The notes under the pieces: model-generated | Told to the model about the DNA's origin: nothing | Database searches by the model: none | What the model saw: the letters and a program-made list of their open reading frames with translations, nothing else | NCBI RefSeq assembly: GCF_947623445.1 | Contig: NC_135248.1 | Span: forward strand, 15,447,820 to 15,511,819 | Reading direction: 5' to 3' | Length of the DNA: 64,000 nucleotides | From: Clavelina lepadiformis | Taxonomy: Eukaryota > Chordata > Ascidiacea > Aplousobranchia > Clavelinidae | Shown here: positions 1 through 64,000 of the stretch, piece by piece | How positions within the stretch are numbered: the stretch's first letter is position 1 | Layout: every line of letters starts with the position of its first letter | Made by a program: the position numbers and the translations under genes

Positions 1-2571
1 ACGGTTCGATTCCCATTGGAGTCTCATTCGATTTGATTCCAATTTCTAACGGTCCATGACGCACCTACAGCACGTTGTGGCGGAAGTTGTGGAACGATTC
101 TTACTCAAGACTTAAAATTCGCGGATGATGGCAGCATTGGCAAGTAACTATGAAATAATTTATCTGTACGCTTGCTAGTTTGAGCTTTTCTGACCGTACT
201 TGTATATATGACAGATGTAAGGTCATCGCCAATCCTCAAACTAAGAGCGTCCCGTCAGCCTCCCAGAGCTTCCTCCTGCCCGGAGCAAGAAGAATGTGAC
301 TGAACGAGTTACAGGACAATACAAACACGTAGAACTTAAAAATACGAGAACTTACAAATACAGTATAAACAATACTATGAAAATACAAAAAAGACTTAGT
401 AGGCTCGATTCTTTGCCGACTTCTATCTACTTTTTTTAAGCAAAAAGTAATTTACTCGGCACTCCGCGCTTCGCGCTTCGTGCCTCGACCGGCCGCTTCG
501 CGGCTTTTAGACACTAGGACTGGCACTGGGTAGTGGAGATCGCGGCCGCTTCGCGGCCGTATCCCGGCTTACTCCTCTTGGACTGGCCTGAGTGGTGGAG
601 ATCGTCTTGGCATCTCGCTGGTCTGAACAAGCAACCTATCGTTTGTCGATCGCTGTCATTTCCACCAAGCCAGGGCAGACTCCCAACCACCCGGGAGTTA
701 TTATCTTATATGAATCGAGCAAACACTTAAGTTATTTTTTTTAAATTAGTGGAAGCTCTTTTTGAAGTCTTGCTTTGTCCGTCATGAACTAATTCGGCCT
801 ACTGGCTGGAGAGCCTATTTTATTGACGTACTGGCCTGCACCAGTATTTTAACTAAGCACGTTTCAATTAGAAGGACGTTGAAGGAGAAGTGACTGGGAC
901 TTGAAATTTCATCCTGGCGCACAAGATGAGGCCACAAGAGTACGACGATTGCTCCAGTTAAAACTTCAAGCTGCCTTATGACAAATGTAACAGATGATCC
1001 TATCCATACGATTCCAAATTATTCGGACTCAATCGCCAATTGCAAGCAGTGGGTTTCGAATCTAGAACGTATAGTTTATAAAACTGCTTCCTTGCCACTA
1101 CACCAAGCTGCTTTGTGTTGGAACAGTCAGATAAGTGATGAAAGATTTCCTAGAGCCGCAAATCGTTGTTGTACAATACAAACACCACCTATATAGTTTT
1201 AATCCAACTTTTCATTTTAACTCGACTTGAATTCTTTCTCTCCTGCAAAATTCCTAAAACGCGTGCATTTTTAATTAGCCTACATCTTCCTGCACCTAAA
1301 ACAGTTAAGCTACCCCAAATCTCCTTCTGAGCAATGGCACCAAATGGAATTATTGAATGTTATGAAAAGACAACAGTTTTAAGACATTTATTGAAAGTGA
1401 AACAAGCAATATTTCATCACATAATAGATAAACACTTAATATTAAAAGTTTGCAATATGCTTGTTGAAGATGATATTCTCAAACTGGAAATTTCTGAATG
1501 TTTCTTTACAAAGTATCCAGTTGATTAAAGAAAACATAAGTGCAAGAAAGCTAACAATGCATAAAATTTAACTTTGGCAACCACATACCGTACACATGAA
1601 TCATGGTTTTTAATGGCATTTTATGGAATGGTAGTTCAAAGAATACTAGATTGACATGCAAAATTTCAGAGAGCCCCATGGAGGATTTTTCGAGTAATCA
1701 GTCTCTTAGTAAATTTACTGTAATAATAAAACAAAGATTTATGGCATTTTTTGGTGTTTGACGGCTCCTTAAAATATATTTGTCGGTTTCCTTGAAGTTG
1801 CCCCAAAGATCAACAACTGCGGTGAAGGAGCAGCCTTAGAAGTAAAACTCGTCACAAAACTCTGCTTTGAATATCACCTTTATTTTTTTGGAAGCAAAAG
1901 CCAAGTTTCAACAGTGCGTTATTCGAACGACAACAAATTTTCGAAACAATTTTAGAGAACTTTTCACGGCATCATGTGATTGTGACATCAACACACAAAC
2001 AAATACGTCATAAAAAGCAAAAAACGCAAAAGTGGCAGTTAAAAAAAAGTATATAAGTTGGTACAAAAATATCAGAATTTACAGCTGGCCTATAAGGCTT
2101 CGATTTTCGAAAGAAAAAGTAAGGAACGTTTCATCGAAAAGCACAAAAAAGCAGAAAACTGGAAGCTAAATAAATCCTACTTCAAATGAGGTCAAAAATC
2201 AAAAAATAGAAAAACTTCTAAATTGATATGCTCACGAAAGCGCGCGCACAGTCTTGCTCTAAAACGCTTATTATCTACTTCAATATACGAATCGTTCGTC
2301 GTTATTATGCTATCAACTGCAATACGTCATACACACGATTATGACGTAAAACATGATTGGACAATGCTTGAATATACTTTGTGACGTCATAGAAAAAATC
2401 TACGAACGAAAAATTTTAACGTTTCGAAAATATGTCTGGAAAAGTTTTGAAAACGAAACAATCGCAAACAATCAGTCGCTGTGTGAGGGGCATAATGCAA
2501 TGATCATTCGATTTACTCTTCACTCATCGCGCAATGCAGTATAGACTGCATGAGTCAAAAGTTCTTCCGCT
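1..2571. other. No supportable gene; sequence 3' of RASGEF1
   Basis: I found no exon chain here. The stretch is AT-rich with scattered short open frames that lack splice support or recognisable motifs. It holds GC-rich hairpins near 490-560 (listed separately) and one TGACGTCA palindrome at 2382. It would include the 3' untranslated region of the minus-strand RASGEF1 gene, but I could not identify a convincing AATAAA on that strand close to its stop. Confidence 0.5.
488..559. repeat. Two GC-rich TTCGCGG hairpins
   Basis: The string GGCCGCTTCGCGGC occurs twice, at about 491-504 and 543-556. Each forms a short stem of CGGCC-type arms around a CTTCG loop. Just upstream (about 461-482) is a related run of GCGCTTCG units. 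The GC content contrasts sharply with the AT-rich surroundings, so this may be the end of a mobile element. No target duplication or coding remnant was seen, so the class is unknown. Confidence 0.4.
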
Positions 2572-5354
2572 TCAAACAGTTTTCCTTCTTCTGCTTGTTC
2601 CAGAGTCATTCTTCTTCTTTAAATCGCGTTCCGCGCGCAAACACTTCAACTGCTGCTTCTCGAACCGGTTGGTCGGGGCCTCTCGTTTGTAGGAGAGAAG
2701 ATACAAGTCTGCGAGATTAAGAACGCTCCAGTTAATTTTTAAATGAAATTAAGAACTTAGGAGTTCGTTCCTGGACGATTGCGAGCAGTGGAATTAATCA
2801 CAGAAGATTTTATGCAAGCACTAATGATGTAATCACCTGCGTCATCTTGCACCGGGGACCGGAGCAGAAAGTCTTGCATTTCGTCATGCTTGTGATACGA
2901 TGACGTCATGGTTTTCCACTCCTCAAGCGGCGACAAAATGTTCGCCAAATTTCGTAATTTCTGTTCAACAAGAATTGATTAAAATCGGGCGATTCTTTAA
3001 CTTCAAGCGAAATAGAAATCATGAAAATTTTATGAACCAGCAGATGTCGCAAGCAACTTACCTCCACGTTCACGTTTCCGGCTTCATCGATCGTGGGAAT
3101 GGCGTGGTTCAGGAAGTAAACGTCTTTGACCAGCAGCACCAGGAAGGGCACCATAACGCCATCTTGCGGCAGAGCAGCACCCTGCTCGAAGGCGAAATGC
3201 TTCTTGGAGGATGCGGCGAAACTCGGAGGGGATGTGGAGTCGGGGGAGGTCTCGTGATCGCATTCGATCCCGGAGTCGCCCTGTTGTGACGACGTTGACG
3301 TCACAGAGGCGATCGAGCGCTGGGAGATGATAGAGTAGCGATTTTCTTCTTTAGAGTCCGCAGGAGAAGAAGAAGAATGGAGCTTTTCTATCCTGCTGCT
3401 GTAGATGGTTCGGTATTTCTGGAAGTTATTGGTCGGGTCAAAAACGGTCTGAAAAGTAAAAGCTTGTTCACAATTTGTCGTTGCAAATTTATCGCACAAA
3501 TGACCGCGAAATCTCTTGTTGTGATGATGTTGTTTAAGAACATCTTAATACGTCTTATGCTCACCTGCAAGTGGTGGAGCTCAGACAGAAGCAATTTGCT
3601 CCAAGTCCTCTTCAGTCTCGTCACCGGTCCCAGACTGAGTCCGGTCAGGATCGCCATCGCTGAGTTGAAGTTGGACAACTCGAAGCATCTGTCGGCGACG
3701 CGCGCGAAGAAAGTGATCACGTGACGACTGTGTTTACGCTTCCGACACTGCGTTAAAAAAGTCGAACGTTAAAGTAAAAATATTCCAAAATCTTAAAAAT
3801 GAATAAAACGGCGCATCAACTATCATCGTTTGTTGCCATGGCGTCGTCTGCAACTGACCTGGCATATGACGGTGCCAACTAGGTGGCTCAGTCTGTTGAA
3901 CCACCTGACACAGGCGCCCAGGTTTGTTCTGACATCCTCATCACCATCAGCTGTGAACATCTGGAGGAATTCCTCGGCTCCCACATGCCTTAGAAAGTCC
4001 TATGAAGAGATGATGCTGTTATCGCGATGTGCATCAACGAACTCAAGTACTTATGCGACGTCTGAATGACTCGCCACTGGCGCTTACCATTTCGATGAGG
4101 CAGAGCTGCTGCGCCATGGCGTTAACATCTGTGGCGTCTTTAAGGATCAACACCAAGTTGACCATCCAGTCGCGCGTTTTCGGGTATTTGGAGCTTTCTT
4201 TCAACCAATTATCGCTCTCGGATCCGCTCAGCTGTTGCTCGTAGCTCTCCTGCGCCGCCGTGCGACGTGATATGCAGTCGATCACTTGGGTACATTGGCC
4301 GGAAAGTTCCTGTCGGCGGGAAACAAAGAGTTGTAAAAATTCCGTTGAGCTTTTATTACGTCACGTTCACAATAACCTATCGACATACACGGTATAGGTC
4401 GCAACCTACTGTTGCTGGCAACAGAAACTTACCTCATTTTCGCTTTGACAACTCTTTATGACGTCATTTAAAGTCCACATGTTCTTCTTGTTTCTAAAAT
4501 CGGCGGGAAAATGTTTGACCCACTCGTGGAGGACATGGACCAACTGCCGCTTGTGCGACATTGACTGGGACCTTGCCGAGATGATCGCGCACATTTTGCA
4601 CGCGTCTGCGGGATCCTCATCCAGGAGAAGTCCGCTGTCGTTGATATTTAGTCCGGCCCTCTCCGCCGCCTTCCGGCTGTTAGAGTTGTTGTTTGCGTTA
4701 TCGAGCTCTTCCCAGTCGAGCACGGCAGATAAGATGCCGGAATCCCGCGACACGGTCGATGATCTGTCGGCGGCCAGCAAGTTTTCCAGCACCCGGGGTC
4801 GCACAGGTGAGGAAGAGCCTTGTTCTTCCTGGTTCCTCTTCCGTCCTCTCCGTCTTCTTCGGATCGTCTCCTCACCATCCATGACCATGTTATTGGAAGT
4901 TGATGGGGATGCGTTGATGGTAATGTAGGCGCTTGATCTGTACTTGGCCGCTCCCGCGCGGAAGTCGGTGCCCTTCTGTGCTGAATTGTTGATGGCGGTC
5001 GCATTTGGCAGCGGTGCCACGACTGTTGCTTTGGGTTCATCACGGCTTTTGGAGTGCATTTCGCGGCATTTAGTGCACATTTTTCCGGAAAACGAGCGGC
5101 GATTTTTCTGATCGTTCGCTTCGTTGGAAAGCCGGTGCAAGTCAGTCAAGAGCTGATGCGGCGATAAGAAGAGCCGAGATCCGAGTAGAAATGAATAGAT
5201 GAATTTATTCTGAAGAAATAAACCTACAATGAAAATCTGTCAACGTACTCAACGACCTTATAATATCTTTTCATACTCAACCTACATCAGCTTTGGTGGT
5301 TTTTTCATTCAGCAGATGGCGCAAGAGAGCTTCTTGTCGCATTGTTTCCTCCAT
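2572..5354 (-). CDS. RASGEF1: RASGEF1-type Ras guanine-nucleotide exchange factor
   Basis: RasGEF proteins release GDP from Ras-family GTPases at membranes; RASGEF1 members are reported to act on Rap2-type GTPases. Exons on the minus strand, 5' to 3': 5286-5354 (from the first ATG), 4433-5209, 4088-4309, 3859-3999, 3565-3747, 3062-3448, 2837-2960, 2572-2708. All junctions are GT/AG and in phase, giving about 679 residues. The RasGEF-N module starts with FIYSFLLGSRLF. The catalytic CDC25 domain is seen in AQQLCLIEM, WFNRLSHLV, FNSAMAILTGLSLGPVTRLKRTW and VPFLVLLVKDVYFLN. The last exon, LYLLSYKREAP onward, matches the family's extreme C-terminus. Human RASGEF1A is about 480 residues; the excess is a low-complexity insert inside exon 4433-5209. 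The start is uncertain: an acceptor at 5376 leaves an open frame upstream of the ATG, so either an upstream exon or trans-splicing is possible. Confidence 0.88.
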
Positions 5355-8300
5355 TACTGCTGATTTCTTTCTAATCTGGAAAACACAAAAATTCGGTTTT
5401 AAAAAAATTGAAAACCTTCGTTGCTGTTTATCATTTAAACAGGGTTCGATCCGATTAAATGACAGGGGCAGGGTGAACCAAGTAACCTTTGTTCAACGGC
5501 AGGTCAAGGTAACGTTTAAAACGTCAACTGTAATTGTATCAAGCGCATACAGAGGAGGAAGAACTCGGGAAAGTTTGCGGTTTATTGTTGGCAAAAATCG
5601 CCTCGAGCGACAAGTTAAGTCTTTGTAAAACAAACAGGCGAGAATTTATCTGAACAACATTGACCGCAAATAATGGGACAACCTGTCGTTCAGAGCTCGA
5701 CTTAAAACTTATAACGCCCCCGGGTGCCACGTTATCACGCGTCTCACTCTTTTTCAACTATTTCTCATATCGTGAGCGAAGATCTGCGCAAGTTCATGTT
5801 TCTGTGTTTAAACAACTGCAAGTTCAAGTTGTTTTATTCGTAAATTCCACGTCATGTTCGAACGAAAACCACAAACCGATTTAATTAAGAATGAAAAAGT
5901 TCTTTTAGAATCTAATTTTATGACCTTGGTCTCCTGTTAAAGCAAATCTACCACAAAATCGAATTCAACTCAGTGTCGAAGTTGACGCAACTACACGTCA
6001 CCAGATTATTGTTACGTCACCAGATTATTGTTAAAAGTACAGCGACGACGACTCAGCAGAAATTAATTTGAACATTAAAGATTATTTTGTTTCAAAAACA
6101 AAATTTAAACTTACCGTTTTCGAAGAAATCTTGTCCGTCTTTCGATATAAATCCGTTAATTTGACAAAATACTTCCAATTTAACATAAAGTAGTGGGCTC
6201 GTTTTACCTTGAGTCAATCTAAGTAAATCAGAAAAGAATTAAGTATAATCCGAAATCCATTGATTTTCAATTAAATCCAATATCAATCTCTCGAAGTAAA
6301 TTACACCTGACTTCAAGTCTTGGCCTGGCTGCCTAATTCTCTACTTTATCCAGGTCGCGCCTGCACTCGCACAAGTCGTAAACCATCTAAGAGCACAAGA
6401 CGTTTAACTTCTCAAATGAAACCTCGTCGACTTGAGAAAAAAGCGATCTCGCTTTTCTTTTAAAAATTGCTCCGAGTGGTGCCAGAAATTTTACCCGAAA
6501 TGCGTTCAAGCGGAGCCGCGTGACGCACGAGTCGGCTCCGGGCCTCGCTAATTGCTTTCTCTCAGCGTCAACCCTGCAAGATTGACTTTGGCATAAACAA
6601 ATACTATCAGAACTGTCGATGGCAGATAGAAGGGCATTGTGACGTCACAGAGCAGGCGCGCTTGCGGTCTTGTTCAACTGATAGACATAGATCCGTTGGA
6701 TTGATGACGCAAGCTTTGAAAATAGCAGCAACTGCATATGCCGGATGTCATAATCTAACTTCTGCGATTAAGTCAAAGGTTAATCTAATAGAGCCGACTA
6801 ACGATTATGATGTAACAATAACGTATATCGGCGGTAGTTTTGATTCGACTGCGTTGACAGACTAAACGACTACGCTTAGAAATCGTAGTTAATGTTTTGA
6901 AGATTTCCAGCACTCAAGATTGGAACTTGGGTAAACGCTACAGCAGCGTACAGTGAGACTGACATCACAGATTGGGACCTTGAGATTCATGCCCAGAAGT
7001 AAATAATTTAACCCGTTCTATAACCCTTCAGCGCCTTCATCTAAGCACAGTTGTTGCAAATACCCAGGTAGCGATATGCGGCCGCCATTTATATGAAGCC
7101 CCTCATCCAAATTTAGATCGAACATCGAAATTTCACACGACCAACAAGCCGGCCCGGTGGCGCCCAATTCATGCATCTTTCCAACCTATTACCGCGTTGA
7201 AAGGAGAAAACTTAACATTCGAGCACTTGCAGCGTGTGAATCGCATGCACTTGCCCTATAAGGTGCTCAACTGCAACAAAGTGTCGGCTTCGTGGCACAA
7301 ACATGATGCTATCACAGGCCAAATATAACGACTGCATGTGAAACGGCGTCACAAAATATCAGCGTCAACTGCGCCATTAAAGGTTAACCTGATGCCTTCA
7401 CTTCAACAGTGTTGTACATTGTAAACCATACGATCAATATCTGCTGCCACAACGCAATGTACTTCGCCAAATACATTTATTCAACGCGCGAGTAAACAGC
7501 GATTACAGATGGACTAGAAGTTTGGAGCTAAGCAGACACCGAAGCTGACGCAAACCATCATCATATGGAGACGAGTGGGTTCGAAAACACTCGAAACCGA
7601 CGGTGCCATGATTGTTGTTCAAAGCTTTAACTGTTTAACTGTTCAACACCGCTTTATATTTTATCATTTCGAGATGCAGTCACAGATTAAACTGGGCCTG
7701 CCGCAACACGTTTTTACACCCAGCAACCATCTTTACCATCTACATTGAAAGCGAAAACATCCATAGAAGCATAAACACAACATCGCTTCTAATAGCACTT
7801 TCACTTTCAACCGATAACAAGAAACTTGCAATAAAAATAACATTTCTTCTCTCATTTCGTTGCCAAGAGCGTCTAAAGCAGTTGCGGCTGTAAATAGCGA
7901 CATAAAAATATAGTTGTTTGTCAGGAGCTGTTTTTAGCTGTTAAATGGCATGATCCATGCGCTATTGTTAGAGCCACTGCCAACAAAATGAAAACAAGAA
8001 AAAGCTCTGTTGTAAATTTCAAATTTCAGTGATACGTCACATAATTATCAATAATATGCAAAGCACACCATTAAAAGCGCGTATCGCATTATATTATCGG
8101 TAAATCCCTTAATTAGCTTCAGCATTTAATATCGACTTCGGGGAAAACGTTAAACATATCGCCGGTTACATTCGAAAATGTCACGATATTCGCTGCCAGT
8201 GCGCGGTGCACCAAATCAAACACTCCACATGTTTAATTTATGACTGCAAACTGCGCATGCGCAAACATAATGGAAAGAGCATTGTTGCGTAAACAACCCG

Positions 8301-11300
8301 GCATCGGTCAAAGTACATTAATTTTTAATGGGGTACGTCAGATAGGTAACCCGCCATAAATAGATTGAGAACCACGAAGTAACCATAACCTGCATCCCAA
8401 CATGGCGTGGACATCGATATGTAGCAATGGTAGCGCGTAATAAGACAATTTAATATAAAACCAAACAAAGGACATAAATTTTAAGTCTTCAGACAATAAA
8501 GTGTTCATTATCATATTACACAGGTTTTAATGGACCCCAATATTCTGCTCTAAATCATCACTCGCGCCTAAAACGTAATCGACAACATGACGTGACGTCA
8601 CATTTAAAAGCACACCTTGTCGGTTTGCTTCCAATTAAGTGACGTCACCACGCACAAATATAGTTATGGAAATATAGCGAGCTTTACCCAAAATTGTTAA
8701 ACTCTTGTACGCATGAGTCAGTAATCATAATTCTATCTTTAACTGCGAGTTTTACCTAAGGCGGGCGGTAGGAAAATTACCAGCGACAAACAACTGGAAA
8801 CTCACCTTGATGAAATTAAGCCACCTCATCGTTGCAATATCACAGCCTGTATGGTGGGCTGTATCACAGGAAAATGCTCCAATAATTAATCCTTTAGTCG
8901 TGTTCGTAAAAGCACAAACAAGAATTACCGGATTAAAACACAAAGCTACAAAATTTCCACTGCGCTTTCTTGGCAAATTTCGCATTCTGTTTTTAGTCGG
9001 GGATCGCATCAAACCCTTAAAATTATTACGCAGCTGCAGCATGTTGTGAGTCATTTTCATATGAGCTTTGGTTCCTCAACTTCAAACGAAACTGGCCTTT
9101 GTACTGGAATTCCCTGACGGCCATTTATTTATGACACTGCAGCGTGCATAATGATTAGAACAATGCACACGACTCAGCAAGTTTCCATTTCAAAGTAACT
9201 GACAACATTTGCTAACTTAGCAATAAACTGTACAAGTCATAGGAATAATCTTCAAGCAACGAATCTACCTGACGCCCTCGCACCAGCAAAGCAACTCAAA
9301 CCTGGTCGCTTCGTTAAATTGAAAAACGGGCGACTCCTCCCCTACAACTGTCTCATTCTCTTCTTTGTTTTTCTCTTTTCATGACGTCACGTACTTTTTT
9401 CTCTCTTAAAACTCAATGAAGCGTGACTGACCTTTACTACGTCAAATTGCTGGTTGGGTTTGTCTTTTGTCAGCTCGCTTCGGTTTTACTCGTAGTGAGT
9501 AGATTTTTAGAAATCGGAGGTTTCTCAACAAACAAAACCTTTTGTGCTCTTTCTCTCAAACACGAAAACACCTTTACAGCGAAATTCGACTCGTAAAATT
9601 CTTTAAAACGCCACAGTTTTAAGGATGTAATAGATTTTACAACACTGGTTTATAGATCGAGTTCATTTTTGTTTAACTTGCAAGCTGTTTACTACCGGGC
9701 ATGTTGCAAGCAACTAGTATTAAAAGTTATTTTAATAAACAGAGATCACTGAGGTTTATTAACGTCAATGAACGTCAAAGCAACGTCTTTAAACGTGTTT
9801 TTGCGCGGTCCTTCGCACACGATCAGCAAATGCTTTGACATAATAACTCTTGTGAGGTGATTTTCCGTATTTAAAAAATCTGAATGCTTTTCGAGTGGAA
9901 AGAACTTCTTTAACCTGGCGACAAATCACAGCTTAGGGAAAATCATTTCGATTGTGACGTCATAATCTTGTCTGAAGGCGCGAAAACATTCACTTCACGT
10001 CAAAGGAGAAGCATAAAGCGACATGTGTCGGTTTCAGAATAAAAATCTCCAAACGAAAGTAAATATTGTCACTGGATCACTCACAGAGTTCCTTCCTAAT
10101 TTTGACAACTTCCCGACATCTTTCGCGTCACAATGCTTCGTTATGTCGTCATAAACAACGGTTTTGGTTGCTAACCACCATATAAACCAGTTGACTGGTA
10201 GGAAGTGACCGTAACGTAAGCGGTCTTGTGATATTTATAACAGAACTTATTTTAACTAAACCTAGGATGGTATTTGAATGGAAATAACATTGTCACGCCC
10301 ACCGCGCGTTTGTTATAAGCGGCTGCTGCTATTTTAAGAACTTGATTCTTGACGCTACCAGCGCTATCCTGACATGGAATCCAGGGCGGAGCGAATTAAA
10401 CAAACAATATTTCCATCATGAAAGAGCTTAGAAAGGTTTATTTCATGACTGAATGACACCTTTCTTGACAACCGCGTTTAAAAGCGTAAAATGCGACCAT
10501 ACCAGCCCTACCCTAATTGGCTAACACGCTCGGTAATCGAATAATCAACGATTGTGTCGTCATAATAAATGGATGGTGAACGCCAGTTGGACAATTTTAA
10601 AAATTGAATTTCTTTGATGCCGAGTCGTCCCAGACTGGAAATTAAAGTTGTTTCGTCGGCGCAAAAAATTCAACACCATGTTGGTTCTATTTGAGTGGAG
10701 TTGACCAGATTATTAGACTGGTCACTCGCGAGCCAGGAGCTTAATCTAACAAATGTTTCTTATCGCTTCCAGTGTTTATGAGATAAGAAGGATAATTCGT
10801 GCAAGGTTTGACTCAGAACCTTTTCTCCTCACCTCAACTACCGGCGTAACATCTACGGAAACCGTTGCCGATTTAATATTTTCGCAAAAACCTATTTACC
10901 ATAATATGACGATTATGCACACGTAATAATACCGAAGTGATGATTATGACGTCATATATGAACAAGACGCTTTGTTGTAGCAGCCAAGTATGTTTTGACT
11001 AAGCGGCGGAATCATCGCGTTTCCACAACTGTTAAGTGTAATGACGTTCGAATGAGCTTTTCGCTCCCCTTATACAGTGGTCTATGGGACAGGGACTATA
11101 CTGGGGCTACAAGATGTCCAGGCTTCGTATTAAAATTCTTTGTCGTTCCGGTTGACCCGTAAAAACGATATCTTCAGCTCAAATCACGTGATAATCATCA
11201 GCAATATGATATCTAATGTCACGCCCCATTGTTTGATCATAAAGGTTTTTGTCACGGTTCGAAGCCAGAGCAAGAATACATCAGGTATCGTCTCACTCAG

Positions 11301-12210
11301 CGCTCTTATGAAGCAACAGACGCACCTGTCCACTACGTCATAGAGCAGGTCCCGGGCTGCAGACGATAATTAGCAGAATAATACAAACCGCGTTGATTAA
11401 GTCCCACGGTAGGACAATGGCGGTGCTTGCGACGTTGCGGCGATGGTGAAAGTGCACCAGGTCAAGGCTGCTGGATTGCTACGTGATGCACACAGCGATA
11501 CGCATCGTCCTTTGCACCTGCGTTTGCCTTTGTTGTTGGCTTGATCAGGCGCCATGGTTAATGTTTAACGCCACGTCACGCAAACAAAGAAGTTATTTGC
11601 TTATGGGCATATAGTGTTATATCTGCGTCGTGAAAAACCGGTTCAAGCCGGTTCCGCCTGGTAAAGGCTATTGTATTTGAGCCTTGCCCAGCCTTAAATT
11701 TAAACAAGATATACGACGGCTGTAAGAAATTTATAGCGTCACAATTTACTGAGAAATGCCAGGTAGAAGGGTTGGTCGCCAGTAAATAATCGTTTAATTT
11801 CTATGGAGCTATTACAGAGCATTTGCGCAAGTCCATACACGCCAATGACGTGACAATGGGGCATCGACTGCCTAACTTCTATCCGACGTGTGTTGTTCAA
11901 CAATATTTGAGTTAAATCCACGAACACCTTCATCTACGTGTTTTGTCGCCTTTATCGTCACAATGTTGCTATGCGTGACGTAACGGCGGTATTAACTAAT
12001 ATCAACTAAACCTGATTCACATGGACTGCCTATAAAATTGGCGAAGACGCCTCATCGTTAAATATTCCCTCAAACCATCACCAATGGATAGAACAATAAA
12101 CAAAGACCAACCTAGCTCGTCGTATTTGGAGGTACAATTGCATCATTCTTCTAAAATCCGGCCCAAGTTTAGCAACAACTATATACTGTACCGCGAAATA
12201 CATCAACGTA

Positions 12211-12232
12211 GTGTGTGTGTGTGTGTGTGTGT
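12211..12232. repeat. (GT)11 microsatellite
   Basis: Eleven uninterrupted GT dinucleotides lie in otherwise unstructured AT-rich intergenic DNA. No gene function is implied. Confidence 0.95.
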
Positions 12233-15200
12233 ATACGTCATAAGCGATTTGTGTAAAAACAAATCAGCGATCATCTGACGTAACAAGCTTCTAATCCGGC
12301 CACGTGACCGAAGTAATCTAATATACAGTCAACATGTCGCCTGGTTTAATAAGGGAGTCTTGATTGACGGGAATTGGAGCCGCATCCGCCCGCGAAAAAG
12401 TTCGAATTACGTCGATAAATTACATGGAATATTAGATAGGGCAGCGACAGATTATATCTTGGCAGGTTCGTTTACGGCCGGCTTCAATTTGTGATGATTA
12501 ATTTTGAAAAATAAAACTTAAAATAATCTTTTTAACTACAATAGCTACTTTAGAGCAGAGCCCGTGTTCAGTGATAGTCACGGAATCGCTTGTTTCATTG
12601 ATTTGACACCAATCTTACGTGGCACCTGATCACAAACAAATATTGTGATGTCACGCTGTGTTAAGAATCCCACAAATGCAATTTTGTTAAATTTGGGGTT
12701 TTTGCCAAATTGAAATGGGAGAAAATAATGTAATAAAGGTCTTATTAAAACTTTTATGAGTTTTCCAAGCAAGAAAATTACTGTGACGTAACAAACCACA
12801 TAAATGCCAATGATCACGTGATATTTGAAGAGCAGATCTGACGAAATTCGGCGACAACAGATCTAAAGTGAAAAAACAAAATAATTGCATTTTAAATTAA
12901 CTTTTTACGCGGTAATTAGCGTTTTAAACAAAAGACATTGTTTGAAGGTGACGACAACAAATAGTCGCGCAATTGTTGATTTCTTCTTGTCTCAGCCGCC
13001 ATCGCGCTACGTAGCAACTATCTGTAGTTACAAGACAGCTGAGACCCTATTATTATTGACTGCCACATTTGGTCAAGACGAATTTTACGCAAAATCGTGC
13101 CATTATTTGTTGAAACTTAAGAGTTGTGACGTCACACAGACCTTATAGTGTACATTGATGCAACTGGGTGAACTAAAATTGACCCACGAAGAGGACAACT
13201 TAGCTGGGGCACTCTTTTATTTTTATTGAGGTAGAATGTCGCTATTATTATGTCAAATTAGGTCATTAAGTGCGAAATAGTCAAAAGTTTAAAACACGTT
13301 TAGTATTGTTTAGTTTTAATACGTTAACAGGTCGTGTGATGGAGACTTAGTTAACACGGGGTTAGTGACCTGATCATATCCTGGCTACATCTGACCTTTT
13401 GAACGAACATTTTTCGGGTTAATACAATTGTTTATGCGATGTTTATGTAATTAGCAGATCCAATCTTTAAAAATCAATGAGATCTGATCCGGTTGACGTA
13501 ACAATTCCCTATTGTTAGGTCACGAAGAACATGGTTTTGTAACACAGGCATCGCCTAAAATAAAATATCTTTGTAAAAACATCTTTACGCAGCGATCCAT
13601 GTTTGCTCTCTGAAGCTCTTGGCGTGTTTACATCACCACAGCTTCATTGTTGCGTCACAAACCGGCATTTCAAATCGGAAGCGCTGCATAATACAACATT
13701 ATGACGCAACACTCGATAGGTTATTGACCTTATATAGAGCACAGCAGTAAAGAATATTTTGAGAGACATGTTGCCCATCTTCGTCAAAAGATGAATATTT
13801 TATAAAGTCTGGCATTTCATTAACAGCAGCAAAGTATTCACGATTTAATGGAAGGTCGACACCTGCTTCGGTGAAGTCGACTTATTGCAAGAATCTTTCC
13901 ATGTATTTCTTGTAACCTACGTGTAAGGCGTCTGCAAAATTGCGCATGAAAATGTTTGACGTATTCAACTTACAATCCAGCTTTTGAAGGTCCACTATGA
14001 CCAAATGGTTTCACAAAGTAGTAATTACAGACATTACACGGGGAAATATTCTTGTTTAAGAAAATGGCAAAGAAATTAAAGTGGGAGTTTTTATAAAATT
14101 TCTTCCTTGGGAGACTTTCACGTGAAACGGCGCAAATAAACCGGTCATTACCTTTAAACGTGGAATCAAAATTTTCTTCGTTAGCGCAAATTTCCGTTTC
14201 TGTTCCCCAGAAAACACGACAATAAGAAATCTCTCTCATCTCCCCGATATAGATTCATGCAGATGTTCACTTAAATATAGATTGGGCGGACATGGAAGCT
14301 CCATTTAAAATACATGTCGCGTGCAAGCGTGTAAATTTATATCCAAACAGTGGCCACAATGATGTTCTGATGTGAGATTTACTGGAACATTTCCTTTGCA
14401 TATTGCGTCGAGTGCATGCGATGAAGAAGAAATCACAGCTCGGATACAGAGCGCAAGTCACGTAGCACGAGTTTTCCTGAAACTACGAAGACGTTCCTAA
14501 AGCAATTAACCACTTTAAGTACTCACGCAAACGTAAATACTTTTCCCTGAAACATTCTATAGATATTTATTGTTCATTTCTAATGGACTTAAATCGCCCC
14601 AATGCGTTTCAAAAATATTTTTCTTGAATTTGTTTGAATATTTTGAAAAGAATGCGAATAAATTAAACAGCTTTTTAGCATTGTTGAAAATGCACTTGTG
14701 CGGCTGAATTCACCTCAAATCTGTGCCAAAACGTTTTTGTGTTAATTGTTAACTTTGCAATGAACTTTGTCCTCTTTTAGAATAACTATGAAAAAAAATC
14801 GGATGTCGGTACAAAAAAGTTTTGTCAAATAACAACAAATGAACGAGTTTGTGCTGGAAATAAGAGACAAAGTTGATCTAAATAGTCACTTAATAGTCAC
14901 TTACGAGAAATATGGAATTCGAAGCACAAGTGGAGACATTGTCATAATACCAAGTTTTCAAATCAAATTACGACTTTCACAGACAATTAAACGTGGATAT
15001 AGAATCAATGCAGCTAATTTTGCTTCAATTGATTAATAGTTACCGCGGCAGTCTTAAGAGGAAAGCGAGTTTAGAATGTGGAAGGTCACTCGGTGTCTTG
15101 ACACAGCCAGTGCTTTAATTGTGCACTTGACTTGCGCGCAATGCTCACATCGACGCAACAATGCGCCAATTATTGCGTGTATATGGCGATTATTACGTTT

Positions 15201-18200
15201 CAACAACTACACTAATTACCTGCTACAGTCTCCATAGGTTCGCGAAATGCGTATACATTATTATTCACAGTTCACAATCTTTAACTGAAAACGGATTTCG
15301 CTCGTTTGTGCACTGTTTCTTGCGTAATAACAGCTTGAGATCACGTGAATTCACTCAAGCGCGACAGCTGTGGAACCGGGTTGTGAGTTGTGACCCTGTA
15401 ATTTAAGTGGCGAGTTTCCCATCGATTGCGCGACTGCCTTTTAAACAAGAACCTACCTGTGGCGGCCTGGGAATCGCAAAAACCCGGACAAGAACAATTG
15501 TGGGTTACCGAGGCAGAGCGGAGATGACAAATCCGCCCCACCATCCCGCCCACGTGTTCGCACAAGTTACACTTGCCAGGTGACGTCATGCTGATATGAA
15601 TAACAAAAGATAAACGGAAGCAACAAGAGGTTGGATGTCATCGCTTAGGATAAGTCCCTAAACTAGATTATAAGCAACAGAGTTGTTTTGTCAACTTTTG
15701 AACAAACTAATCCCCAGCTGTTGTTTGATGGGAGGTTGCTCTTATTCCCCCCACAGGAAGTTTCTTATTTGAGCAAATGTTACGCTCGACATGCTCAGCT
15801 AAGAATTACATGAACAAGTACACAGGGAAGTCACAATCAACGAAACAAGGCAAAGTCATTGGACTGGCAATTGTGCCGCGGGCCGTGGAATATGAATTGT
15901 GAAGAAACCAAAGGAATTTATCAGCTAAATGAACCTGAACTTGCATAGAACAACGATCATTGCGCAATATTTCATTTCAAGTTCCTATTTCGAGGGATTC
16001 TCTTCGTCAAAGAGTGCACAAAGCTTTTAAAACTCCGCTGTAAGTTTGATTGTTTTCATAGGTCTCTGTATTTGCTGGAAGTTAATCACATGTTTTCGAC
16101 TAAGTCAGTGATATAATTATTAGATAATATCTCAATCCAATGATGTCTACAGTATCCTGATTATCAACAAATCAGTCATGTTCTGGTGAGGTTCCACTAT
16201 TGCGTGACGTCACGTTTCCTTCTGGTCCGTTTCCACCGAGATCGATTGAAATCTTTCTGCCGGCAGGTCAAGACGTCCTAATGGATTCTTAAACTGCTAA
16301 AAGTGAAGCGGCATGCCTTGTATTTGGCGATTAAGTCACTCCAAATGTTGTTTTTCGAATTTCGTTTTCACGTTTTGCCATAATTTTCTGCGCCAGGGAG
16401 TACAATGATTAATCTTTAATGAAAGCGGTCAGGTTGGGTCACGTGGCGCGACCAGAAAAACAAAAATTCGATAAAGAGAAATCGCGACAATCTTGGGAGT
16501 GGAATTACTCATTTTCATTGATTAGAAAGTTCTAGAAATCCTGGCAACAGTTGACTCCTAATCGGCGAATTATCCGGGGAGGGTTCGGCGATAATGTGTT
16601 CACTGGACCGTGACCGGATTAGGCTGCAACTAACCGTGCCATTGTAGGGGGCAGAGTTACCGTAGCCGCCACCCGTAAACATGGGTCGTATTTGGGGTCA
16701 AACACGGGAAATTTTCACAGTTTAAATTAAGAGCGTCCGCCTGTCTTGGAATTATTTTGATTTCTGCCAAAAAACGACAAAATTTGCGGCAAAAAGAAAG
16801 ATCAGTTGCAAAATTAGATTGAAATTTTTGTCACGAAAACAATCATTATCTAAACTAACCAGCTACTTCCACCATCACTGGTTTCGTTTTTCGTCTCCTG
16901 TTACACCACGATAACCAACCAACCAGGCTTAAGCAGCCAATTAACATTTAACTTTATTTTTCTGTCTCATTTTGTGACGTAAGCAGCCGACCGCAGCGCA
17001 CGAAAATTAATTTTAACCCAAAGATTTGCCCCTTGACTGCGCTTCAGGCTCCGAATTTTTGGATCTCGATTTGAAAAAATTCCCAAAAGTGTAAAAAACA
17101 AACCCATTGTCAAGACACAGAAAACAGATCGTTCCAATTGGTTTGGGCGCATTTGATGTTGCTTCAAAAACAAGTTGTTTATCGCTATTGCGCGAAGAAC
17201 TTTCAGAGGTTCCATTGTTATAGGAACGTTTTCAAGCAACCGATAAATTGGATTTGAACTTCAAATTGGACAAAGGGCGGTCAATTACTCCCCAACAACA
17301 ACTGCGCAGCTGTGTTCATCGGTTTGAGAAAATCCCGTTGTTCGGAAGCGATTTACTGTTTATTGTTCGGGTAATTAATTAGTTGTTGAATTAGGCCCAA
17401 AGTCGCTCCAATTGTTCATTGCTTCCATAATTTCAAATGTGAAATTGGATTAATGCAATTATGGCCGACATCATCCCGACACCACATAAATCATCACCGG
17501 GATAAAATCACGTTCTAACACCGCGGTAGCTCGTAGAAGCTCTAAAGTTCATCGCAAAGAATCATCGTCGCCGAAAGTGCTTGACTCATTTTTCAACCTT
17601 TTATTTGAGTTTAAAGGCCGGAAAATAATGAAAAATAGCAACCAGCAATCTTTTGATAAAGATGAAAAGATTTTATGACGAAATGTAGAGCAGCGCCTCA
17701 ACAGGAGGCCGTTAAAGGTTTTAAAGAGCTACAAGTTGACAATTTGCCATCATAGTTAATATCGTAAAAATATCCGACGCTTAGGCAATTTTCTGCCAAA
17801 AATCGGAGAAGAAAATCCCTAAAACGGATATCTAAAAATAAACGAAAAATGTCAAGAATTATGGATAAGATCAAACGTAGAAGCGGAGAGCTTGTTATTG
17901 TCCAGAAGCGGGATGTCTGAAAGAACACAAGACTAATAGCCTGACATTTTCGCTTCCAGCAGTAAGTCGGAACCTGAACAGTTAATCAAAGAATGTCAAC
18001 GCTCCCAAGGGATTTCTTCTTAAATAGATAAATCTCATTTGATGTTGGGATTTTGTTCAACTGAAGGACCTTCGTCGAATACAATTAACCAGGGACCACG
18101 TGACAGCTCAAGCCATCGCTAAATGTGATGAATCGAGAAAGTTTGTCATCGCCGATTACAGTCCAAGATAAACGCATCTATTTACTTTTTGCGCTCTGTG

Positions 18201-21200
18201 GTAAATAAATGCGTAACCGGTAATTTAAAGCTGTTTGGATTATACAGAGACAACCTATTTCAAATACGCTTTAGCTGGTAATAATGGCACGGGGGCTAGC
18301 GATGGCATTTCCTAAGGATCCTAGAATCGCCTACATTCTGCGGAATGTAGCAAAAGCGGGAAAATTCCTCCGGTATTAAGTGAAATCATAGAAGTTAATT
18401 GTCCCGAGTCATTGGACCGCGAAATATCATCGGTCTGTGTCTCGATTTTGTCGCATTAAAGTTTCACTAAGTAACAGATTAAAGAAGATACAACTTTAAT
18501 TGGAGCTTCCCAAAACAAATCGTGGTCGCGACTTTTCTCTCATCTTGTTTAGACTCGAAATCATTTGTTTGTTGTCGACTGGCTCCCATAAAGCGCGCGC
18601 TGGGGCGTGAAGTTGGGGTAATGCAGAAATTGGGTGATTCTCTGGGAGAGTGGCTGACAACTGGTGACTAAACCGGCAAAGTGTTTTAAGTTGTGAAGCA
18701 AGACAAGCGGTGCATTACATAGCGGCTCTAATCCTAGGCCTTCTAACTACGGTAATTTGCCAGCGCTAAACTTAATGTCGTGAGAAATCTATTGTGAAAG
18801 TGTCATAGGTCATTAAACGCAGTATGACGAAACAGTGGGATGACATTATGACCAAACACTGATCTCTGCTAGTTTCGGTGCTTTCCGACGCCTAATACTG
18901 GTCGTGCTTCAAACATGCTGTTTATTTTGTTTGGTTAATTTGGCAAGGGATTTCCTAATACCATTAATCAGCTCATCATCAAGGAACACGAATATGAAAT
19001 CGACTTTCTTGCCAGAACACTTCCTGTCGCTTCCAGCATGTCGGTATCGATTTGGGGGCAACACCTAAGTTTCGACAAAAGTCTGTTTTGTGTGTAATAG
19101 TTCCATAACTGGGGGATAAAACGTTAAATTACAAGAAAATATTTCAACGGCATGCCTGTCGCGTTACAAGGCCTTATACAGGTGACGTCACCACACATTC
19201 ACTAGATTCCTTGCATTACGTAACAATCGATGCGGAAATCTCCGCCCGCGCCTTGTCAGACTTGGACCTCAAGAAATGCCGGAGAAATTTCGTTCTTTGT
19301 CGGATTATTAAAGTTTAGAAAATCAGCATAAAATAAATTGAGAAATATAAAAACACAGAAAGAACAAAATCAAGCAGGTAAAGTAGTTTTTCTCGATGAA
19401 AGTAAATTCAAGTTTTAACAAATATAACAAATTGAAACAATTTTACTCACGCGTCCATTTCTTGAGGTCGAATTAAACAACTTGCATGAGGTGTTGTGCG
19501 GTCAAAGGTTCCTCCATGCGGTCACCTGCTCTCCAGGGCCACCGTATGAAGGGCAATGTTCGATTAATTAGTTTGTGTTTTACTAAAAACTAACTAACTA
19601 CCTCTTTGACGTCATAATCTGTTTGCATAGAAACCAGTTTAAATTTGGCCCAAGGTCATAATATTAACGCAGTGTTTACTGAACTCACAACATTCTCAAA
19701 TAATGCCATAGAACAAGAATAAACGCAGGTGTAAGAGGCGGTAATTAAACATTCGTTGGCTGAAGTAGCAAGTAAGTAGCTGGCTCCAGGCAACGTCAGT
19801 CAGGTGGGTGTCTTGCAAGAGGGGCACGTGGTGTCTGCGAACTCATTTGTCACTTCAAGTCAACTGTAGCGCTGTGGAAGATTCTTAGGTGGTTCATGTG
19901 ACTACCTGGTATGTGGAAGCACGACCTGCGCGTAGTCATACTTCGCCATCGAGTCTTAACCAAGGTGCTGATGTTTAAGAATGCGGGTGGCCTGCGCTAA
20001 GTAGACCTCCTTACCTCTCCTGCAATGCAGGGCTGGTATGAAGCCTTAAGGCGTATCAAACACCAACCACAAGTTTTTAAACAAAATCTATCGTGCGCTG
20101 CATTGCATGCAGAATGTGAGCTAGACGTGTGTGGCGTGGCGTGGCCTTGCAGATTTGCTGCGATCGATTGAGCTCGTTTCTGAGAATAATTGATCGCTCA
20201 TTTCTCAGACGTTGTGATTGTGATTTATTTTCTGCTCAAAATGGCCCTTTTCTGACCCCCCCTTTTATGCCGCGTGCGTCAATCATGGCTTCAAACGCGA
20301 AGGTAATCGCGTGAAAACAAGATTTAAACCCCCGGAAAATTTGTGCGAAGTGATTCAACGAGAATGCAGCGCGAATGCGGGCGCACAACTCCGCATAATC
20401 CTGGATGTGATCGAGTCATCCATGCGCGGGATCTAGCGAACCAGCCCCATAAGGCGAAGGTTTTAATTAAACCTCCGTGAAAAATCCAACACTTCAAACG
20501 AAAACGCCGACGAATTTCTATTAAATAAACAAAAGCAAGAAAACAAACGCGATTTGACGGACAAGAGCAAAGTGTTTACACCAACGAGTCATAAACATCA
20601 TTCGGCGGGATTGGAGATAATAAATGACCGCGATAATTTCCAAGCCACCTCGTTGTCCAAACACCACTGGAGTTGGTCACTTTCCCAGCAGGCGCGCCTT
20701 CCAACATGGCGGGGTCATGTTACGTTTCTCTACGTCCAAAGTTTACCCCAGGTCCCTCGTCTTACGTGGAGGGCCCTTGAAAGGCGGTCAAGCGTTGAAC
20801 TGTTACGTCACTTAACCTCATTAATTTCTCACGATCCTTGTTGACTCGTTTTTATCCCGATTTCGTTTCGCGCGCTTTTGTTGTTTTAATCTATTTGCGC
20901 GGTAAACAATTATGCAATATAGATCACGTGACGTGCAATCGTCGCTTTCTGAATTGAAACAAATATTGTTGTGGAAATTCATCAATTGAACCAACCAACC
21001 AATTGGAATGCAGAACAACAAATATTTTGCTCAGATATCTCAGATATTGTCTGAGGCGCGACATAAAACTTGCCGATGATTTACCTCAGATCAAGGCTTA
21101 AATCGCAGCGATGATGCTGAATAAGATTTCTATGGTCGTGGTGGGATATTTTGATAAGAATTCAACAACTTTCTTTCAAATCCTTCACAGCCGCATTGAA

Positions 21201-21230
21201 GAAAATCGCGATCGACTCGGCATTGTACGA

Positions 21231-21248
21231 GGGGGTGGGGGGGGGGGG
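21231..21248. repeat. G-rich homopolymer run
   Basis: Five G, one T, then twelve G form a mononucleotide-type repeat. Plus-strand G runs of this kind can form quadruplex structures and are prone to length error in assemblies. Confidence 0.9.
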
Positions 21249-24200
21249 ATATAAGTGAAGTGGGCCACAATGTGGATTCCAATTTCTCCGCTCTTTTGTC
21301 AGTTCAGTTTTGACAACGTGTGACGTAACGCTTTTCAATTGGTTGCCCATTTAGTGACACGGTAGCGTTGGACAAACAAAACTTTGAATGGTTTTTGTAC
21401 AAACTCGGGCCGAAACGATTCGTGATTGAGCCGAGTTGTTTTCATTCTAAGTGGTTTGTATCGAGGTGAGCATTCGAGCAACCGTCAATTTAAATGGATT
21501 AACGTTCAATGAATGTCAACAGGTCCCTTGAAAAGACGCCATTAGTGTCTACACAAAAACTTTACCCCACACGGTCTACTTGGAATTTCCAAGGCTTTGC
21601 AAAACTCAACAAAATGGTCACACTATAGCTAGCTACTGTAGCTATCAAGCCACAGGTTTCACAAATGCGCCTCAGGAATGAAGCAAATTTCCACATCGGC
21701 TCTAAATCTAAATTACTTCAGTGTCTGTTACTTTTAATGTGTATTTCACTCAGTTTGAAAATATTTATGAGCAGGTCTCATTCGCACCGGCGGTCGATTC
21801 GATTCTAGTAAAATGAATGCAACACGTCAAATGTGGGCAGTCAATGAACGAGATTATACGAATCTTATGGTAATTCGTCCAATTGACTTTGCCTATTCTA
21901 TGGAGTCCAATTTAATCTGTGCAAAGATACGCTTATTACGTGTTTCGTGCGTAATAGATGCTGATTATTACGCATTACGTTCACCGTCAAAGTTCGGATT
22001 TGTCATTTGTAGGACGCGACAAATCCTTAAACTTTGCAATAGTTGCTGGAACGTTCGCTTCATGATTCGTCATGTCCGCTCACTTGTAAACGATGACGTA
22101 ATCCACTTCAAAGAGTGCGACGATGAAAGGCGGTTATGAGCAAACAATAACATATTTAGAAGAGATTTGAAAAGAGGAAGTTATAAAGCCGGCCGCTGCT
22201 TTGACATAACATTGCATACGGATGACACGCGGCTTCCTCTAGTTGGCTGGCATGCCCGTATATGGCTTGCATGTTGTCGGTTTGTATTTGGAAGTGCGCA
22301 AGCTTGCATAATTCTCATCCACACTAAGGACAATTCAAGGAAATTAAGCTCCAGAACCAGGAATACGACGACTACGAGGCATTTACGTGCCGCCAATTAA
22401 GTGACTCATCTTAGGCCTCGGCAGCCATTGCAGCAGCAGCAATATCAAGTGAGATCGTTGCGCGGGTGCTTCGAATCAAATTAAACATTCTGGTTCTATT
22501 TTTAAACCGGTTTTAATTTCCTCATCAAAGACTCGCCCCAATAGATTTCTTTACAACTTCGCCCTAATTAAATTAAATGTATAATCACGTGTCAATGACG
22601 TCACAATACATTGGGTAAACAGCGGGAGTTGGTTGTTGAATAATTTTTTAATCCGGCGTCGTCTTGTCCAATTAACACGACACATTGATCTCTATGAAGA
22701 GCTTTGTGATGTAATAACAGCGACGGTCAACAACATTGTTAAAAGTGATTGTGATGTCACAAAACCGATTAATTTTCAAAACCGCGAACGTGCAAGGTTT
22801 CAGTTTCTGACGTCATAAATGCAAACAAGAGACCAGGCCACACAATTCCATTTGTTCGGTCACTGACAGTGATGGGCGACTTTCCATGACAGGTCAAGTG
22901 CCTGGACATAGTTGGTTGCACGCCAAAGCAACAACTCGGTCGAAAACAATGTGCCATGTGATGTCTATGTGCTTCGCGCAATGAAGCAGGCCAGTGGGGC
23001 TCGTTAAAGAAATCTTATAAATATTAAGCAGTAAAATTTTAAATCTAATCCTGCAACAGCGAGTTATTGAACCTCACCAAACATGGATGAGAGTTCCCGA
23101 TACGTCGGTTTCGACCCGCAACCAACATTCTAGAACCCAGCTAGAAGTGATGACGTGTTACGTTGGACATTTACCAGCAGCAAGTATGCAGCGGAGTGGA
23201 AAATCGCGCGGAATGTGTGAGCAAATGTGATATTGGCGCATATTGTGCGAAGAACCTGTTTGCTGCGTTGTGTTTGCTGATAAGGGAAAGAGTTTCATCC
23301 CGCGAACATGGAGAAGAACACGTCACACATTGATCGAAGTTTTCAATATTGGCAAGTTTAGTTTCAAACACTCACCAACAAATTTGAATGAAATTGCTAA
23401 TTTCGTGTCAAATATTGCTCCCAGCTCCTCAAAAACGGTCCAAGAATAAATAAAATGACGCTGCCATGCGGAACATCGCATACCACCAGGTGTAATTGTT
23501 TGTTTGTGCTGTCACAAAGCTTATAAATTGAATCGCTTGAAATTGCAAATTAAACGCACACAACCGTATCTTAGCGCCCCCTGACACGGATTTTAAATTG
23601 GAAAATCATCCGATGAAAATCGCAAAGTAATTTTGTTTGACCCCCTCCGACCTGACACCTTCACAGAGGCGCTTGTTTCGCAATAATAGGAAATGTTTCT
23701 CTCTGTAAAACGTCATAGGAGTGAGGATAGATATTCATCAGATTGTAGAGAGAGACAGAAAATGACAGAGAAATCTTTCAAATTAAATTCATCTTCGGTC
23801 TTGTTTATTTTGTCCATTCCAAGGAACTATCTCCGTGATATTATGCTTGTACGCGCTTGTCACGTATTCCAACGCATTTGTGCGATTGTTTATTTCGTCA
23901 CAATACGTGTTATATCGTAAATAAATTAATTTCGTCATTGATTATTAACGATTCATAATATTATGAATAAGTTAATGGTTTGATTTTGGTGACGTAATTA
24001 ATACTCTTTTCATGTAAATCTGTTGTTAGTGCATAATAACTTGAAAACCGTGGTATTAACTCAATAAAGCGTGCTTTCTTAGTTTATTATGATGTCATAA
24101 TCATACCATTGTTAACTGAAGAGTGTGGCCAATCAAGCACGACGCCGCAAGGTTATGATTGTGACGTCATACTAAACATTCAAGAAGGCATTTCTCCGAA

Positions 24201-27200
24201 AGTCGACGCCGAAAATAAAAATTACACAATCCTGACGTCCAACAAAGCATAATGTGAGCAACCAGCTAATTTCAAAGCGGACAGAGTTAATCCCGTTAAT
24301 AGACGTGTTTTCGCGCGTTTTCTTTCTACAAGGGGTAGCGGGTCGCCTAGTAGCGATACGTCATAATATATTCACCCGAGAGCGATTGTTACAATCTTGC
24401 TTCTTCAATCACAATCAGTTGAAAGATTTACAAAAGTCTAATCAAGCAATTGAAGCAAACGCCTGGATGTCTCGCCCCGTGTTTGTGTTTTGCGCAGAAA
24501 CATTTGTCTTTTCGCGTAATCTTAAAATCTTTTCCGGCCAACACAGTAAAACTATGAGCTATGGGAAGATTACTAGAACATTAGGGAATAGATTAATGAC
24601 TGTTTGTCCCCAGGTTTCACCTTTTAGCCGGATTTTACGAGTGTTTGAGCGTCGGTAATTTTCACATGTCAGTATCCTGGGCTCATAGTAACGCTGAGAT
24701 ACGAAGCCTGGGGCTGAACGAGAAAAGCAATGAGCAGCGTTGCTGTCAGTTGCTTTCCGATAAATCAACTCTGCCCGGGCATGGATTACGCTCAGTTGCA
24801 GGAAGTAATAACAAGCCCGACCGACTTTAATGATCGCGTTGCTAGTACGCTTGGCAAATAACAAATTCCGCCGCTACCTCGTGTCACGTACTCACTACCA
24901 AACCCAACATGTTTGCGTATGTTGGCCGTTTGTGACAACACAATCGTGTTTTGTTTAAATAAATAGTTATAGTTTCGTGTAGGTACGTCACAAACAGCCA
25001 CATTTCCTTATTAGAGGGTTTTAATCAATCGCGCAAACGAACTAAAATTAGAATTTCTAGTAAAGTTCTCTCTTCCACACAGCTGTAAGCAAGTATAGGT
25101 GTGCTTCACTATACATGGAATGGTTCAAACTTGTTGCGTCATATTCAAGGTGTAGCTGAAAACGTGAAGTTAATTGGAAGGAAAATTTCAAATAAATCTC
25201 GTTCGGTCTGCGATGGAACTGTTGCGCAATACAGGACCGCTGTTGTTAATACTAATACGCAATGCTGTTGTTAATACTGGTGCAGACAAAAAGTAACAAG
25301 GGCTTTGACTTCACATAAAACCGGTCACTTATATACATTGATGACGTCATAGCAAGCATCAGAAGCCAACCAGTGCCAAGCTCAGTGGCTGCGCAACCAA
25401 AAAGATCATGTGAAGATTAGCATGACAGAGGACAAATGTGCATTGTGCTGTCAATATTGGCGGCTTGCACAGAAGCTGAAAATGAGCAAACAGGCCGTGT
25501 ATGTTCCCTGATGTTACTCCACTCAGTTAAAGATGTGCGTAAATATGAACAATTCCTAGAAGTTTTCCTCAACTTATTTACTTGAGTTTGTTAATGACGT
25601 CATTAATACAGTCTATCTCGTTTCCGGCCTGAAATATAAATTCACTTTCATCTTCCGGCCTAGGAAAGTGTTTGGATTATGACGATGCAATTCCGTCATA
25701 AAGCACATTGACTGGGGATCCGTTTTTCCAGTATTAGGAAATTCCAGTTTTGCCGAGCAGTGTCTGACGAATGTATTCTTCTGTGGAGTTACTCAATTCA
25801 ATTTGTCCAATCTTCGTTCCAGTCGGTCGTATATTGGCTGTTGCTCATTTTCACGGCAATCAGTAGAATACCAGAAATACAATTCATTTGCCGAAAAACT
25901 TATTTCGTGTTTTGACGAGTTTGTCGAATGATCTTGAACTGTTCTTGCGGCTGGAAAAGTTTGGACGCGACGTTCTATTGAGAAGGTGACGTGATGGTAA
26001 AGAAAATAATCTACAGCGTTGAAACTTTCTACACGTGACGCTTAAACTGAAGGGAACGCATGGTGTAGTAACAATGCGCCTTGTGACCTCATAATTGCAG
26101 GCGTGTTAAAGGGGAGAGCTTTAAAAGATAAGTTCAATTTTACCCTTAGGCTTAGAGTTTTAACCATTTTCACCGTCAAGGCGGTTTTGGCACAAAATCA
26201 ACGAAAAAATAACCCGAAAATATTTCGTGCATGATACGCCCATTTCTGCCCCAAAACGGCTTAGCTGGCAAATTAGCGAAACGCATTCACGCAGACAGAG
26301 AATCGTGCAATGAGCTCAGTGATACAGTAACAACATTATCTTGGCTGAAGCAGCTTCAAATACGAGCCTTGGCTCTTTGAAACTCTAAAAATAACACAAA
26401 GATAGTCTTGTGCCTTGTCTGATCATGTCTTTTGTGGCGTCATAGAGGGCTATTGTAAGAAACAAACAAATTCTTCAAAGAAGACTAAATGGCGTTACTG
26501 ATGGACAAAGTTAAACAACAAAGAATAACGTAATTAACATAATGCTATGACGAAATTTACAGTAAATGTGAGTAAGTTGTTAAAGTTTGAAACTGACCCG
26601 TTGCATAACTTTGCTTTGCAGTTGTGTTGCTGTATATGAGTTATTAGGACGGAATTAGACCCGATCCTCTTGTGTTAAGTCATACTGAGATTATTTCACA
26701 TTCCAAAATCTGGGCGCTTTCAGCTAAAAACGGGTAAAAATTCCTCATAATCCAGCAGCCCCTTGGCTCGCAATAACTTAAAATCAGGTCCTTCTCTGAA
26801 CTACAACCTAACCACGCTAAACTACAACACAGGGTTGATGCTTTGGCGCCACTTAGCGATTAGTTAGTTGGCATTTTAATCGTATTTTAGGTTTGAGAGT
26901 TTGCCAAAACTTTCGCAAATGGAGATTTAAAAGAGTCAATCTTCACATAAAACTTTAAGGTGACAGAAATAAGTTGTGTCAAGGATAAAATATCAATGGC
27001 ATTTTTTCTGCCATAAAAGTGACGTTGGACTGAGATAAAGGATTTTATTACTCAAAAAGTTAAACAGCAAACTGCTTTGTATTCACACTTTCATTTCATC
27101 ACTTCCTGTGTGCAATTTATATTTGTTCTATTTAGTTGTCGGTTTCTTTATTATCCACCAACATGTTCATGTGTAACCGTTTCCCTCCTGAATAAGTATG

Positions 27201-27300
27201 AGTCGTTAAAAGCAAGAAACGAGACCGGCTGAGTGCCTTCGTGTAAAGACAAATTCAGAGATGAGCGAGAAGGTCCAAGGGTTAATAAATGAGTGTCTAC

Positions 27301-27701
27301 TAGGGATGGGCCGATACGAACCCAAACCCGAATAGATTCGCCGAATATCGCCTTTATGGAAGATTCGGGAGAACACGAATACAATATTACTTATAAACTT
27401 ACTGACTTTTGTAAAAAATTGTGATCTAGTTTCCCGACAATGCTAAACTAGAGTCAGCAGTACTTACAATGAAGGTTGTTTTCCTAACGATTTTGCTTTT
27501 TCAATCGCTTTTTAAACACTATTTTTCAAAAGAAAGCGATTTGTTTATCGATTACGTCATTTTAGAAGAAAGACTTGACAACTTTGGATGAAATTTTATT
27601 GTTTGGTTCTAATACGAATAGATTCGGGATTCGTTCGTGTCGATCTTCATGATATTCGGGTTCGCACGAACCCGAATAATCTTCCTCGCGGCACATCCCT
27701 A
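27301..27701. mobile_element. Non-autonomous TIR transposon (MITE-like)
   Basis: The element opens TAGGGATGGGCCG and closes CGGCACATCCCTA, an imperfect terminal inverted repeat. It is bordered by near-identical 8-mers GTGTCTAC and CTGTCTAC (7 of 8), as expected of an 8-base target duplication. The interior contains several copies of GAACCCGAAT and its complement, so it can fold extensively. No transposase frame remains. The 8-base duplication suggests hAT-type mobilisation. Confidence 0.75.
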
Positions 27702-28186
27702 CTGTCTACTGACTTGCAACATATGTTTCATGAATGATCATTGAATGCGCAATGAAGCGAATGTACAGAGTTTAAATGTGTTAACTATCCTTCGCATCTT
27801 ATGCCTCTATCTGGGACGTTAAATAAAATGATTATACGGAGAAGTTAATTTGACGCAATATGCTAGTAATTGTCCGTTTTAAGTTGGCTGATGTCTAGAG
27901 TTTTCCAGGCTGAACTCGGTCCCTTCTGAGAATAGGCAAATAAATGCGAGTTATACTTAATAAGAGAAATATTGTCATCTTAATATGAAATTCAAGTAAA
28001 TTTTTAAGAAACAGACATACCAGATGAAACGACACTTTCTTCAGGTTCAACGAGATGCACGTGCAAAGTATATTTGGAACGCCTGTGACGTAACACGACA
28101 AAACATTGTCAATCGTGTGACTTTAGTTAGAATAGCACAATAAATAATTAATAGAAGAGTTTATGTTGATAAGGCAAAGTATGGGG

Positions 28187-28191
28187 AAAAA
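28187..28191 (-). terminator. Pol III T-run terminator for tRNA-Gln
   Basis: On the minus strand five consecutive T residues begin seven bases after the mature 3' end of the tRNA, the normal RNA polymerase III termination signal. Confidence 0.8.
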
Positions 28192-28197
28192 TTTAGG

Positions 28198-28269
28198 AGG
28201 TCCCGCCGAGATTTGAACTCGGATCGCTGGATTCAAAGTCCAGAGTGCTAACCGTTACACCACGGGACC
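28198..28269 (-). tRNA. tRNA-Gln (anticodon TTG)
   Basis: A 72-base minus-strand cloverleaf. The acceptor stem pairs GGTCCCG with CGGGACC. The D-arm/A-box segment contains TGGTGTAACGGTTAGCA. The anticodon stem-loop is CTGGACTTTGAATCCAG with anticodon TTG. The B-box/T-arm segment is GAGTTCAAATCTC. Positions and sequence match eukaryotic cytosolic tRNA-Gln closely. There is no intron and CCA is not encoded, as expected. A T-run terminator follows. Confidence 0.97.
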
Positions 28270-29559
28270 TGACGAATTTCGCAGTGTAAAATCGCGTATA
28301 AATACGTCGTGTGTAAACAAGGTAGTCGTCTACGCCCTACGGTGTTTCATTCCATTCACATAGCGACTAAATTATGCCGTTTTAAACTTGTTGAATGAGG
28401 TTTAATTGTTGAAAACGCCTGAATATGTACATGAAACAATTCAGACATTTATATGTAGGCCTATTGATATTAAATGTAAATTTGCTTCAACTGCGACGGA
28501 GTAGGCCTACCGTGTGTGTTTAAATGTTACTGCGCTTCTGTAACTGAATGAATATTTACTGAGCCAACTCAGCCTATTAACTCGGCAACTGATTTCTTTC
28601 CAAAGAAAAGATTCATAAATTGATTTATATTTTGTTTTGGTAACAACCACAGCTGTTGAAAACTTTTCATTTTTGTCTACAATCGTGTCACGTGATGTAC
28701 AGTGGTAAAACGTGCATCGGAAATGAAATGAAAATGAGTTTTGAAAACAGCAAACAATCTTGCCACAAAAAGCAAACAAAACCACAGATTGTCGGACCAG
28801 CAGTTGGCGTACTGTCTCACATGCGCTCTTTCAAGTTTTAATCAAAGCATTTGTGACACATAGGCCTAGTATTAGCGTGGAGGGGATGGACAAGGAAATA
28901 ATTGTTTCAGCCATTTGCTAATAGAATGGCAATTGCGTTGTTTAAAAAATGTAAAAACAGAAAATAGTTATCTAGCTAATGCTAGCTTCGAGGTCTAACC
29001 ATTGAAACATTGATTTGGTTTGGGGGAAAAATTTAGCTAGATTCGGTTTTTAGACGCAGACATTGGCTACAGTACAATATGCCAGTTCTTCATGAAGCTG
29101 ACGCCTGTACCGTTGCTACATAACCACTGCATAAGATTCATAGATGTGAGCTACTAAATGCTAAGCACAGCAGCACATTGGAATAAGATTAATGGCCGGT
29201 TAAGGTTACTTTAGCCGTGATGCATTATCCTTTGTTAGAAATGAAATTATTCCGGCCATTTTCAATATAATAACATTTATGAGGTGACGATTTTTTGTTT
29301 AATTGACCTCGTACTTAGTGTAGCAACTCGTACTCTTATAACTCAACAGCTAGATGTAATGTTGTTTATCGCGTAACGGATACGTCACAAACGCATTGTC
29401 CATACAAAAACTTTGAACAAAATGACTGAAAATTACGGCACAATTCGACTACGAAATTACGGTAGCCCTTGTAAAGCATTGATATAAGAGCAGAAAAAAT
29501 ATTCAGTCAACGTCGGTGATATACCATATTACTATACAGCAATATAGTATAGTATACCG

Positions 29560-30001
29560 CAGGGCTTCCCAAACTGGGGGTCGCGACCCCGCAAGGAGTC
29601 GCGTAACGAACTTCAGGGGTCGCAGAGCGTATACCAATTTTACACGAAGTACAAAATACAATCAAAACAAAATATACTTCCAGCCTAATAAACATAGAAA
29701 CCGCCTTGAGACCAGCATTAACAGATATTGAGCCACGGCTGGACTTGCTTTGTAGCAGAAAGCAGTCGGACCAATCACACTGAATAAATGTGTGTGCTTT
29801 TTTGTTTGCAGTAGCCTACATATGTGTAAAGTAGTAAGTAGGCTTTGAGTACTGGTGGCTTGAATTCAGTCTTTGCATCTCAATAAATGTCACTAATGAC
29901 TAATGTATATTTCGCACTGCTTATCAATTTAAACGTGAAGGGTCGCGGAAAACTTCAGAAGTTTGAAAGGGGTCGCGAGCAAAAAAGTTTGGGAAGCCCT
30001 G
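29560..30001. mobile_element. hAT-type non-autonomous transposon
   Basis: Terminal inverted repeats are CAGGGCTTCCCAAACT at the left and AGTTTGGGAAGCCCTG at the right, perfect over 16 bases. A perfect 8-base target duplication GTATACCG lies at 29552-29559 and 30002-30009. The CAGGG start and 8-base duplication are hallmarks of the hAT superfamily. Internal GGGGTCGCG motifs near both ends are subterminal repeats. No intact transposase frame is present, so it would need an enzyme in trans. Confidence 0.93.
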
Positions 30002-30009
30002 GTATACCG

Positions 30010-30927
30010 TATAGCAATACATCCTGTTCCGATTTCAAACAAGGCTTGTGGAGATTCGATTGTGGCTGTGGTAGTGACGACATTTATCCGCAATTGCTCC
30101 GCTATTGTTTCTACCCAGGTCGCATGGTCTCCAGCGGTTTGTGGCATCCTTTGCTTTCTAAACTGCAGTGTGACGCAGGGTTTATCGGGCGTACGGGTCC
30201 AATTAGATCCTATCAATCCGATGACGTAACCCCTGCTGTGGTGTTGGGCCACTAACAATAAATGGACAGTTGGCAAGCGCAACCACGCTCAGGTCAACTA
30301 TATACCAAGTTCATCTTTTAGCGCGGAACATTAAAAATGTTTGCATTGACTTAGGCTGGAAGAATAGTTGGGTACTAGGCTATGTGTGATTTGTAAGATT
30401 CGTGTTCGCAAACTTTTGCAAATGGAGAAAGCTCATCGATGCACACGATATTCAAATAACCATTACGTCATATTGCCTTGAACACGTTTTTCTGTCTCAT
30501 TGCAACAACAATTCGTGACGTAGCTAGGTTTCAAGCAAGATTTATCGTGCTCTGGGCACGTGCAGGACTTCCGGTCTGACGAATACTTTTACAAATTGAA
30601 AACACGAGAATGTAGTTTTCATGGTTTGATCGGTCATTTTGCTGCTTTGCACACGATGCAGAGCTTAGGGTAAATGCTACATCAGGGTGTAGCAAGTTTG
30701 TATTTGGTTATTGCTATGCATGTAGTCTATATTTATTATGTGTCTGCTTAGTTATCATCACTGTACAAAGGTAAACAGCATTGACGAGCTGAACTGAAAG
30801 GAAAGATGCAGGTCTATGGTGCTGACGTAGCTTACAATCTAGTTTAGTCGCATGCGAGCATTGTGACGTGACTATTAAGAGACACGTTTTTCTTGGTATT
30901 TCACTAGAATAAGGAAATACTCTTTCA
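30010..30927. other. Upstream region of P450-1
   Basis: No exon chain was recognised. Immediately before the P450-1 start codon is a pyrimidine-rich tract ending in CTAG (about 30886-30907). It reads as a splice acceptor with no obvious partner donor, so the region may be an outron or a 5' intron. Confidence 0.45.
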
Positions 30928-33594
30928 ATGATGCTAAATTACGTAGCTCAAGCTTTAAGCAAGCCCATTGTTTTGCTTCTACTTGGGGCGGTGACCCTCC
31001 TCTATTACTGGTACAAAAGACCCTCGAGGTTCCCCCCTGGCCCCAGGGGAATTCCCGTGGTGGGTGTTCTTCCATTTGCGAGCGCGGGGGCGGAAAAAGC
31101 AGCGTTGAAATGGAGCAAGGAATATGGACCGATTATGTCCATGAGAATGGCGAACACTGATTGGGTGGTTCTCAACGATTACGATTCCATGAGAAAGGTG
31201 ACGTATGCATGCTGCTTTTATGACGTATGTATGCTGTAATTATTACGTATGCATGATGTAGCTTGGCCTGGAACGCGCGATGTCTGCAGTGGCGTGTTAA
31301 GTTGTGCAGCAGATGTAGGTTCTCGTATAAAAATAAGATGTCGACGAATCTATTCCAAGACGAGCAACATTTTACTTCACCAACATGTACAAATAATTGT
31401 CACTTCAACTGACAATTACAATTTTACAATTTTTGCATCATTTTAGGCGCAGAGATGGAAAGTGACCGAGTGTTAGGCCCCAACCAGCCAAAACCTTACT
31501 TGATATTTTTTGTACTAGACAGAAACGAAAATTAAGTCTAAAATATTAAAAGCTTTTTTTTTCAGGCTTTTGTTGAACAATCGACCAAGTTCTCTGGTCG
31601 ACCGCTCATTCCGCTCCTTAATCAGTACAATAAAGGCCTTGGCCTTGGTTCAGTTGATTATGGAGACTTCTTCAAAGTGCAAAAAAGCTTTGGAATGAAA
31701 ATAATGCGTGGGTAAGTGCCAGTGGCAAGTTATAACTTCTTATATTCAACTTCACGTCATCATGTGAAGATTCTGTTGCGTTGTTAGATCCGGTTTAGAA
31801 GGTGATTCAATAGAAGACCGAATTGTAGAAGAATCTGACCACCTGGTTGACGCCGTGCAAGCACAAAATGAAAAAGTGTTTGTGCCACAGGTATTATAAC
31901 AACACAACGTTCCGTGACGTTAGTTAAAGTGTCAAGTTTGATCAGTTCGTCCAACTTAATTCAGTCATTCCATCACACCCACGTCATTCATGCTACGCAG
32001 GTTGCTCTTCGCAAAGCTGTAATTAACGTGATATGTGGTGTCGCTTTCGGGAAACGATTTGATTATGACGATGAATCATTCAAACAACTTCTGAAGGCGG
32101 TGATTGAAACAAGGTGTCCAGAACTTGTCATACGTTCATGCATGTTCAGTTGATTTTCAGTATTTTTCAACTAAAATTATAATAAAATATGATTATGTCC
32201 TTCAAATTTATCTTTTAAGTATAAATGTGTTTTATTTTTCATGAGCTTTCTGCATTCCTTCCCGAGCTTAGCAGTGCGACTCATGGGGCTGGCTCCTGGC
32301 TTGATGGGGATTCCCCCTTTCTCATGGGTTAACTCGAGGTTGTTGGAGAAATATCGAATTTTGAACGGTTTGTTATCAAAGATTATTGCACTAAGCTTAT
32401 AGCGGATTGGCCGTAGAGTGATTTGGTAATCGTTAAAATGCAGCACAGCGCCGTGTACAGCGAGTAGGCATGTATGTATGTAAGCCTATGTGCAGGCATG
32501 TACACTATAAGTAGCATGTAGGCCAGTACTTTATGATGAATGCTGGTGATGAAACGTTATGTGAAATGAAGACAATCGTAATATGATGAAAATCACGTAG
32601 ACGGTGATTCACATTTTCAGAGACTATCGAGATGATCGTGGACAGAGAGAAGGAAGCAAAGGGGGGTGGAAGCGCGATGGGGTTCGTGGGCGCTTACTTC
32701 AAACAACTGGAAGCTGGAGCTCCTCATTTCAACAAAGAGCAACTTCTCCAATATACGAGAGAGCTCTTCAACGCGGGGATGGAGAACACTGCTGGCACAT
32801 TGGCGTGGGGTCTCCTTTGCCTCATCCATTTCCCTCAGACTCAGAGGAAGCTTCGAGAAGAAATAAACACGGTGGTCGGTAAGTTCTCTCAGATATTGTT
32901 AAATTAATCCCATTTTAAACCAATGACAACTTGTTTATGTTTTACAATTTTTTCCAGGTCCGAAAGATAAAATCGATCTGTCTTTGAAAGCAAAGCTTCC
33001 CTACACGAATGCATTCATTCAAGAGCTGACGAGGTTTCGATCCATGACTCCCTTCACAGTTCCACATAAAACAAACGAAGACGCGGTGATTGACAGCTAC
33101 AAGGTGCCGGAGGGCTACACTGTGAGTTTGTTTTGCCCCAGAGATACGTCATCGCATCGGCTTGACATCTCGTAATACGATTTTACTGAGAAGAAATTCT
33201 GTATTTTGTATGAGTGGAATTAGGCTATATAGGACATGTATATACAATAACTGAAGTTGACGTCATGGTGCTTCAGATTGTGGGAAACGTCTGGGGTGTC
33301 CACAACGACCCTGATTACTGGAATGAGCCGGAAAAGTTCGACCCGGAGAGATTCATCGACAACCGTGGAAGCTTCGTCAAGTCAGATCACGTGATTCCAT
33401 TTGGGATGGGACCACGTGAATGTTTGGGCAAGCCAGTCGCCGAAATGGCGGTTTTTATCATGCTCGTTGCCATGGTGAGGAGATTCGAATTTTTTCCAGA
33501 TCCCCAGGAAGCAGAACTTCCGCCAGATGACGCCGGGGCGCAAGGAGCTTTCTTTATTCCTTTCCCGTATGAACTCGTCGCCATAGAAATCTAA
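30928..33594 (+). CDS. Cytochrome P450, CYP2 clan (P450-1)
   Basis: A microsomal haem-thiolate monooxygenase inserting one O2 atom into lipophilic substrates with electrons from NADPH-P450 reductase. Exons: 30928-31197, 31566-31711, 31788-31890, 32001-32113, 32246-32367, 32621-32878, 32958-33121, 33277-33594. All are GT/AG and in phase, giving 497 residues, the normal size. Order: hydrophobic signal anchor (residues ~12-27), proline hinge FPPGPRGIP, I-helix AGMENT (~303-308), ExxR as ELTR (~361-364), FDPERF, and haem loop FGMGPRECLG with Cys ~441. Family variations: the usual C-helix WxxxR reads FKVQK, and the first threonine of the AGxETT motif is Asn. Compared with P450-2 and P450-3 it lacks one intron, so its I-helix region is a single exon. 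ATG 30928 is followed directly by a second ATG. The substrate cannot be told from sequence. Confidence 0.93.
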
Positions 33595-35816
33595 ATATGT
33601 TTATGAAGACCTGTTCTTTGATAGTTTTTTGTAGCCTATACACTTATACATCAAAGCTTGACTTCATATCTGGGTTTGGTGACGCGCTACTTACCCAACC
33701 ATAATATAGTCAACAACATCGTGCACGTTTTAAACTTTCAGGGCTTTGTCGCCTTTTCCAGCTCCTCATCCGTTTGTTGCTAGGAGACATAATAATTAAT
33801 CAACGTCATGTTTCTCGCTTCGCCCAATTAATGGAGAAACAGAAACGATACAGTATGAATGTACACGCTTTATATAAATATATTCCGCACAGTACGTGTT
33901 GTGTTGGTATTCAAGGCAGACGCAGAAGCGACAAAGGTTTCAAGTCATTTCTACTCGTTCCTTAAACGTAGTTTTCACAAAAAATAATTGTCAGCTCGAC
34001 ATAGATATTCTTGGATTTTTTATACTTTTAAGCGGTAGCTTTGCAAATCGAAAATCTATCGCAGCACATGTAGCAGACATACGTTGCTCTGGGTTCAACC
34101 CGCACAAAAATTGTCTTTTTCGACGCCGTGCGCTGAAACTAAACGCGATTGCACCAGGTCATCATCGGCCTATTGTGCGAGGCAGATCGCGTGTAAGTGC
34201 CTGGCAATTCGAGAAAATGGAATCAATTGTACGGTGTGTGTGGCGCATGTTATTATTGTCACACATGTTGCTAATTATGAGCGTTACAGCCAAATACTTG
34301 GCATCTAAATACTTGACATAACAGTAAATTACTTTTTAACTAGTTAACAATAAAACAAGATTTTATTAACTATGGCTATATAAGGATAGGGTATAACCTA
34401 GCTGGTAGTTTCGAAAGCAGACTTGACTTAACCACAAACTATACCAGCTTTAGCCTGGAATCTCAAAATTGACGTCATAACCAGAAACCCATATTGACCA
34501 TATTAACTGAACATCGGCTGCCGTTTACGCGATGTTGTTTTGTCATCCCGCAGCAATGCACCGTCGCAATCACATCCAGAGTATGGCCACTTTCAGTCTG
34601 TAGAAACGCATCGATGGGCGGTGGACAACGTTGCCGCATTTCAGATGCCTGTGAACCGTAAATTACGTCATCAACCCAGAATTCCGCTTGCAACGAATGA
34701 GGGGCGAAGGCGCAGTTACCGACCAACAATTCCTAGAAATGCTCGCCTCATTAACCAGCCATGACGTCGGGTTTATTAAAAGACCACTCGTTGAGTTGCA
34801 GTTTATTTCACGGAAAAAAGAGTTAAGCAAAAAGAGTAAAACTGAAAGCGGAGAAAAGTGATGAATTATCGAAAATAAAACTGAACCACTTAATGTAAGC
34901 AACCATGTTGAAATGCAGTTGTTAATATGCCAGCCTAACTCCACTGATGAAAGACATTTCATGTAAGACGAAAAATTTTTAAGATTTTTTGTGAAACGGT
35001 GATTTTGACACCTGCCAAAACACGTTTCGATGGTTTCGTCGTTGAGTGTAGACGCAGCGGTATAAATTGCTTTAAATCACTTTCAATCAAGCGAGTCGAG
35101 GAGTCGAGTCAAGTCGAGGAAGCGAGTCCTGCCTCAAAACAAAGCCAGCTGCATGCGTGATTGCGTTTTTGCCGTTTCAAATAGAATTTACAAATTTTTT
35201 GCTCGTTTCATCATTTGAGGCGAGTTGCTGCTGGTGCATTGGACTCGGGTCGCTTCGTCTCGTTGGAATGACTGGAAGAAAAGCGATCGTTTATTTTCAT
35301 CAAATTAGCATCGACTTGGATGCGAGTTTGTTTAAACTTTATGAAATCTGCAGAATTTCGCCTAAAGTATAAATATCTGACGTACAAGCTGGTACCAATG
35401 GCGCCTGAAATAGTTTTAAAAATATCGCTCAGTGTGACTAAGAACTCGTCAGATACTCAACAAAAATATCAGACTTGGCACCGGTAGAAAAGTTTCCGAT
35501 CCTTGCTCTATGTCGTTTTCTAAAGTTGAACTAAGAGTAAAAAATGAGATTGAAAGCTGAATTCTGAAATTTTCGGTTTTACTTCGTGTTTCTTTCGAAG
35601 TTACGCAGCTTACAGTAGAAGGCAAAGTTAAATATCTGAGAGTTAAGATCGATTTATTCAATCAAAGTAATAAACAATGTTACCGTGGATACGAAGAGGA
35701 CACCTTGCTACGTTTATTTTTAGATCTTTCCAGCCATTAATCGAGAACATTTAAAAGTTATTTTTTGGATAAAGTCTTCGATTTCAGCTTGCTTGAGATT
35801 TCTATTTTTGTCCAAC
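33595..35816. other. Intergenic DNA between P450-1 and P450-2
   Basis: Several open frames of 60-140 codons occur but none shows a domain, an exon chain or similarity to the neighbouring P450s. TGACGTCA occurs at about 34470. I see no repeat with clear termini. Confidence 0.45.
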
Positions 35817-38732
35817 ATGTCTTGTTGTTGTGGAGATCCCGAAGGATTTCCTCCAGGACGTAAAGGAGTTCCATTCCTTGGATGCGCTCCCTTCGTCGGA
35901 AGCGATGCTCCCAGAGCTTTCTTCAACTGGAGCAAGGATTACGGATCCATAATGTCGGTGAGGATGGGAAAGAAGACGTGGGTCGTTTTAAACGACTATG
36001 ACTCCATGTACCAGGTAAGTCTGACACTTATCCCTCACTGAAGCGTGACCACATCATGGAGTGAAAATGTTTCAAAAAATGATGGGGGCATGTTGGGCTT
36101 TATACAAATCAAATTGCTTCAGGCACAACCGGGTTGCTTTGATGTTAATCTCGAAGTTCTCTTCCAGGCTTTCATCGAGCAGCAGAGCAAGGCGTCAAGT
36201 CGACCCCTAATCCCCCTCCTTGACCAGTACAACGAGGGGCTGGGGCTTGGTTCGGTCAGGTATGGAGAGTTCTTCAAAGCAAACAGATCGTTTGGGGAGA
36301 AAATACTGCGAGGGTGAGATTGGACCCAAACAAACGCTTGAACTTGGCTTTTAGAATAAAACTCTGTACTGCCATCTAGCGCTGGAATTGGAGCACAAAC
36401 CATCGAAGAACGAGTCATCGAAGAATCTGGATTCCTGGTCGATGCGATAAAAGCAAAGAGTGGAAAATCTTTTACAACCCGGGTATTGACTTTGAAAGAA
36501 CATCTTACGTCAGAGTTAGCCAAAATTGCTGAATGACAGAGAGTCGTTTATTCATGAAATTTTAAATGGATTTTAGTTTGAAAAATTTACACCTGAGTAT
36601 ATGCATTTTCACATTTTCACACTTTCATCTCAATGCATTGAATACAATTTTAACTAAAGCACACCAATACACAAGGCTCCAGCGAACATGAGTTTAAAAT
36701 TAGCTACTCGGCCACCAACGATTTAAATGTATTACTTCTATCCATGATAGGACGTACCGAGGGTTGCCTGTTCTAACGATGCGTATCCTATTATGGCTAC
36801 CAATCTTGCATAATTGGCTTAACTGGTTTTGGGCATAACAGGCTTTGCGAAGCCTCTGCTAATCGTTTTCTTTTCCAAATTCAGTTTCCACTGAACAACG
36901 CTTCCTGCAACGTGCTTTGGAGCATTCTCTTTGGGGAAAGAGCAGATTATGACGATGCATCCTTCAACAGACTGATCTCGGCTCTGTGTAAAACGTAAAT
37001 CTCCCATAAACATATCTTTTACCTGTTCTTTGTATTGCAACTACATCTCTTACTTAGCACAAATACTTGAAGGTACTTTTGATTTTTCCAATTAAATGAA
37101 AACTGTAGAAAACCTTAAACTGACGTTTTATTCAGCATCAACGAGGATCCCGGCTTCCCATCGACCGCCATCAGCCTCATGGGTCTCACTCCAAGTCTGA
37201 TGAACTTCCCGTTATTCAAAGGAGTCAACGAGGAATATTTACAGAACTTTAAAAACTTACTGAGTAAGAAGCGACTTCTAGATTCTGTAAATCGGTGGCA
37301 GCTGAAAAATATTATTTTGTTCAAGTAGAAGTTTTCTTAAACTATGTGGTAACCAGTGTTTCCCTTTTCATTTTATCAGAAGTATTTGCTGACATCATCG
37401 ACAAACATAAAGAGACTTACAGCGAAAAATTTTCGAGGGGATTCGTCGACGCTTACGTGAAGAAAGTGAAGAAGGGGACTCCCCATTTTTCAGTAAGTTC
37501 AGAAATATTCAAAATTTTCCCTGTTTAGTGCAATCAGAGAGTTAAGAATAAAGTTTGTTATCCATGCAAATCCAGACAATAATTGCAGATGCGCAATGGC
37601 TTTTGGCTTGACAACTTCAAAGTTTTTTGGTATAAATTAGATGAAATTGTGGTATGTGAATAGTCCAAATACAATTTCGTATTCTGTTAACTTCCACCAT
37701 ATGAGCGCAGTATGAGCAACTGGTCCAGTTTGCCAGGGAACTCTTCAATGCGGGCGCCCAACCCACAGCGGGCATGGTTGGTTGGGGCCTTCTCTGCTTG
37801 ATCCATTACCCTGAGACTCAGAAGAAGCTACGAGCAGAAATAAATAAAGTTATTGGTGAGTAGAAGGTGGTCTTTCAGATTTTTAGACTCGAAATGATGT
37901 CAAACCAGCCTTGCTGTTAATTTGTGCTCGCGCACACGAATACGCTGCACGATATCCACGTTCATAAAAGATTACGTCACAAACGTCTGCTTCATCAATC
38001 GCGCAACTTTGCAATTGTGAGCGGCTCCAAGCCGTGGTTTCTTTATGCGCCGATGTGGCTCTTGTGCGACATCTACCGCAAAGTCTAGAAACATTTTACT
38101 AAATTTAGGTAAAGGCAAAGTGACCACGTCATCCCAAGCCAGCATGCCTTACACAAATGCATTCATTCAAGAACTAATGAGGTTTCGTACAATGGTCATA
38201 TTCACGGTACCACATGAAACTACTGAAGACATGGACCTGAAAGGTTTCAAAATACCAAAAGGAACAACTGTAAGTCAATTAATAAACTGATAACTGATAA
38301 TTTTGTGATTTTCGAAGCTGTTGTCGCTCCACTAAGCAAGCAACTAAATACAAAGCAGTAGAATTAGTTCTGAAGCCAGGAGTGAAAATTGACTGTGATT
38401 GACCTTTCAAGGTTCTTGGAAATGTTTGGGGCGTCAACAATCATCCCGATTATTGGGAACACGCAGAAAAATTCGACCCGGAACGATTCATCGACGAAAA
38501 TGGAGATTTCATCAAATCTGATCACGTCGTGTCGTACGGTATTGGCGGACCACGTGACTGCATTGGCTATCACGTCGCCCAATTAGAAATCTTCATCATG
38601 CTGGTTTCCATGGTGAGGAAATTTGAATTTCTTCCTGATCCTGATGCGAGTGATCTTCCTCCCATCGACAAAGGAGCAATCGGCGCTTTTTTCATTCCAG
38701 CTCTGCACAAGTTAGTGGCCAAGGAAATATGA
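35817..38732 (+). CDS. Cytochrome P450, CYP2 clan (P450-2)
   Basis: A second intact P450. Exons: 35817-36014, 36168-36313, 36380-36482, 36885-36994, 37136-37263, 37380-37492, 37711-37855, 38109-38269, 38412-38732; all junctions are GT/AG and phases agree, giving 474 residues. Features: proline hinge FPPGRKGVP only ten residues from the start, C-helix FKANR instead of WxxxR, I-helix AGAQPT (~280-285), ExxR as ELMR (~336-339), FDPERF, and haem loop YGIGGPRDCIG with Cys ~418. The haem loop carries one extra glycine against the FxxGxRxCxG consensus. No membrane anchor precedes the hinge in this model; an upstream anchor exon is possible because an acceptor-like TTTCAG lies 30 bases before the ATG. 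It is most similar to P450-3, including near-identical DNA in the last exon. Substrate unknown. Confidence 0.92.
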
Positions 38733-38932
38733 AACGGCTTCAGTTGCATCCACTTGGAAGAAGAACAATCTGTTCAAAATTTTGTACATTAATTGTTTTT
38801 AACGACAACGCGGCGTCTTTGTTATGAGATAACTCTATAACCGTTGTTATTCCTGAGCAATGAATCAGAATGATTTTGTATCTCTCCATATCGTGGCTAA
38901 CACAATAACTTCTTTGTGTACGTTTCACTCTT

Positions 38933-38938
38933 AATAAA
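38933..38938 (+). promoter_or_regulatory. Polyadenylation signal AATAAA for P450-2
   Basis: Canonical AATAAA about 200 bases after the P450-2 stop codon, on the coding strand and before the inverted-repeat arm. It is the only clear candidate there. Confidence 0.6.
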
Positions 38939-39052
38939 CAGCAACGTTTGCAAATAAGCATTATGATAAATGATGTTATTAGCAGTATAAGCTGCTCAAT
39001 TCGGTGTGTCGGCTGAAGCAATGCCACTCAGACTGTTATTAGCGACACTTTT

Positions 39053-39326
39053 AACCCCGTTGCATGCGCGTAAGTTACGTTTATACTCTCAAGTTTATTT
39101 GTATATACGCACGACTGATGACTTCTTCTAAGGCATTTGTTTGTGTCAAACGTGTAACAGACGTAACCCAGAGCGAAGTGCTTGGTGCCTGGCGTGACCG
39201 TGAAAGTGCAAAGGAGTTCATATTTTGTCAATCCACTCTAAAGCAGTAAGTGCATTCTAAGACAGAAGTTCGAAATATAGACGTCAGATTCAACCAGAGA
39301 GAAATGTAGGCACAAAGAATATGACA
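39053..39326 (+). repeat. Left arm of inverted repeat flanking P450-3
   Basis: The segment from AACCCCGTTGCATGCGCG to AGGCACAAAGAATATGAC recurs in reverse complement at 45570-46051. Shared blocks include CGCACGACTGATG, TCTAAGGCATTTGTTT and ATATAGACGTCAGATTCA, with scattered substitutions. The arms differ by roughly 200 bases of insertion in the right copy. They bracket P450-3 and a retroelement remnant, consistent with inversion, inverted duplication or a large foldback element. Confidence 0.8.
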
Positions 39327-39389
39327 TTGATATGATGCACTGTATGTAGAATATGATAAAGGCCTCAACGTGCTCATCACCACCGTCAT

Positions 39390-40065
39390 ATGTGTTACTG
39401 TCACCATTACTTTGGGAAAAACGCACATCACTGGCATCAACCTCGTGGTTGGAGACCACGTCAAAGCAGGAAACAGGTTGATTGTTACCTGACTTTGCTT
39501 AGAGCGTCCATCAGATCCAGCGATCCTCTTTACGTTACCGATCATCGTACGGAGATCAAATTTCTTGTCGACACAGACGCTGAAGCATCGCTTTGCACGC
39601 CACCTACAGGTCGAGCGCGAAGTACAATTACAAACCGCGCGAGGTTATCAGCGGCAAACTAGTCTGTCATTCCTACCTTTGGGCATAAAATATCGACCAT
39701 GAAGTTATCTTCAAAACATAAATTTATCCGGAAATTGCAAGTGGCAGATTTCAACCAAAACATTCTCGGTGTCGACATTTTGCCGTACTTTTCTCAGACC
39801 GTCGACTCCAGCAGATGGCGCTCTCTGGATAGGTTCGGACCATTCGTTGTTTCGCACGAGATTTGTCACAAACAACCGTCTTTCATGTATCGAGTTCCAT
39901 TGCTCATGTGAAAGGAAACGTCGCCTAAGAAAGCTCCGGTCAGCACTTGCCTGCGTTTCTACGCCGAAGGCGCTGAACAACGCGCAAGAACATGCCTTGA
40001 GGTTGTTGCTGGAAGCATCAATTCAAACGCCAAGCCTCGAAAAGAGCCTGACGTATCCTCAATAG
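39390..40065 (+). pseudogene. Decayed Ty3/Gypsy retrotransposon gag-pol fragment
   Basis: Reading frames here give a zinc-knuckle-like segment beginning CYCHHYFGK, then a retropepsin-type aspartic protease core FLVDTDAEAS (usual FLVDTGAEVS), then in another frame VADFNQNILGVDIL, which matches the protease C-terminal part IADV..PILGADFL. The order is that of Ty3/Gypsy gag-pol, but stops and frame changes break it, and no reverse transcriptase or long terminal repeats were seen. The catalytic DTG is mutated to DTD. It sits between the left inverted-repeat arm and the 3' end of P450-3. Confidence 0.7.
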
Positions 40066-40954
40066 AAAAGTAGAGTAAGAAACCTAATCGTTTTAAGGAA
40101 TTTATGATTTACACACTGCCTGACATTTAACACAATTATACTTATGGCCTACTGGTAGGCCTGTGACATGTTACATTGCATGCACCACTTTCACATCGTT
40201 GTGTCAAGCGTTTAATTTTGAATGTATCTCCCCTCAGTCCCCTGCTTTCATTATCTCCATGACTGCAACCAACTGTGGTGCTCTGTTATCAGCCTACAAG
40301 TTAACCTCAGGTAGCTACTTAGTGCAGTAGTTTATAATGTTTACTATAGGTTGCCTTAATACAAAATTTGTGCCTTATAGCTCACTCAAACTTAAATGCT
40401 TTGAATTATATTCTATCTGTTTATACTGTGTATTTCTATTGTCGATCTCGGCTTGACTCACGCTACTCGAGACTTGGCTATAGGCCTATTTCTACAGGTT
40501 TTATCAAGGTCTATCTGACAGGAAGTTACGTGGCGTTAGTGGGCGCTAAACACTCACAAACTGCCATTACGAATATTATTGTGTCGTTTGATTTCTATTG
40601 GTCGTTGTAAGTGAAGGTCATGTGAGCGCAAGGACACAGACCATGCTGACCAGGTAAGTATTCTGCTCGTGACAAGGTCACAGGCGGTAGTGTGCGTTCT
40701 ACGTAACACATGCTCTATAGCCTGCTACACTGAGTTTAAATATTGCTTCCTGGGAAGAACACTTAGGAGTCACAGCCAGGCATTAGAAGCCTGGTGCCTT
40801 CTCTAGCGCACCCACTCGGTCACTTCATTTGCAAAAAGTAGGCTGCTATAAATATTTCATAACAAAAGTTTAAGTTGCACATTGATTGACATTTAGAGAG
40901 AGTTGACCCTGGTCCACCCGGTAGAGTCGATATTTTCACCATATCTCGCTCCTT
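40066..40954. other. No gene seen; 3' flank of P450-3
   Basis: Between the retroelement remnant and the P450-3 stop codon I see no exon or repeat with definable ends. It would contain the P450-3 3' untranslated region; I could not place a convincing AATAAA on the minus strand. Confidence 0.45.
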
Positions 40955-43900
40955 TCAGATCATCTTCGCCGACAGTTTGTGGGGAGCTGCAAGGTAGAAG
41001 GCTCCGGCTACCACCCCTTCTATCGATGGAAACTCACTCGCATCAGGATCAGGAAGAAATTCAAATTTCCTCACCATGGAAACCAGCATGATGAAGATTT
41101 CTAATTGGGCGACGTGATAGCCAATGCAGTCTCGTGGTCCGCCAATACCGAACGACACCACGTGATCAGATTTGATGAAATCTCCATTTTCGTCGATGAA
41201 TCGTTCCGGGTCAAATTTGTCGGCGTGTTTCCAATATTTTGGATGATTGTTGACGCCCCAAATATTTCCAACGACCTTACAAAAGTGATAAATGTAAATC
41301 AGCTTGTTGCAAATTTCCCATTAACCCCATAACCCAGGGGTGGGCAACATACGGCCCGCGGGCCGGATCCGGCCCGCGACGGGATTTTGAGCGGCCCGCA
41401 GACAGTTTCCGGTCTTACATGATAATGTGGCCTGCGGCCACATTCTGCCGCAATCCCTGTATTGGGTCACTGAATAAGTCCAAGTTTGCCAACCGGAGAA
41501 AGATGGCCGTAAATCTACTTGTTCTGTTCGGGTCTACATACATTTATGAGCAAACATTTTCGACCATGAACATTAATAAGACAAAGCTGCGTTCCAATCT
41601 ATTCAGGAATCCGGCCCGCCAAGTACTTCATTTTCTCATATCAGGCTCGCCGACCGAAGAAGTTGCCCGCCCCTGCCATAACCCCACTGCTTGGATAGTT
41701 AGACGCACTACAGCTGCTTACAGTTGTTCCTTTTGGAATTTTGAACTCTTTCAGCTCCATGTCTTCAGTAGTTTCATGCGGTATCGTGAATATGACCATT
41801 GTACGGAACCTCATTAGTTCTTGAATGAATGCATTCGTGTAAGGCATGCTGGCTTTGGATGACGTGTTCACTTGGCCGTCACCTGCGGATATTTGTAAAT
41901 AATTAATTTGTGCTACTGGCCCTAAAAAGCGAAAATTATGCCATGTTCAAACGTGCAATGTTAGCGGTATCCATGGAAACCTAACAGTTATGAAATGTGT
42001 CAAGTAGATTATTTAAGACGCTGTCAAACTTAGAAATAAATGAACTGAAAGACAAAGAATTAATGGTTTGGTCCAAAATATTTATTACTATGTAAAAGCT
42101 ATATTTCAAGTATTTGGATAAAACCACAATTTGCGAACGTATTCTACTCACCAATAACTTTATTAATTTCTTTTCGAAGTTTCTTCTGAGTTTGAGGATA
42201 ATGAACCATGCAGAGGAGGCCCCAACTCAACATGCCTGATGTAGTCTGCCCTCCAGCGGTGTAAAGCTCTCTCATGTACTGTACCAGCTGCTCATACTGT
42301 GAAGAAGATGGAACGCATGTTTTTAGCACAGAAGATAAGATATATTGGCTACAGGTTGTTTTCTCCGCTTTATCAAATAAGTCCTAATCCAGTAAAAATG
42401 AGATTACTTAAAAACCCTAGAATGCCATCACACATATTTTATGAGTGCAGTGACGCTATAACGAAGAGGTATACGTAGCGCATATGGAGATGCCTCTTGG
42501 CAGGCAATTAACCAAAAAGTGATCATATTTTCTTGTAGCTCAAGGAACCTCACCGTATGATGGGGAGTGTTATTCTTCACTTCTTTGACGTAAGCGTCGA
42601 CGAAACCTCTGACGTCATCCTCGCTGTAACTCTCTTTGTGTTTCTCGATAACCTCTTCACATACTCCTACGTCACACAAGACAGGTCGCAGTGTGAGTTA
42701 TTCGCTGAAATAACGTCGCTGGAAACATGGCACAAAGTGTTCGACTCAGCACGATATAAAAAGCCAGAAGTTCCTACCAATTAAATCTCTAAAATTCTGC
42801 ACATTTTCCTCGTTGATTCTTTTGAAGAATGGAAAATTGATCAAATTTGACATTAAGCCCATCAGACTAATCGCCTTGGCTGCAAATCCAGGCTTGTCCA
42901 TAACACTGCGCGTGCGCAACACAGATAATTTCAATATGTTCCTACTCACTATCAACTTAATAGGTTTTAACAAACATGGGCATGTACGTTTTGCGCAAAG
43001 CAAAGATCAATTTGTTCAATCCTTCATCGTTGTAATCAGCTCTCGCTCCAAACAAGATGCTCCATAGCACGTTGCAAGATGCTTTGTCGAAGAGCAACTG
43101 AAATACCGGAGCAAGAAACTTAATGTACCACATAGGGTTAGTTCGGATATCAATAATTTTTACTATCCGGATAACGGATATATCCGTATATTTGGAATTT
43201 ATCTAACCGGTTAACCGGTTAGATAACTGCTAAGTGAAACAATCGATTTCACGAGGTTTGCATGAAAAATGGATTGTAAAATCATTACACAGTTTTATTG
43301 CAGATCTACGCACACGCGCAGTACGAGCGAATACGAGAAAAATCACGCAAATTTAATGTTCACTGCTTCTGCAACGCCCTCCTTATAAAGCACAATGCAT
43401 CATTCAATCATTCATTATGCTTTCTTTGTGACGTGATACTAAATTTCACTCGTGTATTTTACGAGTATCATAGTTGAAAGTATAAGACAGGGATGGGCAA
43501 ACTGCGGCTTTCCGGCATGTTTTTTGTGGCTCTTCTAGTCGAATCGTAAAATTTCAAAAAAATTGTAAAGGCTACCAAGAGTACCGTTTATGAACGTTTC
43601 TCTCTTTTTCTTTTCCTTATTTAGGCCAGCATTCATGACAAGTTGTTAATTATTCAAATTTAATGATATTTTTCGATTGAGGAATGCAGATATGGAAAAA
43701 TTAAACGATATAACTATTTATGACGTCATAAGTTCTTATGACTTGGCTCGTCAGTAAAAATTTAACAACCAAAGCGGCTCTCGGGTTCAAAAAGGTTGCC
43801 ACCCCTGGTATAAGACAATAGAAGGGTGAAAAAAGGTTTAATTGCGCTCAGCGGGAGTCAGCCTCTACGTAACAAAGAATGTTCAAACTTATTAAAAAGT

Positions 43901-45458
43901 GTAAAACGCATTAGCAACGATACTCTTTTAACCGGTTAACCGGCAGATTTATATCCGGATATCAGATAGAAAAAAACCCTGCGGTTAACCGGTTAACCGC
44001 TATCCGGATAATCCAACCCTAGACTACCACAGCTCATGGCAATATCCACAAGTAGAGCTTTAAACCATTACCCGAGGAACAAACGCTTTTCCATCGTGCG
44101 CTTGTATCGCATCTACCAGGAACTCGGCTTCAACTATAACTCGTTCTTCGATCGTTTTAGCTCCGATTCCAGCGCTGGAGTGAAGAGAATATGTTACCGC
44201 ATGTTTTGCAAGTGGGTTTGTAAGAAATGTTGTTTCGTGGTTTGTTGAGTTATACTGAATTTTAAACACATAAGCTGACTTATTCCAGCTGCATGACCAG
44301 ATTCCTGGGTGATGGAAAGATTTAAGTCATTCAAGAACAGTCATGAGAAAAACATCACCTTAAATATGGTTTCTTTCATGTTTATGAATCGCACATTTCT
44401 GTGTTTATAAATAATTTGCAAGTTACTAATAACGACGAAATTTACCCGCGTAAAACCTTCTCTCCAAACGCCCTCTGTGCTTTAAAGAAGTCCCCAAACT
44501 TGACAGAGGCCAAACCCAAGCCTTGGTTGTATTGATTGACCAGCGGTATGAGCGGGCGACTGGAGCTCTTGTTTTGCTTTTCGACGAACGCCTTAAAAAT
44601 TATTTAAGCCCTGAGGTCAGCGAAGAAATAATAAATCGCTACTTGTTGACACCGCAAGGAACTCAGCGATGCAGAACGACTGATACAATTGTTACGTCGG
44701 GCAACGTAAAAATCACTCAACCGTTAATTACAATGATCAAGTAATAGTGAAGAAATACGGAAACCAATTGCAAATTCGTGATCAAAAACATAAACAGAGC
44801 CTGTTGCAGGGAGTTCATCCACATGAAAGCATACACCATGATGCAAGGTATTTGTGCAAATTATGGGTCCGTATAAAAAGTAACTAACTAGTCATCTAAA
44901 GTTTGTGAAAGTACGACAAATTTTCAAAGTTTATGACATTAGCAAAATTTGACAAAAGGAAGCAGTACATGGTGAAATAAAAACACAGGGTATAGTTTGG
45001 CACTGAGAAGGTTAACTTTATACTTTTCGACAAGAGGTTACGCAACCATAGCCTGCTTCTTGGCCTTTCGCCGCTATTTCACAGTACACCTGAAGAAGCA
45101 AGTTTAAGCTTGCGAAAGCTCGTGTCGAAAAATATAAAGTTAACGTTAAGAATGCCAAACTATATCCTGCTTTTAGTTTTACTTTAAAATTTGGTTAACA
45201 CGATTCGGACAACATCAACTGTACATGGAGTCAGACCTACCTCATACATGGAGTCAGACCTACCTCATACATGGAGTCATAGTCGTTTAAAACGACCCAG
45301 GTCTTATCTCCCATCCTCACCGACATTATGGATCCGTAATCCTTGCTCCAGTTGAAGAAAGCTCTCGATGCATCGCTTCCAACAAAAGGAGCACATCCTA
45401 GGAAGGGAACTCCTTTACGTCCCGGAGGAAAATTGTGAGGAATTCCGCGACAAGACAT
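40955..45458 (-). CDS. Cytochrome P450, CYP2 clan (P450-3)
   Basis: A third intact P450, tail-to-tail with P450-2. Exons 5' to 3': 45264-45458, 44446-44591, 44072-44174, 42988-43097, 42778-42905, 42554-42666, 42152-42296, 41722-41882, 40955-41275. Exons 2-9 have exactly the lengths of those in P450-2; junctions are GT/AG and in phase, giving 473 residues. Features: start MSCRGIPHN then hinge FPPGRKGVP with no membrane anchor, C-helix FKAQR, I-helix AGGQTT, ExxR as ELMR, and haem loop FGIGGPRDCIG with Cys ~417, sharing the extra glycine of P450-2. Introns 1, 3 and 8 contain short DNA transposons, making the gene 1.6 kb longer than P450-2. Exon 1 ends in a 23-base tandem repeat that duplicates its splice donor. 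No frameshift or stop was found, so it appears functional despite the insertions. Confidence 0.92.
41335..41675. mobile_element. hAT transposon remnant in the last intron of P450-3
   Basis: Starts CAGGGGTGGGCAAC and ends GTTGCCCGCCCCTG (imperfect inverted repeat), with a perfect 8-base target duplication CCATAACC at 41327-41334 and 41676-41683. The plus-strand frame reads VLFGSTYIYEQTFSTMNINK, the conserved C-terminal dimerisation segment of hAT transposases (Charlie/ZBED-like). It is therefore an internally deleted copy keeping only the last part of the transposase gene, and cannot move by itself. Confidence 0.93.
43133..44021. mobile_element. TIR element in intron 3 of P450-3, hosting a nested hAT copy
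   Basis: Left end TAGGGTTAG and right end CCAACCCTA form a short inverted repeat. Subterminal ATCCGGATA and GGTTAACCGGTTAACC motifs occur near both ends in opposite orientation. The sequence TACCACA borders it on the left and recurs three bases beyond the right end, so the exact target duplication is unclear. No transposase frame is seen. A second transposon (43488-43807) is inserted inside it, so this element is the older one. Confidence 0.7.
43488..43807. mobile_element. Nested hAT-type MITE
   Basis: Begins CAGGGATGGGCAAACTG and ends AGGTTGCCACCCCTG, hAT-like ends with imperfect inverted complementarity. A perfect 8-base target duplication GTATAAGA lies at 43480-43487 and 43808-43815. It is about 320 bases with no coding capacity, inserted into the element spanning 43133-44021. 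Confidence 0.92.
44986..45169. mobile_element. Short long-TIR element in intron 1 of P450-3
   Basis: The left end CAGGGTATAGTTTGGCA and right end TGCCAAACTATATCCTG are inverted complements with one mismatch, and pairing continues inward (GTTAACTTTATA, TTTCGACA) for about 48 bases with a few mismatches. The 184-base unit is almost all stem, typical of a MITE. No clear target duplication was found. Confidence 0.75.
45222..45279 (-). repeat. 23-base tandem repeat duplicating the exon-1 donor of P450-3
   Basis: The plus-strand unit CTCATACATGGAGTCAGACC plus TAC is present as a partial copy (45222-45240), a full copy (45241-45263) and a 16-base partial copy (45264-45279) that is the end of exon 1. 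As a result two identical GAG|GTAGGT donors lie 23 bases apart, at 45264 and 45241. Use of the distal one would add 23 bases and shift the frame. Confidence 0.9.
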
Positions 45459-45569
45459 ATTCAATGGCAAGAACCTCAATTCAAGAACTTTAAAGTGTTA
45501 AATTATTCTATCGGAAATGCCTTCAAAATAGATATTTTGCGATAAGTCTCTTTCCATTATTGCTTTACC

Positions 45570-46051
45570 GTCATATTCTTTGTGCCTGCATTTCTCTCTG
45601 CATGAATCTGACGTCTATATTTTGAACTTCTGCCTTAACTGACTCGGGCCATGTTCACTTCATAAATAAATATAAATTCCCTTGGCTCAGAAGTTGATAC
45701 TTTACCGGACACCAAGCACTTCTCTCTGGGTTACGTCTGTCACATGTAAGCGTCTTCATTCATCGATGCAGCACGTTGCACGGTGATTGACAGATGATAA
45801 TGGTCCGCACACAAGCCATGGTTGGTTTTTACAGAAAGTGAAACGACTTCTATTTTATCGCAACGCACCGGTTTAAAAATGCTCGCTGGTACTATTCCGC
45901 GCATTTGTTTAAACTGACATAGATGCCTGAACCCAAGTGATTATGCGCGCGCATTTGACATAAACAAATGCCTTAGAAGAAGCCATCAGTCGTGCGTATA
46001 TACAAATAAACTTGAGAGTATAAACGTAACTTACGCGCTTGCAACGGGGTT
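45570..46051 (-). repeat. Right arm of inverted repeat flanking P450-3
   Basis: Reverse complement of 39053-39326 with about 200 extra bases. Shared blocks include CAAACAAATGCCTTAGAAGA-type sequence (in variant form), CATCAGTCGTGCG, CAAATAAACTTGAGAGTATA and GCAACGGGGTT. It lies upstream of the P450-3 start codon, so it may carry promoter sequence duplicated or relocated with the gene. Confidence 0.8.
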
Positions 46052-47450
46052 ACGGGCTTCACTAGGAGGCGTTTAAATCCGTCGTGTATCTGACTGACGT
46101 CTGACTCCATAGGAAGACCTCGCCCCGATCCAAATTGTTGGCCGGCAAGCGAGTTAAACCTGATAAACGTTTAATTATACAACGTATTGAACAGAGTGGA
46201 TGTAAGAAACGTAAGAGTTCAATCAAGTCAGTTACGCAGCAAATGACAAACTATGCAAAACGTTAAGTAACTTGGCTCCACCATAAACACGATTATTTAC
46301 GACCGCGGTCGACCGAAGATGTTCATCAAATCCTTTCTTAAGTCGACCAGCAGCCGGCTCGCTCACAAAATTTCAGAAATAGTGAAGCATCATATCAGGC
46401 CATGAAGTAAAAGCGAGGGCGCAATTAAACCACCTCGTTTTACTCCTCACGAGAGCTTTCTCTTTAGTTTTTTTATTTTTATTTCTTTGGTTTCTTTCTT
46501 TTCTCTTCTTTTTTCGCTGCTTCTCTTCTCGATGCTCAAGATCAGATGAAAGCAGTAATAAAACAACAGTAATATTCGAAAAGCTTTAAAGCTGTTAGGA
46601 ATTTCCAGCCAACCATGTTTGTGATATATTTGCTTTAAATAGATTCATTTCAAACGTATTAGCAGCTCGAGTTCTCATGATAGCAAAAATCTCTACAGTA
46701 GAACAAATTCCTAAGTAATCTACTTCCAACTGACAGCTTTCATCGCTGCGTCCAACTACAAATATATTTACATATTTATATCATAGTCGGCATTCGTTAT
46801 CTGTTTATGTCCGTCTATTTGTATTATTTCTATGTTGGGTTTCGTGACCGTGCTAATTAACGCTCATTTTTACCGAGACGTTTTTTACTTCATTCCCATT
46901 GAGAGCTTCTATTCTTTGCTGCGTTCGTTGTTTGGTTTGCGAAGTTTCTACGTAAATGTAATTCCGCCATAATAGTTTGCAGTTCACTTTTCGCTCCCTG
47001 CAAGCAATGATGAAAAACAAACATTAGGACACGATTAACTTTTAAACCAGCTCGAACTGTTTGTCGAAGTAAGCGGGATTGTTTACTCGTGCGCGCTAAC
47101 CTCCGCTAATCTCGCTAGACACGGTCTAAGACACCAGCGCCAGATGAAAGGTTCCTGTCGGCAGACACTTTATGTTCAGCAAAAGAAAGGGAACATCAGA
47201 GTCAGAAAAGTGACATGTTGTGTCCATGTTGGCGATTTTTCAGAAACACAATGACATAAAAAAGTGTAAACGATTCCATCGACATCGGTGAAATAAAAAC
47301 TTACGCTACTGCAATTGTGAAAAGAAAATGAGCAATTCCGGTGATGACCTCATCACCTCGCATGTCACTGACTTGCACTTATCATGCATAGATTGGACAG
47401 CTCGGTGCTTGTAACGTCTGTGTACTGTCCAGGGTAAGCTAAAAAGTGAG
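46052..47450. other. Intergenic DNA upstream of glutathione synthetase
   Basis: I see no exon chain. A CT-rich tract (about 46440-46540) and AT-rich DNA occupy the stretch. Just before the glutathione synthetase ATG is TGTGTACTGTCCAG, an acceptor-like sequence 20 bases from the start codon. Confidence 0.45.
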
Positions 47451-50400
47451 ATGTTGTCATTGTATTCAAAATTGGGAGCTGAAGATGTTGGCGCTCTGGT
47501 GGACATCGCTCGTCATCATTCTCTGTCAAAAGGAATTGTTTTGTGGGAAGCGGACGACCAATTAATAAAGGTTTGCGCACAATAGATATTACCATGGATA
47601 TTACCAGGACTTTAACTTTATGTTTTCATTCATGTTCTTTGCATGAAAAGCTACAAAACTGCTCGTTAAACGTTCCGGGTTTTGTTCGCACAATTTTGCG
47701 TCACATCTTGGCTTTTGTTCTTCGAACGTTGGTCATTGAACCCCTTCACATGTGACCTGCATTGCGCTCATGAATTTGTGGTAGTAATGACTTTTTTAAT
47801 CTTGCTCGAACCAATCAAGTTTTGTTGAAGCAAGGCCGTTTTAACTCTGAGCATTGGTGACGTTGATTCTAGGGTCAACATTGAGTGAGCTTGTTTTGAT
47901 TCGATGTACAAATTCAAATTCATTTCAACAATCTTATTGCCTTGCATTGCAAAGCGGCACTAAAAATTTGTACAACGTGTGTCTTATTTTAACTTTGCGG
48001 TTTTTGCTCTAACACTGCTGCGTTGCCTGCCGTAGACATGCAAGCCGGCTTCATTCACTCTGCTGCCTTCCCCAGTCACAAAAGAAGGATTTCAATTCTT
48101 GACGTCTCTGCAACCTCATATCAATAAATTGTTGCACAAAGTCAGCCATGACCATCAATTTATGGCCATGGCTTTAGAAAGGTGCGACGTTTTATTTGTT
48201 TTTATTTCGAAGAAACAAAAAAAGTGATATAACTACAAATACAATTAAAATTATTCATATTCTTGTACAGTCTTGTCAATATTGACGATTTCACCAGGAG
48301 ATTGTACGATCTTTACAAAGCTTCAAAATGTTCAGGTAGAAAGGTCGGTATTTACTTTGACAAGTTGGGAAAGTTGTAAAAGAAATTTCTTTTATTGTTT
48401 TGTATGTTCATAACATTTTTACTGCTTATTTTTATCCAGGGCTTGGAGTTGGGCGTTTTTCGCTCCGATTACATGTTTCGTCTCGAGGTCGATGAAAATG
48501 GAAAAGAATCTCACATTCCGAAGCAGATCGAAATGAACACAATGGCTTGTGCTCTTATGGATTTTGGCAGCCAAATAACCTCCGTTCATTCCAGTATCTT
48601 GACAGATGCCGGAATGGAAACTCTTACGTCACAATTGCCTTCGAATAAAGCCCTGAGCGAGATTGGTTTCGGTTTCCAGGCAGCTTGGGAAGCTTACAAC
48701 AATCCCGACTCTATTTTGCTCTTCGTAATTCACGAGTTTGATCCAAACAGTTTTGATCTACAGGCGATGGAAGATGCAATTTTTAAAATTAATAAAGATA
48801 TCTTGATTAGAAAGAAGAAATTCTCAGAACTCCTCGGCTCTGTTATGCTAACACAGGATAAGAAACTTATGGTGTAAGAATATTTGTCATATTTTATAAC
48901 GATCCATCACATGCTTAGAAACAACTTGTATAGTTTATGAGCTTTTATAGCGTTGTATTGAAACCCAAAACACCACAATCTACTGCTAACCCACCTTTAA
49001 AACTACAAATATTTATCGACTAACTTTTTGTCAATGCTCACACTGTTTATATATTTCCAAATTCATGTTCCACCAGAAACGATGAAGAAGTCGCGGTCGT
49101 TTACTTCCAGACTGGGTACGGCCCTGAAGATTACATCAATGAGCGGATAACCTTGCACCTGACGTCACCATTAGCTAATTTCGGTTCAGTGATTACAATA
49201 GTTTGATAGATCGCCGGTGAAATGTAAACGCAAAATACTGCACAAAAATAGCCCGATGCTGCGTTGCATGTAGTGAAAATGCGCAGTAATGTAGTTATAA
49301 TACAGTAAACATGAGTTCTGATGTAACGGAGAGAAACTTTAGTTCAGTTTGTTATGATTTTCAAAATTTTTTTCTTCATTTCGAATGACTTTTCATATAA
49401 AGCTTTGCTGAAGCACAACTCTTAGCACAAGTTTAAGTTAAACCGTGTCAACTATAGAGATAAGCTGGAGATTAGTTGCTAAACTTTCAACTTCAAATTT
49501 TGACTTGATGATTGACACAGATTGATTTGTCCTTGAACTGAACTGTACTTGGCTTCGAGTGAACGCGGTTAATTCGAACAACTGACGAGGAGCCGTCTAC
49601 TTACATGATACCGGTTGAACTTATTTTGTAACAACAATTGCTTAATGTTGCGGTTTTTATTTTTCTTAAGTGTTGGGACATCCGGCGAACAATTGAGATG
49701 AGTTGCGCTGTGGTCGGTCCTATGGTTGGGTATCAGCTTGCCGGGTTCAAAAGGGTGCAAGAAGTCTTGGCACAACCGAATGTGCTTGAGAAATTTATTG
49801 ATGATCCCGAGGTGGCCCGACAAGTGAGGAGCACTTTCGTTGGATTCTATCCACTGGAGATGGTAAAGAAGTAACATTAACACCAATAGTTTTAGTTTCA
49901 GTTTTTGTTGTTTGATGACTCCAGCACTTGCCACAGATGCTACAAAGATTTTTCACAGAGGTTAAATGACTTTCTTAACATTTAAGAACTCTGATGGAGA
50001 CAAAGTCGTGCAAATGGCGATGAAAAACCCTGACTCTTACGTTGTGAAGGAACAGCGCGAGGGTGAAGGTGAAAGATTTGAAACTATTTTGATTTATCTA
50101 GAATACTCTCAATAACTCTTTCAATTGTCTGATAATAAACAAGCTTTTGTTTGTGCCATTGATCAGGAAACAATTACGTCGGTGATGACATAATCAAACT
50201 ATTCAATGAGGTGGGCAGCGATGAAAGAAGATGTGCTTATACTCTGATGGAGAAAATTCGCCCGAAGCCAATTGACAACGTTTTTGTCACTGCCAGTGGT
50301 TTTGAAGAAATGAAGGCTGTCAGCGAATTGGGGACATTTGGAGTTACACTGGCGTACGCTTTACATCATCTTTCTTGTTTCACTCAGCTAAGTTTATGTG

Positions 50401-50610
50401 TTTGGTGATATCAGTAAATCTTTTACCTTCTTAGCAATTTGCCTGCGACCATAATGCGGTAGAATTTTACATTTTCTTCTTTTAAGCTGTGGAGACAAAA
50501 TTATCGAAAATTTCTCTTCTGGCCATCTGCTGCGCACAAAACCTAGTGGAAGTAACGACGGTCGCTGCCTCATAGGAGCAGCAGTGCTCGACTCACCATT
50601 TCTTGTTTGA
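47451..50610 (+). CDS. GSS: Glutathione synthetase, eukaryotic type
   Basis: Joins gamma-glutamylcysteine and glycine using ATP, the last step of glutathione synthesis; a cytosolic homodimer in known animals. Exons: 47451-47570, 48036-48181, 48271-48343, 48440-48873, 49077-49143, 49671-49862, 49987-50068, 50167-50353, 50487-50610. The model gives 474 residues, the same as the human enzyme. Signatures in order: SFTLLPSPV, LGVFRSDYMF, KQIEMNTMACA, VAVVYFQTGYGP, WDIRRTIEMS, the ATP-grasp glycine loop VKEQREGEGNN (~364-374), CAYTLMEKIRP, VSELGTFGV and the C-terminal GHLLRTK...GAAVLDSPF. The substrate Arg-Ser-Asp and Glu-x-Asn-Thr motifs are intact. Two oddities: the middle glycine of the loop triad is Glu, and the donor after 49143 has no GT although acceptor, phase and homology fit. 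All other junctions are canonical. Confidence 0.93.
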
Positions 50611-50647
50611 AGATGGAAAGTATGACGAACTACGCGGGAAAAGAATC

Positions 50648-50653
50648 AATAAA
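50648..50653 (+). promoter_or_regulatory. Candidate polyadenylation signal of GSS
   Basis: AATAAA 38 bases after the glutathione synthetase stop codon on the coding strand. The distance suits a short 3' untranslated region. Confidence 0.55.
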
Positions 50654-53258
50654 ATTCCGACTTTTTAAATCTACATTCAATGGATCTTCATCTTATTTAT
50701 CCTCGCATATCGTTTCAAGGATGCTTTGGTTGTTTTCTTTCACAAACAAATCTTATTTTGTGTCTGTAGTAGAATTCAATGTAGACTCTCCATCGTTATG
50801 GGGTTAAGTTAAACAAACTAAATTTAAAACAAGTGAAAGGTTTTTTCAATGCGTTCATTCTGGTATTGAAGCTGTGTTATATGCAGTGACGGTACAGTTT
50901 GTGTAGACGTTTGGTTTGTAATTGTTTATGCGGAGAGTTGTATAAATATAAAATTAATCTTAACTGGGAGCCTCATAATATGACCGATATGCTTCAGGAA
51001 TTTGATGCACATTCAATGAAATGATTTATACATTTCAATCAACCAACATGTATACTTGCATTGAGAATGTGCATTTCATGGCAGCATTCGCCGAGATCTC
51101 GGGTGTGCAGAACCGCAAACTCAGGTGTGCAAGCGTGCGCCTAAGCAATCTACCTCCTGTGCAATTCTAGGCTAACATTTGTAACTATAGATTTATCAAC
51201 TGATTTATCTGTGGAGCGGATAGATTTTTGTGAGTTCTTATAGAACTTCGGTCCATCGTTACCACTAAATGGATGAAGCCAGTTTTGCTCCCTCGTCGCG
51301 CATCAACGATTGTAAGCATATTTCATAGAAACGCTTTTGACATTTTCTTTGTTATGATAATGTCCTTACTGATTCACTGAGCTTTATTTGCTTTCAGAAG
51401 CTCTTATTCTTGTATGCTTGTATCATTGTTTAACTGTTTACCTTTCATAACAATTCGGTAATTTTAAGGACAACCAAATGCAAGGATTTGTTTTTAGGTC
51501 GTCAACAAGTGTAATTTCACGACATAAAGTAGTCATCAACACAGCACAGGAAGATGAGCGAAAACTTTTTTACTCGCCTCGCAGAAGATTATGAGGTAGA
51601 GGATTAGGTATCGTTAATTAACTTTATTGCTTACATGTTCCAGGAACTAAACTAAAGGGTTGGTGTTGACTAATCAACATCTGAAGACGATAAACCTGAA
51701 GTTTGCAGTGTTTGCACAAAGAACGCATTTCCATGTTAGCGTATAAAAACTTGAACAAGATGTGTTAATACATTTCAGCTGCTCGTGGAATGTGTCGACG
51801 AATCTCTTCTGATTTCTCTGCGTGGTATCTCGCTTTTTGACCATCTTTAGAGCAAGAACGTCACACATACGTGGCCGCTTTTGTCTTGTCTTACTTTTAT
51901 TTCCTGTCTGTTTACTTTGCAGTAACAGCCTCATGATTTCTGGATAATGACCATGTGTTTTTCAGTTCTAAATCTTGAGATAGCTTGTCTAACAACTTCA
52001 ATAATGTCACCTTTAGACACTTCAATCGTTTCTGAATAAAGTTAAGAAAAATGGAAGCTCAGTAATCCCAGAAACAATTCCTAGCAAAGCATTTCGAGTA
52101 ATAATAACAGATATGAGCTTCTTCAGCCACGTGGACCATTTACAGTTTATTTCGTAAATATTTAATGACGTCACTCGAGTTGAACAAGGAACAGATTTTA
52201 TCCACGTCATAAACCACAAACAATAAGAGAAAGACCTAAAACACAAAAAGTCTGAAAATAAAGGTGATGCTTTTCCGTCACCTAGCGGTCAGGATAGACA
52301 ACGCTGCCTTAGTTGTCACTTCCCAAGTTAGCGCGGGAGTTGGAGAACATGAGTATACGAGTTCATAGCAAGGCAGCCTGAATGCGCCGTATATGCCTGT
52401 AAAAACGCCTAATTTCTTTGTTTATATTATTATAAAGGGAAATTACTAAAAATGCAATTAATCGAAATTTCCGACTGGAGCTTCTTGAAATTTTGTATGT
52501 CGCTGTAGTACGTCATAGGCTTGTGGTGGTCCTTCGTCTCGACCAGCGGTTGTCAAAGTTTGTTTCATGATCCTCCCTTAAAACCACTGGCCTCGACCTA
52601 AACTAGAGCTCACTATGATAACAAACAACTTGTGAAGAATGAGCTCTTTCTAGTGGCACGAATGATGATTGCATGGACCTGTCTCCAAGTAAAACGCTTA
52701 ATCCATGGACATTACTCGAGTAATTGTTAAGCGACGAATTTAAACTGTGTAATTAAACAGGAAAATTAATAGCTTTGCTGGAGTTTGGCAGCCTAGTCAA
52801 CAGTAGAATATAAAAGTCAATATATAAGTGGTAATTAGGTGGTCGATACGTGTACGTAATTCAGCGCGATCACTCACACTTGCAAGTGTGGACATGACAC
52901 GAATTCTGTGAATCTTCTGTTATTAAGATCAGTTCTGTGTTTGTAGACTTCTTTCACGTTCATGACATGTTACAATAGAACTGAGAGCGTTTCAAATTTT
53001 CCACACTTTTGTGACGACACAGATGAAATGAGGACTGATGTCATAATTGATGGACTCACTCACCACCGGATGTGAAACATTCAATTTTATCGCGGATACC
53101 GCGCGACAAAAGACACAAAAAGTTTTTAAACTTTTCTCTTTGGAAAGATCCTCAATCGCTGAACACGCTCGAACTCGTGTATGACGTTACACTACGTGAT
53201 CTTCCACGTGACCGATGTCTTCTAAACGACAAAAATTTTAAGTTTCGGTAAACCTAAT
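50654..53258. other. Intergenic DNA between GSS and the SR-cyclophilin gene
   Basis: The two genes converge here. I see no exon, RNA gene or transposon with recognisable ends. One TGACGTCA occurs near 52167. Confidence 0.45.
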
Positions 53259-53264
53259 TTTATT
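53259..53264 (-). promoter_or_regulatory. Polyadenylation signal of the long SR-cyclophilin transcript
   Basis: AATAAA on the minus strand, 11 bases downstream of the TAG stop at 53276-53278. It supports 53276 as the true 3' end of the coding sequence and implies a very short 3' untranslated region. Confidence 0.75.
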
Positions 53265-53275
53265 TGATAAATTTC

Positions 53276-56200
53276 CTACCTTCGTCTTCTGCTTCTAGAA
53301 TGTTCGCTGCTGTAACGATCGTACGATCTGTATCGAGAGCGCCGTCTACCGACAAATATCAACACGTTAAAGTCAAGTGACTGCCAAACGTTTAAACAAG
53401 ATTTCTCAAAGCTAGAAACTGACGTAACTACAAAGCGATACGATGTATATGAAACTAAAATCAATTTCAAGGAGAAAAAATGTTATCGTGAGGTTCCCAC
53501 GTTCAGTAGAAATGCTGGGCGGTTGTAGGTGACGTAACATACCTTGAACGCCCTGGTCTATAATGACGACACGGTCTATCTATGTCACTTCCGGATGATG
53601 ACGTATAGAAGGAAGAACGGTCACGTGAGCTGTGAAAATTTTGCAGAAACTCAATTGGTCAAGTTAAGTTCAACGACAATGAGCTAATAGTTCAACATGA
53701 ATGACGTCATAAATTACCTGGATGAGGAGAAATAAGAGTCAGAGCTACTTCGTCGTCGTCTTGACCGCGCGCGTTTGTAACTCGCGTACGACGATGACCT
53801 CGACGAAAACCTGCAAAGTCATGACGTTACATTTCTAATTTTGACGTTTTACGCTGATCTCAATTTCCGAGACCGACCTGCTGCTGCCTGACCTCGAGTG
53901 GTGGCGCTTCGAGTGCTTGCTCCTGTCGCAACGAGAGAAGATTGAGCGAGATCTTGAGCTGGGTGAAGTACAAGACTTATGTGCGATTGTAAAACAGGCA
54001 AAACTTCATTCATCGCAACTTGACAATAGAAACATTATAACTCACCGGGCACTCCAAGATGAGGAGCTCCGAGAGGAATAGGAAGAGCTTCGATGCCGCT
54101 TCCTTCGTCGTGAACTCCTTTGACCTCGACTCGACCTGGAGGATGCGGGGGAGGGAAGAACTTTGTCGTCGCTGGCAACAAAATGTCGACGAGTGTTTCG
54201 AGCAGAAATATTTGAGTCCGAGTCACATCAAGGAGTTACTCACCTGCCCTCTTCGAAGAACTTCTGCATGGCTTCCTCTGTGACGTCATGACTTGCAAAC
54301 ATGGCCGCCATCTTGTCGTCACTCAACCGAGTTGAATCTGACAAAACATAGAAATTTTAACGAATGCAGAATCGCAACCATTACAGTAGTGACGTCATCC
54401 AACACAGCCCAAGCACTTGAGATGAGCTGTGGAGCACAACTAGTGCTTGGCCGAGCCATAACCAGAGCAGGTAATTACCATAGACGGGTTCCGGCGGTCT
54501 CTCTGGTTCACCTGCACAATAAACATCACATTAATCTCTATCAAATTGATCCTGCCCTCGCAACCAACTCGTCTTACTTTCGTCCGGCAGCGGCGGGGGT
54601 TCGTCGTTCTTCGGTGGAAGGGGATTCCCCATGAAATTCATGGCCATCGGAAGTCTGGGAGGGTAGCCCATGAAATGAGGGTGGGGGTAGATTGGGGCTG
54701 GAATTCCCCTGTGCACCATGTAGGGGTTCATGGCATAGTAGGCGTGGTAGGGGTTCATCATGTGAGGCACTGGGTTCATTTGAATATTGCCGTTGTATGT
54801 GCTCGTTGTAAATGACGTCATATGGCTTGTGGATGTCATGCGCGCCATGTTGCTGCTTGAGACATTGGCGTTGGTCGTCGTTACTGCAAGCGTGGCTGCC
54901 GATGGAGCCACTGGCGCGGCGGTAAGTTTGGTCTGTTTTGTTTTGTCATTTGCAGTTTTGTTTTTGTCTTTTTTGCGTTTCTTTGATTTCTTAATTTTCT
55001 TTTTCGAACTTTTCTCTTTGCTTACAGCTTCTTGCTTGGGGAGGTTGATTTTGAAGACAAAAGTCTTCTTGTTGGTGGGAAGCGGTTCATGCAGGGTCAG
55101 TTCGTTGTCCTCAGATCCACTCAGGTTTGCTTCGATGACCTCATTCTGTCCAGTTTTTTCATGATTTGATATTTTCGACATCGAGGTATTTTCTTTTCCT
55201 TGATCCCCATCCTGCTTTGATCTTCGTCGAGATTTTGTTTCCACAGATTCTTCATCAGACCAGATCCCGACATCTCGGACTTGTGGAATTAATGAGGATT
55301 CTTTCTTCTCATCTTGCCTCTGTTTCATCTTGTTGGTTTCATGTGAAGGAAGAATTCCGAATCCGGAAGATGAGTTGGATGTGGGACTTTTAATCCCAGC
55401 ATTTGACCCAATCTCCTCCTCACAAACTACAACAAGATCATTTGATGGAGATACAACCTCTGTAGCTACTCTTTACTTTAACAACAAGGCAATAGACTTA
55501 GTTACTTTTTTCAGTCAAGGCCTCAGGGTCATCTGGGGCTTGATCATTCTTTTTCGATCTTTCATTTTGCTCAGGAAGTTGATCACCAGCACAGAGCATT
55601 AATGCGTCTTCAAGATCTTCACTGGGACTGCTCTTTGAAGATTTCTTTTTTTCCTGACATGGACAAGACACATTTGATAGAATTAGATGAAGCCGTAAAA
55701 TTGGAAGTGATGACAACAGCAGTAGTCATCACCAGAAATGTGAAACATATCCTCAAACTTACCTTATCGTGAAGAGATTTCTTGCTTCCTGCTGGAGAAT
55801 AATATGAAAATGTGAGTGAAGATTATCATACAATTATCCCAAGATTTATTTTATTAATTACCAACTACGGGCAAAAATATTTGCTAAACACATCAAGTAA
55901 ATATTTTTGGTCTGATTTGTTCAAAACTATCTTTGGTTATTTCTCTGGAAAGGTCATCTTTTAACTTTTGTCAATTCAAAAAGAGGAATCTAGTTCCATG
56001 ATAGTGGAAGTGAAAATCTCATCGATTTACCGAAAAGATCAGGATTTGAACCGATCTTGTTGTGTTTCATCATCAAGCTGTCAGCTTCCTTTGCACTCTG
56101 CACATTTAAACAAGAGAACTCTAGTTTTCAAATAAACGCATAGTTACATCATAATGAGATTTATTATTCAAACGATGCCATTTTGTGTCTCTTATCAGTC

Positions 56201-59200
56201 ATATTGGGTTAAAACTTCTTGGAAACTTTTACCGCATCTTCCAATTCTTCACCGAACTCTAGCGGAGGTTGCCATGGTAACAATGTAGGCTTTTTCTTTT
56301 TATTTGTTTTCTTCATCAAAGATTTTTTGAAATCTTCCAAAACTTTTTTATCTGAATACAAACACAATAATAGTTCGAATGACGAGTTATTTCTGTCGTA
56401 GATAGACACAAGTTTGACAGACCTTCATTCCCTGCTGTATGTTTTGAAGATTTTGAAAGTGATTTTGGAAGCAAATCCAGCTTTTCTATTTTTCCTCTAA
56501 ATAATAAATGTGGGTTATAACAAGAAAATAGAGAGGTTGAAGTAAATTATACAAAACTCACCTTTCACATTTTGAGTTCTCTTCAGCCGATAGACCAGAT
56601 GAGTCGAAGGAACTTTCACTACTGCTCCATCTAAACACATCAAATTATCGATCTGTCGTTAAATGCAACAAAAATGTTTTTAAATTAAATATTTTATTCT
56701 TTTAAAAACAAGGAAATCTCAAGCAAACGACTTCATTTACATTTTCGTCACTTTCTTCTTCTTCTTTCTGCGTTCAACTTTGCCGGATGAGATTGCATTT
56801 GGGCAAGGTTTCACACAAACTCTATAAATATGCCATAACGCAGTCATAGAACAACTGTCACTAATATATAAGATGTTTATAGGATATCTTAAGAAAAGTG
56901 CAAAGAACTCACATATTGTCGAGATGAGCTTCAGCATCATTCTTGGTCGTTTTATCTAAAATTGACAAAAGTTTCAATGTTACTGGAGAGAAAGTGTAGA
57001 AATGGATGAGCCCAGACCCTGCTACCTCAGGCAAAAGCGCACGAACCAATACAAAACCTCATTGAGTGCATACAAGCCACAAATGATGCCATTAGACCAA
57101 CTATATTGTCTCTTGATAATGATCGACATCGAAGGTTCAAATGTTCAAACTTTCAATATTAACTGAATTGGACAATCAACTGGCCCACAGTAACGAGAGT
57201 AATCTTATTTATCTATTAACCATTCATTAAAATTACTATAATATAATTTAGATTTATTGTAACGAAAAAATCGTTTACCAAACTCATTCTTTGAATTGTA
57301 GTTTTCTGCATTTTTGCTGCTTTCAGGTTGGGACCGGGGCTGCAAAGTTAAAAATAAAGAAACAAATTATTGATATGATTTCAACACAACAATCAACCAC
57401 ACATTGCTTTATGATGTCTTTAAGAAATTATATTTTTCAATACAAAAACTCAACAAAATTCTTTGAAACAATCAAAGCAGATGAAAGATGCTTAACAAAT
57501 AAAAAGCTACAGCAAACCTTTTTGTGTTTGAGAAGAGAAGCTGCATTTGATTCATTTCCATGCAAACTGTTCAATTCACAATTCCCTGCAAAACAAGAAT
57601 TGAGTTAGATCCTGATGCAACAAAGCAAGTCATCATCGTTACTCATCAGTGTTATTGTTACTTGGAAGTATGATCAACTCACTGCTCTCCTCCTCTGAAT
57701 GTGACTCTGGGGAGTCCCACTTGCTTCTTCCACCGACTTCCTCTTCCACATCAAGCTGAGAAACAAGAGAAGTATATTTGTAAGTGAAGCAGATGACACT
57801 TCACAAAATTCATCCTGATTCCAAGGATGTTCAAACCAGCAGGTGGCGCATTTATGAAATTGCTAACCAACAACAAGCCTAAAAAATTGCTACAAAAACA
57901 TCGCTGTTGCTTAAACAAGTCCTGCGCCAAAGAAAAAGAAAAGCAAAGATTCACCGAGCGCTGGAAGAGATTCGAGATTATGTGTGATTAAGGTTGTGGG
58001 TTGAGGCAACTTATTGTTTGCTCACATCAGAAATATGCTGGGTGGGATCAATCTTCTATACAAAGAAATTATTGGCAGGACACTGGGAGATTTTTGCTAA
58101 TTAGGAATGCTCAGATACTTATAAAATAATTTTTTACATGACAGCTCCCTCCCACTGTTAATTGGGTAGAAAAGAAAGCTAGAAACCTTATTCGAAGATA
58201 CAGGAAGATAAGTCACGGCAGTGATCCTTAAATTGAGAAGAAACAGAAGTTTGTAATTATCATTTTGACATTTATAGAACAAATACAGCACAGAATGCAA
58301 ACTCAAAAAGAAATACGCATTTTCGACAGACGCCGATTCTACATATTTCATAAGAATAAACCACTTAACTACCCACTCTCTACTATTCATTGATATTGCA
58401 ACTAGTTGCTTTGCTGTTGAGTTAATATTTTATATCAGTTACTACGTTACAAGTGATTTATATTGCACTGACATCATCAGCTGGCACTGGCAGCTTGGTT
58501 CTATCTCGGGAACTTTTTTTCCGCTTCTTCTGTTTCTTCTTCTGACGAAATTTCTTCTTTTTCTTCTTCGCTTGCTTCCCCCTGTCATTGGTCGACTTTT
58601 CTTTGGGTCCAAATACCTCGTCATTATCTTGCCTGCAAACATCAACATCATAAAAAGCAGAAATACAATTACTTAAAAGCTTAATATAACATCATAAACA
58701 CATTTATCATCTTAACAGCAATAGGAGCGTACGAAATGGGTGACTTCATATCATCTTCACCATCTGACCATTTCCCGTGATAACTTTTCACGTCACCATC
58801 ACTCTCCCATAAGTTGGGTGAAATCCTGCAATAAAGCTCACGTTGAACTTTCTAAATCAAGGCAACTTTTCCCACTGAACAAACTTGCAAGGCATAATGG
58901 AGCAGATGAACTACTTTTAAATACTAAGGTAACTCTATTCTACAACATGCACGATACATAAAGCAACAGATGAAATTATCAAGAGCAACAGCGTTAACAC
59001 ACAAGTGGGCTGAAAATCATTGAATTTATCTCAAATTTTACAAAAAAATACATTTTTGATACTTCTACACTAGCATATTTTAGATTATCTTTAATCTGGA
59101 TAATAAAGTTGTTTTTTACATAAATAAGACTTTCAGCCCAAGTTTAAAAGCGTCATTAGCTTTACATTTAGCAATTCCGAAAGGTATTAAAAACTTCACA

Positions 59201-62200
59201 CAATACCTTACCTCCCAATGAAAAACCTTTAAGCAAACCACTTTTCCTGCCGGGTGACAAGACAAAAAAATTTATAAACATTTGTCTGTGGCGGAAAAAG
59301 CAAAATGTCTTCATACGGAATGAAAACAAGAAATTAATTAAAGTGGAAACTGTACACATACAATTTGTGGAAGAGACAAGATTTGTTGGTTTTTATTAAA
59401 GTTACAATTAAGTTATTGCTACAACAAACTTACCGACAAAACAATCCACAAGATCCAGATTATTCACGAAATGGCAACAACCATGTTGGAAACAACTATC
59501 GCCAACTTACATCTAAGTCTCGTTCAAAGTTAACAAAGATAAAAGTTTGTGAAGAGCTGACTGTATTTACAAGGTCCACACCACAACAACACAGACATAT
59601 TATATAACACGCGTTTTAATTGCATTGAGGTCACTTTGCCACAAACATATTTGCATTTAACATTTCTCGAAAAATTTTATGACGATTGTCAAAGGTTAAA
59701 AGTGTAATTACACTTATTGGCTCACAAATGCTTGGACCACCACAGATAAAAGTTTTGGTTTCGTTGTTGTCAGACCAGCAGATCAAAGTGATTTGGGGAA
59801 AAATAAACATAAAAACACGAGTTAAGACAATGGAGTGATAGATTAACGTTTAAACACAACTACAATTAACTAAGTGAATCTAAAACTTGTAAAGCAAACA
59901 TAAACATATGTTGAGCTGCAGTTCATTGACAAAATTACACGTTAATTCATGGACTTATGCCCTGATCCTGCCCCGGAGCACACAACTGTGCATGTTGAAG
60001 GAGATGATAGAGCTGTGGCGATTGCTTCAATATATCTGAGTGAGGTGGGACGAGGATCTTAATCTGATGATGAGGAGCGAGATCTTCTCTTCCGACGATC
60101 ATCATCCGAACTACTGCTGGTGGAGGACGATCTTCTTGATCTTTTCGCATAAGATGAAGATCTGCTGGATGAACTTCTCCTCCTCCTCCGAGATGCTGAT
60201 GACCTCCTAGGCCTGTATGGACTCCTTGACCTTCGACCTCCACGAGATTGTGACCTCCGACGGGGTCGATACACGGGAGAGTGCCTTCTTTCTCGATATG
60301 AGCGAGGTCTTGACCCAATCGGACTTCTACGACGATGATCTCTTGACCTGCGTCGTTCCATAGATCGACGACGACGACGATCGTGTCCTCTTGATCTGGA
60401 GCGACTTCTCATTCTATCTCTGCTCCTCCTCCTCGGAGAACTCTTGTCATCATTTTTGCGCTTATCAGGAGACGCTGACTTTTTTCTCAGAGGTTGCGCA
60501 ATGTGTTGTTCCTTGATTCCTTCTTCCACTTTTACCTTGGTATCATCGGCTGCTTGATGAGGTGGAGCAGCATCTTTTCCTGGAAACTCCTGAAGATCAG
60601 CTGAAACGTTCATCAACATCACTTCATCCTGAATAGACTCAACAGCAGCTATCTCCTTATCCACACCATCTTTCTTTTCTTCAGGAGCAGCGATTGGTTC
60701 TTCAGATGCGGATGGTTCTTCGTCCTTGATAGCTTCCGTGGATTCTTCCACTTCCAGCTTGACTGGTCTGTTCAACTCCTTGTCTGCAACATCCACTTCA
60801 GAAACTTCCTCTTCGACGATCTCAACAGAGTCTTGAGGAGGCAGTAGATCATCTTCCACCTTGATGTTTTGAACATCCAGTTCATCTTTCACCGCATCAA
60901 TAGAGTTCATGTTGGAATGTTTCGGTGAAGAGGCAAGATCTTCGTTATCACTTGAAAGATCCGCTTTATCCTGGATCGAGTTCTCCTGCTCGGGAATTTT
61001 CTCATCATCGCCGTCACCTCTCTCAAACTTTATCACTCTGTTTGATGTCGATGTTTTATCACGCAATCTGCCACGATCTCTATCATCTCCGTTCTGGATG
61101 TGACCCCTTCCCAAGTCCCGATTATCGTCCCTGTTCATGTCGCGCCTTCCCCTGTCACGCCCCGAAGTCTGTCTATCGTCCCCCCTGCTCATATCACGAC
61201 CTATTGACCTTTTCTCATCCACCGGTGATGTGGAGCCTCGCCTCCAACGGTCCGCGGAAGACTTTTTCTCCAAAGCCCGTTCTGCTCTCTGTGCCGCCCT
61301 CCAGTGAGGAGGAGTCTCGCTCCCTCGTCGCTCCCTCCATGATCCGTGGCGGCTGTGGCGACGGGGGCTGCGTGAACGAGACCGTGATGGGGTTCTGTAT
61401 CGCTGGATATCAAGTTTAAATATATAATTATGTCACAAGTATGATTATGACATCAGCAAACAACAGCATAAAATGAATGCGAGCAAGCTTTGAAGAAGCA
61501 TAAAACAAAGAGTTAAAGTTTAGCCTGAAATCCAAAATAATTCTATTATTCCATAAAACACTGCACATTACGATATAATTTAACAGATTTTTAACTTTTG
61601 TTGCGGACTAGTGGACAGTTCATTTGTTGCATCATGACCTCATTATACAGATTATCCACATGACTGGATGAAGGATACTAACCAGCGATCCGCGACCTTT
61701 TATCTTGCGGCCTGACCTTGATGTCCAACTTCTGCCCTGGCTTCTTTCAGAAGCCGGTGTCTGACTGTCGGTGCCAGTTGAACGGTTCCTGACATAAAAC
61801 AATCACAAAATAAATTTGCTGTATTCCTTGTTAATTAGTTGTATTCCTACAATCTGATAAGATCTCCTCTACACCACTGGCTGCAAACACCAGATCATTT
61901 TGACAAGTAGGGGGCAGTATTTGTCTTGTCTCTATTCCAACTGTTTTGCACCTTCGCGAAAAAACTTTATTTGTTGAATTCAACAACAAAGAATCGGCGC
62001 CAATATCACGCATTTTGATGCTTATCGGCATCGGCCTGTTTCTAATCCAGCTGCTGATACCAAAACACTTTAAAAACGGGTGAATTGGCTCGCTCCAAAA
62101 GCGATGCCTCCAAATTATATTCCTTTAGTGCTATTTGTTGATGGTGTAGGATTTAGTCTGCACCACATGCTTTTGAAACACAAACTGTTTGATAAGTGAA

Positions 62201-64000
62201 TAAAAGTGTTTCAATAAAGTTTAGTGTAACGGGTTGGTAACCTTCAAAATTTTGACCTTAATATTTCCGTTATACTACAAATTAAAATCGGTTTCTTTGG
62301 CTGCTAAATAGTTGATAGTGAGGTCGATCTAGCAGCAAGGGTTATGCTCATGACCATCTTTCAACTAAACAATTGTGCAAAGTTACCCGAGAGCTGAATC
62401 AAAACAAACTGAACAAAGTGCTTCTGTGCAGGCTCTTTTAATGGGGATTGCCCACAACCGAAACAACTTAATACAATTAGTTATAAGATGTCAATCGCAT
62501 GCACGAGAACTAGCAGCAATAACATCTAAGTGAAACAGATTTATGAAACGATTTGAGTTCAACACCGTTTTCTATCATCGCAACGTCGTCATCAGTGTAA
62601 GAACGTAAACGAGCACGATTTCATGCTTTGGTTTCACTCAATCCTAAACATAGACATCTTACCCATCCTTGGATCCAATTCTGTCAAGGAACCTGCTCGG
62701 TGGAACATCCGGGATTTCTTCTGCTGATATTGAGCTCCAAGTTGTTGCAACCGGTTTCTCTTCTACCTCAGGTCTATAATTACGAGAAAATGTTGAATGA
62801 AGTCTAAAGTTGCAAATACTCTGGTGAAGACAATTGTTTTCTATGGCCTATGTTATCGGGAACCACTTGAACATTGTTCAGTAAAACTAACTCCAGTTCC
62901 TCTTTAACTTCTGTGTGTTTTTGCTTCTTCTCTTTCTTGTGCTTTTTCTTTTTCTTTTTCTTGTTTTTCCCATCATCAGAGTCTGAGGCGTCCACAGACT
63001 CTTCCTCTGATCTCACAGATTCTTTTCGCTTCTCTGGAAACCACATTCACAGTTGATAAGTTGATCACCAACCACCGATAAAATACGGCTATTAACCATT
63101 AATAATAACTAAAATCAGACGATTTTGCGCCAGATGCCCAGTTGCAATGAAACTCGATGACAAAACATAAACCAGGTGAGAACTGGAACAGGCAAATTAC
63201 TATCAAATGATTTAGCTACAATTTCAATGATGTGAACAAAATTAACAAACAAAAAGTTGACGTACTTTGCTTCTTCTTGGACTTGGTTGCTAGCACCAGC
63301 TCACCACAGTGCACCACCTTGCATTCAGTCAACGGCCGATTGTTGGCGTCGGTCTTTTGTGACTCTATTCGCTTCACAACTGCTTCCCCATTCACGACTC
63401 GACCAAAGACAACATGGATGCTGTGGATGGATGGAGAAATGTGACGACTTGATATTATTTTATCAACTTAGCATAAAGAGTCAAAGATGTGAAATACTGA
63501 CGCCAACTCACCCATCTAAGTGCGGGGCTGGCTGGGTGGTTCTGCAAAGACACGGCAAGTTAATAAACCTCATGAATCTCCTCGATTCATCAAAGCCAGG
63601 AGCAGGCTGATAACTAGACGAGCTGCAACGACTTACATGAAGAATTGTGAGCCGTTCGTGTTCTTCCCTCTGTTTGCCATCGACAGTAGGAAGGGTTTGT
63701 CGTGTCTCATTTGAAAGGATTCATCTGCACAAAACCCAGAGTTTAAAACCAAGCAATAGAACTCTTATATTTTGTTTTACTCTTTCTATTCTAGGTTTAT
63801 GAGCAGAAGACGCGATGGCCGACCTGCAAAGTATCCGCCAAAGATGCTCTCCCCACCGCGGCCATTCCCTGCATGAAGAGAAGTAAAGACTTGAGGTGTG
63901 TTCTAACACCAAAATCTATCTTAATTCTGCGCAGAGAGAAACTGTGAGTACACAGCATAGACATATCATAATACAAATACAACAAACCTTCACAAGGAGT
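53276..64000 (-). CDS. NKTR: SR-cyclophilin, NKTR-like long form (5' end off window)
   Basis: A nuclear peptidyl-prolyl isomerase with RS domains, expected to associate with splicing factors. Shared exons on minus: 63824-63868, 63637-63724, 63512-63541, 63266-63420 (cyclophilin: [40 protein letters not shown]), 62892-63033 (Lys-rich), 62663-62773, 61683-61788 (GRKIKGRG), then 61209-61402 ([18 protein letters not shown]). Long-form exons: 58733-58825, 58473-58632, 57683-57755, 57518-57585, 57279-57339, 56913-56955, 56741-56821, 56562-56630, 56423-56496, 56233-56351 ([10 protein letters not shown]), 56031-56097, 55763-55791, 55506-55653, 54578-55426, 54479-54511, 54244-54337, 54046-54171, 53878-53958, 53718-53810, 53543-53629, 53276-53345. 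All phases agree. The C-terminus is an RS domain. A 13-base piece at 63988-64000 may be the preceding exon. Confidence 0.88.
60059..64000 (-). CDS. PPIG: SR-cyclophilin, PPIG-like short form (5' end off window)
   Basis: Uses the same cyclophilin, Lys-rich and GRKIKGRG exons as the long form, but reads straight through exon 60059-61402 to a TAA stop instead of splicing at 61209. That exon encodes [23 protein letters not shown], a basic Arg/Asp segment, a long acidic middle (many Glu, Asp, Lys) and a C-terminal RS domain ending in RSRSSSSD. This architecture is that of vertebrate PPIG. No good donor lies near the stop, so the exon is terminal. A possible AATAAA on minus is at 59392-59397, about 660 bases downstream. 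Whether both forms are made cannot be shown from sequence. Confidence 0.82.

Follow-up and report, generated by a model that had tools for sequence, protein, structure and literature searches.

The window, a 64,000-nucleotide stretch of the genome of the ascidian Clavelina lepadiformis, carries on its minus strand all but the first three exons of an SR-cyclophilin gene with 33 coding exons and 32 introns (Table 1). Exons 1–3 lie upstream at window-equivalent positions 66053-65996, 64893-64819 and 64659-64552, and the ATG, at window-equivalent position 66053, is beyond the window edge. The 33-exon chain is translated without an internal stop into a long form of 1231 aa. The cyclophilin domain is N-terminal (PF00160, 8.4e-48 in protein P0001); its best solved-structure matches are PPIG, which ranks first, and NKTR, and the post-cyclophilin segments shared by SR-cyclophilins (EIPxxPxxx onward) are present. 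This translation bears out the in-phase joining of the donor AAG/GTCAAT after 61209 to 58825 that had been proposed in a sequence-only reading of the window. The NKTR signature and second RS domain placed downstream of that junction were found in exon 21 and in exons 28–33, the last 170 aa containing 22.4 RS/SR per 100 aa. That reading was also right that further exons follow the junction; their number is 22 coding exons rather than 20, with the stop at 53152, beyond the 53276 limit it had considered. The same junction is used by a Clavelina protein record from another contig, which differs at one of 1231 residues, and its flanks are conserved on both sides in three other tunicate proteins, each of which runs across it. 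The long-form tail exceeds shuffled expectation against these three proteins by +6.3, +9.7 and +14.5 s.d. The gene is real, and the exon logic of the long form holds.

Table 1. Features of the SR-cyclophilin gene within the window
Feature	Position	Strand	Basis or remark
Exon 4, shared, cyclophilin	63824..63868	-	exon chain; PF00160 matches
Exon 5, shared, cyclophilin	63637..63724	-	exon chain
Exon 6, shared, cyclophilin	63512..63541	-	exon chain
Exon 7, shared, end of cyclophilin domain	63266..63420	-	exon chain
Exon 8, shared, Lys-rich linker	62892..63033	-	exon chain
Exon 9, shared, 13-residue segment	62663..62773	-	exon chain, protein comparison
Exon 10, shared, SGRKIKGRG segment	61683..61788	-	exon chain, protein comparison
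Exon 11, shared, SETPPHW segment, ends in donor AAG/GTCAAT	61209..61402	-	donor ranks
Read-through extension of exon 11 (predicted short form)	60059..61208	-	382 complete codons + TAA; acidic stretch, then RS-rich end
ATTAAA poly(A) signal, GU-rich stretch downstream, likely short-form 3' end	59615..59620	-	
AATAAA, alternative short-form poly(A) signal	59392..59397	-	without GU-rich stretch downstream by the rule used
Intron 11 of long form, 2383 bases, longest of 32	58826..61208	-	
Exon 12, long form, weak acceptor TTTATTGCAG	58733..58825	-	acceptor rank 28/32
Exon 13, long form, Lys-rich	58473..58632	-	exon chain
Exon 14, long form, RSKWDSPES segment	57683..57755	-	exon chain, protein comparison
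Exon 15, long form	57518..57585	-	exon chain
Exon 16, long form	57279..57339	-	exon chain
Exon 17, long form	56913..56955	-	exon chain
Exon 18, long form	56741..56821	-	exon chain
Exon 19, long form	56562..56630	-	exon chain
Exon 20, long form	56423..56496	-	exon chain
Exon 21, long form, NKTR motif	56233..56351	-	exon chain, protein comparison
Exon 22, long form	56031..56097	-	exon chain
Exon 23, long form	55763..55791	-	exon chain
Exon 24, long form	55506..55653	-	exon chain
Exon 25, long form, 849 bases, PPPLP segment	54578..55426	-	exon chain
Exon 26, long form, ERPPEP segment	54479..54511	-	exon chain, protein comparison
Exon 27, long form	54244..54337	-	exon chain
Exon 28, long form, RS domain	54046..54171	-	exon chain
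Exon 29, long form, RS domain	53878..53958	-	exon chain
Exon 30, long form, RS domain	53718..53810	-	exon chain
Exon 31, long form, RS domain	53543..53629	-	exon chain
Exon 32, long form, RS domain	53280..53345	-	exon chain
Exon 33, long form, RS domain end + TGA stop	53152..53221	-	exon chain; P0001 ends alike

At the sequence level, exon 11 can also run on into intron 11, where it meets a stop and then a poly(A) signal. The stretch 61402-60059, previously described as one exon open to an RS-domain stop, was confirmed as a single frame with an RS-rich end and a TAA. Reading through the donor leaves 383 codons open (the split codon counted), whereas none of the 31 other introns gives more than 47, and the chance of the frame staying open was 7e-12. 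The GC content of the read-through is 0.482, against 0.474 for coding and 0.351 for intron sequence. Its codon choice was equalled in 13 of 5000 synonymous draws and is above intron expectation; taken alone, the codon score is close to zero, and so is that of the long-form exons. Of 255 AATAAA/ATTAAA sites on the two strands, the ATTAAA at 59615..59620 came first by a downstream score whose rule was devised after this site was seen; the rule finds nothing above 15/20 past the stop of the long form and is therefore not a reliable marker of real ends. Because of the long open frame, the coding-like GC content and the good poly(A) signal in intron 11, the read-through end is very probably coding. 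The predicted short form would comprise 753 aa, with the cyclophilin half common to both forms and 23.8 RS/SR per 100 aa in its last 126 aa.

The read-through frame gave no Pfam match at E 0.01, and no complete short form was present among the matches listed in three protein searches, in which the Clavelina record is the long form only. Among the 206 proteins pooled from these searches, two of which gave the best 120 matches each, no tunicate short form was recognised, and the tail is absent from the Phallusia, Styela and fourth tunicate proteins. Of 7972 candidates that were scored, its only relative at E 0.001 is a fragment of 257 aa (P0206) from a 1165-base contig, the sole other copy of the tail, in which 236 residues align with three substitutions and one two-residue gap that keeps the frame. 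Past the aligned part, P0206 continues into sequence matching another chromosome (C1), where the DNA matches only itself in the genome; since the contig fuses the tail to such sequence, P0206 was rejected as evidence for a short mRNA. The long-form database protein and the solitary tail relative would suit a gene that makes the long form only, its read-through frame being left over from an earlier terminal exon, or giving rise to rare aberrant mRNA. A relic should lose its frame, and here 383 codons remain open with coding GC intact, codon choice stands above the intron level and the P0206 variant stays in frame through a two-residue deletion, which makes this explanation improbable.

A poly(A) signal between 60059 and exon 12 and a gap of 1.2 kb could instead reflect two adjacent genes falsely joined, one PPIG-like and ending at 60059, the other starting near 58.8 kb. 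The earlier reading had named a separate start for the 58.8–53.3 kb exons as an observation that would overturn it; the stretch from the closest upstream stop to exon 12 contains no in-frame ATG. The cyclophilin domain and WQPP are carried on one chain in tunicate, sea-star, mollusc and vertebrate proteins, and both phase and donor fit the join. The separate downstream gene was rejected on the missing in-frame ATG and the conserved fusion, and a false join is very improbable.

With weights from the gene's own sites, the donor AAG/GTCAAT at 61209 ranks 7th of 32 (leave-one-out) and has the top score among the 65 GT sites of the exon 61402-60059. The proposal that this donor is weak, and thus suited to regulated use, did not survive: it beats all other GTs there as well as 25 of the 31 other donors, and the weak site is its partner, the acceptor at 58825 (28th of 32). 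The choice of end would most likely be a race between this acceptor and the good intronic poly(A) site. Splicing from 61209 to 58825 would remove the 2.4 kb intron and yield the conserved 1231-aa NKTR-like protein, while cleavage near 59.6 kb before removal of intron 11 would turn exon 11 into a composite terminal exon encoding the 753-aa protein, which shares the cyclophilin half and ends in an acidic-plus-RS tail of its own. Composite terminal exons, in which an internal exon is extended through the intron to a stop and poly(A) signal as here, are reported with intronic polyadenylation (PMC4227790, PMC3708835, PMC5928244). The mechanism itself is nothing new; the tail predicted in Clavelina differs in being the long RS-domain end of a protein.

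Searches of the Clavelina genome turned up a single SR-cyclophilin locus. A 164-aa junction segment gave four matches, all in this locus (five candidates scored), and the read-through DNA matched itself only. The second copy whose presence had been suggested for checking was not found, with 29 cyclophilin-domain matches unsorted by gene. In the best tree, which is unrooted, vertebrate PPIG and NKTR group together (support 99/97) with the tunicates apart. This grouping agrees with the sequence-only reading; AU tests reject placement of the tunicates neither with NKTR (p 0.236) nor with PPIG (p 0.222).

Vertebrate NKTR (NK-tumor recognition protein) matches the Clavelina long form in the order of its parts: N-terminal cyclophilin domain, SGRKIKGRG, SETPPHW, the NKTR motif and a C-terminal RS domain. 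Unlike NKTR, the long form has a second 3' end at its locus. NKTR rows with the motif are longer (1295-1998 aa versus 1231), and [RH]WK[PR]GQK, found in 11 of 206 proteins, including six of seven NKTR rows, sea star and some molluscs, is not in the Clavelina protein or any of the four tunicate rows. The NKTR-tail motif was found in tunicates, sea star and molluscs; W[QK]PP occurs in 17 of 206 proteins and in none of nine PPIG-side or nine arthropod/priapulid tree rows. The long-form tail as a whole resembles vertebrate NKTR unevenly (+0.1 to +4.4 s.d., n=5); the values are -0.3 to +2.1 s.d. for five mollusc/sea-star rows, and two of six PPIG tails reach +2.2 and +2.3 s.d. The kinship of the long form with NKTR beyond tunicates is based largely on the NKTR motif. 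Arthropod SR-cyclophilins (Moca-cyp and relatives) have the same N-terminal segments, with WQPP in none of eight arthropod tree rows.

PPIG (SR-Cyp, CARS-Cyp) resembles the predicted short form in its N-terminal half, RS-rich end and length (754 aa in human versus 753). It is a separate gene, WQPP-less in the rows seen, and its tail has no detectable relation to the Clavelina short tail. Against six vertebrate PPIG tails, the read-through tail scored -0.7 to +1.5 s.d., at shuffle level in all six, with no similarity beyond composition under two shuffle schemes, one covering 16 comparisons and the other keeping dipeptides only approximately. With the lamprey PPIG-side protein the whole tail gave -1.1 s.d. 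and the non-RS core +2.3 s.d., the highest value for that core and unsurprising once among 26 values.

These comparisons bear on the proposal that a pre-vertebrate gene made NKTR-like and PPIG-like ends that were split after duplication, their disordered tails having diverged beyond alignment; PPIG and NKTR would then be two isoforms frozen into separate genes. The part of it that speaks of alternative 3' ends on one pre-duplication gene agrees with the single tunicate locus, its two coding-quality ends and the position of tunicates apart from PPIG plus NKTR. Both forms end in an RS domain, the lamprey core score leans the same way, and PMC3597508 documents this course for fungal SKI7/HBS1, one alternatively spliced gene later divided between duplicates. 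As predicted for Clavelina, a single gene there yields two proteins with counterparts in two paralogues elsewhere; in the SKI7/HBS1 case both proteins were shown, each complementing one paralogue, whereas the Clavelina short form is predicted and has a tail that does not align with that of the paralogue. Homology of each isoform with one paralogue along a specific part is seen for NKTR, by the motif, and not for PPIG. The further claim that the gene already had a PPIG-type end is not supported: the scores are at shuffle level, the three other tunicate proteins lack the tail, and no tunicate short form was recognised among the matches listed. Tail loss suffices to explain PPIG without an ancestral isoform, and the ancestral pair is unlikely.

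The favoured model is one gene with two competing 3' ends, the long ancestral and the short lineage-limited, which we consider probable; production of the short mRNA, the mechanism of end choice and the history are what we infer within it, whereas the phases of the exons, the record of the long form, the open read-through frame, the poly(A) signal and a single locus are what the analysis shows. Since the short tail is unlike PPIG and occurs in none of the three other tunicate proteins while the NKTR motif is widespread, NKTR is probably older and PPIG a shortened copy. The ancestral product would be the long form, and the age of the NKTR-type motif (tunicates, sea star, molluscs) makes vertebrate PPIG explicable by plain loss of the NKTR tail after duplication. 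The Clavelina short end would most simply be a separate intronic-polyadenylation isoform, probably limited to its lineage and of like architecture.

The gene encodes a splicing-linked cyclophilin, and because the end of its mRNA may itself be set by splicing versus polyadenylation, it is an obvious candidate for self-regulation. As an apparent unduplicated chordate relative of PPIG and NKTR, the Clavelina gene also suggests that the NKTR form came first, and it makes the origin of PPIG testable, as tail loss or as an isoform made permanent.

The SR-cyclophilin gene begins upstream of the window, and its coding sequence was modelled as a chain of 33 exons in which all 32 introns are GT-AG. When the exon 11 donor at 61209 is spliced to exon 12 at 58825, the translation is free of internal stops and yields a long form of 1231 aa with an NKTR-like end, and when exon 11 stays open past that donor to a TAA, exons 1-10 and the extended exon give a read-through product, the short form, of 753 aa. 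The sequence-only reading had described the exons correctly apart from their number after the junction, which is 22 in the 33-exon model, and the 3' limit, beyond which a further exon lies. Exons 28-32 each have a length divisible by three and each lie in phase 2; skipping or repeating any of them would keep the frame. Across the genome searched (209.06 Mb, 95 contigs), one SR-cyclophilin locus was found, the four exon matches to the junction segment all falling within it. Elsewhere in the window, a tRNA gene, a glutathione synthase frame and two frames that are probably exons of a RasGEF gene were found.

Positions of the gene and of other features (window positions unless a contig is named; values above 64000 are window-equivalents upstream)
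Feature	Position	Strand	Remark
Window	C9:15447820-15511819		very probably C. lepadiformis chromosome 9
Coding chain, 33 exons	66053-53152	minus	
Exon 11 extended to TAA	61402-60059	minus	longest open frame of the window
Long-form junction	61209-58825	minus	at residue 371
Exons 28-32	54171-53280	minus	most of the long-form RS domain
Final exon	53221-53152	minus	
tRNA-Gln (TTG anticodon)	28196-28269	minus	sole Rfam match at gathering threshold, sole tRNA found in the window
RasGEF_N and RasGEF matches	2909-5239	minus	weak, below Pfam cut-offs; two adjacent open frames
Eukaryotic glutathione synthase open frame	48380-48874	plus	PF03917, 2e-17
DNA matching the end of P0206	C1:14260406-14260474		matches only itself in this genome

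The long form is represented among database proteins. A Clavelina lepadiformis record (P0001) equals the predicted 1231 residues except for one (F938V), and it does not derive from the present 15.7 Mb contig, since the longest contig of its source is 6.6 Mb. The sequence also continues across the junction in proteins from Phallusia (P0003) and Styela (P0004) and in a JGI protein (P0006) that groups with tunicates at 100/96, and relative to shuffles the similarity of the long tail to these three is +6.3, +9.7 and +14.5 s.d. P0006 has 1239 aa, and the longest contig behind it measures 3987 bases; the scant space for introns points to a cDNA source. A separate gene beginning at exon 12 was also considered; no in-frame ATG was found between the nearest upstream stop and that exon, which argues against it.

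The read-through end has several properties of coding sequence. When read-through was followed at all 32 donors, the frame stayed open for 383 codons past the exon 11 donor and for at most 47 (median 12) past the other 31; given the stop frequency of the gene's own introns, a frame of this length would arise by chance with a probability of about 7e-12. Its GC content is 0.482, versus 0.474 in coding sequence, 0.351 in other introns and 0.366 just past the stop. Judged by a codon model built from the shared exons, its codon choice exceeds the expectation from intron composition (13 of 5000 synonymous draws were as good); the support is weak, since the read-through scores close to zero (-0.07 per codon), like the long-form exons (-0.001). 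About 440 bases past the stop, an ATTAAA followed by TGTCTGTGTTGTTGTGGTGT ranks first by a simple GU-rich score among the 255 AATAAA/ATTAAA sites counted over 72 kb and both strands, a rule chosen after that stretch had been seen; past the long-form stop (to 51500) the same rule gave no site above 15/20 and is thus an unreliable guide to true 3' ends. The read-through tail has a second copy in P0206, a protein from an ENA contig, where the frame is kept despite three substitutions and a two-residue deletion. Its last ~21 residues match chromosome C1, so it was set aside as evidence of transcription; the contig is either chimeric or reflects an insertion in another individual. No complete short form was among the matches listed in three protein searches, which scored only the candidates sharing most words; two of these searches listed the top 120 hits, out of 968 and 1538.

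Splice sites were scored by position weights derived from the sites of this gene, each left out in turn. The donor at 61209, previously called weak, ranks 7th of 32, matches 7 of 9 consensus positions and comes first among the 65 GT sites that exon 11 contains when its extension is included; it is instead the acceptor at 58825 that is weak (28th of 32). No other intron of the 32 is as long as intron 11 (2383 bases; the next has 1102). Together, the strong donor, the weak acceptor and the poly(A) signal between them are consistent with splicing and intronic cleavage racing each other, as in composite terminal exons (PMC4227790, PMC3708835, PMC5928244), and such a race may regulate the gene.

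The shared half of 36 proteins (361 columns) was used for an unrooted tree, in which a branch (99/97) separates 16 vertebrate rows from four tunicate rows. The vertebrates divide into NKTR (7 rows, 100/100) and a PPIG side (9 rows, 94/83) to which a lamprey protein belongs. For several vertebrate rows the database name is just peptidylprolyl isomerase; their PPIG and NKTR labels are ours and agree with the tree. The tunicates join insects and crustaceans weakly (80/87), contrary to the accepted animal tree, and AU tests rejected neither their union with NKTR (p 0.236) nor that with PPIG (p 0.222). Of the 206 proteins retrieved, 17 carry the motif W[QK]PP: the four tunicate rows, 6 of 7 NKTR rows (the exception being P0117, a goby protein of 805 aa), one row each from a sea star, a chiton, a scallop and an argonaut, and three unnamed sequences that fall beside molluscs or beside the sea star in the tree. 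The motif is found in none of the 9 PPIG-side rows and none of the 9 arthropod/priapulid tree rows, a distribution which argues that the NKTR type is older than the PPIG type. A second motif, [RH]WK[PR]GQK, is present in 11 of the 206 proteins. Vertebrate NKTR shares it with a sea star and some molluscs; none of the four tunicate long forms has it, which points to a loss in tunicates. As a whole, the long tail resembles vertebrate NKTR unevenly (+0.1, +4.4, +1.3, +0.9 and +2.0 s.d.); values are -0.3 to +2.1 s.d. against five mollusc/sea-star rows and +2.3 and +2.2 s.d. against two of six PPIG tails.

The short end had been termed PPIG-type, which stands for its architecture (the same half, an RS end and a similar length) and not for descent, homology being undemonstrated: compared with six vertebrate PPIG tails, the short tail differs from shuffles by -0.7 to +1.5 s.d., and its highest whole-tail values are with proteins other than PPIG, namely a frog NKTR (+4.5), a scallop (+4.0) and the honeybee (+3.2). 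Its 256-aa non-RS core gave -1.1 to +2.3 s.d. over 26 comparisons, the maximum being with the PPIG-side lamprey protein, whose whole-tail value is -1.1. These scores count against the proposal that the gene already made both PPIG-type and NKTR-type ends before the duplication; missing similarity is, however, weak evidence in fast-changing disordered tails, and the proposal keeps some probability. The general idea of isoforms divided between duplicates is already documented, with fungal SKI7/HBS1 as precedent, where alternative splicing of one gene gives products that were later split (PMC3597508); the field is reviewed in PMC5306129. Among the papers listed for NKTR (also with intronic polyadenylation), PPIG, the SR-cyclophilin names and Moca-cyp, no title or abstract opening described alternative 3' ends in any invertebrate SR-cyclophilin.

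The solved structures closest to the cyclophilin half are human PPIG and NKTR. The stretch taken, by its motif, to match Trp121 of PPIA reads PHLDG, with histidine at that position. Histidine also occupies it in PPIG and NKTR and permits cyclosporin binding (PMC2911226). Both predicted isoforms should therefore be nuclear isomerases with different tails.
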